Below are positions 1 through 64,000 of a stretch of 64,000 nt of DNA, piece by piece. A program made the translations under genes and the position numbers. The DNA is from Pseudomonas versuta. Lineage in GTDB: Bacteria; Pseudomonadota; Gammaproteobacteria; Pseudomonadales; Pseudomonadaceae. Where the stretch lies: positions 4,854,001 to 4,918,000 of the forward strand of contig NZ_CP012676.1 of NCBI RefSeq assembly GCF_001294575.1, in the 5' to 3' direction. Numbering within the stretch: the first letter of the stretch is position 1; every line of letters starts with the position of its first letter. A model generated the notes under the pieces. That model had not been told where the DNA came from. It ran no database searches and was given only the letters and a program-made list of their open reading frames with translations.

Positions 1-1100
1 CCGCTGGCGCCGAGGATCGGCACTCCGCTGGGTGTTGCAGGGCGCATGCCAGCCCACTCGATGGCGTCGTCATAGTTGCCGGCATCAGGGAAGGTGCTGG
101 CGGCCAGTTGGCGCATTTGCGCCAGGCGCCTGGGGTCCAGGGAGGCGTCGAAACCGACGATGTCGACCATGGCAGCAATCCGTAATTGCTCGCCAATACG
201 GGCGTAGACGATCTTGCGGTCGTAATCGGTGATGCTCGCGTTCGGCGCTTTTTGCGGGTCGCTCAGGGGCAGGGTCAGGCTGTAGCCCTTGAGCGGGTAG
301 AGCGGCAAGTTCAACCCCGGCAAGCTCAGGGCCGGGCTGTTGTGCCCTGCTGCGAGCACCAGTTGATCAACAGGCAAATGCTCATCGCCCATTTGTACGG
401 CACTGACTGCGCCGTTGGCGTGATGGATACGGGTGACGGTTTTCCCCAGCAAAAAGGTGCAGCGCCCGCTCGCTTGCAGATGGGCGAGCAACTGTTGGCA
501 GAACCCATGGCAATCGCCGACTTCCTCGCCGGGGGTATAGATGCCGCCGATAAACGCCGAGTCCTTCAGGCCTGGCTCAAGGGTTGCGCATTCGCTTGCA
601 GACAGTGCTTGTTGAAATGAACTGTGGGCAACTTTGGCCCGCGCCTTGTCGAAGCTGCCCGGGTTGCGGAAGGTCACCAGCTTGCCGTTGCACCGCCATT
701 CAAAACCGCTTAATTGATCTTCTTCGCGCCATTGCTGCAAGGTGGTCTGGCTCAGGAGTGCCAGGCGCAGCAAGTGCGCGCCATTGCGCTGATTCACCGA
801 GCCCCGGCACGCCGCGATAAATGACGCCATCCAGCGCCATTGAGCCGGGTCCATGCGTGGTCGCAACTTGAGTGGCGAGTCACTGCGCAGCATCCAGCCC
901 ATCGCCTGCCAGGGCACCCCGGCATCGGCCAGTGGTGCCACATAGCGGTAGGAAAGCTGGCCGCCATTGGCGAAGCTGGTCTGACTGCCGAGCGTTGGCC
1001 GGGCTTCGATCACGCTCACTTCAAAGCCGTCGCGCACCAGCGCATACGCCGTTGCCAGCCCGATAACGCCACCGCCGATGATGCAAACCCGCTGTCCCAT
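1..1100 (-). CDS. D-amino acid dehydrogenase-like FAD oxidoreductase (3' end outside window)
   Basis: About 366 codons are visible; the C-terminus runs off the left edge. The protein opens with the dinucleotide-binding motif GGGVIGLATAYAL and has SFANGGQLSYRYVAPLA at about residues 40-56, a signature of the DadA family (D-amino acid dehydrogenases, membrane-associated, passing electrons to quinones). DadA proteins are usually a little over 400 residues, so only a short tail should be missing. The start at 1100 places the Rossmann motif at the N-terminus. It is divergent from a LysR gene 108 bp away, which probably regulates it. Substrate cannot be fixed; it may be a paralogue rather than the alanine-catabolic DadA. 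Confidence 0.85.
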   Translation of the reverse strand, partial: MGQRVCIIGGGVIGLATAYALVRDGFEVSVIEARPTLGSQTSFANGGQLSYRYVAPLADAGVPWQAMGWMLRSDSPLKLRPRMDPAQWRWMASFIAACRGSVNQRNGAHLLRLALLSQTTLQQWREEDQLSGFEWRCNGKLVTFRNPGSFDKARAKVAHSSFQQALSASECATLEPGLKDSAFIGGIYTPGEEVGDCHGFCQQLLAHLQASGRCTFLLGKTVTRIHHANGAVSAVQMGDEHLPVDQLVLAAGHNSPALSLPGLNLPLYPLKGYSLTLPLSDPQKAPNASITDYDRKIVYARIGEQLRIAAMVDIVGFDASLDPRRLAQMRQLAASTFPDAGNYDDAIEWAGMRPATPSGVPILGAS

Positions 1101-1208
1101 GTCAGTCCTTAGCCCAATGTTGTTCGGGCTCAGATTAGGGGCAGGTGACAGGCGCTGAACAATGATTAAAGATGCCTTACCCATAAACAAAGGTTATGGA
1201 CTGACGCC

Positions 1209-2126
1209 ATGCGCTTGCGACATATCGAAATTTTTCAGGCTATCCGTCAAACCGGTTCAATCAGTGCGGCCGCGCAATTGCTGCACGTCTCGCAACCTGC
1301 GGTGAGCAAGGTGCTGCAGCATGCAGAATTGCAGCTGGGGTTTCCCTTGTTTCTACGGGTGCGCGGCAAACTCCAGCCTACCCCTGAAGCGCTGCTGCTG
1401 GAGCGCGAAGTGGAGAAGGTCAGTGAGAGCCTGCAAGGCGTACAGCGATTGGCCGAGAGCCTGCGCCGTTCGCCCGGGCACCGGTTGCGGATCGGCAGTA
1501 CGCCGGCGTTGGCCCTGTCGTTATTGCCGCCGGTGATCAGTGAATGGACCCGGCGTTACCCGGACATCAGCTGTGAACTGGCCAGTGCCCATAGCCGGGA
1601 ATTGGTGCAGAACCTGTTGATGCGCGAGCTGGACGTGGCCCTGACATTCAAGCTGCCTGACCATCCAGGGCTCCAGGCCCGGGCGTTGGCCCACGGCGTA
1701 TTGGTCGCGTTGGCGCCGCGGGGCTACTGGCCGGATGAGAGTGAGGGGGTTGCGCTGGCGCTGCATGAACTGGCAGATGCGCCGTTGATCGGCCTGAGCA
1801 ATGCCGACCCGTTGTTCGCGCGTCTGGACAGTTATCTGAAAACCATTGAGCCGCCGCCGCGTATCAGCATTGCGGTGCAAACGTATTCGCTGGCGCGAGC
1901 GATGGTGGAGTCGGGAGCGGGGTTGGCGGTGATTGATCCGTTCACGGCGCTGGGTGCATCACCGGCGAGTACCCTGATTCGTCCGTTGAGTCCTGCGTTG
2001 CCGATTACGCTGTATGCAGTGACCCGTGCCGATGAAGCACCGGCGCATACGCTGGAGGGGTTGCTGGAGCTGTTCGCCGAACGGGCCGGCGAACAGTTGC
2101 AGCGGTTGCAGGGGGGAAATTCATAA
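1209..2126 (+). CDS. LysR-family transcriptional regulator
   Basis: 305 residues, the normal LysR length. The N-terminus (RHIEIFQAIRQTGSISAAAQ, then LLHVSQPAVSKVLQ) is a typical winged helix-turn-helix at about residues 3-60, and the rest is a periplasmic-binding-protein-like effector domain. It is transcribed away from the D-amino acid dehydrogenase-like gene, the usual LysR/target arrangement, so it probably controls that gene in response to its substrate. The 108-bp gap is the expected operator region, but I see no unambiguous T-N11-A site. Effector unknown. Confidence 0.9.
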   Translation: MRLRHIEIFQAIRQTGSISAAAQLLHVSQPAVSKVLQHAELQLGFPLFLRVRGKLQPTPEALLLEREVEKVSESLQGVQRLAESLRRSPGHRLRIGSTPALALSLLPPVISEWTRRYPDISCELASAHSRELVQNLLMRELDVALTFKLPDHPGLQARALAHGVLVALAPRGYWPDESEGVALALHELADAPLIGLSNADPLFARLDSYLKTIEPPPRISIAVQTYSLARAMVESGAGLAVIDPFTALGASPASTLIRPLSPALPITLYAVTRADEAPAHTLEGLLELFAERAGEQLQRLQGGNS

Positions 2127-2218
2127 CCTGTGGGAGCCGGCTTGGCGGCGATAGCATCACCGCGATCAATCCCGCCGACCCGGTTGCTGGCATCGTTGGC
2201 AAGCCAGCTCCCACAAGG
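2127..2218. repeat. REP/REPIN palindrome (TGTGGGAGC type)
   Basis: Two inverted TGTGGGAGC arms separated by a diverged middle, between the LysR gene and the PQQ dehydrogenase; these two genes converge here. Confidence 0.85.
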
Positions 2219-2245
2219 TCTGTCAGACCCTGTGGGAGTCCCGCA

Positions 2246-4237
2246 TCATTTGGGCAGTGCGTACACCACCACTTGATCGCCCACCTGGTCTTTCATGATG
2301 GAGTTGCCGCCCGCGACAAACGCCACATATTGCCGGCCTTTGTACTCATACACCGCGGGGTTGGCGACTGCAGGGGCCATGACGTTGTCCGACCACAGTT
2401 CCTTGCCGTCATCCAGGGAGTAGGCACGGACCTTGGCATCCATCGAGGCACCAATAAACACCACGCCACCGGCTGTGATTGCCGGTCCGCCGATGGTTGG
2501 CGAGCCCATGCTCTCAGGCATGTACCAGCCATACTGCTGCACCGCGCCCATCGGACGACGCCACTTCACATCACCGGTGTGCATGTCGATAGCGACGATT
2601 TCACCGAAAGGCGGCGCCCAGCACGGCATGCCGGCCCAGTTCTGCGCGTTCAGCAAGGACATGCCATAGGGTGCGCCGATCTGTGGATAGAAGCCGTTTT
2701 CGTTGCCTGAGTCTTTGGGTTGTTTGTCGTACGACGCGCGATCCCACAGCTTGATCATCTGCACGATGTGCGAGGTGTTAACCACCGCCACCTGGCTGAC
2801 CGGGTCGAACGCTACGCCACCCCATTGCACGCCACCGGCACTGTCCGGGTAGGCCAGTACGCCGTTACCTTTGGTCGAAGGTGGCGAGTACATGCCGTTG
2901 TATTCCAGGCCGTCCCACATTTTTGAACACTGGCCAAGGCCGACAATATCGGCGATTTTCCAGATAGCGGGCTTCTTGGACTGGTCCAGCAACGGAGCAG
3001 GTTTGGTCGGGAAGGGTTGTGTGGGTGAGTAGACTTCGCCCTCTGCATCGCCTTTGGGTACAGGGCGCTCCTCAATCGGCCACACGTCTTCACCGGTGCG
3101 GCGGTCAACGGTGAACAGGAAGCCCATTTTGGTCGCTTGAACCAGCGCGGCTACAGGTTTGCCATCGACGGTGATGTCCATCAGGGTCGGGGCCGAGTTG
3201 ATATCGTAGTCCCACAAGTCGTGGTGAACCCACTGACGGGACCATACGACCTTGCCCGTATTGATATCCAGCGCGGTAGTTGAAGTCCCTAAAGGAATCG
3301 CTTTTGGGCGGTTGCCGCCCCAGTAGTTGGGTGAGGGCGAGGAGACCGGGATGTACAGCAGGCCGAGTGCCGCGTCGTAAGACATGGCCGTCCAGATGTT
3401 GGCGGTACCGGTGTTGCCGGCCTCATCATCGGGAATCGGTTTGAACTCCCACTCCAGCTCGCCGGTACGGGCGTTCAGAGCAAACAGCGAGCCGGGTGAC
3501 TCGACCTCATACTCCCAGTCCTTGCCGGCCCAGCCGACGATCAGCTTGTCACCGATAACGGTCGGCGGTTGCAGCACCGACAGCGGCCATTTGGCGTTGA
3601 GTTTGTTCCATTGGTTGATATCAACCACACCGTTTTTGCCGAAGTTTTCGCAGGGTTTACCGGTATCGGCATCCACTGCAAACAACTGCGCGGTCATGTT
3701 CCCCAGGTAGACGACCTTCTGGCAGGCAACGCCGGGTTGCGGGTTTTTTTCCTGCCAGTAGGCGACGCCGCGGGACTTCAAGGCCGGCTGGGTGAGGGCC
3801 ACTAACGGCGACTTGGTGTCATAGCTCCACTTTTCTTTACCGGTCTCGGGCTCAAGGGCAATGATCCGGTAAAAAGGCGTACCGACATACAACGTGTCAT
3901 TGGCAAAAATCGGGGTGGCGGACCATACAGTGGCCGGTGTTTTACCGGTCCCGTCGGACATGTCGCCGGTGAAATACTGCCAAACCTTGGTCAGTTTTCC
4001 GACGTTGTCCTTATTGATCTGGTTCAGCGGCGAATACTTTTGCGAGCTTAACTGGCCATGAAACGAGTCCCACTCCTTGCCATTGGGCAAGGGGATTCTG
4101 GCGTCTTCGGCGGAGATACTGGATGGCGCCAGCAGGGGCGTGGGCACTACATAAGCGGTGTCGGCGTGTGCGGTTGAAATACCCGCGAGCATGCAGATGA
4201 CCGGTGCCGTGAAAAGATGTTTTTTTACTTTATCCAT
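2246..4237 (-). CDS. PQQ-dependent dehydrogenase, catalytic propeller subunit (SldA-like)
   Basis: 663 residues. A Sec signal peptide (about 1-25, cut after STAHA) leads into a PQQ beta-propeller of the membrane glucose/quinate/polyol dehydrogenase family. WVHHDLWDYDINSAP (336-350) and QATKMGFLFTVDRRTG (367-382) match the catalytic segment of that family; Asp343 and Lys370 are 27 residues apart, as are Asp466 and Lys493 in E. coli glucose dehydrogenase. Unlike that enzyme it has no fused N-terminal membrane domain. Instead the preceding gene encodes one and ends one base before this start. This two-polypeptide layout matches the SldBA polyol (sorbitol/arabitol/glycerol) dehydrogenase of acetic acid bacteria. 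It should oxidise a polyol or sugar in the periplasm and reduce ubiquinone. The substrate is inferred. Confidence 0.85.
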   Translation of the reverse strand: MDKVKKHLFTAPVICMLAGISTAHADTAYVVPTPLLAPSSISAEDARIPLPNGKEWDSFHGQLSSQKYSPLNQINKDNVGKLTKVWQYFTGDMSDGTGKTPATVWSATPIFANDTLYVGTPFYRIIALEPETGKEKWSYDTKSPLVALTQPALKSRGVAYWQEKNPQPGVACQKVVYLGNMTAQLFAVDADTGKPCENFGKNGVVDINQWNKLNAKWPLSVLQPPTVIGDKLIVGWAGKDWEYEVESPGSLFALNARTGELEWEFKPIPDDEAGNTGTANIWTAMSYDAALGLLYIPVSSPSPNYWGGNRPKAIPLGTSTTALDINTGKVVWSRQWVHHDLWDYDINSAPTLMDITVDGKPVAALVQATKMGFLFTVDRRTGEDVWPIEERPVPKGDAEGEVYSPTQPFPTKPAPLLDQSKKPAIWKIADIVGLGQCSKMWDGLEYNGMYSPPSTKGNGVLAYPDSAGGVQWGGVAFDPVSQVAVVNTSHIVQMIKLWDRASYDKQPKDSGNENGFYPQIGAPYGMSLLNAQNWAGMPCWAPPFGEIVAIDMHTGDVKWRRPMGAVQQYGWYMPESMGSPTIGGPAITAGGVVFIGASMDAKVRAYSLDDGKELWSDNVMAPAVANPAVYEYKGRQYVAFVAGGNSIMKDQVGDQVVVYALPK

Positions 4238-4238
4238 G

Positions 4239-4610
4239 TCACGCGCTCCTTGTTGGCTTGGCGCAGAATGATTCGATGATCACACCTGCGGCGCACACCA
4301 CCAGAACAATGGCAGTCCACCACCCGTGCAAGAGGATCGCGCCAAGAAGCGTCCCGAGGACCCCGAGCCAGCTCAGAATCACGAACAGTTTTCTGAGTCC
4401 CCCGAACTCATACTTGATCAGCAGCAGGCCAAGAATGAACAGAACGAATTCGCCCAGCATGGTTGTCATTGAGCCGCCGGAGCCGGTAACGCCCGACAAT
4501 GGCGTGAAAAATCGCCATGCCGTAATGGCCAGGGCGATCAATGCAGTAACAATCATGATGTAGGCGCCTGTATGGCGCCTGGGCGGTGCATAGCCAGCAG
4601 AAGTACTCAT
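4239..4610 (-). CDS. Membrane anchor subunit of PQQ dehydrogenase (SldB-like)
   Basis: 123 residues with four hydrophobic segments (about 17-35, 48-66, 70-92, 96-114), the size and topology of the N-terminal membrane domain of membrane glucose dehydrogenase or of the separate SldB subunit. A good ribosome-binding site (AAAGGAGAA) precedes the ATG. The stop is one base from the start of the catalytic subunit, so the pair is probably translationally coupled. Its expected role is to anchor the periplasmic propeller and carry electrons to ubiquinone. Identification rests on topology and gene context more than on motifs. Confidence 0.75.
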   Translation of the reverse strand: MSTSAGYAPPRRHTGAYIMIVTALIALAITAWRFFTPLSGVTGSGGSMTTMLGEFVLFILGLLLIKYEFGGLRKLFVILSWLGVLGTLLGAILLHGWWTAIVLVVCAAGVIIESFCAKPTRSA

Positions 4611-4674
4611 CCCTTTCTCCTTTACGTTTTATGCTCTCAGGCATTAGGAAAAAGAGTGTAGCCAAGCTTGCAGG

Positions 4675-4702
4675 AACTGCCGGGAAGAGGTTCCCGGCAG
4701 TT
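4675..4702. terminator. Perfect 12-bp hairpin between antiporter and dehydrogenase operon
   Basis: AACTGCCGGGAA, a GAGG loop, then TTCCCGGCAGTT. It lies 45 bp past the stop of the minus-strand antiporter gene and upstream of the PQQ dehydrogenase operon. There is no strong T-run, so it may be a weak terminator or a 5' structure rather than a classic intrinsic terminator. Confidence 0.45.
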
Positions 4703-4746
4703 TGGTGGTCGCTGCCGGGGCAGGAGGTGCGGTTGTGGATTCCAGA

Positions 4747-6012
4747 TCAGTGTGCGCAATCAGTCCCGACCGGAGCTGGCGCATCCTTGGTCACATGTTT
4801 GACCAGTTTGCCGATGGTCAACCCCTGGAACAGGATCGACGACAGCACCACGATGTAGGTGATACTCAGGATCAGGTCGCGTTCCGGGCCCAGTGGCAAG
4901 GCCAGTGCCAGTGCGACCGAAACCCCGCCGCGCAAGCCGCCCCAGGTCAGGATGCGGATGGTGCCGCGGGGCACCGTACGCCAGCGGCGCAGCAGGACAA
5001 TGGCCGGGGCCACAGTCAGCAGGCGCGAGAGCAGAATGGCCAGGGCCAGTACGCTTGCTGCCAGCAAGTGCAGCCACGAGAACGGCAATAACAGCAGTTC
5101 CATGCCGATCAGGGCAAACAGCAGCGCGTTGAGCATGTCATCGAGCAGCTCCCAAAAACCGTCCATGTAGCGACGTGTCATCTCGTTCATGGCCTTGTTG
5201 CGGCCCAGGTTGCCGATAATCAGACCGGCCACCACCATCGCAATCGGCGCCGACACGTGCAGTTCACTGGCCATGGCTGAGCCGCCAATCACCAGCGCCA
5301 GGGTCAGCATCACTTCGATCTGGTACTGCTCGATGCTCTTGATCATTCGATAGACCAGATAACCGATCAAACCACCGAACACCACGCCGCCAATGGCTTC
5401 GTGGGCAAACAGCATTGCAGTGGCGCCCAGGCTCGGGGTTTCGCCCAGTTGCACAATGCCCAGCAATACGGTGAACACCACAACGGCCGTACCGTCATTG
5501 AACAGCGACTCGCCGACGATGGTGGTTTTCAACGGTTTGGACGCGTTGGCGGTACGCAGCACGCCAAGCACGGCAATCGGGTCGGTAGGCGAAATCAGGG
5601 CGCCGAACAGCAGGCAGTACAGGAAACTGATATGCCATCCAAACAGGCCGAAGATCCAGTACGCCAGGCTGCCGATCACGGTGGTGGCAATCAGCACGCC
5701 GACGGTGGCCAGCAGGCCGATTGGCCAGCGGTAGCTGCGCACGTCGTTGAAGTTTACGTGCAGGGCACCGGCAAACAGCAGGAAGGAAAGCATCCAGTTC
5801 ATCAGCAGATCGCCGAAATCGATCTGGCCGATCAGCTCCTGCACGCGCTCTTCCAGGCCGGGGTAGCCAATAAAACTCAAGCCTTGCAGCAGCAGGGAAA
5901 ACATGAGGGCGGTGACCATTACGCCAATTGTTGGCGGCAGGCCGATAAAACGGAAATTCACGTACGTCAGCAGTGAAGTCAGGCAGATAAACGCAGCTAC
6001 AAGTTCAAGCAT
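4747..6012 (-). CDS. CPA1-family Na+/H+ (cation/proton) antiporter
   Basis: 421 residues from the ATG at 6012, chosen because AGGATCC lies about nine bases upstream and the protein then begins directly with a membrane helix. Around 12 transmembrane segments are visible. SPTDPIAVLG and GESLFNDGTAVVVF are the ion-site signatures of CPA1/NhaP-type exchangers, which trade cytoplasmic Na+ or K+ for protons. It stands alone and is transcribed divergently from the EamA transporter. An in-frame extension to 6204 exists, but it would add about 60 poorly hydrophobic residues without a ribosome site. Confidence 0.88.
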   Translation of the reverse strand: MLELVAAFICLTSLLTYVNFRFIGLPPTIGVMVTALMFSLLLQGLSFIGYPGLEERVQELIGQIDFGDLLMNWMLSFLLFAGALHVNFNDVRSYRWPIGLLATVGVLIATTVIGSLAYWIFGLFGWHISFLYCLLFGALISPTDPIAVLGVLRTANASKPLKTTIVGESLFNDGTAVVVFTVLLGIVQLGETPSLGATAMLFAHEAIGGVVFGGLIGYLVYRMIKSIEQYQIEVMLTLALVIGGSAMASELHVSAPIAMVVAGLIIGNLGRNKAMNEMTRRYMDGFWELLDDMLNALLFALIGMELLLLPFSWLHLLAASVLALAILLSRLLTVAPAIVLLRRWRTVPRGTIRILTWGGLRGGVSVALALALPLGPERDLILSITYIVVLSSILFQGLTIGKLVKHVTKDAPAPVGTDCAH

Positions 6013-6162
6013 CCGGGATCCTGTGGTGGCGGGAGTAAGTAGAGACCTTGATCGGGTCGGGTCTTGTTTGATGAAAAAGCACCTTGCAGCGACACATATT
6101 CGCTGCGCAGTCATGATTACCGTATAAAAAGATGCCGTTCCATAAAAATAAAGGAGGTAACG

Positions 6163-6996
6163 GTGCTGGCAACGACGTTGGTATTGATCGCGGCGGTCTT
6201 GCATGCGATCTGGAATACCTTGATCAAGTTCAGTGGCGAACGTTTGCTGGTGATTGCGTGTATGGACACCGTTGCACTGCTACTGGTTGCGGCGCTGGTG
6301 GGGTTCGTGACATTTCCACCCGTGGAAATCTGGCCGTGGATTCTGGCATCTGCTGTGTTCGAGCTGCTTTACCGGGTGCTGTTGATTCGCGCGTATCGGG
6401 TAGGTGACCTGGGGTTGGTGTACCCCTTGATGCGCGGTCTCTCGCCACTGGTGGTGCTGGGGTTGACCCTGACGTTTGCCGGCGAAGCCCTCACCGGGCA
6501 GCAAATCATCGGTATCTTGCTGATCCCCTGTGGTATGGCCTGTCTGTTGTGGCAGGGCGGCGGCGGTGATCGGCTGCCGTGGTCACTGTTGCCCGTGGTT
6601 GCACTGATTGGCCTGTGCATTGGCTGCTATACCTTTCTTGATGGTCAGGCCCTGCGCCGCTGGTCGCACCCGCTGGATTATCTGGTGTGGGTGACGCTGA
6701 TCAGCGCCTGGCCGTTCCCGTTGCTGGCGCTGACCCGCAGGCGATCCGCGTTTACCCTGTTTTGGCGAACGCAATGGCGTTTGGGTGTGGCAGTGGGGGT
6801 TTGTGTACTGGCCAGCTATGGGCTGGTGTTGTGGGCCATGCAGTTGGGCTCGATTGCCGAGGCCGCCGCCTTGCGCGAAGTCAGTGTGATTCTGGTGGTG
6901 CTGTTCGGTATGCGTTACCTCAAAGAACCTTTTGGTGGGCCGAGGCTCTTAGCCTGTGGGCTGGTGCTGATCGGCATGCTCGTGATGAAACTCTAA
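6163..6996 (+). CDS. EamA/DMT-family transporter (GTG start)
   Basis: 277 residues from GTG at 6163. The start is fixed by a near-perfect Shine-Dalgarno sequence, AAGGAGGT, at 6151-6158; the ATG at 6064 would add 33 hydrophilic residues and has no such site. The product begins VLATTLVLIAAVLHAIWNTL and has about ten membrane helices in two EamA halves, ending with LLACGLVLIGMLVMKL. It is a small-molecule exporter or importer of the drug/metabolite superfamily with unknown substrate. A MAPEG protein follows 13 bp later, probably in the same transcript. Confidence 0.85.
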   Translation: MLATTLVLIAAVLHAIWNTLIKFSGERLLVIACMDTVALLLVAALVGFVTFPPVEIWPWILASAVFELLYRVLLIRAYRVGDLGLVYPLMRGLSPLVVLGLTLTFAGEALTGQQIIGILLIPCGMACLLWQGGGGDRLPWSLLPVVALIGLCIGCYTFLDGQALRRWSHPLDYLVWVTLISAWPFPLLALTRRRSAFTLFWRTQWRLGVAVGVCVLASYGLVLWAMQLGSIAEAAALREVSVILVVLFGMRYLKEPFGGPRLLACGLVLIGMLVMKL

Positions 6997-7009
6997 AAAG
7001 GAAATTCCA

Positions 7010-7396
7010 ATGACGGTTGCCTTCTGGTGTGTACTGATTGCCCTCTGCCTGCCCTATGTCTGTACCGCCTTTGCCAAGTTCAGCGACGGCAAATTCGGGC
7101 CCAGTCAGAACCATGATCCACGTACGTTTCTCGACGGTCTGCAAGGATTTGCCAAGCGCGCCCACAGCGCCCAGCTCAATAGCTTTGAAGTGACACCGGC
7201 GTTTGCCGCCGCCGTGATCATTGCCGATATCGTGGGCAATGCGCAGCCAGTGACCATCGATGTGCTGGCGGTGCTGTTTGTTACCAGTCGCCTGCTGTAC
7301 ATCATTTGCTACCTGGCGGACTGGGCGATGATGCGCTCGATTGTCTGGTTCATCGGCATGGGGCTGGTGGTCAGCTTCTTTTTTGTGTCGATGTGA
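7010..7396 (+). CDS. MAPEG-family membrane protein
   Basis: 128 residues with four membrane helices. The segment FLDGLQGFAKRAHSAQLNSFE between helices 1 and 2 is the conserved loop of the MAPEG group (membrane-associated proteins in eicosanoid and glutathione metabolism; bacterial members are mostly uncharacterised). An AAGGAAAT ribosome site lies just ahead. The 13-bp gap after the EamA gene suggests co-transcription; no functional link is evident. Confidence 0.85.
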   Translation: MTVAFWCVLIALCLPYVCTAFAKFSDGKFGPSQNHDPRTFLDGLQGFAKRAHSAQLNSFEVTPAFAAAVIIADIVGNAQPVTIDVLAVLFVTSRLLYIICYLADWAMMRSIVWFIGMGLVVSFFFVSM

Positions 7397-7409
7397 GTTC
7401 AGGCTGAAC

Positions 7410-7471
7410 CTGTAGGAGCGAGCTGTTCGCGATCATGTTGAAGCGCTCGCGAGCAAGCTCGCTCCTACAGA
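7410..7471. repeat. REP/REPIN palindrome (TGTAGGAGCGAGC type)
   Basis: Inverted CTGTAGGAGCGAGC arms around a central GATCATGTTGAAG, in the gap between the converging MAPEG and mltA genes. A near-identical element lies at 9232. Confidence 0.85.
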
Positions 7472-7482
7472 GTTACGCCACG

Positions 7483-8637
7483 TTACTGCGGCAACGCTGC
7501 GCCTTTGGGCCACAGCAGCCAGATATTGCCCTTCTGCTTCATGTCACCCGCTATTTGCCCGGCCTGGGGGCCAGTGCCGACGAAGAAGTCCGCCCGGACT
7601 TCACCGGCAATTGCACCGCCGGTGTCCTGGGCGGCAACCGGACGCACGATGGGCTGGCCGTCGGCCTGGGTGGTCGACAACCACAACAGGCTACCCAGCG
7701 GGATTACCTTGCGATCCACTGCCACGCTGTAGCCGGCCGTAAGCGGGACATTCAGCGAGCCGCGCGGACCTTCGGTGCTGTCGGGGTTCTGGGTGAAAAA
7801 CACATAGCTGGGGTTGCTGGCCAGCATTTCGTGTACCCGCTCCGGGTGCATCATCGCCCAGGCGTGGATGGTACTCATGGTCACGTCTTCTTTTTTCAGC
7901 TCGCCTTGCTCAACCAGCCAGCGGCCAATGGGCTTGTACGGATGGCCGTTCTGGTCGGCATAGCCGATGCGCAGTTGGCGACCATTGTCGAGCTGTACCC
8001 GGCCCGAGCCCTGGATTTGCAGAAACTGCAGGTCCATCGGGTCGGTCAGCCATGCCAGCACCGGAGCATTCAAGCCTTTGCTGTTGATGGTTTCGGCGGT
8101 GTCGTAAGGTTTGAGCACGCGCCCTTCAAGGCGCCCGCGCAGGCGCTTGCCCTTGAGCTCGGGGTAGATGCTGTCCAGGTTGACCACAATCAGGTCGGAC
8201 GGAACGCCGTAAATCGGCACATTGGCGGCTTGAGTGGGTTTCAGGCTTCCGGGGTATACCGGTTCGTAATAGCCGGTGATCAACCCGTCTTCACTGCCTT
8301 CAGCCGAACGCAGGCTATACACATCGAGATGGGTCTGCAGAAAGCTACTGATTTGCTCTACGCTCGGGCTGGCGCTCAAGGTGGCGGCATCGCTGCACAC
8401 GCTGCCCCAATTGGGGTCGGCCTTGAGCCGGATACAGGCACTGCGCCATGAGGCAAACCCGCTTTGCAGGTCAGTGCCCGTGACTGGCGGCAGGGCACTG
8501 AAGTCAGCTTTTTTGTAAGTGGTGTGGGGCTCCGGTTTTGTGGCGTCCTTGTCGGCATCCTTATCGGAGCCATTGCATCCGGCCAGCAACATGACAATGG
8601 GCAATGCCCAGGCCAGAGGCTTGAAAAATGTACTCAT
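7483..8637 (-). CDS. mltA: Membrane-bound lytic murein transglycosylase A
   Basis: 384 residues. The lipoprotein signal ends in LLAGC with Cys21 as the lipidation site. The GYYEPVYPGS segment and the C-terminal 3D domain (VAAQDTGGAIAG, Asp338 as the catalytic acid) identify MltA, which cleaves the MurNAc-GlcNAc bond of peptidoglycan with 1,6-anhydro product formation on the inner face of the outer membrane. Length and lipobox agree with the family. It is a single-gene unit, divergent from the cytochrome lipoprotein gene. Confidence 0.95.
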   Translation of the reverse strand: MSTFFKPLAWALPIVMLLAGCNGSDKDADKDATKPEPHTTYKKADFSALPPVTGTDLQSGFASWRSACIRLKADPNWGSVCSDAATLSASPSVEQISSFLQTHLDVYSLRSAEGSEDGLITGYYEPVYPGSLKPTQAANVPIYGVPSDLIVVNLDSIYPELKGKRLRGRLEGRVLKPYDTAETINSKGLNAPVLAWLTDPMDLQFLQIQGSGRVQLDNGRQLRIGYADQNGHPYKPIGRWLVEQGELKKEDVTMSTIHAWAMMHPERVHEMLASNPSYVFFTQNPDSTEGPRGSLNVPLTAGYSVAVDRKVIPLGSLLWLSTTQADGQPIVRPVAAQDTGGAIAGEVRADFFVGTGPQAGQIAGDMKQKGNIWLLWPKGAALPQ

Positions 8638-8758
8638 CAGCGAGGTTCCTTCAGGTTTGCCGAGTGATCTTCAAGGCAAACCCTATATTCAATAGGGCTG
8701 TTGGTGTTTGTGTATAACGCGAGGATACTGGCGACCGATTTCTGTGACGTGAGCCACC

Positions 8759-9208
8759 ATGATTGTTAAACGACTGACTGTTGTAATGCTGGTCTGCCTG
8801 ACGCTGTCGGCGTGTGGTGGAGTTGATCCGGACTCGCCGCTGGGCCAGCGTAAAGCGATTTTCAAGCAAATGCTCAAGACCAGCGAAGACCTGGGTGGCA
8901 TGTTGCGTGGAAGGATTGCCTTTGACGGACCGCGCTTTACCGAGGGAGCGATCAAGCTTGATGCCCTGGCTCATGAGCCGTGGAAGCATTTTCCTCAAGT
9001 GAAGGAGTCCGATCAAACCAGCGCTACCGATAATGTCTGGAAAAAACAGGCACGCTTTCAGGAATTGGCTCGCCAGCTTGAAGCCGCTACTGGCGAACTG
9101 GTGGTCGCCAGCCGGATACAGCCCTACAAAACCGGCAACTTGACGCCTGCAATGCAGAAAGTTGAAGACACCTGCAGCGGGTGTCACAAGGAATTTCGTA
9201 ACCACTGA
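8759..9208 (+). CDS. c'-type cytochrome lipoprotein
   Basis: 149 residues. The N-terminus is a lipoprotein signal (LTLSAC, Cys19). The C-terminus carries one heme-attachment motif, CSGCH at 139-143, preceded by helical stretches; a heme site at the end of a four-helix bundle is the layout of class II cytochromes c' and c-556. It should sit as a lipid-anchored monoheme protein in the periplasm. The redox partner is not evident from its neighbours. Confidence 0.85.
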   Translation: MIVKRLTVVMLVCLTLSACGGVDPDSPLGQRKAIFKQMLKTSEDLGGMLRGRIAFDGPRFTEGAIKLDALAHEPWKHFPQVKESDQTSATDNVWKKQARFQELARQLEAATGELVVASRIQPYKTGNLTPAMQKVEDTCSGCHKEFRNH

Positions 9209-9231
9209 GTGGGATGAAGCTGCAACCTGTT

Positions 9232-9303
9232 CTGTAGGAGCGAGCTTGCTCGCGAGCTGTTCGCGATCATGTTGAAGGGCTCGCGAGCAAGCTCGCTCCT
9301 GCA
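9232..9303. repeat. REP/REPIN palindrome (TGTAGGAGCGAGC type)
   Basis: Two inverted arms, each containing GAGCGAGCTTGCTCGCGA, between the converging cytochrome and DUF1090 genes. Confidence 0.88.
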
Positions 9304-9311
9304 GAGGGGGC

Positions 9312-9707
9312 TTATTTATCCAGCTGATCCAGCGCTTCTTGCAGTTCTTTGCGCGACTCGGCCAGTTTGGTTTTGCGCTTGTCGATCTTTTCCGGATCGC
9401 CTTTTTTAATGGCTTTTTCCAGGTCAGCCTGACGCTTGCTGACTTCGTGCTTGGCGTCCAGCACCTTGTTCTCGCGTTCTTTCTTCAGGCCCGCGTCGGT
9501 GCAATTGGCAGTCATTTCGCTCAAGGCTTTTTCCAGACCCGCAATTTGACCGGAATTGTTGTGGGCGCGAGCTTGTTCAAGTTGCTGGCTGATGTCTTGC
9601 TTCTTGGCCGCGCAGCCCGTCAGTTCCGGTGCCGGCTCTGCAGCCATGAGCGGAGCAGCCAGCAGGCTGCAGGCAGTAAACAGGGCGAGAGGGGAAAAAA
9701 GTTTCAT
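9312..9707 (-). CDS. DUF1090-family periplasmic protein
   Basis: 131 residues from the ATG at 9707, which has GGAGCT about ten bases upstream. A Sec signal peptide ends near PLMAA. The mature part has two cysteines (in LTGCAAKK and TANCTDAG) and a long charged helical region rich in Lys/Glu (QADLEKAIKKGDPEKIDKRK), matching DUF1090 proteins of enterobacteria and pseudomonads (YqjC type). Function unknown; a soluble periplasmic coiled coil is the most that can be said. Confidence 0.85.
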   Translation of the reverse strand: MKLFSPLALFTACSLLAAPLMAAEPAPELTGCAAKKQDISQQLEQARAHNNSGQIAGLEKALSEMTANCTDAGLKKERENKVLDAKHEVSKRQADLEKAIKKGDPEKIDKRKTKLAESRKELQEALDQLDK

Positions 9708-9775
9708 AAAGAGCTCCATGACAAAAGATGACAATCAATACAATTTTATAAAGTAATACTGCCGATTTGGGGTTT

Positions 9776-11500
<1,725 letters not shown>

Positions 11501-11574
11501 TCAGGAGCTTTACCGGGTATTACATTTGCTAGATCACCCTGGGTGATCGCTGGCAGTTGGCAACTGCTGCAGAC

Positions 11575-11616
11575 ACAAAAAAGCCCCGGACAGTCGCCTG
11601 TCCGGGGCTTTTTGTG
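11575..11616 (-). terminator. Intrinsic terminator of metK
   Basis: An 11-bp GC stem (GCCCCGGACAG / CTGTCCGGGGC) with a TCGC loop is flanked by A6 on one side and T5 on the other. It lies 13 bp beyond the metK stop, and the T-run on the minus strand fits metK termination. The symmetric flanks would allow bidirectional use. Confidence 0.9.
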
Positions 11617-11628
11617 CAGCCGCTTTAG

Positions 11629-12819
<1,191 letters not shown>

Positions 12820-12838
12820 CTCGACGGTTTCCTAATAT

Positions 12839-13834
12839 TTACCGATGGTGAGTGTCGCCAGCCGGCCGCTGAAAGTGGCGGACCTGAATCTGGAAACCAT
12901 TACGTAAGCCTATATAGAGGCTTTCCCCGGGAACGAGTCCCGCAGCGGTGGCCCAATGGGCCAGATCATCTTGTTCAAAACCTAGCCACAAATCACCGCA
13001 AGCTTCGCGGGCCCACGCCTGATTATGGCTACACAACTCTGTTACCAGCAGGCTACCGCCAGGTTGCAACAAGTTGGCCAGTTGCCTGAATGCTTCGGCC
13101 GGTGCGGCGAAATGGTGCAAGACCATGTTCACCACGACGCAATCGGCCTGCAGCTGTGCATCCTGCAAAGCGTCGGCCAGAATCAGGCTGACGTTGTCCA
13201 GTGACTCGCATTCACACAACTGGCGGGCCAGTTCAAGCATCGCCGGGCTGTTGTCCAGTGCCGTGACCTGGTGAAAGCGACGGGCCAGGTCAGGCAAGAA
13301 ACTGCCATCGCCGGGACCCACTTCCAGGGCCGTGGCCGCTGGGCTGAAGCTTAGTTTGTCGAGCAAGGCCAGGACGCTATCCCGGTACTGTGGCAAACCT
13401 GCGATTAAATCCTGTTGGGCGCGAAACTTTTCGGCAATACGGGAGAAAAAATCCTGGCTGGCCGCTGCACGTTGCCCATGGACGGCACTGATGCGTGCTT
13501 GTACATCGGCGGGCAGCGTCAGGTTGTCGACTTCTTCCAGCAGCGCCGCATGCAGCTTGCCGCCCGGCAGTTCGGTGTGAGGCAGGGCGCGGCGATAAAA
13601 AATCGCATTGCCTTCGCGCCGGGTTGCAACCAGATCCGCTTGTGCCAGCACCTTGAGGTGGTGGCTCATGCCTGACTGGCCGGTGGCGAAAATATAGGTC
13701 AGCTCCAGCACGCCAAACGAATCGTTGGCCAGCGCGCGCAATACATTCAGTCGCAGCGGGTCGCCTCCAGCCTTGCACAGGGCCGAGAGCTCGTCGCAAT
13801 CGTCAGGGCGGATTGAAGGCGCGGGTAAGTTCAT
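12839..13834 (-). CDS. ArsR-type regulator fused to SAM-binding methyltransferase domain (SahR-like)
   Basis: 331 residues from the ATG at 13834. Residues about 10-95 are an ArsR winged helix (GDPLRLNVLRAL, then SGMSHHLKVL); the remainder is a class I SAM-dependent methyltransferase fold with motif I ALEVGPGDGSF and the motif-IV-like VVVNMVLHHF. The ArsR cysteine metal box is absent. This domain pair is that of SahR, described in Proteobacteria as a regulator that senses S-adenosylhomocysteine and controls SAM-cycle genes. Its position directly before metK supports that role. It could still be an active methyltransferase. The sensing function is inferred. Confidence 0.8.
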   Translation of the reverse strand: MNLPAPSIRPDDCDELSALCKAGGDPLRLNVLRALANDSFGVLELTYIFATGQSGMSHHLKVLAQADLVATRREGNAIFYRRALPHTELPGGKLHAALLEEVDNLTLPADVQARISAVHGQRAAASQDFFSRIAEKFRAQQDLIAGLPQYRDSVLALLDKLSFSPAATALEVGPGDGSFLPDLARRFHQVTALDNSPAMLELARQLCECESLDNVSLILADALQDAQLQADCVVVNMVLHHFAAPAEAFRQLANLLQPGGSLLVTELCSHNQAWAREACGDLWLGFEQDDLAHWATAAGLVPGESLYIGLRNGFQIQVRHFQRPAGDTHHR

Positions 13835-13873
13835 GGGCCGCAGTCTAGTTACCCGGTTCGCGCCTCGCAAGTT

Positions 13874-13897
13874 CAATATCAAAACTTTTCGATATTG
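13874..13897. promoter_or_regulatory. Candidate operator of the ArsR/SahR-like regulator
   Basis: Inverted repeat CAATATC-N10-GATATTG, with a further TTGATA just beyond, about 40 bp upstream of the regulator start and in the gap shared with tkt. AT-rich dyads near the gene's own promoter are typical ArsR-family sites. It would allow autoregulation of the regulator-metK unit. Confidence 0.5.
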
Positions 13898-14105
13898 CTT
13901 GATAGGTGGTGCGTTTGTCGGATGGGTTGTGTCTATTAACGAAACGAAATGTCCGATCCTTAACAGGTTGAACGGTTAAGCACAGGAAAAACGCCCCAAG
14001 TGACTATCTGTCATTGCCCCGAGGGCAGTGCCTGAGGGAAAATGCTCGCCTTTTTTGCGTTCCGTTTTATTTAAATTCGTTTTTACCAAACCCAGGAGAA
14101 CAGCG

Positions 14106-16103
14106 ATGCCCAGCCGTCGTGAGCGTGCCAACGCCATTCGTGCACTCAGCATGGATGCCGTGCAAAAAGCCAACAGCGGCCATCCCGGTGCCCCAATGGG
14201 TATGGCAGATATCGCCGAAGTACTGTGGCGCGATTATCTGAAGCACAACCCGAGCAACCCTTCGTTCCCTGACCGTGACCGCTTCGTGCTGTCCAACGGC
14301 CACGGTTCGATGCTGATCTACTCGTTGTTGCACCTGACCGGCTACGACCTGTCGATCGAAGACCTGAAAAACTTCCGTCAACTGCACAGCCGTACCCCGG
14401 GCCACCCGGAGCTGGGCTACACGCCGGGCGTAGAAACCACCACCGGTCCTCTGGGCCAGGGTTTCGCCAACGCCGTGGGTTTTGCCCTGGCAGAAAAAGT
14501 CATGGGCGCGCAGTTCAACCGTCCAGGCCATGACATTGTCGACCACCACACCTACGTATTCATGGGTGATGGCTGCATGATGGAAGGCATTTCCCACGAG
14601 GTTGGCTCCTTGGCCGGCACTCTGGGCCTGAGCAAACTGATCGCGTTCTACGATGACAACGGCATCTCCATCGATGGCGAAGTTGAAGGCTGGTTCACCG
14701 ACGACACGCCAAAGCGTTTCGAAGCCTACAACTGGCAAGTCATCCGCAACGTTGACGGTCACGACCCGGAAGAAATCAAAACCGCGATCGAGACTGCACG
14801 CAAAAGCGACAAGCCAACGCTGATCTGCTGCAAAACCACCATCGGTTTCGGCTCGCCGAACAAACAGGGTAAAGAAGACTGCCACGGTGCTCCATTGGGC
14901 CTGGAAGAAATCGCCCTGACCCGCAAGGCACTGAACTGGAACCACGGTCCTTTTGAAGTCCCGGCTGATATCTATGCCGAATGGGATGCCAAGAAAGCCG
15001 GTGCTGTTGCCGAGTCCGAGTGGGACAAGCGCTTTGCAGCCTACGCGGCCGAGTTCCCGGAGCTGGCTGCAGAACTGTCCCGTCGCCTGAGCGGCAAGTT
15101 GCCAGCTGACTTCGATGCCAAGGCCACTGCCTACATCAATGAAGTGGCTGCCAAAGGCGAAACCATCGCCAGCCGTAAAGCCAGCCAGAACGCCCTGAAC
15201 GCCTTTGGCCCGCTGTTGCCGGAACTGCTGGGCGGCTCTGCTGACCTGGCCGGCTCCAACCTGACCCTGTGGAAAGGCTGCAAAGGTGTTTCGGCTGAAG
15301 ACGCCAGCGGCAACTACATGTACTACGGCGTACGTGAGTTCGGCATGAGCGCCATCATGAACGGCATCGCCCTTCACGGCGGCCTGGTGCCTTACGGCGC
15401 TACCTTCCTGATGTTCATGGAATACGCCCGTAACGCCATCCGCATGTCGGCCCTGATGAAGCAGCGTGTGATCTATGTATTCACCCACGACTCCATCGGT
15501 CTGGGCGAAGACGGCCCGACGCACCAGCCGGTGGAGCAACTCACCAGCCTGCGTACCACGCCGAACCTGGACACCTGGCGTCCGGCCGACGCGGTGGAAT
15601 CCGCAGCGGCCTGGAAATTCGCTCTGGAGCGCAACGACGGCCCGTCCGCGTTGATCTTCTCCCGTCAGAACCTTAACCACCAAACCCGTGATGCTGCACA
15701 AATCGCCGACATCAATCGTGGCGGTTACGTGCTCAAGGACTGTGCAGGCGAGCCTGAACTGATCCTGATCTCGGCCGGTTCCGAAGTGGGCCTGGCGGTT
15801 CAGGCTTACGAGAAGCTGACTGAACAGGGCCGCAAGGTGCGCGTGGTTTCCATGCCATGCACCAGCGTTTACGAAGCTCAGGACGCAGGCTACAAGCAGT
15901 CGGTTCTGCCGCTGCAGGTCAGCGCGCGGATTGCGATCGAAGCCTCCCATGCAGACTACTGGTACAAGTACGTGGGCCTGGAAGGTCGCGTGATCGGTAT
16001 GACCACCTACGGCGAGTCGGCGCCTGCGCCTGCCTTGTTCGAAGAGTTCGGCTTCACCCTGGAAAACATCCTGGGTCAGGCTGAAGAGCTGCTGGAAGAC
16101 TAA
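14106..16103 (+). CDS. tkt: Transketolase
   Basis: 665 residues from the ATG at 14106 (CAGGAGAA upstream). [21 protein letters not shown] and the thiamine diphosphate motif [12 protein letters not shown] with a downstream DDN mark transketolase; [20 protein letters not shown] is the conserved pyrimidine-domain segment. It moves two-carbon units between sugar phosphates in the non-oxidative pentose phosphate pathway. It heads the tkt-epd-pgk-fba cluster, a conserved arrangement in Pseudomonas. Confidence 0.97.
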
Positions 16104-16128
16104 TTCAGCCTTGTGCGCCTGTCCCCGT

Positions 16129-16182
16129 CGCGGGCACGCGCGCTCCCACATGGACGATGTGTGGGAGCGGGCTTGCCCGCGA
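16129..16182. repeat. REP palindrome (TGTGGGAGCGGGC type)
   Basis: Imperfect inverted GCTCCCACA / TGTGGGAGC arms inside the tkt-epd gap. It would form a hairpin within the transcript if the cluster is co-transcribed. Confidence 0.75.
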
Positions 16183-16239
16183 TGGCATAAATGGCGCCAT
16201 CGCTGTGGTGACGGATTCACCCGCATATAAGAGAACCCC

Positions 16240-17295
16240 ATGCCTCAACCGCGTCCTTACAAAGTTGCACTCAACGGCTACGGCCGGATTGGTCGTTGCG
16301 TCTTGCGTGCGTTGTTTGAGCGAGGGGCTGCTGCCGGGTTTGAAATTGTTGCACTCAATGACTTGGCCGATATGGCCAGCCTCGAATATTTGACGCGCTT
16401 CGACTCCACCCATGGCCGGTTTCCCGGCGAGATACGGATCGAAGGCGACTGCCTGCATATCAATGGCGACTGCGTGAAAGTGTTCCGCAGTGCCACCCCG
16501 GAAGGGATCGACTGGGCCGCGCTGGGCGTGGACCTGGTGCTGGAATGCTCCGGTGTCTACAACACCCGCGCCGACGCACAGCGCTTTCTTGATGCCGGGG
16601 CTCCCCGCGTGCTGTTTTCGCAACCGATGGCCAGCGATGCCGATGTCGATGCCACCATTGTTTACGGCGTCAACCAGCACACGCTGACCGGCGAAGAGCG
16701 GCTGGTGTCCAATGCCTCCTGTACCACCAACTGCGGCGTGCCGCTGTTGCGCTTGCTGGATCAGGCGTTTGGCCTGGAGTACGTGTCGATCACCACCATT
16801 CACTCGGCGATGAACGATCAGCCGGTGATTGATGCCTACCACCACGAAGATCTGCGTCGTACGCGTTCGGCGTTTCAGTCAGTGATTCCGGTCTCCACCG
16901 GTCTGGCTAAAGGCATTGAACGCTTATTGCCGGAACTTGCCGGCCGAATCCAGGCCAAAGCAGTTCGGGTGCCGACGCTAAACGTATCGTGCCTGGACAT
17001 TACCCTGGTCACGGCGCGCGACACGGACGCTGTGGAAGTTAACCGCGTGCTGCGCGAGGCCGCCACCAGCGGCCCGCTCAAAGGCTTGCTGGCCTATACC
17101 GAACTGCCGCACGCCAGTTGTGATTTCAACCATGACCCGCATTCAGCGATTGTTGATGCCAGCCAGACCCGCGTTTCCGGCCCCCGGCTGGTGAACTTGC
17201 TGGCCTGGTTCGACAACGAATGGGGTTTTGCCAATCGAATGATCGATGTGGCAGAGCACTATCTGCACGTAACCCACCAAAAACCCGTTCTCTAA
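16240..17295 (+). CDS. epd: Erythrose-4-phosphate dehydrogenase
   Basis: 351 residues of the GAPDH fold: NAD-binding [15 protein letters not shown] at the N-terminus and SNASCTTNC with catalytic Cys161. The position between tkt and pgk, and substitutions relative to classical GapA, fit Epd, which oxidises erythrose-4-phosphate to 4-phosphoerythronate for pyridoxal phosphate synthesis. A GAPDH role on glyceraldehyde-3-phosphate cannot be excluded from sequence alone. It lies 26 bp before pgk. Confidence 0.9.
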
Positions 17296-17321
17296 CATTA
17301 GAAACTCAGGAACTGCGACCC

Positions 17322-18485
17322 ATGACCGTGTTGAAGATGACCGACCTCGATCTGCAAGGTAAGCGCGTACTGATCCGCGAAGACCTCAACGTCCCGGTAA
17401 AGGACGGTGTTGTCACCAGCGATGCGCGCATCCTTGCTTCGCTGCCGACCATCAAGCTGGCGTTGGAAAAAGGCGCGGCTGTCATGGTCTGCTCGCACCT
17501 GGGACGCCCGACTGAAGGTGAGTTCTCGGCTGAAAACAGCCTCAAGCCTGTCGCCGAGTACCTGAGCAAAGCCTTGGGTCGCGACGTGCCGCTGGTCAGC
17601 GATTACCTCAATGGCGTCGACGTTAAGCCCGGCGAGATCGTGCTGTTCGAAAACGTGCGCTTCAACAAGGGCGAAAAGAAAAACGCCGACGAACTGGCCA
17701 AGCAATACGCCGCCCTGTGCGACGTGTTTGTGATGGATGCGTTCGGTACTGCGCACCGCGCCGAGGGTTCGACCCACGGTGTAGCCAAGTTCGCCAAGGT
17801 CGCAGCGGCAGGCCCGTTGCTGGCAGCTGAACTGGAAGCTCTGGGCAAGGCCCTGGGTGCCCCGGCCAAGCCGATGGCAGCGATTGTTGCCGGCTCCAAG
17901 GTGTCGACCAAACTTGAAGTGCTCAACAGCCTGAGCCAGATATGCGACCTGTTGATCGTGGGTGGCGGTATCGCCAACACCTTCCTCGCCGCTGCGGGTC
18001 ACCCGGTGGGTAAATCGCTATACGAACCGGATCTGCTGGAAACCGCCCGCGCCATCGCGGCCAAGGTCAACGTGCCGCTGCCGACTGATGTCGTGGTTGC
18101 CAAGCAATTCGCTGAATCGGCTGTAGCAACGGTCAAGCTGATCGACGATGTAGCTGAAGACGACATGATTCTGGATATCGGCCCGCAAACGGCTGCGCAC
18201 TTCGCTGAACTGCTGAAGTCGTCCAAAACCATTCTGTGGAATGGCCCGGTAGGTGTATTTGAATTCGACCAGTTCGGCGAAGGCACCAAAACCCTGGCCA
18301 AGGCGATTGCTGAAAGTTCGGCATTCTCGATCGCGGGCGGTGGCGACACCCTGGCTGCAATCGACAAGTACGGTATTGCCGATCAGATTTCTTACATCTC
18401 CACCGGTGGCGGTGCATTCCTTGAGTTTGTTGAGGGCAAGGTATTGCCTGCCGTTGAAATCCTGGAAAGCCGCGCCAAAGCCTGA
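17322..18485 (+). CDS. pgk: Phosphoglycerate kinase
   Basis: 387 residues from the ATG at 17322. [16 protein letters not shown] at the N-terminus and the C-terminal nucleotide loop [10 protein letters not shown] are PGK signatures. It interconverts 1,3-bisphosphoglycerate plus ADP with 3-phosphoglycerate plus ATP in the cytoplasm. An alternative in-frame start at 17220 would overlap epd by 76 bp and lacks the conserved beginning. Confidence 0.97.
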
Positions 18486-18517
18486 AAATGACTCAGGCCC
18501 TGAAAGGAAGCATGGAC

Positions 18518-18736
18518 ATGGTCAAGTTGTTACCGCTGTTAATGATTGCGGGCTTTTTGGCCGGTTGCGCCGGTTCGAGCAAGCCGGCGCCCGAGGCGGC
18601 AACCCCTGAAGAGAGTGGTTGCTACCAGGCAGACTGGCAGGCGCAGAGCGTGCCGCTGGTCAATAAACGCTCAGGGCCAGAGGCGCTGGAAAAATACGAA
18701 TCGCCCCGGCCTTCAAAAGAGCACGGGTGCCCGTAA
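18518..18736 (+). CDS. Small lipoprotein between pgk and fba
   Basis: 72 residues from the ATG at 18518, chosen because AAGGAAG at 18504-18510 is seven bases upstream; the ATG at 18512 is too close to it and that at 18488 has no site. MVKLLPLLMIAGFLAGC is a lipoprotein signal with Cys17, followed by a short Pro/Ala-rich mature part ending in KEHGCP. It is a small secreted lipoprotein of unknown function, 32 bp after pgk and likely in the same operon. Confidence 0.75.
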   Translation: MVKLLPLLMIAGFLAGCAGSSKPAPEAATPEESGCYQADWQAQSVPLVNKRSGPEALEKYESPRPSKEHGCP

Positions 18737-18751
18737 AGCGGGTGAGACATA

Positions 18752-18840
18752 TTGTGGGAGCTGGCTTGCCAGCGATGGCATCAAGGCGGTTTGCCTGACA
18801 GACCGTATTACCTGCATCGCTGGCAAGCCAGCTCCCACAT
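18752..18840. repeat. REPIN (TGTGGGAGCTGGC type)
   Basis: Paired inverted TGTGGGAGCTGGCTTGCCAG arms 89 bp end to end, in the lipoprotein-fba gap. The remaining ~155 bp before fba holds no gene and probably contains the fba promoter. Confidence 0.9.
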
Positions 18841-18995
18841 TAAACAGCGAGTAGCTATAGCTGAAGCTGTAACGTTTCAGCTAGACAGAATCCGCATTTC
18901 GGGGCTCCGCCCCCGATCTGCAATAACTTGAATAGCAGCCGCCGCTACGGCAGGCTTGCACGATTAACGACCCTCGTCCGGGAGAGACACACACA

Positions 18996-20060
18996 ATGGC
19001 ACTTATCAGCATGCGCCAGATGTTGGACCACGCCGCCGAATTCGGTTACGGCGTTCCAGCCTTCAACGTCAACAACCTTGAGCAGATGCGCGCCATCATG
19101 GAAGCCGCTGACAAGACTGACTCTCCGGTGATCGTTCAGGCTTCGGCCGGTGCGCGTAAATACGCAGGTGCACCGTTTCTGCGTCACCTGATCCTGGCAG
19201 CAATCGAAGAATTCCCGCATATCCCGGTGTGCATGCACCAGGACCACGGCACCAGCCCTGACGTTTGCCAGCGCTCGATCCAGCTGGGCTTCAGCTCGGT
19301 GATGATGGACGGCTCGCTTGGCGAAGACGGCAAAACCCCGACTGACTACGACTACAACGTGCGTGTCACTCAGCAGACTGTTGCCCTGGCTCACGCTTGC
19401 GGTGTGTCGGTTGAAGGCGAGCTGGGTTGCCTGGGGTCCCTGGAAACCGGTATGGCTGGCGAAGAAGACGGCATCGGTGCAGAAGGCGTTCTGGATCACA
19501 GCCAGATGCTGACCGACCCGGAAGAAGCGGCCGACTTCGTCAAGCGCACCCAAGTGGACGCCCTGGCTATCGCCATCGGTACTTCCCACGGCGCTTACAA
19601 GTTCACCAAGCCACCTACCGGTGACGTGCTGGCCATCGACCGGATCAAAGAGATCCACAAGCGCATCCCCAACACTCACCTGGTCATGCACGGTTCGTCG
19701 TCTGTGCCACAAGAGTGGCTGGCGATCATCAACGAATACGGCGGCGACATCAAAGAAACCTACGGTGTGCCGGTAGAAGAAATCGTTGAAGGCATCAAGC
19801 ACGGCGTGCGCAAGGTCAACATCGACACCGACCTGCGTCTGGCATCGACTGGCGCCATGCGTCGCCTGATGGCCACTAACCCGAGCGAGTTCGACCCGCG
19901 CAAGTTCTTCGGCGCCACCGTGACGGCCATGCGTGATGTGTGTATTGCACGTTACGAAGCCTTCGGTACTGCCGGTAATGCCTCGAAGATCAAGCCGATC
20001 TCCCTCGAAGCCATGTACCAGCGCTACCTCAAAGGTGAGCTGAACGCCAAGATCAACTAA
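18996..20060 (+). CDS. fba: Class II fructose-1,6-bisphosphate aldolase
   Basis: 354 residues. [24 protein letters not shown] (zinc-binding His, active-site Asp) and [12 protein letters not shown] identify the zinc-dependent class II aldolase, Calvin-cycle/CbbA subtype by length. It cleaves or forms fructose-1,6-bisphosphate. In Pseudomonas, which usually lacks phosphofructokinase, it works mainly in gluconeogenesis. It closes the tkt-epd-pgk-fba cluster and is followed by an intrinsic terminator. Confidence 0.96.
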
Positions 20061-20071
20061 GACCCAAGCGT

Positions 20072-20467
20072 TTAGACAGAGCCCGCAGCGATGCGGGCTT
20101 TTTTGTGCATGTCATCTGGGTCGACACCATTGCCCTTGAGCAGTGCATCGACCAGCGAGCGGGCCATTTCCACCGAATGCACCAGCGACCACACCAGCCC
20201 GCGCTCGATGCCGCTGGCCATTTCGGTGATTTCATCCGAGACCTCTTCGGCACTCTTGAGCATGATCGATACATGCAGCAAGGCCTCCAGGGCAGTGACG
20301 TCAGGCAACACGGCAAAGGGAGAGCGGGGGCTGATTTTATGGGCCCGGGTGGCGCTGAGGGTCTCGAGCACCGCGGGTGCAGTGCCCAGGACATCAAGAA
20401 TGCGCCGGGTTGCTTCATCGTGTTGATGATCATCGCGCTTGGTACGTTTGGGCTTGGAAGCTTTCAT
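20072..20467 (-). CDS. Small hypothetical protein (DUF3077/DUF6124-like)
   Basis: 131 residues, predicted cytoplasmic. A basic, charged N-terminus is followed by SPFAVLPDVTALEALLHVSIMLK and a helical region ending in VEMARSLVDALL; this pattern (short disordered head, then a helical domain with an EALxxxS motif) resembles small DUF3077/DUF6124 proteins that are numerous in Pseudomonas, but I am not certain. The last codons overlap the fba terminator. Confidence 0.6.
   Translation of the reverse strand: MKASKPKRTKRDDHQHDEATRRILDVLGTAPAVLETLSATRAHKISPRSPFAVLPDVTALEALLHVSIMLKSAEEVSDEITEMASGIERGLVWSLVHSVEMARSLVDALLKGNGVDPDDMHKKARIAAGSV
20081..20105 (+). terminator. Intrinsic terminator of fba
   Basis: GCCCGCA-GCGA-TGCGGGC followed by six T. 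It overlaps the 3' end of the convergent gene ending at 20072. Confidence 0.92.
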
Positions 20468-20625
20468 GGGTTTTCCACGCAGGCCATCATTCGAGCCGCA
20501 GACTTGGACGACTCAAGAAGATAGCCCCGTGACTTTCAACGCAGCAAGTGGCACTTGAGGCGAATTCGTATTCCAGGAAGCTTCCTACGTATTTCAGGGA
20601 AAGCTCTGACTTAACGGCTCAGGCG

Positions 20626-21297
20626 TCAGGTTTTGTTGTGGTCAATATCCAGTTTGCTGAACGTGACTTGTGCGCCTTCCTTGCTATTGCCGGTGTTGTC
20701 CTGGACGTAAGCGCCCGCCTTGAAATACAGCGGTTTGGTGCGCCAGGTGGCGCTGATCTTGCTGCTCCACTGTTTGCCGGCGGCCTTGACATTCAAGGTG
20801 CCGCCCGGTGTCAGGTTGATCACGTAGGTGAAGTTTTTGCCCAGCGGTACATTCTCGGCCAATGTCACCGCTTTGCTTGAGCTGTCAGTGGGGCGGTTGC
20901 GCACTTTGGCCACCAGACTGCCGCTGTTGGTGCTGGCTTTGTATTGGTACTCGAGCTTGAGCAGCGGTTGCTGGCTCTGGAATGCATGGATTTGCCCGAT
21001 CACCACTTTGCCCGATGAAGGCACCTTGTTGACCGCCAGCGTGGCGTTCAAAAAGTTGTTGGCGCTGGGATAAAGCCAGTTGCGTAATGTCCCGTTGGCC
21101 TGGGTTTCGCGCAATTCGCTGCGCGGGTAAATGGCATTTTCGGTTTTGCTGCCAGTCACCGGAACCCAAAAAAACAGGGTGCCGGTATCAGAGTGGAAAT
21201 AGGCGTTCTTGTACCCTTGCAGCAGGCGGGGGGTAGTGATGGTTGCAGGCGGGGTGCCGACAGGAACACTCAGGTTCCAGGTAGCCAGATCAATCAT
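20626..21297 (-). CDS. Polysaccharide lyase family 7 alginate lyase
   Basis: 223 residues. The three PL7 signatures are present: RSELRE (59-64), QIH (102-104) and YFKAGAYVQ (191-199), together holding the catalytic Arg, Gln, His and Tyr. QIH rather than QVH is associated with activity on guluronate-containing blocks. The size and sequence resemble the single-domain P. aeruginosa enzyme PA1167. There is no signal peptide, so export, if any, is unexplained. No alginate biosynthesis or uptake genes are nearby. Confidence 0.9.
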   Translation of the reverse strand: MIDLATWNLSVPVGTPPATITTPRLLQGYKNAYFHSDTGTLFFWVPVTGSKTENAIYPRSELRETQANGTLRNWLYPSANNFLNATLAVNKVPSSGKVVIGQIHAFQSQQPLLKLEYQYKASTNSGSLVAKVRNRPTDSSSKAVTLAENVPLGKNFTYVINLTPGGTLNVKAAGKQWSSKISATWRTKPLYFKAGAYVQDNTGNSKEGAQVTFSKLDIDHNKT

Positions 21298-21470
21298 GAC
21301 GAGCCTTAAAAAAGTGCACTTACAGGGATAAAACCGGTAGCAAGGCTCTACACCAGGGCTTGGAAGGGAAGTCTTTATAAAGCCTGACGGGTGGCCAGCT
21401 AAAGTGGTGGCACCGCTTAATCTTGAATTCGCTACACTGGCGCACTTTTTATGTTGTACGTTGGCGCCCC

Positions 21471-21971
21471 ATGACAGTCCTCAAATACCTTCAGGCTTAT
21501 CCCCAGACCTTGCAGGATCAGGTACGCCAACTGATCGAGCGCGATCAGCTGGGCAGCTACCTGAGCGAGCGTTATCCACAGCGTCATGCGGTGCAAAGCG
21601 ACAAGGCCCTATACGCCTATGCGCTGGAACTCAAGCAGGAGCACCTGCGCAATGCGCCTTCATTCGACAAGGTGCTGTTTGATAACAGGCTCGATCTGAC
21701 CCACCGCGCCCTGGGCCTGCACACCACCATTTCGCGGGTCCAGGGTGGCAAGCTCAAGGCCAAGAGAGAGCTGCGCGTGGCCTCGCTGTTCAAGGAGGCG
21801 GCGCCAGAGTTTCTGAAAATGATCGTGGTCCATGAGCTGGCACACCTCAAGGAGTCAGATCACAACAAGGCGTTTTACAAGCTGTGTGAATACATGCAGC
21901 CGGATTACCACCAGCTGGAGTTTGACCTGCGGGTGTACCTCACGTGGCGGGACATGCAGGCTGGTCGATGA
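21471..21971 (+). CDS. YgjP-like metallohydrolase (M48/DUF45 fold)
   Basis: 166 residues from the ATG at 21471. HELAH (121-125) followed by His131 in KESDHNKAFY is the zinc site of the YgjP/WrbI-like DUF45 group, small metallopeptidase-fold proteins. The family is short of experimental work; E. coli YgjP has been described as a nucleotide pyrophosphatase. The in-frame ATG at 21423 lacks a ribosome site. A single TTATCCACA DnaA box at 21572 within the gene is probably chance. Confidence 0.8.
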   Translation: MTVLKYLQAYPQTLQDQVRQLIERDQLGSYLSERYPQRHAVQSDKALYAYALELKQEHLRNAPSFDKVLFDNRLDLTHRALGLHTTISRVQGGKLKAKRELRVASLFKEAAPEFLKMIVVHELAHLKESDHNKAFYKLCEYMQPDYHQLEFDLRVYLTWRDMQAGR

Positions 21972-22026
21972 CAACCTGCAGGCGCCTGCACTAGTAGTCG
22001 CCAAGCACAGATATCAGGAGTCCTGA

Positions 22027-22323
22027 ATGGAAGTCAGCAAAACCAAAAGCAGCTTTTACCGGCGTTTGTACGTGGCCTGGTTGATCGACAGCCAGATCGC
22101 CAGCAGCGTACCGGCCCTGACCGAGGTCACCGGTATGCCGCGCCGTACCGCCCAGGACACCATCGCCGCGCTGGCCGACCTGGACATTGTCTGCGAATTC
22201 GAGCAGCAGGACGGGGCCCGCAATCATGCCGGGCGCTATCAGATTCACAGCTGGGGGGCCATCGATAAGGCCTGGATCGGCCAGCATCTGGCGCAGATCA
22301 AACAGGTACTCGGTTACCCCTGA
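22027..22323 (+). CDS. Winged-helix DNA-binding protein
   Basis: 98 residues. VPALTEVTGMPRRTAQDTIAALADLDI is a clear helix-turn-helix with a wing after it, and the ending YQIHSWGAIDKAWIGQHL fits the short winged-helix (PF09904-type) proteins of gammaproteobacteria. It follows the YgjP-like gene by 55 bp and may share its transcript. Its last ten bases overlap the converging acetyltransferase gene. Target genes unknown. Confidence 0.7.
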   Translation: MEVSKTKSSFYRRLYVAWLIDSQIASSVPALTEVTGMPRRTAQDTIAALADLDIVCEFEQQDGARNHAGRYQIHSWGAIDKAWIGQHLAQIKQVLGYP

Positions 22324-22784
22324 GGTGTTTGATGACGGCGCATGCCGATGTGCGGGATGTCATCTTCAAGATAGATTTCGCCTTCGGCGCTAAACCCGTG
22401 CTGCTCATAGAACGGCTGCAAATGAGCCTGGGCGGACATGAACACTGGTTGCCCGGCCCAGTACTCATCGATATTTTCCAACGCTTGAGCCAGCAGCTCG
22501 TGCCCCAGTTTTTGCCCGCGGCCAGCGGGGGCAATGATCACCCGGCCAATGACCACGTCACCGCCTTGGGAATCGGGATCGAGCAGCCGGGCGTATGCCA
22601 CCAGTTGGTTGTTCTGCCAGCCCATCAGGTGCAGGGTATCGCCACTGAGGTCTTGTCCATCGACGTCCTGATAGGCGCATTTTTGCTCGACGACAAATAC
22701 CTCCGAACGCAGCTCCAGTATGGCGTAGAGCTGTTCCTTACCCAGATCGGTGTGGTGTTTGCACATCCATTGAGTGGTGGTCAC
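22314..22784 (-). CDS. GNAT acetyltransferase, ElaA-like (GTG start)
   Basis: 156 residues from GTG at 22784. QLYAILELRSEVFVVEQKCAYQDVDGQD is diagnostic of the ElaA branch, and VIIAPAGRGQKLGHELL is the acetyl-CoA loop. The GTG is preferred because it gives the usual short ElaA N-terminus and has an AGG-rich site upstream; ATG at 22766 would also work, whereas an ATG at 22907 adds unrelated residues. Acceptor substrate unknown. Confidence 0.82.
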   Translation of the reverse strand: MTTTQWMCKHHTDLGKEQLYAILELRSEVFVVEQKCAYQDVDGQDLSGDTLHLMGWQNNQLVAYARLLDPDSQGGDVVIGRVIIAPAGRGQKLGHELLAQALENIDEYWAGQPVFMSAQAHLQPFYEQHGFSAEGEIYLEDDIPHIGMRRHQTPQG

Positions 22785-22849
22785 AAGCCTGTCCCTGTTC
22801 GAGAAAACGATCGTCCGATAGTAGGCCCGAAGCCCGGTGGCGCCAAGCG

Positions 22850-25024
22850 TTACGGCGCTTTGATCAAATGCGCGGCCAGGGTGCGCAGCGGCCCGAGCTG
22901 ACGGCAAATCAGTGCCAGCTGGGTTTGCACCAGGCGCTGGCTTTCGTCGAGCTCATCCGGCATCTGTTCCAGCTCATTGGCCAGTGCTTCTTCTTCGTCA
23001 CTCTGCACCGCCACGGCTTGTTTGGTTGCCAGGCCTTGAGCAATCAGGTCGATGCTGTCTGCAATCCTGCGCCCCGCGCCTTCGATCAAGTGTTCGCGAA
23101 TCTCGCTGGGCAACTGGGTGTCGCGGTGCGCGCCCAGGCCCGACAAATAGCTGAGCAAGGTGTGTGAGAGCACCAAAAAGCGGAAGCCCATATCGGCATC
23201 CTTACGGAAGTGTCCCGGCTCCATCAGCATGTTGGCCAGTGTGGTCGACAGGGCGGCGTCGGCGTTATGGGCATTGCGTCGTGCCAGGCGGTAGGCCAGG
23301 TCGTCGCTTTTACCCTGGGCGTACTGCTGCATGATCTGGCGCAGGTACTGACTGTTACAGCTCAGGGTGTTGGCCAGTACCTGATTCAGGCGCCGGCCCT
23401 GCCAGTCAGGCAAGAACAGGAACACCGCAGCGGCGGCAATCACGCTGCCCACCAGGGTATCGAACAGCCTCGGCAGAAACAGCCCGTAGCCGTCGCCCAC
23501 CTGATTGAAGCAAAACAGAATCATCAGGGTGATGGCGGCAGTGCTCAGGGTGTAGCGGGTAGTCCGGTTGATAAAGAACACCACCCCGGCCACCACCGCG
23601 AACATCGATTGCACCAGCGGGTTGGGGAACAGATCGAACAGCGCCCAGCCCACGGCCAGGCCGATGGCCGTGCCGATGATCCGCTGGCTGAATTTGCGGC
23701 GGGTCGCGCCGTAACTCGGCTGGCACACGAACAGCGTGGTGAGGATGATCCAGTAGCCCTGGCTGGGGTGAATCCAGTGCACCATCGCAAAACCGATGGA
23801 CAGCGCCAGCGGCAGACGCAGTGCGTGGCGGAAAATCAGCGAGGTGGGCGTCAGGTGCTGGCGCAAACGCGACCATACATCCTTGAGGTTGCGCGGCGAG
23901 CGGTCCAGCAGGCTGCTGTCGGTGGCATCGGCAAGGCTGTCGGGGTTGCTGGCATCGCTCAGCAAGCGGTCCAGCGTACCGAGGTTGGCGGCCAGCGCGC
24001 GCAGTGAACGCAACAGCCCGCGCCAGGCCGGGTTGCTTTGGATGCGCAGGTGTTCAAGGGAGGCGTGCAGGTCGCCCAGCGCCTCGGCAAAACTGTCGTC
24101 ATAGACGAATGGCTGGCGCAGCTTGATCGACTCCGACAAGCGCTGGCAGGCCACACCTTGCTGGCGTAACAGGCGCTGGCAACGGAACATCACATCGCTG
24201 TGGAAGAACGCTTCGGCCAGCGCGTTGTACGGGTAGTGGGACGAGCTGGCGCGTTCGTGGATGTCCTGTGCGAGGAAGTACAGCTTGAGGTAGCGGCTGA
24301 GCTTGGACCCGGGCCTGGAGTTGCCGACCCGGTGCAAAATGATTTCCTTGGCGCTGTTCAGGGCGGCCACCACCTTGCCGTTCTGGCGTGCCAGTTCCAG
24401 CCGGCCGGCTTCGACATCCAGTTTGCGCACGGGCTCGAACAGCGATGATTTGATCTTCAGGTACAGGCCCAACTCCCAGAACAGGCGCGCCAGGCTTTGC
24501 TGCACCGGCTGATGGGAAAACAGCGCCTGCCACAGCACCGACAGCAGCCCGTACCAGGCTGCACCCGCCACCAGCAGCAAGGGCTCGTGCCAGAAATTGA
24601 GCACCTCACCGCCGCGTTGATCGACCCCGATCATGGTGTACACGGCCAGAATCAGCGTGGCTGAGGCAATCGCCCCGTAGCGTTCGCCCAGCGCCCCGAG
24701 CATGGTCAGGCCGAAGCTGGCCAGCGCCAGTGCGCAGACCATCAACCAGGGGTAGGGGAAGAGTAATTCGACACTGAAGGCCGAGGCGCTGAAACACACC
24801 AGGGTCACCAGCAACGCGTTCAGTCGGCCCTGCCAGCTGTCATCGGTCTCGGACAGGGCGCTGGCGATAATCCCCAGGAACAGCGGGATCAGCAGTGACA
24901 TCTCGTCCTGATACCAGCAAAAAGCCATGCTGCCGGTCAGGGCGATAAATACGCGAACGCTGTAACTGAACTTGTCCCGTGCCCATAAACGGCGCAGGGA
25001 CTGACTAAAGGAGGTCGATGACAT
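22850..25024 (-). CDS. FUSC/YccS-family inner-membrane protein
   Basis: 724 residues from the ATG at 25024. Two clusters of membrane helices, one near residues 20-180 and one around 380-500, surround a large cytoplasmic helical domain; SLLIPLFLGIIASALSETDDSW and GYWIILTTLFVCQPSYGATRRKFSQRIIGTA are typical of YccS/YhfK (fusaric-acid-resistance-like) proteins. They are thought to export aromatic acids, but the role of YccS is unproven. No partner membrane-fusion protein lies next to it. Confidence 0.85.
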   Translation of the reverse strand: MSSTSFSQSLRRLWARDKFSYSVRVFIALTGSMAFCWYQDEMSLLIPLFLGIIASALSETDDSWQGRLNALLVTLVCFSASAFSVELLFPYPWLMVCALALASFGLTMLGALGERYGAIASATLILAVYTMIGVDQRGGEVLNFWHEPLLLVAGAAWYGLLSVLWQALFSHQPVQQSLARLFWELGLYLKIKSSLFEPVRKLDVEAGRLELARQNGKVVAALNSAKEIILHRVGNSRPGSKLSRYLKLYFLAQDIHERASSSHYPYNALAEAFFHSDVMFRCQRLLRQQGVACQRLSESIKLRQPFVYDDSFAEALGDLHASLEHLRIQSNPAWRGLLRSLRALAANLGTLDRLLSDASNPDSLADATDSSLLDRSPRNLKDVWSRLRQHLTPTSLIFRHALRLPLALSIGFAMVHWIHPSQGYWIILTTLFVCQPSYGATRRKFSQRIIGTAIGLAVGWALFDLFPNPLVQSMFAVVAGVVFFINRTTRYTLSTAAITLMILFCFNQVGDGYGLFLPRLFDTLVGSVIAAAAVFLFLPDWQGRRLNQVLANTLSCNSQYLRQIMQQYAQGKSDDLAYRLARRNAHNADAALSTTLANMLMEPGHFRKDADMGFRFLVLSHTLLSYLSGLGAHRDTQLPSEIREHLIEGAGRRIADSIDLIAQGLATKQAVAVQSDEEEALANELEQMPDELDESQRLVQTQLALICRQLGPLRTLAAHLIKAP

Positions 25025-25129
25025 GGAGGTGACGGTGCCTGACTCGTGATTCGCTAAATTGAGCCAGATAAGACGACAGCGCAATGACACTCTTCACATT
25101 GGACAGTAAATATTTTTTGACTCAGACCT

Positions 25130-25159
25130 TGTAGCCGCAGCCTTCGGCAGCGGTTACAG
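25130..25159. repeat. Short palindrome of the TGTAGCCGC type
   Basis: Inverted arms TGTAGCCGC and GCGGTTACA around AGCCTTCGGCA, a single unit of the repeat family that forms longer pairs at 34375 and 52758. Confidence 0.65.
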
Positions 25160-25169
25160 GATGACGACG

Positions 25170-26348
25170 TCAGACGAACTGTGCCGCCGCGTACCCGGAG
25201 GCCCACGCCCACTGGAAGTTGAAACCGCCCAGATGGCCGCTCACATCCAGCACTTCGCCGACAAAATACAAGCCCGGGCTTTTCAGCGACTCCATGGTCT
25301 TGGATGACACTTCACGGGTATCGACCCCGCCCAGTGTCACTTCAGCGGTGCGATAGCCTTCAGTGCCGGCCGGTACCACTTTCCAGCACGCCAGCCTGTC
25401 AGCCACTTCCGCCAGTTCGGCCGGGGTGTATTGCTTCATGGGCTTGGACACAAACCAGTGCTCGGCCAGCAAGTTGGCCATCTTCTTGGTGAAAATCTCA
25501 CCGAGCAGGGTTTTCAGCTCGCTGTTCGGGCGTTCGGCCTGCTGGGTTTGCAGCCAGCTCAACGCGTCGAGGTCGGGCAACAGGTTGATTTCAACCGTGT
25601 CGCCGGAGTTCCAGAACGACGAAATCTGCAAGATCGCCGGGCCGCTCAAACCGCGGTGGGTGAACAGGATATTTTCCCGGAAGCTCTGATCGTTGCAGCT
25701 CACCAGGCAGTCCACCGAAGTGCCCGAGAGTTCGGTGCAAATCTCTTTGAGCTGATCGGTGATGGTGAATGGCACCAGGCCTGCGCGGGTCGCCAGCAAG
25801 GTGTGGCCGAACTGCTTGGCCACTTGATAGCCAAAACCGGTGGCGCCGAGGGTCGGAATCGACAGCCCGCCGGTGGCGATCACCAGTGACTGGCAGTTCA
25901 ACTGATCCAGGGTGGTCTTGAGGCTGTAGCCGGTTTCGGTCTTTTCGATCTGCTCCACCGAGGTGTCCAGGTGCAGGCTGACGCCCGCCTGCTGGCACTC
26001 GCTCAGGAGCATTTCGAGGATGTCGCTGGATTTGTTATCGCAGAACAGCTGGCCGAGTTTCTTCTCGTGGTAGGGCACGCCGTGCTTGCTGACCAGTTCG
26101 ATGAAATCCCATTGGGTATAACGCGCCAGCGCCGACTTGCAGAAGTGCGGGTTCTGCGACAGGAAATTGTTCGGTTCGGTGTACATGTTGGTGAAGTTGC
26201 AGCGGCCACCGCCCGACATCAGGATCTTCTTGCCCGCCTTGTTGGCGTGGTCAATCAGCATCACCTTGCGCCCACGCCCGGCAGCGGTCAGCGCGCACAT
26301 CAAACCTGCGGCGCCAGCGCCAATAATCACAACGTCGGTAGAACGCAA
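25170..26348 (-). CDS. HI0933/YhiN-type NAD(P)/FAD flavoprotein
   Basis: 392 residues. VVIIGAGAAGLMCALTAAGRG is the FAD Rossmann motif; KILMSGGGRCNFTN and the C-terminal VSGHLGGFNFQWAWASGYAA are the conserved ends of the HI0933 family. These cytoplasmic flavoproteins are widespread and of uncertain reaction. Starts at 26348 directly with the FAD motif. REP elements flank it on both sides, so it is probably monocistronic. Confidence 0.9.
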   Translation of the reverse strand: MRSTDVVIIGAGAAGLMCALTAAGRGRKVMLIDHANKAGKKILMSGGGRCNFTNMYTEPNNFLSQNPHFCKSALARYTQWDFIELVSKHGVPYHEKKLGQLFCDNKSSDILEMLLSECQQAGVSLHLDTSVEQIEKTETGYSLKTTLDQLNCQSLVIATGGLSIPTLGATGFGYQVAKQFGHTLLATRAGLVPFTITDQLKEICTELSGTSVDCLVSCNDQSFRENILFTHRGLSGPAILQISSFWNSGDTVEINLLPDLDALSWLQTQQAERPNSELKTLLGEIFTKKMANLLAEHWFVSKPMKQYTPAELAEVADRLACWKVVPAGTEGYRTAEVTLGGVDTREVSSKTMESLKSPGLYFVGEVLDVSGHLGGFNFQWAWASGYAAAQFV

Positions 26349-26394
26349 AGCGGTGTCCTCACAAAATTCATTTTTACTTGGGGCCTGAACCTAT

Positions 26395-26481
26395 TGTGGG
26401 AGCCGGCTTGCCGGCGATAGCAGCAACCCGGTGCATCTGAATCACCGAAGTGCTGTCATCGCCGGCAAGCCAGCTCCCACA
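26395..26481. repeat. REPIN (TGTGGGAGCCGGC type)
   Basis: Inverted TGTGGGAGCCGGCTTGCCGG arms 87 bp end to end between dbpA and the flavoprotein gene. Confidence 0.9.
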
Positions 26482-26500
26482 AGAAGGGTGTCGCTTGGGC

Positions 26501-27901
26501 TTACAAGACCCGGACGCGCAGTACGCGGCCCTTGATTTTACCTTCGCTCAGGCGCTGGGCCGCTTGCTTGGCAATCGTGCGGTCAACGGCCACGTAGGCC
26601 TGGAAGTCAAAGATCGCGATCTTGCCGACCTGGGCACCGGGGATGCCCGCGTCGCCAGTCAGGGCGCCAAGGATGTCGCCGGGGCGAACCTTGTCTTTAC
26701 GGCCTGCACCAATCACCAGAGTGCTCATGGCCGGCAGCAATGGCGCGCCGCCCTGGGATTTGAGGGTGTCCAGGGTTTCCCAGTTCAGCGGGGCTTTCTG
26801 CAGTTGCTCGATGGCCTGGGCGCGATGCGCTTCGGACGGAGCAACCAGGCTGATCGCCACCCCTTTTTCGCCAGCGCGACCGGTACGGCCGACACGGTGA
26901 ATGTGGATTTCCGAATCACGGGCCAGCTCGACGTTGAGCACCATGTCCAGTGCATCGATGTCCAGACCACGGGCCGCAACGTCAGTGGCGACCAGTACCG
27001 AAGTCGAGCGGTTGGCGAACATCGCCAGCACCTGGTCACGGTCGCGCTGTTCCAGGTCGCCGTGCAGGCCGACGGCGGAAATACCCTTGGAGGTCAGGTG
27101 ATCAACGGTTTCCTGAACCTGCTGCTTGGTGAAGCAGAAGGCCACGCACGATTGCGGACGGAAATGCGCGAGCACTTTGGTCACGGCGTCCATGCGCTCT
27201 TCAGGCGAGATTTCGTAGAAACGCTGCTCGATCTGGCTGTCCGTGTGCAAGGCCTCAGCTTTTACCTGCTGCGGGTTGCGCATGAACTTGGACGACAGCT
27301 GCTTGATACCGACCGGGTAGGTGGCGGAGAACAGCAGGGTCTGACGACGTTCCGGGGTCTGGCGAATGATGTCTTCGATGGCATCGTAGAAGCCCATGTC
27401 GAGCATGCGGTCGGCTTCGTCGAGGACCAGGGTGTTCAGACCGTCGAGTTTCAGCGAGCCTTTGCGCAAGTGCTGCTGGATGCGGCCCGGGGTACCGACG
27501 ATGATGTGCGCGCCGTGCTCCAGCGAGCCGATCTGCGGGCCGAAGGACACGCCGCCACACAGGGTCAGCACCTTGATATTGTCTTCGGCGCGAGCCAGAC
27601 GGCGGATCTCTTTGGCAACCTGGTCCGCCAGTTCGCGGGTCGGGCAGATCACGAGGGCCTGGCAACCGAAGAAACGCGGGTTGATCGGGTTCAGCAGGCC
27701 GATGCCGAAGGCGGCAGTTTTGCCGCTGCCGGTCTTCGCCTGGGCGATCAGGTCCATGCCTTTGAGGATCACCGGCAAGCTCTGCGCCTGGATCGGCGTC
27801 ATCTGGGCATAACCGAGGGAGTCGAGGTTAGCCAGCATGGCGGCGGACAGAGGCAGAGAGTTAAAAGCGGTGGCAATGGTGGTCACGAGACTGGCCTGCA
27901 A
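26501..27901 (-). CDS. dbpA: ATP-dependent RNA helicase DbpA
   Basis: 466 residues. All DEAD-box motifs are visible: AKTGSGKT (Walker A), PTRELA, GTPGR, DEADRMLDMGF, SATYP, ARGLDI and HRVGRTGRAGEKG. The C-terminal ~75 residues (KVRPGDILGALTGDAGIPGAQVG) form the DbpA RNA-binding domain, which in E. coli recognises hairpin 92 of 23S rRNA. Role: late steps of large-subunit ribosome assembly in the cytoplasm. Confidence 0.94.
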   Translation of the reverse strand: MQASLVTTIATAFNSLPLSAAMLANLDSLGYAQMTPIQAQSLPVILKGMDLIAQAKTGSGKTAAFGIGLLNPINPRFFGCQALVICPTRELADQVAKEIRRLARAEDNIKVLTLCGGVSFGPQIGSLEHGAHIIVGTPGRIQQHLRKGSLKLDGLNTLVLDEADRMLDMGFYDAIEDIIRQTPERRQTLLFSATYPVGIKQLSSKFMRNPQQVKAEALHTDSQIEQRFYEISPEERMDAVTKVLAHFRPQSCVAFCFTKQQVQETVDHLTSKGISAVGLHGDLEQRDRDQVLAMFANRSTSVLVATDVAARGLDIDALDMVLNVELARDSEIHIHRVGRTGRAGEKGVAISLVAPSEAHRAQAIEQLQKAPLNWETLDTLKSQGGAPLLPAMSTLVIGAGRKDKVRPGDILGALTGDAGIPGAQVGKIAIFDFQAYVAVDRTIAKQAAQRLSEGKIKGRVLRVRVL

Positions 27902-27982
27902 AACAAAATGTCGCGCAGTGTAACAGCCCTATGGCCTTAGCCTGAACATTCTGGACGAGTTGTCATCTGAACCCTGACAACC

Positions 27983-28056
27983 CTGTAGGAGCAGCCGCTC
28001 GACGCTCGATTGCTCGCGAGCTGTTAAAAAGCTCGCGAGGCAAGCTCGTTCCTGCG
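27983..28056. repeat. REP pair (TGTAGGAGC type, diverged arm)
   Basis: Left arm CTGTAGGAGCAGCC and right arm GGCAAGCTCGTTCCTGC, with GCTCGCGAGC inside. Both dbpA and the MFS gene are on the minus strand here. Confidence 0.75.
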
Positions 28057-28069
28057 GGATGTTGCGTTC

Positions 28070-29500
28070 TTAATGTTCCAGGTCGTGCTCGGAGTTGGCC
28101 TTGGGCTTGCGCCCGTCCTTGGGTGACAGCTGCAGGAAGATCGCGGCTGCCAGCATCGCCATGATGCCCACTGTCAGGAAGGTCAGCTGGAATGCCCCAA
28201 GTACCGTGTCCACCCCCTCTTCGCCGCCATCGCCGGTAAAGCCGCCGAGCAGGGCACCGGCGCATGCCACGCCCAGGCTCAATGACAGCTGCGCCACCAC
28301 CGACAGCAAGCTGTTGCCGCTGCTGGCACTGGCGTCATCGAGGTCGATCAGGGTCACGGTATTCATGGCCGTGAACTGCAACGAGTTGATCGCGCCCAGA
28401 ACAGCCAGCATCCCCAGCAGCAGCGGATAAGGGGTGTGTTCGGTGACCAGGCCCATGCTGGCCAGCATCAGGCCCAGCGCAAAGGTATTGGTCGTGAGCA
28501 CGGTGCGATAGCCCACGCGCTCAATCAGCGGCCGCGCCACCCACTTGGCCAGCATCGCCGCCGCCGCCAGTGGCAGCATGCTCATCCCCGCCTGTGACGG
28601 CGAATAGCCCAGGGCGACTTGCAGCAGCAGCGGCACCAGAAACGGCAAGGCGCCGCTGCCGAGCCGGGCAAACAGGTTGCCCAGGATGCCCACGGCAAAG
28701 GTCCTGGTTTTAAACAACACCGGCGAGAACAGCGGGTTGCTGATATTGCCCGCCCGCAGCCAATAGGCCGCCAGGCACGCCAGCCCGGCGAACAGCAGCA
28801 ACATCACCCGCAGGTGCGGCATGTGCAGCTCGCCCAGGCCTTCCATGGCAATGGTGATAAACACCATCGCGGCGCCAAACAGCACAAAGCCCAAGGTGTC
28901 GAAGCGGGTACGCTCGCTGCCGCGCAGGTCCGGGATGAAGTGCCAGACCGCCCAGCAGCCGAGTAGTCCGACGGGCAGGTTGATCAGGAAGATCCAGTGC
29001 CAGCTCAGGTACTCCACCATCCAGCCGCCCATGGTCGGCCCGATCAGGGGGCCGAGCAAACCGGGGATGGTGATAAAGCCCATGATCCGCACCAGCTCCG
29101 AACGCGGATAAGCCTTGAGCACCACCAGTCGCCCGATGGGCAGCATCAAGGCACCGCCCAGGCCCTGGACGATACGTGCGCCGATCAACTCGTTGAGCGT
29201 GCCGGACAGCGCGCACAGCAACGAACCGAAACTGAACAGGAGGATGGCGCTGAAGAAGATTTTTTTGGTGCCGAAGCGGTCGGCGATCCAGCCTGAGGCC
29301 GGAATCAGCAACGCGACGGTGAGCATGTAGGCAACGATCACGCCTTGCATGCGCAGCGGGTTTTCTTTCAGGTCGCTGGCCATATCGGGCAGTGCAGTAT
29401 TGAGGATGGTGCCGTCGAGCGACTGCATGAAAAACGCGATGGCCACTACCCAGGGCAGCCAGCGAAGGACTTCAGGACTTAGAACCGGACGTACGGGCAT
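28070..29500 (-). CDS. MFS multidrug-type exporter (DHA2 family, MdtD-like)
   Basis: 476 residues from the ATG at 29500 (AGAGGTCC just upstream). About 14 membrane helices; FFMQSLDGTILNTALPDMA is the DHA2 motif D1, ADRFGTKKIFF the loop 2-3 motif A, and GPTMGGWMVEYLSWHWIFLIN motif C region of drug antiporters. It is a proton-coupled exporter of unknown substrate. A longer reading to 29605 would start inside a REP element. Confidence 0.87.
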   Translation of the reverse strand: MPVRPVLSPEVLRWLPWVVAIAFFMQSLDGTILNTALPDMASDLKENPLRMQGVIVAYMLTVALLIPASGWIADRFGTKKIFFSAILLFSFGSLLCALSGTLNELIGARIVQGLGGALMLPIGRLVVLKAYPRSELVRIMGFITIPGLLGPLIGPTMGGWMVEYLSWHWIFLINLPVGLLGCWAVWHFIPDLRGSERTRFDTLGFVLFGAAMVFITIAMEGLGELHMPHLRVMLLLFAGLACLAAYWLRAGNISNPLFSPVLFKTRTFAVGILGNLFARLGSGALPFLVPLLLQVALGYSPSQAGMSMLPLAAAAMLAKWVARPLIERVGYRTVLTTNTFALGLMLASMGLVTEHTPYPLLLGMLAVLGAINSLQFTAMNTVTLIDLDDASASSGNSLLSVVAQLSLSLGVACAGALLGGFTGDGGEEGVDTVLGAFQLTFLTVGIMAMLAAAIFLQLSPKDGRKPKANSEHDLEH

Positions 29501-29555
29501 AGGACCTCTTTTTATGAACAATCGAGAACCCGCTGCGGGGCTGGTTGGCCCCACC

Positions 29556-29629
29556 CTGTGGGAGCCGGCTTGCCGGCGATGGTCAGGAAAACCCGGTTGT
29601 TCCAATCGCCGGCAAGCCGGCTCCCACAG
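29556..29629. repeat. REPIN (TGTGGGAGCCGGC type)
   Basis: Near-perfect inverted CTGTGGGAGCCGGCTTGCCG arms between the MFS gene and the TldE-like gene. Confidence 0.92.
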
Positions 29630-29641
29630 TGGGCAGGGTGG

Positions 29642-30979
29642 TTAAAGCGTCAATGTCAGTTTTTTTACCAGCGCTCCCGGTAACAGGTTTGACGCGGTCT
29701 GGCGCTGGTCATAGGTACTGGCCGACAACAGCAGCTCGCGTTCCACGGTCAGTGCTTCAAGCTGGGAACCCAGCAGACTATAGACGCTGTCATCAAAGCG
29801 CATGGTGTTGACCGGGGCCTTGATTTCGCCATTCTCGACCCAGAACGTGGCGAAGCGGGTCATGCCGGTCAGGCGTGCCGCCGACTGGTCGGAGTAGTTC
29901 AGGTACCACAGGTTGCTGATGTACAGCCCGGTACCCAACTGCTTGAGGATATCGGCCTGTTCCAGGCTGCCCGGCGCCATTGCCAGCGCACTCGGCCCTT
30001 CACCCCAGGGGGCGCCGTTGGCCTCAAGGCCGTACTCGGCAGCGCTGCGCGAGCCCACCAGTTGCTGATTGGCCTTGCCGTGTTTGACCAGCGACAGATC
30101 TTGGCGCGGATACCCTTCCTCGGAAAACCCCGGGCTCAGGGACTGGCTCACCCGCTCGTCCAGCGACACCAGCGGGCTCAGTTGCGCATCACCGGCATAG
30201 AGTTTTTGCAGCGGGCTGTATTTGCTGGCCAGCGCCTGGGCCGAAAACCCACCCCAGCTCAGCATGCTCATCACTTCTTCCAGTGCCGCCGGAGCCAGAT
30301 AAGCGCGGTATTCGCCGGGTGCCAGGGCATGCAGCGGGCGATCGAGAAACTCCAGCTGCTCGCGGGCCAATTGCATGCGTCGGGCAAAACGCTGGCTGTC
30401 CCAGTCCGCCCCGGCGTAGCTGGCTTTCACCGCCTGGCCATTGCTGTGGAACAGGCTCCAGTCAAAGTTGAAGCTGTTGGCCTGGTGCCAGCCCAGCGCG
30501 CCTTCGGAGCTGGCATAGCCATAGCTGATCGGGCCGCTGGCATAAAAACCCACCAGGTCGATGCCTTCGGCGCTGCGGCTGATTTCCTCCAGCACACGGG
30601 CGGTGTCCGGCAATGGCTGGTCCTGCACATTGTGGCTGTGCCACGGCTCGGGGTTGAGCAGCAGATAAGGATCAACCGGCAGTAACGCCAAGGTGTCGCG
30701 CAATTGCTGCAACGCCTCGCACACGCGCTGTTGATCGACCGTCGGGTCACCGGCCAGGGTGATGCTGACGTCAGCGTGACGGCCATTGTCGATCAGCTTC
30801 AGGCTCAGGCTTGCCTGTTGTACAAGCCCTGCCTGGCGCACCTTGCCCTTGTTGAAACGAATGAATTCCGATGCTTCGGCGTTATAGCCCAAGGTGAATT
30901 GTTCCGGGCTGCGGATCGCATCGCCCAGCCATTGCACCAGTGCCTTGAACTGCCCGGCCTGACTTATTGGGGTACTCAT
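29642..30979 (-). CDS. TldE/PmbA-like protein (paralogue)
   Basis: 445 residues, the TldE/PmbA size. The family layout is kept (GYASSEGALGWHQANSFNFDWSL in the middle; TGMTRFATFWVENGEIKAPVNTMRFDDS near the C-terminus), and like TldE it lacks the HExxxH metal site. Its start shares one base (TGATG) with the stop of the TldD-like gene, so the two are translated as a unit and presumably form the TldD/TldE heterodimer. Classical TldDE degrades unfolded peptides and processes microcins. The substrate of this pair is unknown. Confidence 0.85.
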   Translation of the reverse strand: MSTPISQAGQFKALVQWLGDAIRSPEQFTLGYNAEASEFIRFNKGKVRQAGLVQQASLSLKLIDNGRHADVSITLAGDPTVDQQRVCEALQQLRDTLALLPVDPYLLLNPEPWHSHNVQDQPLPDTARVLEEISRSAEGIDLVGFYASGPISYGYASSEGALGWHQANSFNFDWSLFHSNGQAVKASYAGADWDSQRFARRMQLAREQLEFLDRPLHALAPGEYRAYLAPAALEEVMSMLSWGGFSAQALASKYSPLQKLYAGDAQLSPLVSLDERVSQSLSPGFSEEGYPRQDLSLVKHGKANQQLVGSRSAAEYGLEANGAPWGEGPSALAMAPGSLEQADILKQLGTGLYISNLWYLNYSDQSAARLTGMTRFATFWVENGEIKAPVNTMRFDDSVYSLLGSQLEALTVERELLLSASTYDQRQTASNLLPGALVKKLTLTL

Positions 30980-32421
30980 CAGGCATCGCCTCCAAACACG
31001 TCGATATTACTGAACACACAGGCCGGGGACGCATGGCCTACACGGATCACCTGGTTGGGCTCGCCTTTGCCGCAGTTGGGGGTGCCCAGCACTTTAAACG
31101 TGCTGGCATCACCCACGGCGCTGAGGTTGCGCCAGAACTGCTCGGAGATACCGCGGTAGTTGGGGTTCTTGACCACGCCCTTGAGCTCGCCGTTCTCGAT
31201 CAACTGGCCCCACTCGCAGCCGAACTGGAATTTGTTGCGCGCATCGTCAATCGACCAGGAGCGGTTGGTGGCCATCAGGATCCCGTTTTCGATCGCGCCA
31301 ACCAGTTGCGCCATCGACTTGTCGCCGGGTTCGATATTGAGGTTGGCCATACGGTCTATCGGTGGACGATTCCAGCTACATGCCCGGCTGTTGGCCACGC
31401 CGTCGAGGCCTGCGCGAAATTGCGACAGGGCCCCGCCCAAAGGCCGCAGCAGCAAACCTTCACGGATCAGGAATTCCTTGTGCGCCGGGGTGCCGTCGTC
31501 GTCAAAGCCATAGCTGGCCAACTGCTCGGCAATGGTCGGGTCGAAGGTGACGTTGAGTAGCCTGGAGCCGTATTGCAGGCTGCCGAAGTCGCTGGCCTTG
31601 ACGAAGCTGGTGCCCGCGTAATTGCGTTCGTCGCCCAGAATGCGGTCAAGTTCCAGCGGGTGGCCGATGGATTCGTGAATCTGCAGAATCATTTGGTCGG
31701 GCATCAACAGCAGGTCGCGCTTGCCCTGGGGTGTGTTGGGCGCAAGCAGCAACTGCAGGGCCTGCTCGGCGACCTGGGGCGCGGCTCCGATCAGGCCGCA
31801 ACGGCCGATCACATCGATACCGCCTTGCTGGCCAAAATTTTCACGGCCCAGGCTGCGGGTCTGGCTGTCATTGCCGTCATAGGCGGTCACGCTCATGCCC
31901 GGGAAAACAAAACGCTGCGCCCGGCGCAACTCGGCACCCGCACTGTTGAGATAAATCTGCTCGACGTGATTGAGCCCCAGGGACACGTCCCAGCTGACCA
32001 GTCGCTCGTCCTTGGGCACGGCCGCCGACTCGGCCCCCAGCAGCTCGAAGCACTGGCTGAGGGACGGGAATGTCTGGTCCAGATCGGGCGAGTAATAGTC
32101 GGCGCGTTCCCGGGATACCGGTTCGAGTGTCAGGTCGAGCAGCGCGTGGGGCGTGATCAGACGGGCCTGGGCTTCGGCACGATCCAGAGCGGCCTGCAAA
32201 CCGGCCTGCGACAGGTCGTTGGTGGCGGCATAGGCTTCAACGCCGTTGACCCGCACGGTCAGCATCGCGCCCTGGTCGTGACTGAATGCAGGGGGATCTG
32301 CAACGTTCTTGCGTACCGACAGGTGTTGCCCGGACTCGCGTACATAACGCAACGAAAAGAACTCGGCCCGGGTGCGCAGCGCGCCAAAGCGCTGCTTGAG
32401 CTGAGGGTAGAAATCGAACAT
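30979..32421 (-). CDS. TldD-like metalloprotease (paralogue)
   Basis: 480 residues from the ATG at 32421, which has GGAGGT 9-14 bases upstream. MILQIHESIGHPLELDR holds the zinc-site motif HExxxH (His249, Glu250, His254). The N-terminus (MFDFYPQLKQRFGALRTRAEF) differs clearly from E. coli TldD, so this is probably a second TldD, not the housekeeping one. It is the first gene of a two-gene operon with the TldE-like partner, the expected heterodimeric protease. Confidence 0.87.
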   Translation of the reverse strand: MFDFYPQLKQRFGALRTRAEFFSLRYVRESGQHLSVRKNVADPPAFSHDQGAMLTVRVNGVEAYAATNDLSQAGLQAALDRAEAQARLITPHALLDLTLEPVSRERADYYSPDLDQTFPSLSQCFELLGAESAAVPKDERLVSWDVSLGLNHVEQIYLNSAGAELRRAQRFVFPGMSVTAYDGNDSQTRSLGRENFGQQGGIDVIGRCGLIGAAPQVAEQALQLLLAPNTPQGKRDLLLMPDQMILQIHESIGHPLELDRILGDERNYAGTSFVKASDFGSLQYGSRLLNVTFDPTIAEQLASYGFDDDGTPAHKEFLIREGLLLRPLGGALSQFRAGLDGVANSRACSWNRPPIDRMANLNIEPGDKSMAQLVGAIENGILMATNRSWSIDDARNKFQFGCEWGQLIENGELKGVVKNPNYRGISEQFWRNLSAVGDASTFKVLGTPNCGKGEPNQVIRVGHASPACVFSNIDVFGGDA

Positions 32422-32540
32422 GCACAGACCTCCGAACAACGAAAAGTGTATCGAAGCTTGGGTTTGGGAAGTGAAACGAGGCTCTAGAGTAGGCCTGCGG
32501 GGAGGCCGGGACAAGCGGGGAAGGATGAAACCGGGATGGT

Positions 32541-32610
32541 TGTGGGAGCGGGCTTGCCCGCGATGCAGACGACCCGGGGTGATGCTATCGCGGGCAAGCC
32601 CGCTCCCACA
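32541..32610. repeat. REPIN (TGTGGGAGCGGGC type)
   Basis: Perfect inverted TGTGGGAGCGGGCTTGCCCG arms upstream of the TldD-like gene and downstream of betA. Confidence 0.92.
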
Positions 32611-32641
32611 GAAGCAGGAACGGGCTCAATTGCAATCGGTG

Positions 32642-34345
32642 TTACTGCGCGGTACGGCTCACATCACGCAGCGGCTTGCCGCGTACCGGTGCATCGCCTG
32701 CGACGTAGTAGTCGGCAGTGCTGCGCGGCAGTGGCGCACGACCACGGATCTTGTCGGCGATTTTTTCGGCGATCATGATTGTCGGTGCGTTGAGGTTACC
32801 GGTGGTGATCAGCGGCATGATCGACGCATCGACTACCCGCAGACCCTGCATGCCATGCACGCGGCCTTCGCCATCCACGACAGCCATTTCGTCGGTGCCC
32901 ATCTTGCACGAGCAGGACGGGTGGAACGCTGTTTCCGCGTGTTCACGGATAAAGGTGTCCAGTTCTTCGTCAGTCTGCTTGTCGATACCCGGGCTGATTT
33001 CACGGCCACGGAAGGCGTCCAGAGCAGGCTGCTGCATGATTTCGCGGGTCAGGCGGATGCCGTCACGGAACTCCTGCCAGTCTTGCTCGGCGGCCATGTA
33101 GTTGAACAGGATGCTCGGGTACTCGCGCGGGTCCTTGGACTTGACGTTGATCCGGCCACGGCTTGGCGAACGCATGGAGCCCATGTGCGCCTGGAAACCG
33201 TGTTCTTTCACCCCGTTGCTGCCGTTGTAGTTAATCGCAACCGGCAGGAAGTGGTACTGGATGTTCGGCCATTCGAAGTCTTCGCGAGTACGGATAAAAC
33301 CGCCCGCTTCGAACTGGTTGCTGGCGCCGATGCCCTTGCCCAGGAACAGCCACTCGGCACCAATGGCCGGCTGGTTGTACCACAGCAAAGACGGGTACAG
33401 CGAAACCGGCTGGGTGCATGCGTATTGCAGATACAGCTCCAGGTGGTCCTGCAGGTTCTGGCCGACGCCCGGCAGGTCGTGAACCACCGGGATATCGAGG
33501 CTGTTGAGCAGTTCGGCCGGGCCGACGCCGGAGCGTTGCAGCACGGTTGGCGAACCGATCGCGCCGCTGCACAGCAGCACTTCTTTACGGGCCTTGGCCA
33601 GAATGCGGGTGTCGCTGTCGCCGACCATGTAAGAAACGCCAACCGCACGCTTGCCTTCAAACTCGATCTTGTCGGTCAGGGCGTGGGTGACGATGGTCAG
33701 GGTCGAACGCTGCTTGGCGGTGTCCAGGTAACCGCGAGCGGTGCTGGCACGACGACCGTTTGGCGTCACGGTACGGTCCATCGGGCCGAAACCTTCCTGC
33801 TGGTAGCCGTTAAGGTCTTCGGTACGCGGGTAGCCAGCCTGTACGCCGGCTTCAACCATGGCGTGGAACAACACGTTGTTGCCTGCCTTTGGCGTAGTCA
33901 CGCTGACCGGACCATCACCGCCGTGGTAATCGTTGGCGCCGATGTCGCGGGTTTCCGCTTTACGGAAGTACGGCAGGCAGTTCAGGTAATCCCAGTCTTC
34001 GAGGCCTGGCAATTTTGCCCAGCCGTCGTAGTCCATCGCGTTGCCGCGGATGTAGCACATGCCGTTGATCAGGGACGAGCCGCCCAGGCCTTTGCCGCGG
34101 CCACATTCCATGCGGCGATTGTCCATGTGCGGTTCAGGATCGGTTTCAAAGGCCCAGTTGTAGCGACGGCCTTGCAGCGGGAACGCCAGAGCCGCAGGCA
34201 TCTGGGTTCGGAAATCGAAACGGTAGTCCGGGCCGCCAGCTTCGAGCAGCAGCACGGTGACGCCTTCGTCTTCAGTCAGACGGGTCGCCAGGGTGTTACC
34301 GGCAGAGCCGGCACCAATGATGATGTAATCGAATTCTTGGGACAT
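32642..34345 (-). CDS. betA: Choline dehydrogenase
   Basis: 567 residues from the ATG at 34345. [18 protein letters not shown] is the FAD motif of the GMC oxidoreductase family; the choline dehydrogenase signatures [16 protein letters not shown] and the C-terminal [10 protein letters not shown] / [20 protein letters not shown] are present. It oxidises choline to betaine aldehyde at the inner membrane. Last gene of the betI-betB-betA order read on the minus strand. Confidence 0.96.
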
Positions 34346-34374
34346 AAAATGCACCCTCGTGTAGATAAAGAACC

Positions 34375-34478
34375 CTGTAGTCGCTGCCGCAGGCTGCGAT
34401 CGGCTGCGAAGCAGTCGCGCTCCTGCTTTGGCAAGAGGGCTCTGCGAGCCTTATCGCAGCCTGCGGCAGCGACTACAG
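34375..34478. repeat. REP pair of the TGTAGTCGCTGCCG type
   Basis: Inverted CTGTAGTCGCTGCCGCAGGC arms 104 bp end to end in the betB-betA gap, a third repeat family distinct from the GGAGC ones; related copies at 25130 and 52758. It could attenuate betA transcription. Confidence 0.88.
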
Positions 34479-34506
34479 TTGATCGGTTGTCAGTCAGACA
34501 ATCGGC

Positions 34507-35979
34507 TTAGAACACCGAAACGTAATCGCCCAACTCAACCTGTACCGATTTGATCTGGGTGTACTGCGCCAGGGAGCTGATGCCGTTTTCGCGGCCGATA
34601 CCCGACTGCTTGTAGCCGCCGACCGGCATTTTGGCGTCGGACTCGCCCCAGGCGTTGATCCAGCAAATGCCCGCTTCCAGCTGATGAATGACGCGGTGGG
34701 CGCGGTTCAGGTCTTTGGTCACGACACCGGCGGCCAGGCCGAACTCGGTATCGTTGGCGCGGCGGATCACTTCTTCTTCGGTGTCGTAGGTCAGGATGCT
34801 CATCACCGGGCCAAAGATTTCTTCTTTGACGATGGTCATCTCATCGGTGCAGTCGCTGAACACGGTGGGTGCCACGAATGCACCTTTGGCCAGGTCGCCC
34901 TGGGTCAGGCGTTCGCCGCCGCACAGGAGGCGGGCGCCTTCTTCCTTGCCTTTGGCAATGTAGCCCAGCACGCTTTCCATGTGAGCAAAGCTGACCAGCG
35001 GACCGAAGTTGGTGTTTTCGTCTTCCGGGTTGCCGATGCGGATACGTGCAACGCGCTCCAGGATCTTGGCTTCGAACGCAGCTTTAAGTGCGGTCGGTAC
35101 GAACACACGAGTGCCGTTGGTGCACACCTGGCCCGAGCTGTAGAAGTTGGCCATCATCGCGGTGTCAGCCGCACGATCCAGGTCGGCGTCATCAAAAATG
35201 ATCAGCGGCGACTTGCCGCCCAGTTCCATGGTCACTTCTTTAAGCGAAGAGCTGGTGGCGCTGGAGGTGACTTTCTTGCCGGTGTCGGTGCCGCCGGTGA
35301 ACGAGATTTTCTCGATGCGCGGGTGCTCGGTCAGCCAGGTGCCGACTTCACGGCCGCTGCCGGTCAGCACGTTGAACACGCCGTCCGGTACGCCGGCAGC
35401 GGTGTAGATTTCAGCCAGTTTCAAGGTGGTCAGCGAAGTGACTTCACTTGGCTTGAAGATCATCGCGTTACCGGCAGCCAGCGCCGGTGCGGACTTCCAC
35501 AAAGCGATCTGGATCGGGTAGTTCCACGCGCCGATACCGGCTACAACGCCCAGCGGCTCGCGACGGGTGTAAACGAACGAAGTGTCGCGCAGCGGGATTT
35601 GCTCGCCCTGAATGGCGGGCACCAGGCCTGCGTAGTATTCCAGTACGTCGGCGCCGGTCACGATGTCGACATAACGGGTTTCGGAGTACGACTTGCCGGT
35701 GTCCAGGGTTTCCAGAGCGGCCAGTTCATCGTTGCGCTCGCGCAGGATGTCCACAGCCCGACGCAGGATGCGCGAACGCTCTACGGCAGTCATGGCAGCC
35801 CAGATTTTCTGGCCTTTCTCGGCGCTGACAACAGCACGCTCAACGTCTTCTTTAGTCGCACGTTGCACTTGCGCAAGGACTTCGCCGTTAGCCGGGTTGA
35901 TGGCATCGAAGGTTGCACCGCTGCTGGCGTCGGTGTAGCCGCCGTCGATGTAGAGTTTTTGCAGTTCGAAACGGGCCAT
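34507..35979 (-). CDS. betB: Betaine aldehyde dehydrogenase
   Basis: 490 residues from the ATG at 35979 (CGAGGATTTT upstream). [17 protein letters not shown] contains the general-base Glu and [14 protein letters not shown] the catalytic Cys of the aldehyde dehydrogenase superfamily; length and sequence match BetB. NAD(P)+-dependent oxidation of betaine aldehyde to glycine betaine in the cytoplasm. It follows betI by about 108 bp. Confidence 0.96.
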
Positions 35980-36087
35980 AAAATCCTCGCAAGTGCATAA
36001 GTGGTTGGCGTTGATCGTGAAACTGGCTGCCATCTAACTGGGGCAACTCAGATTCGCGACAGTTCAGGGGTTAAGCGTTGATTGGGC

Positions 36088-36681
36088 CTAACTCACCTTT
36101 TTCGCCAGTTGTAGATCCATGTATTCGTAGCAGATGCGTTGTGCCTGTTCGGTGTCGAAAGCGTCTCCCGACAGGGCACCCCGCAACCATAGACCATCGA
36201 TGAGAGCTGCCAGGCCTCGTGCTGCATTGCGGGCTTGGGCCTGCGGCAGGACTCGGCGAAATTGGCAGCACAGATTGGAATACAGGCGGTGATCGTTGAT
36301 CCGCTGCAATCTGTGTAACGACGGCTGGTGCATGCTGGCGGCCCAAAAGGCCAGCCAGGTCTTCATTGCCGGGCCACTGACCTGGCTGGCGTCGAAGTTG
36401 CCTTCAACGATCACCTGCAGGTGTGCCCTTGGGCTGTCATCGCTCAGCGCCTGGCGGCGGGCGGTGACGTTTTCGATCAAGACGTTCATCAAGTACCGCA
36501 TGGTGGCGGCAATCAGACCGTTCTTGTCGCGAAAGTAGTGACTGATGATGCCATTCGACACGCCGGCCAAACGGGCAATCAGTGCAATGCTGGCATCGGC
36601 CATCCCGACCTGATCGACCGCCGTTAACGTGGCTTCGATCAACTGCTGGCGGCGTATGGGTTGCATCCCGACCTTTGGCAT
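36088..36681 (-). CDS. betI: Choline-responsive TetR-family repressor
   Basis: 197 residues. The TetR helix-turn-helix is [28 protein letters not shown] (about 28-55); [18 protein letters not shown] is the conserved BetI start. BetI represses the bet genes and releases DNA when choline is present. The operator palindrome lies 69 bp upstream of the start. Order betI-betB-betA and divergent betT are conserved in Pseudomonas. Confidence 0.96.
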
Positions 36682-36749
36682 CTTGCAAATCTCCTTGGGC
36701 CTGCGAGCAGTGCAAATCGATCACTGAACGAAGACCAGTCTATTTTGTT

Positions 36750-36769
36750 TTGATTGAACGTTCAATCAA
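36750..36769. promoter_or_regulatory. BetI operator
   Basis: A perfect 20-bp palindrome, TTGATTGAACGTTCAATCAA, in the betI-betT gap 69 bp before betI. It has the size and position expected for the BetI box. Confidence 0.9.
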
Positions 36770-36869
36770 CAAAGAATAAGCTCTGCGACAAATCGTCGCG
36801 ATTTGTGCCATTTCCTTGGGCATGAATGGCGAAAAACGACACAGCAAACATCTCTGGAACCCCGGCTTT

Positions 36870-36938
36870 GTGTAGGAGCGAGCTTGCTCGCGAGCTTTCT
36901 AATCGCGTTACAGGGCTCGCGAGCAAGCTCGCTCCGGC
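36870..36938. repeat. REPIN (TGTAGGAGCGAGC type) in the betI-betT gap
   Basis: Inverted arms containing GAGCGAGCTTGCTCGCGAGC lie between the BetI operator and betT. This 395-bp gap therefore holds an operator, a REPIN and a second dyad near betT. Confidence 0.88.
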
Positions 36939-36988
36939 AAAAACAGCAGGGTCCGGGCGGGTCCGGTTTTTTAGCGGTGTCTTTATAT

Positions 36989-37028
36989 CACTCGACCGTT
37001 GGTCGCTATCTAAGCGTTTGGTCGAGTG
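36989..37028. promoter_or_regulatory. Inverted repeat upstream of betT
   Basis: CACTCGACC at 36989 and GGTCGAGTG at 37020-37028 are perfect inverted 9-mers, 49-88 bp before the betT start; a smaller CGACC-GTT-GGTCG dyad lies within. It may be a regulator site or a leader hairpin. No factor can be named. Confidence 0.45.
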
Positions 37029-37076
37029 GTGCGTTGCCTCAAGTCTTTCTCTCGCGCTGCCTGGAGCATCCGTGCC

Positions 37077-39074
37077 ATGAGTTCTGCTTCTCTTATAAAG
37101 ACCCCGCCGCAAAAGGTGACGGTCAACGGTTGGGTGTTTTACACCTCCACTGCCTTGATATTGTTGCTGACTGCCATTTTGATCATCGCCCCCGAAGAAG
37201 CAGGCCGCGTACTGGGTGTTGCCCAGGAATGGCTGTCGCGCAGCTTCGGCTGGTACTACATGGTGGTGATTGCCGCTTACCTGATTTTCGTCGTGGGCCT
37301 GGCGTTTTCGTCCTACGGAAAACTGAAACTGGGTACCAAGCAAGACACCCCCGACTTCAGCTACGGCGCCTGGGCCGGGATGCTGTTCTCGTCCGGTATC
37401 GGTATCTCGCTGTTGTACTTCGGTGCATCCGAGCCGCTGGACCACTACTTCAACCCGCCTGAAGGCGTCTCGGGCAGTCATGAAGCCGCGCGACAGGCGC
37501 TGCAACTGACCTTCCTGCACTGGGGCCTGCATGGCTGGGCGATCTACGCACTGGTCGGTCTGGCCGTGGCTTACTTTGCCTACCGCCACAACCAGCCGCT
37601 GGCCCTGCGTTCGGCGTTGTACCCGTTGATGGGCGAGCGTTGGGTAAAAGGCGCTGCGGGCCATGCGGTAGACGGCTTCGGCATGTTCGTGACGTTGCTC
37701 GGCCTGGTGACCAACCTGGGCATTGGCTCGATGCAAGTGTCGTCGGGGCTTGAGAACCTGTTCGGCATGGAACACAGCAATACCAACTTGCTGATTGTGA
37801 TCATCGTGATGAGCACCGTGGCCACCATCGCGGCGGTTTCTGGCGTTGAAAACGGTATTCGCCGTCTGTCGAACCTGAACATCGTGCTGTTCAGTGGCTT
37901 GCTGATTTTCGTGCTGTTGTTCGGCCCGACCCTGCACCTGCTCAACGGCTTTGTGCAAAACACCGGCGACTACCTGAACGGTATCGTCATGAAAACCTTC
38001 GACCTGTACGTCTATGAAGGCGACACCAAAAAGACCGAAGGCTGGTTGGGTCTGTGGACCCTGTTCTACTGGGCGTGGTGGATTTCCTGGGCCCCGTTCG
38101 TCGGCATGTTCATCGCGCGTATTTCCCGCGGGCGGACCGTGCGTGAACTGGTAGCAGGTGTATTGCTGATTCCGCTGGGCTTCACCCTGGCCTGGTTGTC
38201 GATCTTCGGTAACTCGGCACTGGACCTGGTGGTTAACCACGGCGCGGTGGAGTTGGGCAAAACGGCGCTCGAACAGCCGTCGATGGCGATTTACCAACTG
38301 CTTGAGCACTACCCGGCATCGAAAATCGTGATCGGCGTGTCGATCTTTGTCGGCTTTGTACTGTTCCTGACCCCGGCGGATTCCGGGGCGGTAATGATGG
38401 CCAACCTGTCCTGCAAAGGCGGCGATGTCGATGAAGACGCACCGCACTGGCTGCGCATCTTCTGGTCGGTGGTGATCACCCTGGTGACCATCGGCCTGTT
38501 GTTCGCCGGTAACTTTGCCGCCATGCAAACCATGGTCGTACTGGCCGGCCTGCCGTTCTCGGTGGTGCTGATCCTGTTTATGTTCGGCCTGCACAAAGCG
38601 ATGCGCCAGGACACCCAGATGGAACAGGAACAGGCCGAACTGGCAGCCCGCGGTCGCAGCGGCTTTTTCAGCGAGCGCCTGACGGCCCAGGACCTGCAGC
38701 CAACCCAGGCGGTGGTGCAGCGCTTCATGGACAAACACGTGTCCCCGGCGCTGGAAGAAGCCGCTGCGCAACTGCGTGCTCAAGGGTTCGATGTACAGAC
38801 CTTGCTGGGTAAAGCCAAGCGTTGCATGGGCGTGCGGGTCGAGATGGAAGAAGGCAACCCGTTTGTCTACGAAGTCAGCCTGGACGGCTACATGGCGGCG
38901 CCGGGCGAGTCCGGCCAGGATGAAGTGCGCAATCGTTACTACCGGGCCGAGGTGTATTTGCACAACGGCAGCCAGGAGTACGACCTGATGGGCTTCACCC
39001 CTGAGCAAATCAGCCGTGACGTGCTCGACCAGTTTGAAAGCCATCGCCAGCTCCTTGGGCGGGTTTACAGCTAA
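37077..39074 (+). CDS. betT: High-affinity choline transporter, BCCT family
   Basis: 665 residues from the ATG at 37077 (GGAG upstream). Twelve membrane helices with BCCT signatures: MLFSSGIGISLLYFGASEPL and WTLFYWAWWISWAPFVGMFIARISRGRT. The cytoplasmic tail of about 160 residues after helix 12 is that of BetT-type choline carriers, where it mediates osmotic control. Proton- or sodium-coupled choline import. Divergent from betI. Confidence 0.94.
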   Translation: MSSASLIKTPPQKVTVNGWVFYTSTALILLLTAILIIAPEEAGRVLGVAQEWLSRSFGWYYMVVIAAYLIFVVGLAFSSYGKLKLGTKQDTPDFSYGAWAGMLFSSGIGISLLYFGASEPLDHYFNPPEGVSGSHEAARQALQLTFLHWGLHGWAIYALVGLAVAYFAYRHNQPLALRSALYPLMGERWVKGAAGHAVDGFGMFVTLLGLVTNLGIGSMQVSSGLENLFGMEHSNTNLLIVIIVMSTVATIAAVSGVENGIRRLSNLNIVLFSGLLIFVLLFGPTLHLLNGFVQNTGDYLNGIVMKTFDLYVYEGDTKKTEGWLGLWTLFYWAWWISWAPFVGMFIARISRGRTVRELVAGVLLIPLGFTLAWLSIFGNSALDLVVNHGAVELGKTALEQPSMAIYQLLEHYPASKIVIGVSIFVGFVLFLTPADSGAVMMANLSCKGGDVDEDAPHWLRIFWSVVITLVTIGLLFAGNFAAMQTMVVLAGLPFSVVLILFMFGLHKAMRQDTQMEQEQAELAARGRSGFFSERLTAQDLQPTQAVVQRFMDKHVSPALEEAAAQLRAQGFDVQTLLGKAKRCMGVRVEMEEGNPFVYEVSLDGYMAAPGESGQDEVRNRYYRAEVYLHNGSQEYDLMGFTPEQISRDVLDQFESHRQLLGRVYS

Positions 39075-39087
39075 ATTCACGTCCCTC

Positions 39088-39150
39088 CTGTAGAAGCGAG
39101 CTTGCTCGCGAGCTGGTTTAAAAAGCTCGCGAGCAAGCTCGCTCCTACAA
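39088..39150. repeat. REPIN (TGTAGAAGCGAGC type)
   Basis: Inverted GCGAGCTTGCTCGCGAGC arms in the gap between the converging betT and cbcV. Confidence 0.88.
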
Positions 39151-39165
39151 GGTCAGTACGGGCAC

Positions 39166-40344
39166 TTAGCCCAGGTTTTTGCCCAGCAGCGCGTGGTACA
39201 GCTCGGTATCGCCGAGTATCCCCACCACTTTCTGATTGTCGTGCAGCACCAGTTTGTTGCCGGTCTGATAACGGATTTGCAGCGCGTCGCGCATGCCGAT
39301 TCCGGAATCCACCAGGGTCGGCCCGCGTCCCAGTCCTTCGACGGCCTGCCCATGGCTCCAGTGCTGCAAGTCCACGCTGCTGGCGCCCTGGCGCACACCC
39401 TTGATGGTGTTGCCTTCTGCCAGATCAATCCACGAGTCGTCCCCCGGGTCTATGCACACCGAGCCGTTGATGCGTTTGCAGTTGTCCAGCGTGCGCATCA
39501 GGCTGCGCCCGCACAGTACGTTCAGGGGGTTGGTATGGGCGACGAAGGTGCGCACATAGTCGTCTGCCGGGTTGAGCACGATTTCTTCGGGCTTGCTGTA
39601 CTGAATGATCTTGCCGTCTTTCATGATCGCGATGCGGCTACCCAGTTTCAGCGCCTCGTCCAGATCGTGACTCACAAACACAATGGTCTTGCTGAGTTTG
39701 CGTTGCAGCTCCAGCAATTCGTCCTGCAAGCCCTGGCGGATCAGCGGGTCCAGTGCCGAAAACGGTTCATCCATCAGCAAAATATCGGCGTCCATTGCCA
39801 GCGCCCGGGCCAGGCCGACCCGCTGCTGCATGCCGCCGCTCAGTTCATCCGGCTTTTTGTTGCGCCACTGGGTCAGGCCCACCAGCTCCAGCTTTTCGTC
39901 CACCAGGGTGCGTCGTTCCTTTTCGGGCCGGCCCTGCATCTCCAGACCAAAACTGATGTTCTCGCGCACGGTTAACCAGGGCATCAGGGCGAACTTTTGA
40001 AACACCATGGCGATGCGCTTGGTGCGCATCATTTTCAGTTCGGCCGGGGTGCAGGAAGCAATATCGATTTGCTTGCCTTCATGCTCCACATGCAACTGGC
40101 CGCGGCTCACGGTGTTGAGCCCGTTGATACAGCGCAGCAAGCTGGATTTACCCGAGCCGGACAACCCCATCAACACGCAGATTTCGCCTTTGTCGATGTC
40201 CAGGCTGGCGCTTTCGACGCCGACAATCTGCCCGGTTTTTTTCAGGATCTGATCCCGTGACAGGCCCTGGTCCAGCAGGCCCAGGGCTTCGCGTGGATCT
40301 TTGGCAAAGATAACGTCGACTTTGTCGAAGCGAATAATGCTCAT
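39166..40344 (-). CDS. cbcV: Choline/betaine/carnitine ABC transporter ATPase
   Basis: 392 residues. Walker A GLSGSGKSSLLRC, ABC signature LSGGMQQRVGLARALA and Walker B ILLMDEPFSALDP are present. After residue ~280 a CBS-domain pair follows (GVRQGASSVDLQHWSHGQAVEG), as in the osmotically regulated OpuA/ProV group. It energises import of choline, betaine and carnitine. Its start overlaps the cbcW stop by 4 bp. Confidence 0.95.
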   Translation of the reverse strand: MSIIRFDKVDVIFAKDPREALGLLDQGLSRDQILKKTGQIVGVESASLDIDKGEICVLMGLSGSGKSSLLRCINGLNTVSRGQLHVEHEGKQIDIASCTPAELKMMRTKRIAMVFQKFALMPWLTVRENISFGLEMQGRPEKERRTLVDEKLELVGLTQWRNKKPDELSGGMQQRVGLARALAMDADILLMDEPFSALDPLIRQGLQDELLELQRKLSKTIVFVSHDLDEALKLGSRIAIMKDGKIIQYSKPEEIVLNPADDYVRTFVAHTNPLNVLCGRSLMRTLDNCKRINGSVCIDPGDDSWIDLAEGNTIKGVRQGASSVDLQHWSHGQAVEGLGRGPTLVDSGIGMRDALQIRYQTGNKLVLHDNQKVVGILGDTELYHALLGKNLG

Positions 40345-41186
40345 GCGTCGGCTCCTTTTTTAGCTTCCGGCTGCTTGCAGATCCGGTCGAGCATGATCGC
40401 CAGCAAAACAATCGCCAGTCCGGCTTCAAAGCCCAGGGCGATGTCTGCGGTGTTCAGTGCGTTGACCACCGGTTTGCCCAGGCCATCGGCACCGACCAGC
40501 GCGGCAATCACCACCATCGACAGCGACAACATGATGCATTGGGTAATCCCGGCCGCGATGCTGGGCATGGCATGGGGCAGCTCGATCCGCGTGAGCAGTT
40601 GGCGGCGCGAACAGCCAAAGGCCTTGCCGGCATCGAGCAGTTCATGGGGTACATCGCGAATGCCCAAGTACGTCAGGCGAATCGGCGCGGCAATCGCAAA
40701 GACCACGGTAGAGATCAGCCCCGGCACTACACCCAGGCCGAACAGGGTCAGGGTAGGGATCAGATAAACGAAGGTCGGTACGGTCTGCATCAGGTCCAGT
40801 ACCGGGCGCATGAAGGTGTAGAACATGGGTTTGTGCGCCGCCAGAATGCCCAGCGGCACCCCGATGATCACGCAGACAAAGGTGGCGAACAGCACCTGCG
40901 CCAGGGTTTCCATGGTTTCTTGCCAGTACCCCAGATTGAGGATCAGCAGAAACGACAGCGCCACGAACACCGTCAGCCCCCACTTGCGTTGAATAAAGTG
41001 CGCGAGCAGTGCAATCAGTCCGATAAACACAAAGGGGTTGAACCAGGTCAGGGCGAACGTCACGCCGTGGATCATGGTTTCCAGCGTCAGCGCAATGGCG
41101 TCGAAGGTGCTGGCACCGTGTTTGGTCAGCCAGTCGACGAAGCTGGCGATGTACTCGCCCAGAGGGATTTTGTGATCAATCAGCAT
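40341..41186 (-). CDS. cbcW: Choline/betaine/carnitine ABC transporter permease
   Basis: 281 residues from the ATG at 41186 (MLIDHKIPLGEYIASFVDW, the start usual for ChoW-type proteins; ATGs 12 and 18 bp further upstream are possible since no start has a strong ribosome site). Six to eight membrane helices with the ABC permease loop KAFGCSRRQLLTRIELPHAMPSI. Works with CbcV, and with either CbcX or the separately encoded CaiX as binding protein. Confidence 0.94.
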   Translation of the reverse strand: MLIDHKIPLGEYIASFVDWLTKHGASTFDAIALTLETMIHGVTFALTWFNPFVFIGLIALLAHFIQRKWGLTVFVALSFLLILNLGYWQETMETLAQVLFATFVCVIIGVPLGILAAHKPMFYTFMRPVLDLMQTVPTFVYLIPTLTLFGLGVVPGLISTVVFAIAAPIRLTYLGIRDVPHELLDAGKAFGCSRRQLLTRIELPHAMPSIAAGITQCIMLSLSMVVIAALVGADGLGKPVVNALNTADIALGFEAGLAIVLLAIMLDRICKQPEAKKGADA

Positions 41187-41255
41187 GGTAGTGAACATCC
41201 GCATGCAGGGGGAATTGAACCGGAGCCGGACGGGCGTGCCGTCCGGCGCCCGAGA

Positions 41256-42203
41256 TTACTTCGCTAGGCTGGCCTTTACGGCCTCAAGGCCCGGCTTGCC
41301 ATCAATCGTGGTCACCCCCGTCAGCCAGGTGTCGAGCACCTGCGGGTTCTGTTTGAGCCAGGCTTTGGCCGCCACGTCCGGTTTGATCTTGTCATCAAGC
41401 ACTTTGCCCATCAGGGTGCTTTCCATGTCCAGGGTGAACACCAGGTTCTTCAGCAACTGGCCGACGTTCGGGCACTCCTCGGTGTAGCCCTTGCGGGTGT
41501 TGGTGTAGATAGTCGCCTGACCATAATTGGGGCCAAAAAAATCATCGCCACCGGTGAGGTACTTCATCTTGAAACGGGTGTTCATCGGGTGCGGTTCCCA
41601 ACCCAGAAACACCACGTCGGTGCCACGGCGCTGGGCGCGATCGACTTGTGACAGCATCCCGGCTTCGCTCGACTCCACAACCTTGAAGCCCGCGTCCTTA
41701 AGGCCGAAGGCGTTCTTGTCGATCATGGTCTGGATCATGCGGTTGCCATCGTTGCCCGGTTCGATGCCGTAGATTTTGCCGTCCAGTTCCTTCTTGAATT
41801 TAGGCAGGTCGGAGAAGTCTTTGAGGCCCTTGTCATACAGCGCCTGGGGGACGGCGAGGGTGTATTTGGCATTCTCCAGATTGGCCCGCACGGTCTCGAC
41901 GGTTCCGGCATCGCGGTAAGCCTTGATGTCGTTTTCCATGGTCGGCATCCAGTTGCCCAGAAACACGTCCATGTTCTTGCCATCGGCCAGCGACTTGTAG
42001 GTGACGGGCACTGAAATCATGGTGGTTTTGGTCTTGTAGCCGAGGGCCTTGAGCACCTCGCTGGTGACGGCGGTGGTGACGGTGATGTCGGTCCAGCCGA
42101 CATCCGAGAAGTTAACGGTGCTGCATTGCGCCGGCTCTGCAGCCTGGACGATCACGGGCAGACTCAACAGTGCAGCCAGCAACAGCGACGGGGAATGTTT
42201 CAT
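41256..42203 (-). CDS. cbcX: Choline-binding periplasmic protein
   Basis: 315 residues from the ATG at 42203 (AGGAGT upstream). A Sec signal peptide ends near VIVQAAEP. The mature protein is an OpuAC-type substrate-binding protein (VNFSDVGWTDITVTTA, VFLGNWMPTMENDIK, VVFLGWEPHPMN) whose Trp residues would form the quaternary-ammonium cage. First gene of cbcXWV. Confidence 0.94.
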   Translation of the reverse strand: MKHSPSLLLAALLSLPVIVQAAEPAQCSTVNFSDVGWTDITVTTAVTSEVLKALGYKTKTTMISVPVTYKSLADGKNMDVFLGNWMPTMENDIKAYRDAGTVETVRANLENAKYTLAVPQALYDKGLKDFSDLPKFKKELDGKIYGIEPGNDGNRMIQTMIDKNAFGLKDAGFKVVESSEAGMLSQVDRAQRRGTDVVFLGWEPHPMNTRFKMKYLTGGDDFFGPNYGQATIYTNTRKGYTEECPNVGQLLKNLVFTLDMESTLMGKVLDDKIKPDVAAKAWLKQNPQVLDTWLTGVTTIDGKPGLEAVKASLAK

Positions 42204-42360
42204 GGAACGACTCCTGGGTGTCTGGGTGGCGGTTTTTCGAATCGAAAAGCCGCACGTATCAGTTGCGGTTGGGCGATGCCCGGCAGACGTTTGGCGGCGC
42301 ATCTGGCAATCGAGTCGAGACTGATCATGTAACAGTGAAATTCAAACGCCTACAGGGTGC

Positions 42361-42423
42361 GTCGCATCCAGTACAGGGAGGGTCGTATCTGGTACTTGGG
42401 AGGTCGTATATGGAAAATTCCGC
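42361..42423 (+). promoter_or_regulatory. Three 21-bp-spaced direct repeats between cbcX and sdaB (candidate GbdR site)
   Basis: GTCGCATCCAGTAC at 42361, GTCGTATCTGGTAC at 42382 and GTCGTATATGG at 42403 are exactly 21 bp apart, two helical turns, the spacing used by AraC-family activators. They lie 158-220 bp before cbcX and 141-203 bp before sdaB. GbdR is the obvious candidate because both neighbours belong to its pathway. Confidence 0.6.
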
Positions 42424-42470
42424 TGTCAAAACCGGCTTTTCCGGCCCTCTGCACCCTATAAAACGGCGAG

Positions 42471-42504
42471 GGCGCTGGCAGGCAAAGCCGGGTCGTAGCT
42501 GGAC
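42471..42504 (+). promoter_or_regulatory. Second candidate AraC-type site, proximal to sdaB
   Basis: GTCGTAGCTGGAC at 42492 repeats the distal half-site, with a degenerate partner GGCGCTGGCAGGC 21 bp before it. The distance to the sdaB start is 60-93 bp, suitable for activation of sdaB. The 360-bp cbcX-sdaB gap holds no gene. Confidence 0.4.
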
Positions 42505-42563
42505 GTTTTAGCGGATTGAAAACCGCCCATAGTGCGGGCATTCACCCCCGAGGCTTTGTGCTC

Positions 42564-43940
42564 ATGGCTATCAGCGTGTTTGACCTGTTCAAGATCGGCA
42601 TTGGCCCCTCCAGCTCCCACACGGTCGGGCCCATGCGGGCCGCGGCGCTGTTTGTGCAGGGTTTGCGCGAACGCGACCAGCTACAACAGGTACGCCGTAT
42701 TGAAGTGCAGCTTTATGGCTCGCTGTCCGCCACGGGCATCGGCCATGGCAGCGACAATGCCGTGCTCATGGGCTTGATGGGTGAATGGCCGGACGCCATC
42801 GACCCGGCACAGATTGGCCCGCGCATCGCGCAACTGCGTGAAAGTCGGACACTGCTGCTGGACGGGTATTTGCCCATCCCGTTCGAGTGGGCTCAAGACA
42901 TGCGCCTGATCGACGAAAACCTGCCATTTCATCCCAATGCCATGACCCTGATAGCCGCCACCGAGCATGGCGAACTGTTCCGCGACAGCTATTACTCGGT
43001 GGGCGGCGGCTTTGTGGTGGACGCAGCACAAGCGGCCAGCGGCCTACTGGACATGGACCGGACCCTGTTGCCGTATGACTTTTCCAGCGCCGCCGAGCTG
43101 CTCGAACTGTGCGCCACACATCACCTGAGCGTGGCCACCCTGATGATGGCCAATGAACGTACTTGGCGCAGTGAGGATGAAATCCGCTGTGGCCTGATCA
43201 AGCTCTGGCGGGCCATGCAGGATTGCGTGGAGCAAGGTCTGAAACACGAGGGCATCCTGCCCGGCGGTTTGCATGTCCGTCGCCGCGCTGCCCGCTTGCA
43301 CCGTAGCTTGCAGGAGCTGGGTAAACCCAACGTCATTGGCTCGACGCTCAGTGCCATGGAGTGGGTCAACCTGTTTGCACTGGCGGTCAACGAAGAAAAC
43401 GCTGCTGGCGGGCGCATGGTCACGGCCCCCACCAACGGCGCGGCGGGCATCATCCCCGCGGTGCTGCATTACTTCATGAAGTTCAGCGACGAAGTCAGTG
43501 AAGCCCATGTGGTTGACTATTTATTAAGCGCGGCGGCGATCGGCATTCTGTGCAAAAAGAACGCCTCGATTTCCGGGGCCGAAGTGGGGTGCCAGGGCGA
43601 GGTCGGTTCGGCCTGTGCCATGGCCGCCGCCGGGCTGGCGCAAATCCTCGGCGCTACGCCGGAGCAGTTGTGCAACGCCGCCGAGATTGGTCTGGAACAC
43701 AACCTGGGCCTGACCTGCGACCCGGTGGGCGGGCTGGTGCAAGTGCCGTGTATCGAGCGCAACGCCATAGCTGCGGTCAAAGCCATCAACGCGGCACAAA
43801 TGGCCTTGCGCGGTGATGGCCAGCACTTTATTTCGCTGGACCGGGTGATCCGCACCATGCGCGACACGGGCGCCGACATGCATGACAAATACAAAGAAAC
43901 CTCACGGGGCGGTCTGGCCGTCAGCGCAGTGGAGTGCTGA
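42564..43940 (+). CDS. sdaB: L-serine ammonia-lyase, iron-sulfur type
   Basis: 458 residues from the ATG at 42564. SVFDLFKIGIGPSSSHTVGPM is the conserved N-terminus; the C-terminal half carries the iron-sulfur cysteines (in LCKKNASISG, EVGCQGEVGSACAMA and LTCDPVGG). It converts L-serine to pyruvate and ammonia. Next to gbdR it completes use of choline carbon, since glycine betaine is degraded through glycine to serine. No plausible ribosome site favours the ATG at 42516. Confidence 0.94.
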   Translation: MAISVFDLFKIGIGPSSSHTVGPMRAAALFVQGLRERDQLQQVRRIEVQLYGSLSATGIGHGSDNAVLMGLMGEWPDAIDPAQIGPRIAQLRESRTLLLDGYLPIPFEWAQDMRLIDENLPFHPNAMTLIAATEHGELFRDSYYSVGGGFVVDAAQAASGLLDMDRTLLPYDFSSAAELLELCATHHLSVATLMMANERTWRSEDEIRCGLIKLWRAMQDCVEQGLKHEGILPGGLHVRRRAARLHRSLQELGKPNVIGSTLSAMEWVNLFALAVNEENAAGGRMVTAPTNGAAGIIPAVLHYFMKFSDEVSEAHVVDYLLSAAAIGILCKKNASISGAEVGCQGEVGSACAMAAAGLAQILGATPEQLCNAAEIGLEHNLGLTCDPVGGLVQVPCIERNAIAAVKAINAAQMALRGDGQHFISLDRVIRTMRDTGADMHDKYKETSRGGLAVSAVEC

Positions 43941-43966
43941 GCGCCGGATGACTGGGTCACCCCCTC

Positions 43967-44008
43967 CTGTAGGAGCGAGATTGCTCGCGAGCAAGCTCGC
44001 TCCTACAG
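43967..44008. repeat. Compact REP palindrome (TGTAGGAGCGAG type)
   Basis: A 42-bp nearly continuous palindrome, CTGTAGGAGCGAG to CTCGCTCCTACAG, 27 bp after sdaB; it may also end the sdaB transcript. Confidence 0.88.
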
Positions 44009-44078
44009 GGTTTGTAGTCAGGTTTTCCGCGCGCTGTTTAGGCGCATACCGACCTCTTTTAGCGCATTCGTGCGCTTG

Positions 44079-44093
44079 GTGACATTCCGTCAC
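44079..44093. promoter_or_regulatory. Palindrome upstream of the gbdR sigma-54 promoter
   Basis: GTGAC-ATTCC-GTCAC, about 165 bp upstream of the sigma-54 -24 element. Enhancer-binding proteins such as NtrC or CbrB act from such distances, but the sequence does not match an NtrC box that I can recognise. Confidence 0.3.
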
Positions 44094-44256
44094 ATCTCTG
44101 TTTCTAGCGTCTCCCTCAAGTGCTACCAATGTGCTCAAAAGCGCCGGGCAATCTGCGCCGGTTGCTTTTAAACATGGCTTGTCCGGTATTTCATCACGAC
44201 CCGTCCAGACACATTGCGACGTCGTTTTCAGGCTTTGTTGAATGCTCATTCAAGTT

Positions 44257-44273
44257 TAGGCATGGCATTTGCG
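44257..44273 (+). promoter_or_regulatory. Sigma-54 promoter of gbdR
   Basis: TAGGCATG-GCAT-TTGCG matches the consensus TGGCACG-N4-TTGCA with the essential GG (44259-44260) and GC (44271-44272) exactly ten bases apart. Transcription would start near 44284, giving a 5' leader of about 77 bases before gbdR. Nitrogen- or carbon-status control through NtrC/CbrB would follow. Confidence 0.65.
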
Positions 44274-44360
44274 TTGTGATTGCAAAGCCCCGTCAAACGA
44301 GGGCAATAACAAGAGCCTGTGCCTGGGGCCATCACCCGCTTTGTGTGAGGAGATACCGCG

Positions 44361-45464
44361 ATGACGTCGTTCAACTCCGGGGTTCAACCCCAGAACCGTA
44401 CGCCTCAATCCATCGGCTTTCTGCTGCTGGACAATTTCACGCTCATTTCCCTGGCTTCCGCGATAGAACCCTTGCGCATGGCCAATCAGCTGTCCGGGCG
44501 CGAACTGTATCGCTGGAGCACCCTCACCGCAGATGGCAGTCAGGTATGGGCCAGCGACGGTCTGCAAGTAACCCCCGATGCAAGTATGTACAAGGCCCCG
44601 GCGCTGGACATGGTGATTGTTTGCGGCGGCATCGGTATTCAGCGCACGGTGACCCGCGAGCACGTTTCATGGCTGCAAAGCCAGGCGCGCCAGTCGCGCC
44701 GTCTGGGCGCGGTGTGCACCGGCAGCTGGGCCCTGGCCTATGCGGGTCTGCTCGACGGCTTTGATTGCAGCGTGCACTGGGAATGTCTGGCCTCCATGCA
44801 GGAGGCCTTTCCACGAGTCGCCATGAGCACTCGCCTGTTTACCCTGGACCGCAGCCGTTTCACCAGTTCGGGCGGCACCGCGCCGCTGGACATGATGCTG
44901 CACCTGATCAGTCGCGATCATGGCCGCGAACTGTCGGCGGCCATTTCCGAAATGTTTGTGTATGAACGCATTCGCAACGAACAGGACCATCAGCGGGTGC
45001 CGCTCAAGCACATGCTTGGCACCAACCAGCCCAAGCTGCAGGAAATCGTGGCGTTGATGGAAGCCAACCTCGAAGAGCCCATCGACCTCGATGAACTGGC
45101 GGTGTACGTCACAGTATCGCGACGTCAGCTGGAGCGTTTGTTTCAGAAGTATTTGCACTGCTCGCCATCGCGTTACTACCTCAAGCTGAGGCTGGTGCGG
45201 GCGCGCCAGTTACTCAAGCAGACACCGATGTCGATCATTGAAGTCGCGGCGGTATGCGGCTTTGTTTCTACTCCGCATTTCTCTAAGTGTTACCGCGAGT
45301 ATTTCGGTATTCCGCCCCGCGACGAACGTGTGGGTTCCAATACTGCCCAGCAGACAACCCTGGTGCCGATTCCGCAGTCATTGCTGATGACACCGCTGGC
45401 TGGCCCCATGTCAGCCCTGAATCAGGCCCGTCACGAATCAACCTTTGCCAGCGTAAGGCTGTAG
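44361..45464 (+). CDS. gbdR: GbdR, AraC-family activator of glycine betaine catabolism
   Basis: 367 residues. Residues ~15-190 are a DJ-1/PfpI-like ligand domain (IGFLLLDNFTLISLASAIEPLRMAN); residues ~225-325 are two AraC helix-turn-helix units (DLDELAVYVTVSRRQLERLF and SIIEVAAVCGFVSTPHFSKCYREYF). GbdR responds to glycine betaine and dimethylglycine and activates gbcAB, dgcAB and related genes. GAGGAG lies 11 bases upstream of the start. Its location between sdaB and the carnitine genes is the conserved Pseudomonas order. Confidence 0.94.
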   Translation: MTSFNSGVQPQNRTPQSIGFLLLDNFTLISLASAIEPLRMANQLSGRELYRWSTLTADGSQVWASDGLQVTPDASMYKAPALDMVIVCGGIGIQRTVTREHVSWLQSQARQSRRLGAVCTGSWALAYAGLLDGFDCSVHWECLASMQEAFPRVAMSTRLFTLDRSRFTSSGGTAPLDMMLHLISRDHGRELSAAISEMFVYERIRNEQDHQRVPLKHMLGTNQPKLQEIVALMEANLEEPIDLDELAVYVTVSRRQLERLFQKYLHCSPSRYYLKLRLVRARQLLKQTPMSIIEVAAVCGFVSTPHFSKCYREYFGIPPRDERVGSNTAQQTTLVPIPQSLLMTPLAGPMSALNQARHESTFASVRL

Positions 45465-45480
45465 CGCCGCAGAGCCATCC

Positions 45481-45543
45481 GCAGGAGCGAGCTTGCTCGC
45501 GAGCTCTTCGCAAAAAAGCTCGCGAGCAAGCTCGCTCCTACAG
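45481..45543. repeat. REPIN (GCAGGAGCGAGC type)
   Basis: Inverted GGAGCGAGCTTGCTCGCGAG arms 17 bp after gbdR, between gbdR and the converging small gene. Confidence 0.9.
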
Positions 45544-45557
45544 AGGTGGGTTCAGGT

Positions 45558-45815
45558 TCAGGCCGTCTGGTTTTGCTTGAATTGCGCCAGCCCCGGCAGC
45601 AGTTGTTGATCTATGGCCTGGCGCACCGCTGGCAAAATGGTCGCGCTGCCGGTGTAGAGTTTTTCTACCAGGCCCTTGAGTGCGCGCGCGTTGGTTTCAT
45701 TCAGCCCGCAAACCACGGTCGTGCAGGCTTGCTCGGCGCTGCCCGACACTTCAAACCCCAATGAGCGCAGTTGGCCCAGCAGGTCCTGCTCATCAATCAA
45801 GTCCGCATGCATCAT
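45558..45815 (-). CDS. Small hypothetical protein between gbdR and cdhB
   Basis: 85 residues, no signal peptide or membrane segment, AAGGATA ribosome site upstream. FEVSGSAEQACTTVVCGLNETNARALKGLVEKLYTG has two cysteines five residues apart and a helical tail. A similar-size gene occupies this place next to gbdR in other Pseudomonas as far as I recall. Function unknown. Confidence 0.65.
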   Translation of the reverse strand: MMHADLIDEQDLLGQLRSLGFEVSGSAEQACTTVVCGLNETNARALKGLVEKLYTGSATILPAVRQAIDQQLLPGLAQFKQNQTA

Positions 45816-46044
45816 GTTTTTATCCTTTTACAGAGGCGCGATCGAACTCGATTCTGGTACGGCCCGGGCCAGGGGGCAAGGGCGGTTTGACGATTTGTCC
45901 GGGACGCCTAAGCGCAGGTCGTTTTCGGCTAAGTCCCGGCGCAAAGGGTTGTGCACACTGACTTTCGCGGCACCGTCGATGGTTTGGTCACCCTCTGGGC
46001 ATCACACAAGGTTAGCCCCGAACCTGTCACGGCAGGTCCGGGGC
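45816..46044 (+). ncRNA. Possible small RNA ending at an intrinsic terminator
   Basis: A gene-free stretch that ends with a strong plus-strand terminator although no plus-strand gene precedes it after gbdR. It contains a further dyad (CCGGGAC at ~45899 and GTCCCGG at ~45942). I found no convincing sigma-70 promoter, so the 5' end is undefined and the call is tentative; gbdR read-through is the alternative. Confidence 0.25.
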
Positions 46045-46050
46045 TTTTTT
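46015..46050 (+). terminator. Intrinsic terminator, plus strand, abutting the cdhB stop
   Basis: GCCCCG-AA-CCTG, loop TCACGG, CAGG-TC-CGGGGC, then T6. The stem has 11 pairs with one mismatch. The T-run is only on the plus-strand side, so it does not look like the terminator of the minus-strand cdh genes. Confidence 0.8.
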
Positions 46051-46532
46051 CATGCCTTCGCGGTATTGGGCAGGCCGATCACCCGGCCCGCATAGGCCGG
46101 CTTTGGCAGATCACCCTGCTGGGTTTCTATTGCTTGCAACAACGCCAGCGTGTGTTCGCTGAACGGCGCAGAGTGCGGCCCTGAAAGGTCGACATGCAGC
46201 AGCATTTGCTCATTGCCGGCCAGGGTTTGCACTTCGCCGGTCAGGTGCAGGCTGTGATAAAGATGCAGGCGCTTTTTATCAAAGCCGATGAGCTGGGTAC
46301 GCACTTCGACCTGGGCGCCGAGCTTCACTTCGTGCAGATAGTTCAAGTGCACTTCCAGGGTGAACAGCGAGTGGCCGCCGGCCTCGCGGTTCTGGCTGTC
46401 GAGCCCCAGCCGGTCCATCAGGGCATCGGTGGCATAGCTGAAAATCAGCAGGTAAAACGCGTCCCGCAAATGGCCGTTGTAATCGACCCACTCTTCAAGG
46501 ACGGGGGTGCTGTAGGTCGTGAGGATGGGCAT
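46050..46532 (-). CDS. cdhB: Betainyl-CoA thioesterase
   Basis: 160 residues of the hot-dog/4HBT thioesterase type (EEWVDYNGHLRDAFYLLIFSYATDALMD, with the usual NGH segment). It follows cdhA by 12 bp. In carnitine degradation it hydrolyses betainyl-CoA to glycine betaine and CoA. Assignment rests on the fold and operon position. Confidence 0.88.
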   Translation of the reverse strand: MPILTTYSTPVLEEWVDYNGHLRDAFYLLIFSYATDALMDRLGLDSQNREAGGHSLFTLEVHLNYLHEVKLGAQVEVRTQLIGFDKKRLHLYHSLHLTGEVQTLAGNEQMLLHVDLSGPHSAPFSEHTLALLQAIETQQGDLPKPAYAGRVIGLPNTAKA

Positions 46533-46544
46533 GCAGTACCTCGA

Positions 46545-47510
46545 TCAATCGTTGATGGCAATGCCATGTTTGAGTTTGGTCGCCTTCACCGCTTCCATCA
46601 CCGCCAGCAGGCAGTCATCACGATAGCTTTCCAGCGCGCCAATGCTGTGGCTGCCCAGTTGTTCTGTGGTGCCCTCAACCACGTCGTCGATCAGTTTTTC
46701 GCTGAGTGGCGGAGCAGTCAGGTAGGTCCACGGCAGTTTCAGGGCCGGGCCGAACTGGTTCATGAAGTGGCGCATGCCCGCATCGCCACCGGCCAGGGTA
46801 TAGGTGAGGAACGTGCCCATGAACGACCAGCGCAAACCGGCGCCAAAGCGGATTGCATCGTCGATTTCACCGGTGGTTGCCACCCCGTCATTGACCAGGT
46901 GCAGCGCCTCGCGCCACAGGGCTTCGAGCAAGCGATCGGCGATAAAGCCCGGCACTTCCTTGCGCACATGCAAGGGCCGCATGCCCAGGGATTGATAGAC
47001 CTCGATCGCTGCCGCAATGGCTTGGGGCGCGGTTTTTTGTCCGCCCACCACTTCCACCAGCGGCAGCAAGTACACCGGGTTGAACGGGTGGCCGACGATG
47101 CAGCGTTGAGGATGGGTGGAGGTCTCGTAGAACTCGCTGGGCAGCAGCCCCGAAGTGCTGGAGCCGATCAATGCATCGGGTTTGGCGGCGGCGCTGATTT
47201 TGCTGTGCAGCTCGAGTTTGAGATCAAGCCGCTCGGGTGCGCTTTCCTGGATGAAATCGGCGTCGCGTACACATTCTTCGATGGTGCTGACAAAGCGCAG
47301 GCGGTCCTGGGACGCGCCTTTGGCGAGGCCGCTTTTTTCCAGCGCGGGCCAGGCCTTGGCCACGCGTTTGCGCAGGGCAGTTTCGGCACCGGGAGCAGGG
47401 TCCCAGGCCACCACGTCCAGGCCGTGGGCCAGTGCGCGGGCGACCCAGCCGCTGCCAATGACACCGCTGCCCAGGGCCGCGAAGGTTTTGATGTTAGTGA
47501 TAAAGGTCAT
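46545..47510 (-). CDS. cdhA: L-carnitine dehydrogenase
   Basis: 321 residues. [27 protein letters not shown] is the NAD-binding fold of the 3-hydroxyacyl-CoA dehydrogenase family, and [22 protein letters not shown] segment ([15 protein letters not shown]) is typical of carnitine dehydrogenases. It oxidises L-carnitine to 3-dehydrocarnitine with NAD+. Confidence 0.93.
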
Positions 47511-47542
47511 GGGTAATTCCTGATCAAAATTCGGTCTTAAAC

Positions 47543-47573
47543 CTGTAGGAGCAGCCGGTCGACGCTCCTACAG
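47543..47573. repeat. Short REP unit (TGTAGGAGC type)
   Basis: CTGTAGGAGC and GCTCCTACAG around GCCGGTCGAC, in the cdhC-cdhA gap; it could modulate expression within the operon. Confidence 0.75.
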
Positions 47574-47602
47574 GGGGGGACATGTGGGCAGGGGAGGCGG
47601 TG

Positions 47603-48490
47603 TTAGTGGCGCTGGCTCAAGCCCATCTTGACCCGGCCCTCAGCCGGGGTCAGAACCCGGGCGCCAAGGCGGCTTAGGATTTCTGTGGCGCGTTCTACCA
47701 ACTGCCCGTTGGTCGCCAGTACCCCGCGATCCAGCCACAGGTTGTCCTCCAGCCCGACCCGGACGTTGCCGCCGAGCAAGACCGCCTGGGCCGCCATCGG
47801 CATTTGCATGCGACCAATGCCGAACCCGGCCCACACCGCATTGGCGGGCAGGTTGTCGACCATGGCTTTCATGCTGGTGGTGTCTGCCGGCGCGCCCCAC
47901 GGGATGCCCAGGCACAGCTGGAACAGCGGGTCGTCGAGCAGGCCTTCCTTGATCATTTGTTTGGCGAACCACAGATGGCCGGTGTCGAAAATTTCCAGCT
48001 CGGCTTTAACCCCCAGCTCCTGAATGCGCTTGGCGCCCGCCCGCAGCTGGGCCGGGGTCGACACATAAATCGTGTCGCCGTCACCGAAGTTCAGGGTGCC
48101 GCAATCCAGGGTGCAAATTTCCGGCAACAACGCTTCGACGTGAGCCAGACGGGTCAGCGGCCCGACCAGGTCGGTATTGGGGCCGAACTCCATAGGGTTT
48201 TCGCCGGGGCCTATGTGCAAGTCGCCGCCCATGCCGGCAGTGAGGTTGACGATGATGTCGATGTCGGCCTCGCGGATGCGCTCCATCAATTCGCGGTACA
48301 GCGCCACATCGCGGCTGAACTGACCGGTTTTTGGGTCGCGAACATGGCAATGGACCACCGTGGCTCCGGCCCTGGCCGCTTCCACGGCGGCGTCGGCAAT
48401 TTGCTTGGGCGTAATAGGTACCAGGTGGCTGCGGCCGCTGGTGTCGCCGGCACCGGTGAGTGCGCAAGTGATGATGACGTCGTGGTTCAT
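47603..48490 (-). CDS. cdhC: Dehydrocarnitine cleavage enzyme (BKACE family)
   Basis: 295 residues. [12 protein letters not shown] contributes zinc-binding histidines and the fold matches beta-keto acid cleavage enzymes. With acetyl-CoA it converts 3-dehydrocarnitine to acetoacetate and betainyl-CoA. It lies between caiX and cdhA on the same strand. Confidence 0.93.
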
Positions 48491-48563
48491 GGGTGATTCC
48501 TTAGGGCGTAGAGCGCCACGCCGCTGCCGTTGCAGGCGGCGGCCGGAGGGGCTCGGTGTTGAA

Positions 48564-49490
48564 TTATTTAGCGCTGAGTTTCAGGTTCCCGGCAGCGGGT
48601 TTGCCATCCACTGTGGTGACGCCTTCGAGCCAGCGCTGTTGGTCTTGCGGGTGATCCTTGAGCCACTGCCGGGCCGATACCCGGGCGTCCTTGTGGTCCA
48701 GCAACGGCTGCATCATGCGGCTCTCGTCATCGGCGCTGAAGGTCAGGTTGCTCAGCAAGCGGCTGACGTTCGGGCAACGGCTGGCGTAGTCCGGCGTGGT
48801 GACGGTCCATACCGTGGCCAGGCCTTCATTCGGGCCCAGCGCATCTTCGCTGCCGGTCAGGTAGGTCATGTTCTGGTTAATGTTCATCGGGTGCGGGGTC
48901 CAGCCAAAGAACACGATCGGCTCGTTGCGGTTGACCGCGCGGGTCACGGCCGAGAGCATTCCGGCCTCGCTGGATTCCACCAGCTGGAACTTGCCCAGGC
49001 CAAAGCGGTTCTGATCGATCATCGCCTTGATCTGGGTATTGGCACCGGAACCCGGTTCAATCCCGTAGATTTTGCCGCCCAGTTCTTTCTCGAATCTGGC
49101 GATGTCAGCAAAGCTTTTAAGCCCTTTGTCACTCATATAGGTCGGCACGGCGAGCATCGCCTTGGCATCGTCAAGGCTGGGCCTGGCCAGCACCTTCACC
49201 TGTTTGGCATCGACAAAGGGGGTGATGCTCTGGTTCATGATCGGGTTCCAGTAGCCCAGAAACATGTCCAGCCGGTTATCACGCATCCCGGCGAAGATGA
49301 TTTGCTGGGAAGCGCTGGTCTGTCTGGTTTTATAGCCGAGACCGTCGAGCAGGGTTTGCGCCATGGCGCTGGTGGCGATCACATCGGTCCAGTTGACCAC
49401 GCCCATGCGCACGTTCTTGCACGATGGATCCTCGCCAGCCAATACGTAGGGGCTGAGTACTAACAAGCAACAGCTGATCAGTCGTTTCAT
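48564..49490 (-). CDS. caiX: Carnitine-binding periplasmic protein
   Basis: 308 residues. Signal peptide to about LAGED, then an OpuAC-type binding domain closely similar to CbcX ([39 protein letters not shown]). No transporter core is encoded beside it, consistent with CaiX delivering carnitine to CbcWV. First gene of caiX-cdhC-cdhA-cdhB. Confidence 0.93.
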
Positions 49491-49577
49491 GGAGCGGGCC
49501 TCGGCAGGTAGCTATTAGAGAACCGGTGTCTTTGTGCACCGTGACGCCAAGTTACGCAGGTCGGGCAGGGCTTAACC

Positions 49578-49619
49578 GCACTGGAGCGACGGGCTTTTGC
49601 ACTGCAGCGACCTGAGTGT
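49578..49619 (-). promoter_or_regulatory. Two 21-bp-spaced direct repeats, candidate CdhR site
   Basis: GCACTGGAGCGAC at 49578 and GCACTGCAGCGAC at 49599 differ by one base and are exactly 21 bp apart, 88-129 bp before caiX. Read on the minus strand the half-site is GTCGCTSCAGTGC, resembling the GTCGCATCCAGTAC repeats near cbcX, as expected for the paralogous regulators CdhR and GbdR. Confidence 0.65.
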
Positions 49620-49655
49620 GTTTCAATCTTTCGAACTGTCTGCACGAGTGCCTCC

Positions 49656-50591
49656 ATGCCCCAGGATTTCTACTTCCTATTGCTGCCCGGCTTTTCATCA
49701 TTGGGGTTTATCTCTGCCATTGAGCCGCTGCGGGTGGCCAACCGTTTTCGTGGCGAGCTTTATCGCTGGCACGTGCTGAGCAGCGACGGTGGTGCGGTGC
49801 AGGCGAGCAATGGCATGTCGGTCAATGCCGAGGCCGCACTGGAGGGGCTCAAGGCCGGGGCGACGCTGCTGGTGGTGGCCGGCTTTGAGCCGCTGGCCCA
49901 TGTCACGCCTGCGCTCATTCACTGGCTGCGGCGTCTGGACGGCGAAGGGGTGAGTCTGGGCGGCATCGACACTGGCAGTTTTGTGCTGGCCGAGGCGGGC
50001 TTGCTCGACGGCTATCGACTGACCCTGCACTGGGAAGCGCTGGAGGCGTTCAAGGAATCGTGGCCGCAGTTGCAGGTTACCCAGGAACTGTTCGAAATCG
50101 ACCGCCGGCGGATTACCTGCGCAGGTGGCACGGCGTCCATCGACATGATGCTCGATCTGATTGCCCAGGCGCACGGGCCGGAGCTGGCGATTCAGGTCTC
50201 GGAACAGTTCGTGCTCGGGCGCATCCGCCCGCGCAAGGATCACCAGCGCATGCAAGTTGCCACGCGCTACGGCATCCGCAACAAGAAGCTGGTGCAGGTC
50301 ATTGGCGAGATGGAACAACACAGCGAGCCGCCCCTGAGCACGTCGCAACTGGCACTGAGCATCAGCGTCACCCGGCGCCAACTGGAGCGCCTGTTCCGCC
50401 TGCATCTGAACGACACACCGCGCAATTTTTACCTTGGGCTGCGTCTGGAGAAAGCCCGGCAATTGCTGCGCCAGACCGACATGAGCGTGCTGGATGTCAG
50501 CCTGGCCTGCGGCTTTGAATCACCGTCGTATTTCACCCGCAGCTATCGGGCGCGTTTTGCCTGCGCGCCACGACAGGACCGGGTCGGTTAA
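49656..50591 (+). CDS. cdhR: CdhR, AraC-family activator of carnitine catabolism
   Basis: 311 residues with the same architecture as GbdR: DJ-1/PfpI-like ligand domain (GFISAIEPLRVANRF) and C-terminal double helix-turn-helix (STSQLALSISVTRRQLERLF; SVLDVSLACGFESPSYFTRSYRARF). It is divergent from caiX and is the carnitine-responsive activator of that operon. Its last four bases overlap the converging DUF3010 remnant. Confidence 0.93.
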   Translation: MPQDFYFLLLPGFSSLGFISAIEPLRVANRFRGELYRWHVLSSDGGAVQASNGMSVNAEAALEGLKAGATLLVVAGFEPLAHVTPALIHWLRRLDGEGVSLGGIDTGSFVLAEAGLLDGYRLTLHWEALEAFKESWPQLQVTQELFEIDRRRITCAGGTASIDMMLDLIAQAHGPELAIQVSEQFVLGRIRPRKDHQRMQVATRYGIRNKKLVQVIGEMEQHSEPPLSTSQLALSISVTRRQLERLFRLHLNDTPRNFYLGLRLEKARQLLRQTDMSVLDVSLACGFESPSYFTRSYRARFACAPRQDRVG

Positions 50592-51003
50592 CCCTTGAGC
50601 AATGCCGCGCACGCAGCCTTGTAGGCATCATGCTGATATTTGTTCAATGAAGCGGGCAGTTCGAAGGCGTGTTTTTTGAATTGCGCGTTGAGGGTTTGCG
50701 GTGACAGCAATTGCACCTCGCAATCGTCCAGCAACTGGATGATGCCTTCGATTTGAAGGTGGTCGGCCCGCCCGCAAACTCGCCTTTTTTGCTGCGCTTC
50801 TTGATTACGATGCGAGTGATGCCATTGGCCTTTACAAAGGCTGCGAGCTGCGCGGCGAAGGCTTTGACGTTGAGGGCATTTTCGTCGTCGTCGAGGGCGA
50901 TTTTTTTGCTCGCAATGGCCAGATGTTGAAGGCCGTCGGGGCCCTGGGTGGCAAGGGCGAAGATGGCTTCGCTGCCTTTGATATCGATACCGCAAATAGT
51001 CAT
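50588..51003 (-). pseudogene. DUF3010-family gene with a one-base frameshift
   Basis: From ATG at 51003 the reading frame gives MTICGIDIKGSEAIFALAT... to GPTTFK, where it leaves the family sequence; the next frame continues with IEGIIQLLDDCEVQLLSPQ... and ends LNKYQHDAYKAACAALLKG. The two parts joined make a normal ~138-residue DUF3010 protein. The shift is a missing A near 50752-50755 (AAAATC expected, AAATC seen). Total length is 416 bp, one short of a multiple of three. It is either a true inactivation or a sequencing error. Confidence 0.9.
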
Positions 51004-51034
51004 AAAAACCCTGGATTTAAGTAAAGCACCTGAC

Positions 51035-51124
51035 CTGTGGGAGCCGGCTTGCCGGCGATGGCATCAGCCGGTTTACCCCTTATAGGGCACCGCGCCTGAA
51101 TCGCTGGCAAGCCAGCTCCCACAG
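51035..51124. repeat. REPIN (TGTGGGAGCCGGC type)
   Basis: Inverted CTGTGGGAGCCGGCTTGCCG arms 90 bp end to end between the DUF3010 remnant and the LprI-like gene. Confidence 0.9.
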
Positions 51125-51144
51125 GTTGATTGATAGCAGGGTGG

Positions 51145-51546
51145 TTATTCCTGCCCGATCGATTCCAGAAACTCCGAACGGTCATCGCTCATGCGCGCCA
51201 TGCAGTCGTTTTGGGCAATATTGAAGGTTTCGGTGCCGGAGGTGGCCGGAAATACCACAATCGCGCAATCGGCGTCACGCTGGTGCAACCACAGTGCCTG
51301 AGCGGTCTTGATCTTGCTGATGATGTTATTGAGCTGAGTCGCGTTTGAGCCGTACATCGAGGTCATTCGCGCTTGCAGGGCTTCGTAGTTCTCGGTCAGC
51401 AACAGCTCGGCAGCATTTTTGCTGTACGCCGAACACGCCAGGGTTTGCTGGTCGTTTTCCACCGCATCGCACGGGTTGTAGTCGGCATCATCGGCTGCAT
51501 ATGCACCGCTTGTGATCAACGCCAAGGCCAGGAGAATCGATTTCAT
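51145..51546 (-). CDS. LprI/DUF1311-like periplasmic protein
   Basis: 133 residues with a clean signal peptide (LLALALITSGAYA). The mature part has cysteines at CDAVEN, LACSAYSK, ADCAIV and NDCMARM, giving two likely disulfides, and the DUF1311 pattern ALWLHQRDADCAI. The family includes a lysozyme inhibitor (LprI), but activity here is unproven. Confidence 0.82.
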   Translation of the reverse strand: MKSILLALALITSGAYAADDADYNPCDAVENDQQTLACSAYSKNAAELLLTENYEALQARMTSMYGSNATQLNNIISKIKTAQALWLHQRDADCAIVVFPATSGTETFNIAQNDCMARMSDDRSEFLESIGQE

Positions 51547-51653
51547 TGCGGCTTCCTAATCCATAGTTGGGATGGATTCTGGCTCAAGCGGGGGCCAAAG
51601 AACAGCCGCGCAGCACAGGTGGTGAGATTGGCGCCGGGTGCTTTGTCGCGCAT

Positions 51654-51689
51654 TGACGCTTTCGGCAATTGCGCTGTCGCTTTTGCACC
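51654..51689 (+). promoter_or_regulatory. Candidate GbdR site upstream of the dgc operon
   Basis: TGACGCTTTCGGCA at 51654 and TGTCGCTTTTGCAC at 51675 are direct repeats 21 bp apart, 77-112 bp before the first gene. Another TGTCGC lies at 51644. Confidence 0.5.
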
Positions 51690-51765
51690 CGGCTGTTTTT
51701 GACCCCGAGCCTATGCTGGCCCCAAAGCGCCGGCAGTCGATTCGGCGTACATAAGGGGACGCCTG

Positions 51766-52743
51766 ATGAGCCCAGCCGAGTTGCACGCAGACAGCATCGT
51801 TATCGACGGGCTGATCATTGCCAAATGGAGCCGTGAACTGTTTGAAGACATGCGCAAGGGCGGCCTCACGGCAGCCAACTGCACGGTGTCGGTGTGGGAG
51901 GGCTTTCAAGCCACGATCAATAATATTGTGGCCAGCCAGGCCCTTATTCGCGAAAACAGCGACCTGGTTATCCCGGTTAAAACCACCGCCGATATTCGTC
52001 GGGCCAAGGCGCTGGGCAAAACCGGAATCATCTTCGGCTTCCAGAATGCCCACGCCTTTGAAGACCAGTTGGGCTACATCGAGATCTTCAAACAGCTCGG
52101 GGTTGGCGTGGTGCAGATGTGCTACAACACGCAAAACCTGGTGGGCACCGGCTGCTACGAGCGCGATGGCGGCCTGTCGGGCTTTGGTCGCGAAGTCGTG
52201 GCTGAAATGAACCGCGTCGGGATCATGTGCGACCTGTCCCACGTGGGTTCAAAAACTTCGGAAGAGGTGATCCTCGAATCGAAAAAACCGGTCTGCTATT
52301 CGCACTGTCTGCCGTCCGGCCTCAAAGAGCATCCGCGCAACAAATCCGACGCTGAACTTAAATTCATTGCCGACCATGGCGGCTTTGTCGGGGTGACCAT
52401 GTTCGCGCCATTTCTGGCCAAGGGCATCGACTCGACCATTGACGATTATGCCGAAGCCATCGAGTACACGATGAATATCGTCGGCGAAGATGCGATCGGT
52501 ATCGGCACCGACTTCACCCAGGGCCATGGTCAGGAATTCTTCGAAATGCTGACCCACGACAAGGGCTACGCCCGGCGTCTGACCAGCTTCGGCAAGATCA
52601 TCAACCCGCTGGGCATCCGCACGGTGGGGGAGTTTCCCAACCTCACCGAAACCCTGCTCAAGCGCGGCCACCCCGAGCGCGTGGTGCGCAAAATCATGGG
52701 CGAAAACTGGGTCAACGTGCTCAAGGATGTCTGGGGCGAATAG
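51766..52743 (+). CDS. M19 dipeptidase-fold protein with altered metal site (dgc operon)
   Basis: 325 residues of the renal dipeptidase fold: DLSHVG (His159), CYSHCLPSGLKEHPRN (His180) and IGIGTDF (Asp249) match the usual ligands. The other part of the binuclear site is lost: the DGHND motif reads DGLII (residues 14-18) and the bridging Glu is Gln93 in GFQNAHAFED. It may bind one metal or none and is probably not an ordinary dipeptidase. It is the first gene of the dimethylglycine operon, so a role in that pathway is inferred. Confidence 0.85.
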   Translation: MSPAELHADSIVIDGLIIAKWSRELFEDMRKGGLTAANCTVSVWEGFQATINNIVASQALIRENSDLVIPVKTTADIRRAKALGKTGIIFGFQNAHAFEDQLGYIEIFKQLGVGVVQMCYNTQNLVGTGCYERDGGLSGFGREVVAEMNRVGIMCDLSHVGSKTSEEVILESKKPVCYSHCLPSGLKEHPRNKSDAELKFIADHGGFVGVTMFAPFLAKGIDSTIDDYAEAIEYTMNIVGEDAIGIGTDFTQGHGQEFFEMLTHDKGYARRLTSFGKIINPLGIRTVGEFPNLTETLLKRGHPERVVRKIMGENWVNVLKDVWGE

Positions 52744-52757
52744 CCGTACAGCTCCTC

Positions 52758-52840
52758 GTAGTCGCTGCCGAAGGCTGCGATGAGGACCTCTTGAAAAACG
52801 GGCTGCTTCGCAACCCTTCGCAGCCAGCGCCAGCGTCTAC
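52758..52840. repeat. REP pair of the GTAGTCGCTGCCG type
   Basis: Diverged inverted arms (GTAGTCGCTGCCGAAGGCTG and CAGCCAGCGCCAGCGTCTAC) inside the dgc operon, between the M19-like and DUF5943-like genes. Confidence 0.75.
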
Positions 52841-52870
52841 ATAGATTTGTTCAATTTTTGGAGTTTTTCC

Positions 52871-53401
52871 ATGGCTAAAATCGCCCCGCAATTGCCTATC
52901 GAAGTCGACAGCGAAACCGGTGTCTGGACCTCCGATGCCCTGCCCATGTTGTATGTGCCGCGGCATTTTTTCGTCAATAACCATATGGGCATCGAGGAAG
53001 TGCTGGGCGCCGACGCCTACGCCGAAATTCTCTACAAGGCCGGCTACAAGTCCGCCTGGCACTGGTGCGAAAAAGAAGCCGAGTGCCACGGCCTGGAAGG
53101 TGTTGCGGTGTTCGAACATTACATGAAGCGTCTGTCGCAGCGTGGCTGGGGCCTGTTCACAATCCAGGACATCGATCTCGATAAAGGCACCGCCACCATC
53201 AAGCTCGAGCACTCCTGTTTCGTCTACGTGTACGGCAAGGTCGGGCGCAAGGTCGATTACATGTTCACCGGCTGGTTTGCCGGGGCCATGGATCAGATCC
53301 TGCAGGCTCGTGGCAGCCACATTCGCACCAGGGCCGAGCAGGTTTATAGCGGATCGGAAGAAGGCCACGACCACGGCCTGTTTATCGTCAAGCCGTTGTA
53401 A
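52871..53401 (+). CDS. V4R-like protein (DUF5943) of the dgc operon
   Basis: 176 residues from the ATG at 52871 (TTGGAG upstream). Cytoplasmic, with a C-terminal half (KVDYMFTGWFAGAMDQILQA... RAEQVYSGSEEGHDHGLF) that recalls 4-vinyl-reductase (V4R) small-molecule-binding domains, though the usual cysteines are replaced by Tyr and His. It sits 15 bp before dgcA and is conserved there in Pseudomonas. Function unknown; a sensor, carrier or accessory of demethylation is possible. Confidence 0.75.
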   Translation: MAKIAPQLPIEVDSETGVWTSDALPMLYVPRHFFVNNHMGIEEVLGADAYAEILYKAGYKSAWHWCEKEAECHGLEGVAVFEHYMKRLSQRGWGLFTIQDIDLDKGTATIKLEHSCFVYVYGKVGRKVDYMFTGWFAGAMDQILQARGSHIRTRAEQVYSGSEEGHDHGLFIVKPL

Positions 53402-53416
53402 GTCGAGGATCGGGAT

Positions 53417-55477
53417 ATGGCGTTCGAAGCAATGTTTGAGCCGATTCAAATCGGCAAACTGACCATCCGCAACCGCGTGCTCAGCACGGCCCACGCCGAG
53501 GTGTATGCCACCGATGGCGGCATGACCACTGAGCGCTACGTGCAGTACTACGAAGAAAAAGCCAAGGGCGGTATCGGCCTGGCGATTTGCGGTGGTTCGT
53601 CAGTGGTGGCGATCGACAGTCCGCAAGAGTGGTGGAGTTCGGTCAACCTGAGTACCGACCGCATCATCCCGCACTTCCAGAACCTGGCCGATGCCATGCA
53701 CAAGCACGGCGCCAAGATCATGATCCAGATAACCCACATGGGCCGCCGCTCCCGCTGGGACGGCTTCAACTGGCCGACCCTGATGTCGCCATCCGGGGTG
53801 CGTGAACCGGTGCACCGTGCCACCTGCAAAACCATCGAGCCCGAAGAAATCTGGCGCGTGATCGGCAATTACGCCAGTGCGGCAGGGCGTGCCAAAAAAG
53901 GCGGGCTGGACGGGGTCGAACTGTCGGCGGTGCACCAGCACATGATCGATCAGTTCTGGAGCCCGCGAGTCAACAAACGCACCGATGAATGGGGTGGCAG
54001 TTTTGAAAATCGCATGCGCTTCGGCCTTGAAGTACTCAAGGCCGTGCGTGCCGAAGTCGGCCCGGATTTCTGCGTCGGCATTCGCCTGTGCGGTGACGAA
54101 TTTCACCCCGATGGCTTGAGCCACGAGGACATGAAACAAATCGCCAAGTACTACGACGACACCGGCATGCTCGATTTTATCGGCGTGGTTGGCTCGGGCT
54201 GCGACACCCATAACACCCTCGCCAACGTGATCCCCAACATGAGTTACCCACCGGAGCCGTTTTTGCACCTGGCCGCCGGGATCAAGGAAGTGGTCAAAGC
54301 GCCGGTGTTGCACGCGCAAAACATCAAGGACCCGAACCAGGCCACGCGGATTCTGGAAGGCGGCTATGTGGACATGGTGGGCATGACCCGTGCCCATATC
54401 GCCGACCCGCACCTGATTGCCAAAATCAAAATGGGCCAGATCGACCAGATCAAACAATGCGTGGGCGCTAACTACTGTATCGACCGTCAATACCAGGGGC
54501 TGGACGTGCTGTGTATCCAGAACGCCGCCACCTCCCGCGAATACATGGGCGTGCCGCACATCATCCAGAAAACCACCGGGATCAAACGCAAAGTAGTGAT
54601 CGTCGGCGCCGGACCTGCCGGTATGGAGGCCGCGCGGGTAGCGGCTGAACGGGGGCACGACGTGACCCTGTTCGAGAAAAAGGACGTTATTGGCGGGCAA
54701 ATCACCACCGCCTCCAAAGCCCCGCAGCGCGACCAGATGGCCGGTATTACCCGCTGGTTCCAGCTGGAATTGGCGCGCCTGAACGTTGATCTGCGTCTGG
54801 GCACTGCGGCAGATCCGGCCACCATTCTCGACCTGCGCCCCGACATCGTGGTGCTGGCCGTGGGCGGGCATCCGTTCGTGGAGCAGAACGAACACTGGGG
54901 CGCCGCCGAAGGGCTGGTGGTCAGCAGCTGGGACGTGCTCGACGGCAAGGTTGAACCGGGCAAGAACGTGCTGGTGTACGACACCATTTGCGAATTCACC
55001 GGTATGTCCGTCGCCGATTTCATGGCCGACAAAGGGGCGCAGGTCGAGATCGTGACCGACGACACCAAGCCCGGCGTGGCGATTGGCGGGACTTCATTCC
55101 CGACCTACTACCGCAGCCTGTACCCCAAGGAAGTGATCATGACCGGGGACATGATGCTGGAGAAGGTGTACCGCGAAGGCGACAAGCTGATTGCCGTGCT
55201 GGAGAACGAATACACCGGCGCCCGGGAAGAGCGCGTGGTCGACCAGGTGGTGATCGAGAATGGCGTGCGCCCGGATGAAGAGCTGTATTACGCGCTCAAA
55301 CCGGACTCGCGCAACAAGGGCCAGATTGACGTTGAAGCGCTGTTCGCGATCAAACCGCAGCCGTGTCTGAGCGAAGCGGGGGACGGGTATCTGCTGTTCC
55401 GCATCGGCGACTGCGTGGCGCAACGCAACGTGCATGCCGCGATCTATGACGCACTCAGGTTGTGCAAGGATTTCTAA
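53417..55477 (+). CDS. dgcA: Dimethylglycine demethylase subunit A
   Basis: 686 residues, trimethylamine-dehydrogenase type: a TIM barrel for FMN (1-~370; MTERY..., VHQHMIDQFWSPRVNKRTDEWGGS) and a C-terminal FAD/NAD-like domain (KVVIVGAGPAGMEAARVAAERG from ~395). The iron-sulfur segment reads C348-VG-A351-NY-C354 with Cys366 after it, so one of the four cysteines of the TMADH cluster is Ala. With DgcB and an ETF pair it removes a methyl group from dimethylglycine, giving sarcosine. Confidence 0.93.
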   Translation: MAFEAMFEPIQIGKLTIRNRVLSTAHAEVYATDGGMTTERYVQYYEEKAKGGIGLAICGGSSVVAIDSPQEWWSSVNLSTDRIIPHFQNLADAMHKHGAKIMIQITHMGRRSRWDGFNWPTLMSPSGVREPVHRATCKTIEPEEIWRVIGNYASAAGRAKKGGLDGVELSAVHQHMIDQFWSPRVNKRTDEWGGSFENRMRFGLEVLKAVRAEVGPDFCVGIRLCGDEFHPDGLSHEDMKQIAKYYDDTGMLDFIGVVGSGCDTHNTLANVIPNMSYPPEPFLHLAAGIKEVVKAPVLHAQNIKDPNQATRILEGGYVDMVGMTRAHIADPHLIAKIKMGQIDQIKQCVGANYCIDRQYQGLDVLCIQNAATSREYMGVPHIIQKTTGIKRKVVIVGAGPAGMEAARVAAERGHDVTLFEKKDVIGGQITTASKAPQRDQMAGITRWFQLELARLNVDLRLGTAADPATILDLRPDIVVLAVGGHPFVEQNEHWGAAEGLVVSSWDVLDGKVEPGKNVLVYDTICEFTGMSVADFMADKGAQVEIVTDDTKPGVAIGGTSFPTYYRSLYPKEVIMTGDMMLEKVYREGDKLIAVLENEYTGAREERVVDQVVIENGVRPDEELYYALKPDSRNKGQIDVEALFAIKPQPCLSEAGDGYLLFRIGDCVAQRNVHAAIYDALRLCKDF

Positions 55478-55492
55478 GCACGTGTGAATAAC

Positions 55493-55567
55493 TCTGTGGG
55501 AGCTGGCTTGCCAGCGATGTTTTCAGCCATTGCATATGCCTCATCGCCGGCAAGCCGGCTCCCACAG
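55493..55567. repeat. REPIN (TGTGGGAGC type)
   Basis: Inverted CTGTGGGAGCTGGCTTGCC and GGCAAGCCGGCTCCCACAG arms in the dgcA-dgcB gap. Confidence 0.9.
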
Positions 55568-55604
55568 GATTTGCGCAACCCCTGAGGTCTTCGGGAGCTT
55601 CACC

Positions 55605-57548
55605 ATGCTCAATATTGTTCTCCCTGTATTGTTATTCGCAGCTCTGGGGCTGGCCGTCATCGGCGCCGTGCGGCGGATGCATATGTGGCGTCGTGGCCGC
55701 CCGGCCAGGGTCGATCTGCTCGGCGGCCTGCTGGCCATGCCCCGGCGCTACATGGTCGACCTGCACCACGTAGTGGCCCGCGATAAATACATGGCCAATA
55801 CCCACGTTGCCACCGCCGGGGGCTTTGTACTGGCGGCGTTGCTGGCGATTCTGGTGCATGGCCTGGGGCTGCATAACCGCATCCTCGGCTACGCCCTGCT
55901 GGTTGCCACGGCGCTGATGTTTGTGGGCGCGCTCTTCGTGTTCAAACGTCGCCTCAACCCACCGGCCCGCCTGTCCAAAGGCCCGTGGATGCGCCTGCCG
56001 AAAAGCCTGCTGGCATTCTCGCTGAGCTTTTTTATCCTCACCCTGCCGGTCGCCGGTGTGCTGCCCCAGGACTTTGGCGGCTGGTTGCTGGCAGTGCTGC
56101 TGGGGGCGGGAGTAGTGTGGGGTGTGGCGGAACTGTTTTTTGGCATGACCTGGGGCGGGCCGATGAAACACGCCTTCGCCGGGGCTTTGCACCTGGCCTG
56201 GCATCGGCGCGCCGAGCGCTTTGGCGGTGGTCGGTCCACCGGCTTGAAACCCTTGGATCTGGAAGACCACAGTGCGCCACTGGGGGTGGAAAAACCCAAG
56301 GATTTCACCTGGAACCAATTGCTGGGTTTTGACGCCTGCGTGCAATGCGGCAAGTGCGAAGCGGCGTGTCCGGCCTACGCTGCGGGCCAGCCGTTGAACC
56401 CGAAAAAGCTGATTCAGGACATGGTGGTGGGGCTCGCGGGCGGCACCGATGCGCACTTTGCCGGCAGCCCGTACCCGGGCAAGCCCATTGGCGAGCATGC
56501 TGGCAATCCGCATCAACCGATCGTTAACGGCCTGGTGGATGCGGACACCCTGTGGTCCTGCACCACCTGCCGTGCCTGTGTTGAAGAGTGTCCGATGATG
56601 ATTGAGCACGTGGACGCCATCGTCGATATGCGCCGCTTCCTGACCCTGGAAAAAGGTGCAACGCCGAACAACGGGGCCCAGGTGCTGGACAACCTGATCG
56701 CCACCGACAACCCCGGCGGTTTTGCCCCGGGCGGGCGGATGAACTGGGCCGCAGATCTGAATCTTGATCTGATGCGCGATAAACCTTCTGTGGACGTGCT
56801 GTTCTGGGTTGGCGATGGCGCCTTCGACATGCGCAACCAGCGCACCCTGCGCTCATTCGTCAAAGTGCTGAAAGCGGGTGGCGTCGACTTTGCGGTCCTG
56901 GGCCTCGAAGAGCGTGACAGCGGTGACGTGGCCCGGCGCCTTGGTGACGAAGCGACCTTTCAGGCATTGGCCAGGCGCAATATCCAGACCCTGGGACAAT
57001 ACCGCTTCAATCGCATCGTGACCTGCGACCCCCACAGTTTTCATGTTTTGCAAAACGAATATGGCGCCTTTGGCGGTGAGTACCGGGTGCAGCATCACAG
57101 CACTTACATGGCCGAGCTGATCAGTCTCGGCACGCTTGCCTTGAAGGCGGATACGGGCGGCAGCGTGACCTATCACGACCCCTGTTATCTGGGCCGCTAC
57201 AACGGTGAATACGAGGCACCCCGCGCGGTATTGCGCGCCCTGGGGATTGAGGTCAAAGAGATGCAGCGCTCGGGCTTTCGCTCGCGCTGCTGTGGCGGTG
57301 GCGGCGGTGCGCCGATTACTGACATTCCCGGCAAGCAGCGGATTCCCGACATGCGCATGGACGATATCCGCGAGACGGGCGCCGAGCGCGTGGCTGTAGG
57401 TTGCCCGCAATGCACGGCGATGCTCGAAGGCGTAGTCGAGCCGCGTCCACAGATCAAGGATATTGCCGAACTGGTGGCTGAGGCCTTGATCGAACATATA
57501 GTGCCCGCCAAAGCGGCCAGACGGGCAGCCCCGGAGGTAATTGCATGA
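55605..57548 (+). CDS. dgcB: Dimethylglycine demethylase subunit B (membrane Fe-S protein)
   Basis: 647 residues from the ATG at 55605 (GGGAG upstream). Four or five N-terminal membrane helices (1-~190) are followed by two 4Fe-4S motifs, CVQCGKCEAACP from Cys245 and CTTCRACVEECP from Cys319, then a CCG domain (YHDPCYLGRYN, RCCGGGGG) as in heterodisulfide reductase-like and ETF-linked proteins. It probably relays electrons from DgcA/ETF to the quinone pool. Its stop overlaps the etfA start by 4 bp (ATGA). Confidence 0.92.
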   Translation: MLNIVLPVLLFAALGLAVIGAVRRMHMWRRGRPARVDLLGGLLAMPRRYMVDLHHVVARDKYMANTHVATAGGFVLAALLAILVHGLGLHNRILGYALLVATALMFVGALFVFKRRLNPPARLSKGPWMRLPKSLLAFSLSFFILTLPVAGVLPQDFGGWLLAVLLGAGVVWGVAELFFGMTWGGPMKHAFAGALHLAWHRRAERFGGGRSTGLKPLDLEDHSAPLGVEKPKDFTWNQLLGFDACVQCGKCEAACPAYAAGQPLNPKKLIQDMVVGLAGGTDAHFAGSPYPGKPIGEHAGNPHQPIVNGLVDADTLWSCTTCRACVEECPMMIEHVDAIVDMRRFLTLEKGATPNNGAQVLDNLIATDNPGGFAPGGRMNWAADLNLDLMRDKPSVDVLFWVGDGAFDMRNQRTLRSFVKVLKAGGVDFAVLGLEERDSGDVARRLGDEATFQALARRNIQTLGQYRFNRIVTCDPHSFHVLQNEYGAFGGEYRVQHHSTYMAELISLGTLALKADTGGSVTYHDPCYLGRYNGEYEAPRAVLRALGIEVKEMQRSGFRSRCCGGGGGAPITDIPGKQRIPDMRMDDIRETGAERVAVGCPQCTAMLEGVVEPRPQIKDIAELVAEALIEHIVPAKAARRAAPEVIA

Positions 57549-58756
57549 GTGACATTATTCGCCGCGACCCGCGTGCCGAGTGGATTGCCCGCAATCGCCT
57601 GCATCCTCTGCACGTCGCCACGCAACCGCTACAAACCCGCTGGATGGGGCCAAACGGCGTGCTGCGCAAGAATGTGCATGGCCACGGGTTTATCGGCCCC
57701 AACGGTATCAAGCGAATTGACCGCAGTGGCGCGCAGCAGGGCGGTACGACCAAACGCGTGGCCAGTGTTGAAGTGCAATTACCCCTGCATCAGGTGCCGG
57801 CGCCAGCGTTTTATATCTGCGTGGTGCCGGACATGGTCGGTGGCCGTCTCGGCAGTCATGACCGCGACTTGCTGGGCCTGGCCCGGCAGTTGGCGGGCAG
57901 CGACGGCGCGGTGCTGGCAGTGGTGTTTGGCGAGTGCAAAGAAACGGCCTTTGCCAGGGCAGGGGTGGATCGTTTGTTGTTACTCGATAGCGAAGGTTAT
58001 GCACCGGAGCAACGGGTTTACGATTTACGGGCTGTGGATAACCAGTTCGCCCCCAAACACTGGTTGCTGCCCGACAGCCGCAATGGCGGCGCAGAGTTGG
58101 GCCGCCGCTTTGCTGCGAGCCTGGGCCAGCGCCCGGCCACGCGGGTGTGGCAGATCAAGGACGGAGCCTGTTTGGGACGCGCCGGGGCCGGTCTGCAGGA
58201 TCTGGCGCAGCCGTTACCAAGGTTGATCCTGGCGGCTGCCGAGTGCGCCGAGCCGGTCAGCGAAACCCGGCATGAAGCATTGGCGGTGCAGTTATCCACA
58301 GACGCGCCGCGTTGCTTGGCCCGTATCGAAGACCTGGGTGCAGTTGAGGTCGATCCGGCAGCGATTCCTATGGCCGAAGCGGAATTTATCCTCAGCGGCG
58401 GTAACGGGGTTAAGGACTGGGGACTATTCCACAGGGCGGCGGCGGCGCTGGGCGCCACCGAAGGTGCATCAAGGGTGGCGGTGGACGACGGCTTTATGGG
58501 CCGGGAGCGTCAGGTCGGGGCCAGCGGCACCTGGGTCACGGCCCGGGTGTACGTGGCGGTCGGCATTAGCGGTGCAATCCAGCACCTGCAAGGGATCGGC
58601 GCATGCGACAAGGTGGTGGCGATCAATCTTGATCCGGGCTGCGACATGATCAAACGCGCTGACCTTTCTGTGATCGGCGAGGGTGGTGCGATTCTCGAAG
58701 CACTGACCGCCGCTGTGGATAACTGGCGCCAGGGCGCCAGACGCGATGCCGCCTGA
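57545..58756 (+). CDS. etfA: Electron transfer flavoprotein alpha subunit (dgc-associated)
   Basis: 403 residues, long for the family. The C-terminal FAD domain is typical (ILSGGNGVKDWGLFHRAAAALG; RQVGASGTWVTARVYVAVGISGAIQHLQGI). The first ~80 residues (DIIRRDPRAEWIARNRLHPL) are an extension not found in housekeeping EtfA of about 310 residues and may dock DgcA or DgcB. Three perfect DnaA boxes (58033, 58292, 58714) lie inside this coding region. Confidence 0.9.
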   Translation: MSDIIRRDPRAEWIARNRLHPLHVATQPLQTRWMGPNGVLRKNVHGHGFIGPNGIKRIDRSGAQQGGTTKRVASVEVQLPLHQVPAPAFYICVVPDMVGGRLGSHDRDLLGLARQLAGSDGAVLAVVFGECKETAFARAGVDRLLLLDSEGYAPEQRVYDLRAVDNQFAPKHWLLPDSRNGGAELGRRFAASLGQRPATRVWQIKDGACLGRAGAGLQDLAQPLPRLILAAAECAEPVSETRHEALAVQLSTDAPRCLARIEDLGAVEVDPAAIPMAEAEFILSGGNGVKDWGLFHRAAAALGATEGASRVAVDDGFMGRERQVGASGTWVTARVYVAVGISGAIQHLQGIGACDKVVAINLDPGCDMIKRADLSVIGEGGAILEALTAAVDNWRQGARRDAA

Positions 58757-58770
58757 TTGACCTAAACCCC

Positions 58771-58833
58771 CTGTAGGAGCGAGCTTGTCTCGCGAGCTTT
58801 TAAACAGATCGCGAGGCAAGCTCGCTCCTACAG
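58771..58833. repeat. REPIN (TGTAGGAGCGAGC type)
   Basis: Inverted CTGTAGGAGCGAGCTTG and CAAGCTCGCTCCTACAG arms between etfA and etfB. Confidence 0.9.
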
Positions 58834-58860
58834 ACTGTTTACAGTTTTGGAGATTCGCTT

Positions 58861-59631
58861 ATGACCATTGCCACCGTTGCTCTGGTTTCAATCGGTGCCC
58901 ACCCGGCTTCCGGCCGGGCCCGGCGCGCTGAACAGGATGCCCGGGCTGTCGAGCTCGGCCTCCAGCTGGCTGGGGATAACCTGCATGTTCTGCACGCAGG
59001 TAACCCCCACGAACTGGCGCTGCGTGCGTATCTGGGCATGGGCCTGGACGAACTTCACGTGCTGGAACAGGCGGACGGCGACGATGCGCTGCCGGTATTG
59101 CGCGACTACATTCGGGAAGCCGGGGTGCAGGTGGTACTGACGGGCAGTCAGGCTGAAACCGGTGAAGGCTCGGGCATGCTGCCGTATCTGCTCGCAGAGC
59201 AACTGGGCTGGCCGTTGCTGGTGGGGGTGGCCCAGATCGAATCTATCCACAACGGTGTTGCCCTGGTGTTGCAGGCGTTGCCCCGCGGCCAGCGGCGCCG
59301 GCTCAAGGTGCGCCTGCCGTTTATGGCCACTGTGGATAACGCCGCCCCCAAGGCCCGACAAAGCGCGTATGGCCCGGCTACCCGTGGTGTGGTCGATGCC
59401 GAAGTGGTTGAGGTGATTGTCGACGAGTTATCCACAGTCGGTGTTTTCCAGCCTGCCAGGCCGCGGCCAAAGCGTCTCAAAGTGATCAGGGCCAAAAGCG
59501 GCGCCGACCGTATGAAAGCGGCGACAGCCAAGGCAGCGGGTGGTGGAGGACAAATACTCAAAGGCAAGAGCAGCGAAGAGTGTGCACAGGCGATTTTGAA
59601 GTTATTAATCGAAGAAGGCGTGGTGCGCTGA
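58861..59631 (+). CDS. etfB: Electron transfer flavoprotein beta subunit (dgc-associated)
   Basis: 256 residues of the EtfB fold (VALVSIGAHPASGRARRAEQDARAVELGLQL; VLTGSQAETGEGSGMLPYLLAEQLGWP with the AMP-site loop). It pairs with the preceding EtfA to accept electrons from DgcAB. A TTTGGAG ribosome site precedes the start. Two perfect DnaA boxes (59331, 59428) are embedded; the second uses a TTA leucine codon. Confidence 0.9.
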   Translation: MTIATVALVSIGAHPASGRARRAEQDARAVELGLQLAGDNLHVLHAGNPHELALRAYLGMGLDELHVLEQADGDDALPVLRDYIREAGVQVVLTGSQAETGEGSGMLPYLLAEQLGWPLLVGVAQIESIHNGVALVLQALPRGQRRRLKVRLPFMATVDNAAPKARQSAYGPATRGVVDAEVVEVIVDELSTVGVFQPARPRPKRLKVIRAKSGADRMKAATAKAAGGGGQILKGKSSEECAQAILKLLIEEGVVR

Positions 59632-59950
59632 GTTGCCCACAAAGTCTGTTAGCGCTTATGTGGATAAGTTGTTTGCTGTCGGCTAAGCGCTATATGGATC
59701 AAGGCTTTCAGGCTTCTGATCAAAAAACAACCAATTGCTGTAGTTATCCACTGCTGAGCGGTCAAACCCTTTAAAAATCGGGCCCTTAAAGGGTTTTCCA
59801 CAGAAAAGGCGTGCGGTGCATAAGTTGCGCACAATCTCTGTTGGCGGATATGTGGATAAGGTGTTTGCGGTTGCTTGCAGCCCATGTATCCCGTGGCCTG
59901 TAAGGTTTTGTACAAAAAACAACCAATCACCGTTTTCGGGATAACTTAGC
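59631..59950. repeat. 192-bp tandem duplication in the etfB-gbcA gap
   Basis: Two diverged copies about 120 bp long begin at 59631 and 59823. AGTTGC-CACAA, CTGTT-GCG, ATGTGGATAAG, TGTTTGC and CAAAAAACAACCAAT recur in the same order at a constant offset of 192 bp, each copy carrying a perfect DnaA box (59659, 59851). This gene-free gap is 497 bp and no coding sequence is credible in it. Confidence 0.8.
59764..59796. terminator. Perfect 11-bp AT-rich hairpin after etfB
   Basis: AAACCCTTTAA and TTAAAGGGTTT around an 11-base loop, between the two copies of the duplication and overlapping the DnaA-like site at 59794. It could end the dgc/etf transcript, though the stem is AT-rich. Confidence 0.4.
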
Positions 59951-60052
59951 CACTTCCCCACAATTACTGTGGGTGTGACTGTGGATAAGATGTTGGTGAA
60001 GGGCTGCGGGCCTTTGATTGTATGGGGTGTAGCCTGTTGGTTAAAAAATAGC

Positions 60053-60114
60053 CTGCAGGAGCGAGCTTGCCTCGCGAGATTTCAATCGTTCGCTTGAACA
60101 GCTCGCTCCTACAG
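60053..60114. repeat. REPIN (TGCAGGAGCGAGC type)
   Basis: Inverted CTGCAGGAGCGAGC and GCTCGCTCCTACAG arms 14 bp beyond the gbcA stop. Confidence 0.85.
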
Positions 60115-60128
60115 GTTTGGTCGGGCGG

Positions 60129-61421
60129 TTATTGGGCGACCACGCCTTTGAGGTACGGCGCCGGCGCCGCGCCCAGGTTGCTCAGCAAGCGCTCGCTGTA
60201 CCAGTCGACGAAGTTGACCACGCCAAACTCGTAGGTTTGCGAGTACGGCCCCGGCTGGTAGGCCACGGAGTTGATGCCGCGCTGGTTCTCTTCAGCCAGG
60301 CGCCGGTCCTGATTGTTGGTGGCGTCCCATACGTTACGCATGCGCTCCACGTCATAGTCCACGCCTTCCACTGCATCCTTGTGCACCAGCCATTTGGTGG
60401 TAACCATGGTTTCCTGGGCGCTGAGCGGCCATACGGTAAAGACGATGATGTGGTCGCCCATGCAGTGGTTCCATGAGTGCGGCAGGTGCAGGATGCGCAT
60501 CGAGCCCAGGTCCGGGTTTTTAATCCGGCCCATGAGTTTTGCACAGCCCTGTTTGCCATCCAGGGTCATCGACACGGTGCCCTTGAGCAGCGGCATGCGC
60601 ACGATGCGGTTGCGCAGGCCGAAGCTGGCGTGGGCGTAGGGGATTTTTTCCGCATCCCAGGCCGCTGCCGAGGCTGCCACGTGATCCTTGAATGCCTGGT
60701 CGGCCCGGGGGTCGGTGACGTCGTCCCATTCCAGCAGGGTCTTGAGCAACTCGGGGTGCGATGCGTTGCAGTGGTAGCACTCGCGGTTGTTTTCCAGCAC
60801 CAGTTTCCAGTTGGCCTTTTCCACCAGGGTGGTATGAATCGCCACCTTGGTGTTTTCCATGTCGTAGGGTTCCATGTAGTGGTTCAGCGTGGCCAGGAAC
60901 TCGTCGATTGCGGGTGGGTTCTCGGCCAGGCTGATAAAGATGTAGCCCCCTGCGGTTTTCACGTTCACCGGCTTGAGCCCGTATTGCTTCATGTCAAATT
61001 CGGCGCCCATCTCGGTGCCGGCAAACAGCAGGCGGCCATCGAGTTCATAGGTCCACTGGTGGTAATGGCACACCAGCTTGGCGACCTTGCCCTTCTCGGA
61101 AGTGCATAACCGCGAGCCGCGATGACGGCATACGTTATGAAAAGCATGGACCTGACCCTCGGCACCGCGAATCACGATGATCGGGTTGTTGCCCACTTGC
61201 AGGGTCAGAAAATTGCCCTTGGTCGGGATCTCGCAGGTCATGCCTGCAATCAGCCACTCCTTCTGAAAGATCTCCTGCATGTCGATTTCGAACAGGCGCT
61301 CGTCGTTATAAAACGGCTGCGGCAGCGAAAAAGTACGCTCGCGGTTCTGCAACATCTCGGCGGTGGCCTTGCGTGCGGGTTCCAGTGGATCGCCCAGGCT
61401 CAGGGTTGCGGTGATGTCCAT
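60129..61421 (-). CDS. gbcA: Glycine betaine monooxygenase, oxygenase subunit
   Basis: 430 residues from the ATG at 61421 (GAGGATT upstream). The Rieske 2Fe-2S motif is C98-R-H100 and C118-HY-H121, and the mononuclear-iron segment ENNRECYHCNASHPEL follows. It is a Rieske oxygenase that demethylates glycine betaine to dimethylglycine and formaldehyde, working with GbcB. It is divergent from gbcB across a 282-bp regulatory gap. Confidence 0.95.
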   Translation of the reverse strand: MDITATLSLGDPLEPARKATAEMLQNRERTFSLPQPFYNDERLFEIDMQEIFQKEWLIAGMTCEIPTKGNFLTLQVGNNPIIVIRGAEGQVHAFHNVCRHRGSRLCTSEKGKVAKLVCHYHQWTYELDGRLLFAGTEMGAEFDMKQYGLKPVNVKTAGGYIFISLAENPPAIDEFLATLNHYMEPYDMENTKVAIHTTLVEKANWKLVLENNRECYHCNASHPELLKTLLEWDDVTDPRADQAFKDHVAASAAAWDAEKIPYAHASFGLRNRIVRMPLLKGTVSMTLDGKQGCAKLMGRIKNPDLGSMRILHLPHSWNHCMGDHIIVFTVWPLSAQETMVTTKWLVHKDAVEGVDYDVERMRNVWDATNNQDRRLAEENQRGINSVAYQPGPYSQTYEFGVVNFVDWYSERLLSNLGAAPAPYLKGVVAQ

Positions 61422-61603
61422 CGTTGTAATCCTCATGGCCATTGTATGTGGCCCGAAAGTGGCTGCTCAGGGGTGCGACGCAAGGCAAAGCAATTAACGC
61501 TATCAGTGGCGCTGAGTGTGCGATCAGGGCGTGCCGATGCCATATCTGCGGGCGACATGGCCCAATCTGTTCCCGACGCGCCAGCCCCTGTTTCAAGGGG
61601 CTG

Positions 61604-61635
61604 GTCGCGATAAGTATGTGAATGTCGTGAATAGG
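61604..61635 (+). promoter_or_regulatory. Candidate GbdR site in the gbcA-gbcB gap
   Basis: GTCGCGATAAG at 61604 and GTCGTGAATAG at 61624 are direct repeats 20 bp apart, 69-100 bp before gbcB and about 183 bp from gbcA. A TTGACG-free, AT-richer stretch surrounds them. Confidence 0.4.
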
Positions 61636-61703
61636 TAAATGGCCGCCCCGGGGCATGCGCAGAATCGCCAGCAAGAGGCCGGTTGTCGGCCGTGGAGAAG
61701 CGC

Positions 61704-62804
61704 ATGTCCAACAGCTTTCTGAATCCGGTAACCACCCAGACCTGGGCCAACGGCCGACACATCGTGCGATGCGTCAAAGTGATTCAGGAAACCTGGGATG
61801 TGCGCACCTTCTGCTTTATGGCCGACCAGCCGATCCTGTTCTTTTTCAAGCCGGGGCAGTTCGTGACCCTGGAGCTGGAAATCGACGGCGATCCGGTGAT
61901 GCGCTCGTACACCATTTCCAGTTCGCCTTCGGTGCCGTACAGCTTTTCGGTGACCATCAAGCGCGTGCCGGGCGGGCGCGTGTCCAACTGGCTGCACGAC
62001 ACCTTGAGTGAGGGTCAGGAGCTGGCGGTGCACGGTCCGGTCGGGCTGTTCAACGCCATCGATGCCCCGAGCCCCAAGGTGCTGTATCTGAGTGGCGGGG
62101 TCGGCATTACCCCGGTGATGTCGATGGCGCGCTGGTTCTACGACACCAATGCCAACGTCGACATGGTGTTTATCCACAGCGCCCGTTCGCCCAAAGACAT
62201 CATTTATCACCGCGAGCTGGAGCACATGGCTTCGCGCATCGACAATTTCAGCCTGCACCTGATTTGCGAGAAGCACGGCCTGGGCGAGCCCTGGGCCGGG
62301 TATCGCGGTTATTTGAATCACAAGATGCTGGAACTGATGGCACCCGACTTTATGGAGCGCGAGGTGTTCTGTTGCGGCCCCACGCCTTACATGAGCGCGG
62401 TCAAGCGGCTGCTGGAAGCCAACGGTTTTGACATGAGCCGTTACCACGAAGAGTCTTTTGGCGCGACCCCGCCCGAGGCCCGGGCCGATGCGGTGGAGCA
62501 GGCCGAACAGGCGGCAGATGCGCCGGAGCTGGATCTGGCGGACCTCAACCAGGTGGAATTCACCGCGTCGGGCAAAAGTATCCGTGTGGGCCCGGCCGAA
62601 ACCGTACACGCCGCGGCAGCCAAGCTGGGGCTGTTGATTCCCAAAGCCTGCGGCATGGGGATTTGTGGCACGTGCAAGGTGTTGAAGCTGGGCGGCGAAG
62701 TCGAGATGGAGCACAACGGCGGCATCACCGACGAAGACGTGGCAGAAGGCTACATCTTGTCGTGCTGCAGCGTACCCAAGGGCGATGTGCGGATTGAATT
62801 CTGA
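61704..62804 (+). CDS. gbcB: Glycine betaine monooxygenase, reductase subunit
   Basis: 366 residues from the ATG at 61704 (GGAGAAG upstream). A ferredoxin-NADP reductase module (RSYTISSSPS for FAD; LYLSGGVGITPVMSMARWFYD for NAD(P)H) is followed by a C-terminal plant-type 2Fe-2S domain (CGMGICGTCKVLKLGG and a last Cys in LSCCSVPKG). It passes electrons from NAD(P)H to the GbcA Rieske center. A perfect DnaA box lies at 62170 in this gene. Confidence 0.95.
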   Translation: MSNSFLNPVTTQTWANGRHIVRCVKVIQETWDVRTFCFMADQPILFFFKPGQFVTLELEIDGDPVMRSYTISSSPSVPYSFSVTIKRVPGGRVSNWLHDTLSEGQELAVHGPVGLFNAIDAPSPKVLYLSGGVGITPVMSMARWFYDTNANVDMVFIHSARSPKDIIYHRELEHMASRIDNFSLHLICEKHGLGEPWAGYRGYLNHKMLELMAPDFMEREVFCCGPTPYMSAVKRLLEANGFDMSRYHEESFGATPPEARADAVEQAEQAADAPELDLADLNQVEFTASGKSIRVGPAETVHAAAAKLGLLIPKACGMGICGTCKVLKLGGEVEMEHNGGITDEDVAEGYILSCCSVPKGDVRIEF

Positions 62805-62807
62805 TAC

Positions 62808-62877
62808 CTGTAGGAGCGAGCTTCTTGAAAAACCACAGCTCGCGAGACAATCGAGCGTCGAGCGGCTCTTCCTGCAG
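62808..62877. repeat. REP pair (TGTAGGAGC type, diverged)
   Basis: Left arm CTGTAGGAGCGAGC, right arm GAGCGGCTCTTCCTGCAG with several mismatches, just after gbcB. Confidence 0.7.
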
Positions 62878-63015
62878 GGGGGGTGTTTGAGGGAAGACGG
62901 GAACAAAGATCGCAAACCACAGTCTTTAGGGGGCTTAAAGGCCGGTTGCCGCTAGCTTAGCCGGTGACTTTTCTTTATCGTACGCGCCCTCTGAAAACAG
63001 CTTGAGATCACCACC

Positions 63016-63240
63016 ATGATGGAATCATCCCTTAGTAAACTGGAACAACTGGTCAGCGATCTGGTTCAACAAAAGCAGGAGCTGTTGGACATCAACGCTG
63101 CGCTGAACGTTGAACTGGCCCAGGCCAAAGATGACAACGAAAGCCTGCAACTGAGCCTGATGGAACAGGAAGAGAAGCAAGGTGCAACAGCTGCCCGTAT
63201 CCAGGCACTGGTTGAACGCGCGAGCACTGTCAGCGCATGA
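63016..63240 (+). CDS. Small coiled-coil protein (TIGR02449/ZapB-like)
   Basis: 74 residues, almost entirely a heptad coiled coil (LSKLEQLVSDLVQQKQELLD, then INAALNVELAQAKDDNESL). Such short coiled-coil genes precede zapA in many gammaproteobacteria. It overlaps the next gene by 4 bp (ATGA), so the pair is translationally coupled. Likely a cell-division accessory partner; inferred from context. Confidence 0.8.
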   Translation: MMESSLSKLEQLVSDLVQQKQELLDINAALNVELAQAKDDNESLQLSLMEQEEKQGATAARIQALVERASTVSA

Positions 63241-63539
63241 GCGAAGACAGAGACGGAATAAAAGTCGTCTCGATTCTGGGCAACGACTATTCGATCAAGG
63301 CACCTGAAGGGGAGCTGCAAACCCTGGTGTCCGCATCGGTGATGTTGAACACTGCCTTGGCCGATACGAAAAGAAAGTACCCGAGCTTGATCGGGGACAA
63401 GTTGTTGGTGCTGGCCGCGTTGAATCTGTGTTCGCAACAGATTGAGCTCAAACAGCAGCACAAACAGGAACTCGACCGTTATCAAGAGCAAGTCAGCGCC
63501 ACGGTCGAAGTGATTGAGCGGACTCTCGGGCAATCCTGA
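63237..63539 (+). CDS. ZapA-like cell division protein (likely paralogue)
   Basis: 100 residues: VVSILGNDYSIKAPEGE N-terminal globular part, VLAALNLCSQQIELKQQHKQ and a coiled-coil tail, the ZapA pattern. ZapA bundles FtsZ filaments at midcell. The wording differs from the usual Pseudomonas ZapA, and it sits between gbcB and a threonine aldolase rather than beside 6S RNA and ygfA, so it is probably a second ZapA. Confidence 0.75.
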   Translation: MSEDRDGIKVVSILGNDYSIKAPEGELQTLVSASVMLNTALADTKRKYPSLIGDKLLVLAALNLCSQQIELKQQHKQELDRYQEQVSATVEVIERTLGQS

Positions 63540-63562
63540 GTCTGGTAACAATCAATCATCTT

Positions 63563-63621
63563 CTGTAGGAGCGGGCGTGCTCGCGAGCTGTTAGAAGCTC
63601 GCGAGCAAGCTCGCTCCTGCA
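63563..63621. repeat. REPIN (TGTAGGAGCGGGC type)
   Basis: Inverted CTGTAGGAGCGGGCGTGCTC and GAGCAAGCTCGCTCCTGCA arms between the converging zapA-like gene and threonine aldolase; it ends one base before the aldolase stop. Confidence 0.88.
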
Positions 63622-64000
63622 TTAATTTGTACCCATCACTTCGCGGATATCCGCTGCCAGTTCCCGCACCCGCGCCTCTTCGGTATCCCATGAGCACATG
63701 AAGCGTGCGCCGCCCTTGCCGATAAAGGTGTAAAAGCGCCAGCCCTTGGCTGTCAGCGCTGCCACAGCCGGTTCCGACAGTTGCAGGAACACGCCGTTGG
63801 CTTCCACCGGAAACATCAGCTCAACCCCCGGAATGTCACTGACCAGCTGGCTCAGCAATTGTGCGCAGTGGTTGGCGTGGCGGGAATGTTTGAGCCAGGC
63901 GTCGTTTTCCAGCAAGCCGACCCAGGGTGCTGACAGAAAACGCATTTTCGACGCCAGTTGCCCGGCCTGTTTGCAGCGATAGTCAAAATCCACGGCCAGG
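63622..64000 (-). CDS. Low-specificity L-threonine aldolase (5' part outside window)
   Basis: About 126 C-terminal residues are visible (DFDYRCKQAGQLASKMRFLSAPWVGLLENDAWLKHSRHAN; YTFIGKGGARFMCSWDTEE), matching the small domain of PLP-dependent LtaE/GlyI-like threonine aldolases. It splits threonine or other beta-hydroxy amino acids to glycine and an aldehyde, which fits with glycine production from betaine. The PLP lysine lies outside the window. Confidence 0.85.
   Translation of the reverse strand, partial: LAVDFDYRCKQAGQLASKMRFLSAPWVGLLENDAWLKHSRHANHCAQLLSQLVSDIPGVELMFPVEANGVFLQLSEPAVAALTAKGWRFYTFIGKGGARFMCSWDTEEARVRELAADIREVMGTN

Follow-up and report, generated by a model that had tools for sequence, protein, structure and literature searches.

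A DnaA-box cluster at the etfA-etfB locus of Pseudomonas, with a tandem array of DARS-type architecture

Eight exact copies of the DnaA box TTATCCACA lie within 1.96 kb of a Pseudomonas chromosome, in the genes etfA and etfB and in the intergenic region downstream of them. The question raised by this locus is what so dense a cluster does among metabolic genes; a first-pass annotation proposed a resemblance either to datA or to the DARS elements of E. coli. A search of the open-licence literature on DnaA, DARS or DnaA boxes together with Pseudomonas gave no such locus among the matches listed.

The cluster and the boxes written into codons

All eight exact boxes of the first-pass annotation were recovered, three in etfA, two in etfB (Table 1) and three in the intergenic region (starting at 59659, 59851 and 59980, each on the minus strand); its count of three near-matches was too low, the same interval holding five one-mismatch sites (at 58386, 58971, 59243, 59744 and 59794). 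The claimed excess over chance is borne out: the window (the whole 64-kb stretch of DNA that was analysed) contains ten exact boxes, compared with 0.29 expected from dinucleotide shuffles, and none of 100 shuffles reached ten. The genome (5,149,788 bases in one contig) has 125 exact boxes and 16 matches to the reversed pattern. The etf cluster is the 2-kb stretch richest in these 125 boxes; the runners-up have five boxes each, one in dnaA and the region upstream of it and the other at 4522636. A density of consensus boxes above that of the rest of the genome is what a titration locus would be expected to have. The suggestion that the locus is near oriC stands in part: the cluster is ori-proximal, at 0.149 of a replichore from dnaA (4,530,435), but it is not adjacent to dnaA, as the chromosome origin is, being 383 kb away.

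The intergenic region lies between two convergent genes and downstream of both: etfB and an oxygenase gene that we take to be gbcA-like, in a neighbourhood that presumably serves glycine-betaine catabolism. Control of a promoter by the intergenic boxes is unlikely because of this convergent arrangement. No intrinsic terminator was found between 59500 and 60200, and one promoter-like site was found there (0.3 expected). Rfam gave only three matches on the region, to eukaryotic microRNA models and all under the gathering score, which were rejected as chance; all three fall on a REP-like inverted repeat at 58760-58844.

Five of the exact boxes are coding, as first described: both plus-strand boxes read LST with a TTA codon, and all three minus-strand boxes read (A/T)VDN. 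Conservation was assessed in a codon alignment of 81 loci, consisting of the window and 80 named Pseudomonas loci fetched by etfB as the best 80 of 309 relatives, a sample biased to near kin. Three of the five coding boxes are kept in most of these loci and two in few (Table 1), so that conservation applies to part of the set. The etfA codons TTA-TCC-ACA are found exclusively in loci among the 78 that keep the peptide, at an expectation of 0.0008 per row from the codon usage of the same two genes, and their synonymous-conservation score is 11.27, against an etfA mean of 1.69 (sd 1.23). At least two exact boxes occur between positions -1400 and +1300 relative to the start of etfB in all 80 named loci, compared with none of the 80 for the reversed control. 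The boxes in etfA and etfB are under synonymous-codon constraint; both the synonymous-codon test and the conservation across loci support the selection for the DNA site that had been suspected.

Table 1. Features of the etfA-etfB locus, in coordinates of the window
Feature	Position	Strand	Remarks
etfA-like gene, electron transfer flavoprotein alpha, with embedded DnaA boxes	57545..58756	+	Pfam ETF, ETF_alpha
Near-box TTATGCACC, etfA codons 151-154	57997..58005	+	codon window 150-153 is sixth in synonymous conservation among the gene's 4-codon windows
Exact DnaA box in etfA, peptide AVDN	58033..58041	-	box in 79/81 loci
Exact DnaA box in etfA, TTA TCC ACA (LST)	58292..58300	+	box in 75/81 loci; top synonymous-conservation window of etfA
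Exact DnaA box, etfA 3' end (codon 390)	58714..58722	-	at that codon in only 5/81 loci
etfB-like gene with embedded DnaA boxes	58861..59631	+	Pfam ETF
One-mismatch box TTATCCCCA, etfB codons 37-40	58971..58979	-	inside the two etfB windows with highest synonymous conservation
Exact DnaA box in etfB, peptide TVDN	59331..59339	-	box in 56/81 loci
Exact DnaA box in etfB, LST (codon 190)	59428..59436	+	box in only 8/81 loci
DARS-type core 1, TTGCCCACA-N5-TGTTAGCGC-N3-TGTGGATAA	59633..59667	+	
Fis-type site GATCAAAAAACAACC	59718..59732	.	starts 50 bp past core 1; misses published consensus at one position
One-mismatch DnaA box TTATCCACT	59744..59752	+	between units
One-mismatch DnaA box TTTTCCACA	59794..59802	+	between units
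DARS-type core 2, TTGCGCACA-N5-TGTTGGCGG-N3-TGTGGATAA	59825..59859	+	
Fis-type site GTACAAAAAACAACC	59910..59924	.	starts 50 bp past core 2; misses published consensus at one position
DARS-type core 3, TTCCCCACA-N5-TGTGGGTGT-N3-TGTGGATAA	59954..59988	+	one mismatch to strict pattern
Fis-type site GGTTAAAAAATAGCC	60039..60053	.	50 bp after core 3; meets published consensus
Rieske/ring-hydroxylating oxygenase gene	60129..61442	-	convergent, beyond far end of array

Composite units of the intergenic array

The intergenic boxes are part of a repeated composite unit that recurs at other genomic loci, which was overlooked in the first-pass annotation; that annotation likewise missed how much of the signal comes from weak partner boxes. 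The array consists of three units, each with a core of box I, a 5-bp gap, box II in the reverse orientation, a 3-bp gap and box III in the same orientation as box II. Across the 80 named loci, 137 of 267 boxes downstream of etfB are faced by a weak box (convergent, with at most two mismatches) at exactly 17 bp, the next-best spacing accounting for 50. The 17-bp spacer holds the third, degenerate box, and the C before it is nearly always kept (229 of 231 units). Boxes I and II are mismatched to the consensus, and box II, degenerate throughout the array (TGTTAGCGC, TGTTGGCGG, TGTGGGTGT), is recognised mainly by its place and by its CTGT, which is nearly invariant in the 231 units; the weak partner boxes are conserved among units. 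The repeat period downstream of etfB is most often 182 bp in the named loci, and 192 and 129 bp in the window. By a looser rule for box I, cores follow etfB in 68 of the 80 named loci, one to six in each, with four in 40 loci. No core was found in the fetched downstream flanks of the remaining 12, of which three are shorter than 0.9 kb and nine are about 4 kb long; all nine of the latter loci still carry coding boxes, for which the nearest core can therefore be more than about 4 kb away, so that boxes and array do not always occur together.

A second fixed element is a Fis-type 15-mer starting 50 bp past box III in all three units of the window. The rules for cores and for Fis-type sites were both set after inspecting sequences; by the rule devised here, such a 15-mer occurs at +50 or +51 from box III in 228 of 279 units (196 of 243 at the named loci, three of three in the window and 29 of 33 at other loci), while shuffles (+46 to +56) gave a mean of 1.46 and at most 5. 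The published consensus GnnYAnnnnnTRnnC, as given in an excerpt of PMC4245941, is present at this place in 92 of the 279 units (77 named, one window, 14 other; 0.64 in shuffles), and in 257 (223 named, three window, 31 other; 8.22 in shuffles) if one position may be missed. The genome encodes a Fis homologue (59% identity). A search of the same 279 units for the IHF consensus with up to one mismatch revealed no conserved site, the maximum at any offset being 11 of 246 and 6 of 33 units. The Pseudomonas units also have a dyad centred at +29; its reading as a hairpin was dropped, since in both sets of units the pairing is about what column composition predicts.

Recurrence in Pseudomonas and in the class

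Strict cores were found in 135 of 149 Pseudomonas genomes, the source genome included, with one to nine copies per positive genome, and the reversed-pattern control was found in none; in the source genome, the core pattern with up to two mismatches has ten matches and its control none. Besides the etf locus (A), three further core loci are recurrent: B beside a UPF0029 gene (eight of eight fetched regions), C beside an ABC ATPase gene (five of five), and D beside an HI0933-like gene (six of six) and a deacetylase-like gene (five of six). The 20 regions fetched for this comparison were hand-picked from the strict cores listed for other genomes, and 19 have neighbours in common with the source genome, the exception (L173) having none that match; in genomes from which no region was fetched, the locus labels are assigned by likeness of motif alone. 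In the source genome, the other units lie between co-oriented genes, where a role at promoters is possible.

The loci lie at 0.12-0.31 of a replichore from dnaA in nine single-contig genomes (G034 was left out). In eight of the nine, A and D share an arm and B or C occupies the opposite one; in G003, B is on the same arm as D. A tenth genome, G137, has a single core, which bears no locus label, at 0.365 of a replichore. These recurrent positions could stem from conserved gene order alone. In 30 genomes, cores are listed and etfB could be placed; a comparison by eye (G070 left out) puts a core no more than 13 kb from etfB in 25 of them, in four cases at 11-12 kb. At seven etf loci with no listed core nearby (in the other five genomes and in G012 and G063), no exact box was found in 8.5 kb, compared with seven in 8 kb at the locus of G127, which has a core.

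According to an excerpt of PMC4245941, the DARS2 core is limited to relatives of E. coli. A general form of the core pattern was found in 104 of 274 genomes of a sample of Gammaproteobacteria and in 30 of 150 of a sample of the phylum, the control being zero in each; the source genome is in both samples, which also share some others. In G452, G477 and G507, of the same class, the pattern recovers cores closely like those of E. coli DARS1 and DARS2. With dnaA rather than oriC as the reference, 14 hits in ten genomes are 76 kb to 1.6 Mb from it and are therefore not beside dnaA (dnaA was located in 12 genomes, of which G288 and G270 were left out). Fis-type sites were sought next to 21 non-Pseudomonas cores from 20 hand-picked genomes of 18 families. 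A relaxed rule, defined after viewing the sequences, places such a site at +49 to +52 in 18 of the 21 (0.59 in shuffles), the strict rule devised here in seven (0.08), and the published consensus in eight (0.04). The dyad is not significant outside Pseudomonas, with 56 pairs compared with 49.7 in shuffles.

Reactivation, titration and the E. coli systems

The region between etfB and the oxygenase gene is probably a tandem array for Fis-assisted reactivation of ADP-DnaA, of the DARS type, together with an adjoining DnaA-binding reservoir. Each unit of about 100 bp would bind DnaA at the strong box III and at the weaker boxes I and II, which are opposed and 5 bp apart; as in E. coli, ADP-DnaA molecules would meet head to head, shed ADP, leave as apo-DnaA and reload with ATP, while the unit would be activated during fast growth by Fis bound 50 bp downstream and the boxes in etfA and etfB would act as the reservoir. 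Several observations stand against a DARS-type function: box II is degenerate, whereas boxes I and II are crucial to E. coli DARS2 according to part of PMC4585315; there is no conserved IHF site, and the published Fis consensus is complete in one of the three units of the window; 12 of the 80 named loci and five of the 30 genomes have no core near etfB; and the core of E. coli DARS2 has no Fis-type site at +50.

A pure sink for DnaA would also account for the many boxes. Such a sink, acting either by titration at early-replicated high-affinity sites or by datA-like hydrolysis of ATP-DnaA and delaying re-initiation, is rather unlikely, yet titration is the chief competing reading and could operate alongside reactivation. 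In its favour, the cluster is the densest group of exact boxes in the genome, the conserved coding boxes lie outside the DARS geometry, and the distance from dnaA, 0.12-0.17 of a replichore in eight complete genomes, is close to the relative position of E. coli datA, which we put at 0.20. Enrichment of boxes near the origin and their titration also have a precedent in E. coli (PMC12371093). However, titration needs neither a fixed core with 5- and 3-bp gaps nor a Fis-type site at a fixed distance, and the conservation of the weak partner boxes likewise argues against a sink. The E. coli datA locus, in the part of PMC4585315 that concerns it, requires an IHF site between DnaA boxes 2 and 3, and a datA reading of the array was set aside because no such site is conserved.

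It is improbable that the locus is instead a nucleoprotein site of DnaA and Fis that organises the chromosome, or an accessory replication origin: the intergenic units are indeed low in G+C (46%, compared with 58-62% in the 4-kb bins of the window) and the dyad of the Pseudomonas units may bind another protein, but the expected oriC, with dnaA and a box-rich upstream region, is far away and the core geometry is specifically DARS-like. Still less credible is a role of DnaA as transcriptional regulator of the neighbouring catabolic genes; the array does adjoin etfAB and the Rieske oxygenase gene, but it is downstream of both, is 11-12 kb from etfB in four genomes, and has similar units beside the unrelated genes of loci B, C and D. 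Chance, codon bias or a mobile repeat can practically be dismissed, for although the units are tandem and Pseudomonas genomes have many intergenic repeats (according to part of PMC2718517), such explanations are contradicted by the empty reversed control, the fixed Fis-type site and the codon constraint in etfA, and the low copy number and shared neighbours of strict cores also speak against them. Two repeat families of SBW25, R178 and R200, were also weighed, from their described sizes and counts; DnaA is not mentioned in the main text of PMC2718517.

Reactivation of DnaA by DARS is already established in E. coli. Just short of probable is the wider proposal that DARS is no enterobacterial speciality but a widespread gammaproteobacterial cassette of about 100 bp, formed by a three-box core and a Fis-type site near +50, and that Pseudomonas builds its initiation clock from several of them at replichore positions that recur, among them a tandem array with a reservoir in etfA and etfB codons. 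The array and the similar elements of relatives may help to time chromosome copying. Multiple DARS copies in Pseudomonas, if real, would illustrate a possible way for a distant genus to recharge its initiator, offer defined 100-bp substrates for experiments, and mean that replication control constrains the codons of metabolic genes. With a scan across the class, the evolution of initiation control becomes open to direct testing, and whether extra copies advance or delay initiation would distinguish reactivation from titration.

Among known systems, the titration described in PMC12371093 resembles the etf locus in the enrichment of boxes towards oriC, but it covers E. coli and Salmonella, with no Pseudomonas in the main text, and the array differs in its repeated internal architecture. 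The datA locus is likewise an ori-proximal cluster of DnaA boxes, but the array lacks a conserved IHF consensus and its geometry is of the DARS type. The first-pass interpretation is partly supported: of its two analogies, DARS fits in orientation, 5- and 3-bp gaps and fixed Fis-type site, and datA fits less well. Sections of two reviews (PMC5742627, PMC8682772) describe DARS cores by box orientation and equal spacing and propose that ADP-DnaA molecules bound to boxes I and II touch head to head. In E. coli K-12, both DARS1 and DARS2 have box I opposed in orientation to boxes II and III, with gaps of 5 bp (I to II) and 3 bp (II to III), and the Pseudomonas units have the same order, orientations and gaps; on this architecture the array is classed with DARS, although its neighbours are not those of either E. 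coli element. The DARS2 core (rppH-mutH region), identified with the copy near ygdT by its geometry and its likeness to the cores of G452, G477 and G507, shares an involvement of Fis, represented in Pseudomonas by a sequence match. According to partial accounts, DARS2 depends on sites for IHF and Fis within a region of 455 bp and DARS1 releases ADP without added factors; unlike DARS2, the Pseudomonas units have no conserved IHF consensus, and their Fis-type site is fixed 50 bp from the core. DARS1 (101 bp, bioD-uvrB intergenic) differs from the array in being single, in its neighbours and chromosomal position, and in that its strong box is box II rather than box III; it shares with the Pseudomonas units a length of about 100 bp, a relaxed Fis-type match (at +51 in DARS1) and, in the single DARS1 sequence, a best dyad centred at +29.

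Sequence past box III in the etfB array units

In the array units downstream of etfB at the 80 named Pseudomonas loci (L033-L112), the bases TGTT, two bases past box III (bases 2-5), are nearly invariant, and this near-invariance is limited to the etfB array, being absent from the cores at other loci. TGTT may possibly constitute a fourth, weak box.

Other units, repeats and box-rich regions

The genome of P. versuta has additional DARS-type units at loci common to its relatives; roughly 50 bp downstream of each unit lies a Fis-type or T-rich site. The etfA-etfB gap, which holds one of two REP-like inverted repeats, is variable among relatives, judging from box offsets. L113, a second box-rich region near the origin, lies 7-10 kb upstream of the dnaA match, and two of its boxes form a close inverted pair in one stretch. 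About 230 kb separate dnaA from L144, another box-rich region, whose six exact boxes are all absent from the DARS-type matches found in this genome by a pattern search allowing up to two mismatches.

Features of the P. versuta genome and window
Feature	Coordinates	Remarks
DARS-type unit	G000:C1 33322	core pattern and downstream site
DARS-type unit	G000:C1 3883961	core pattern and downstream site
DARS-type unit	G000:C1 3884163	core pattern and downstream site
DARS-type unit	G000:C1 4002519	core pattern and downstream site
Inverted repeat, REP-like	window 58760-58844	between etfA and etfB
Inverted repeat, REP-like	window about 60055-60115	immediately right of array
L113	G000:C1:4520086-4523499	3.4 kb, nine exact DnaA boxes
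L144	G000:C1:4297519-4300137	2.6 kb, six exact DnaA boxes

Dyad downstream of the core

The Pseudomonas units share a dyad approximating CTGnAGGCC-N11-GGCTTnCAG, centred 29 bp past box III; in the array units of the window it lies within 15-43 bp past box III. In 21 cores from outside Pseudomonas (20 genomes picked by hand) this dyad is not significant. The best dyad of E. coli DARS1, a single case, has the same centre as that of the Pseudomonas units.
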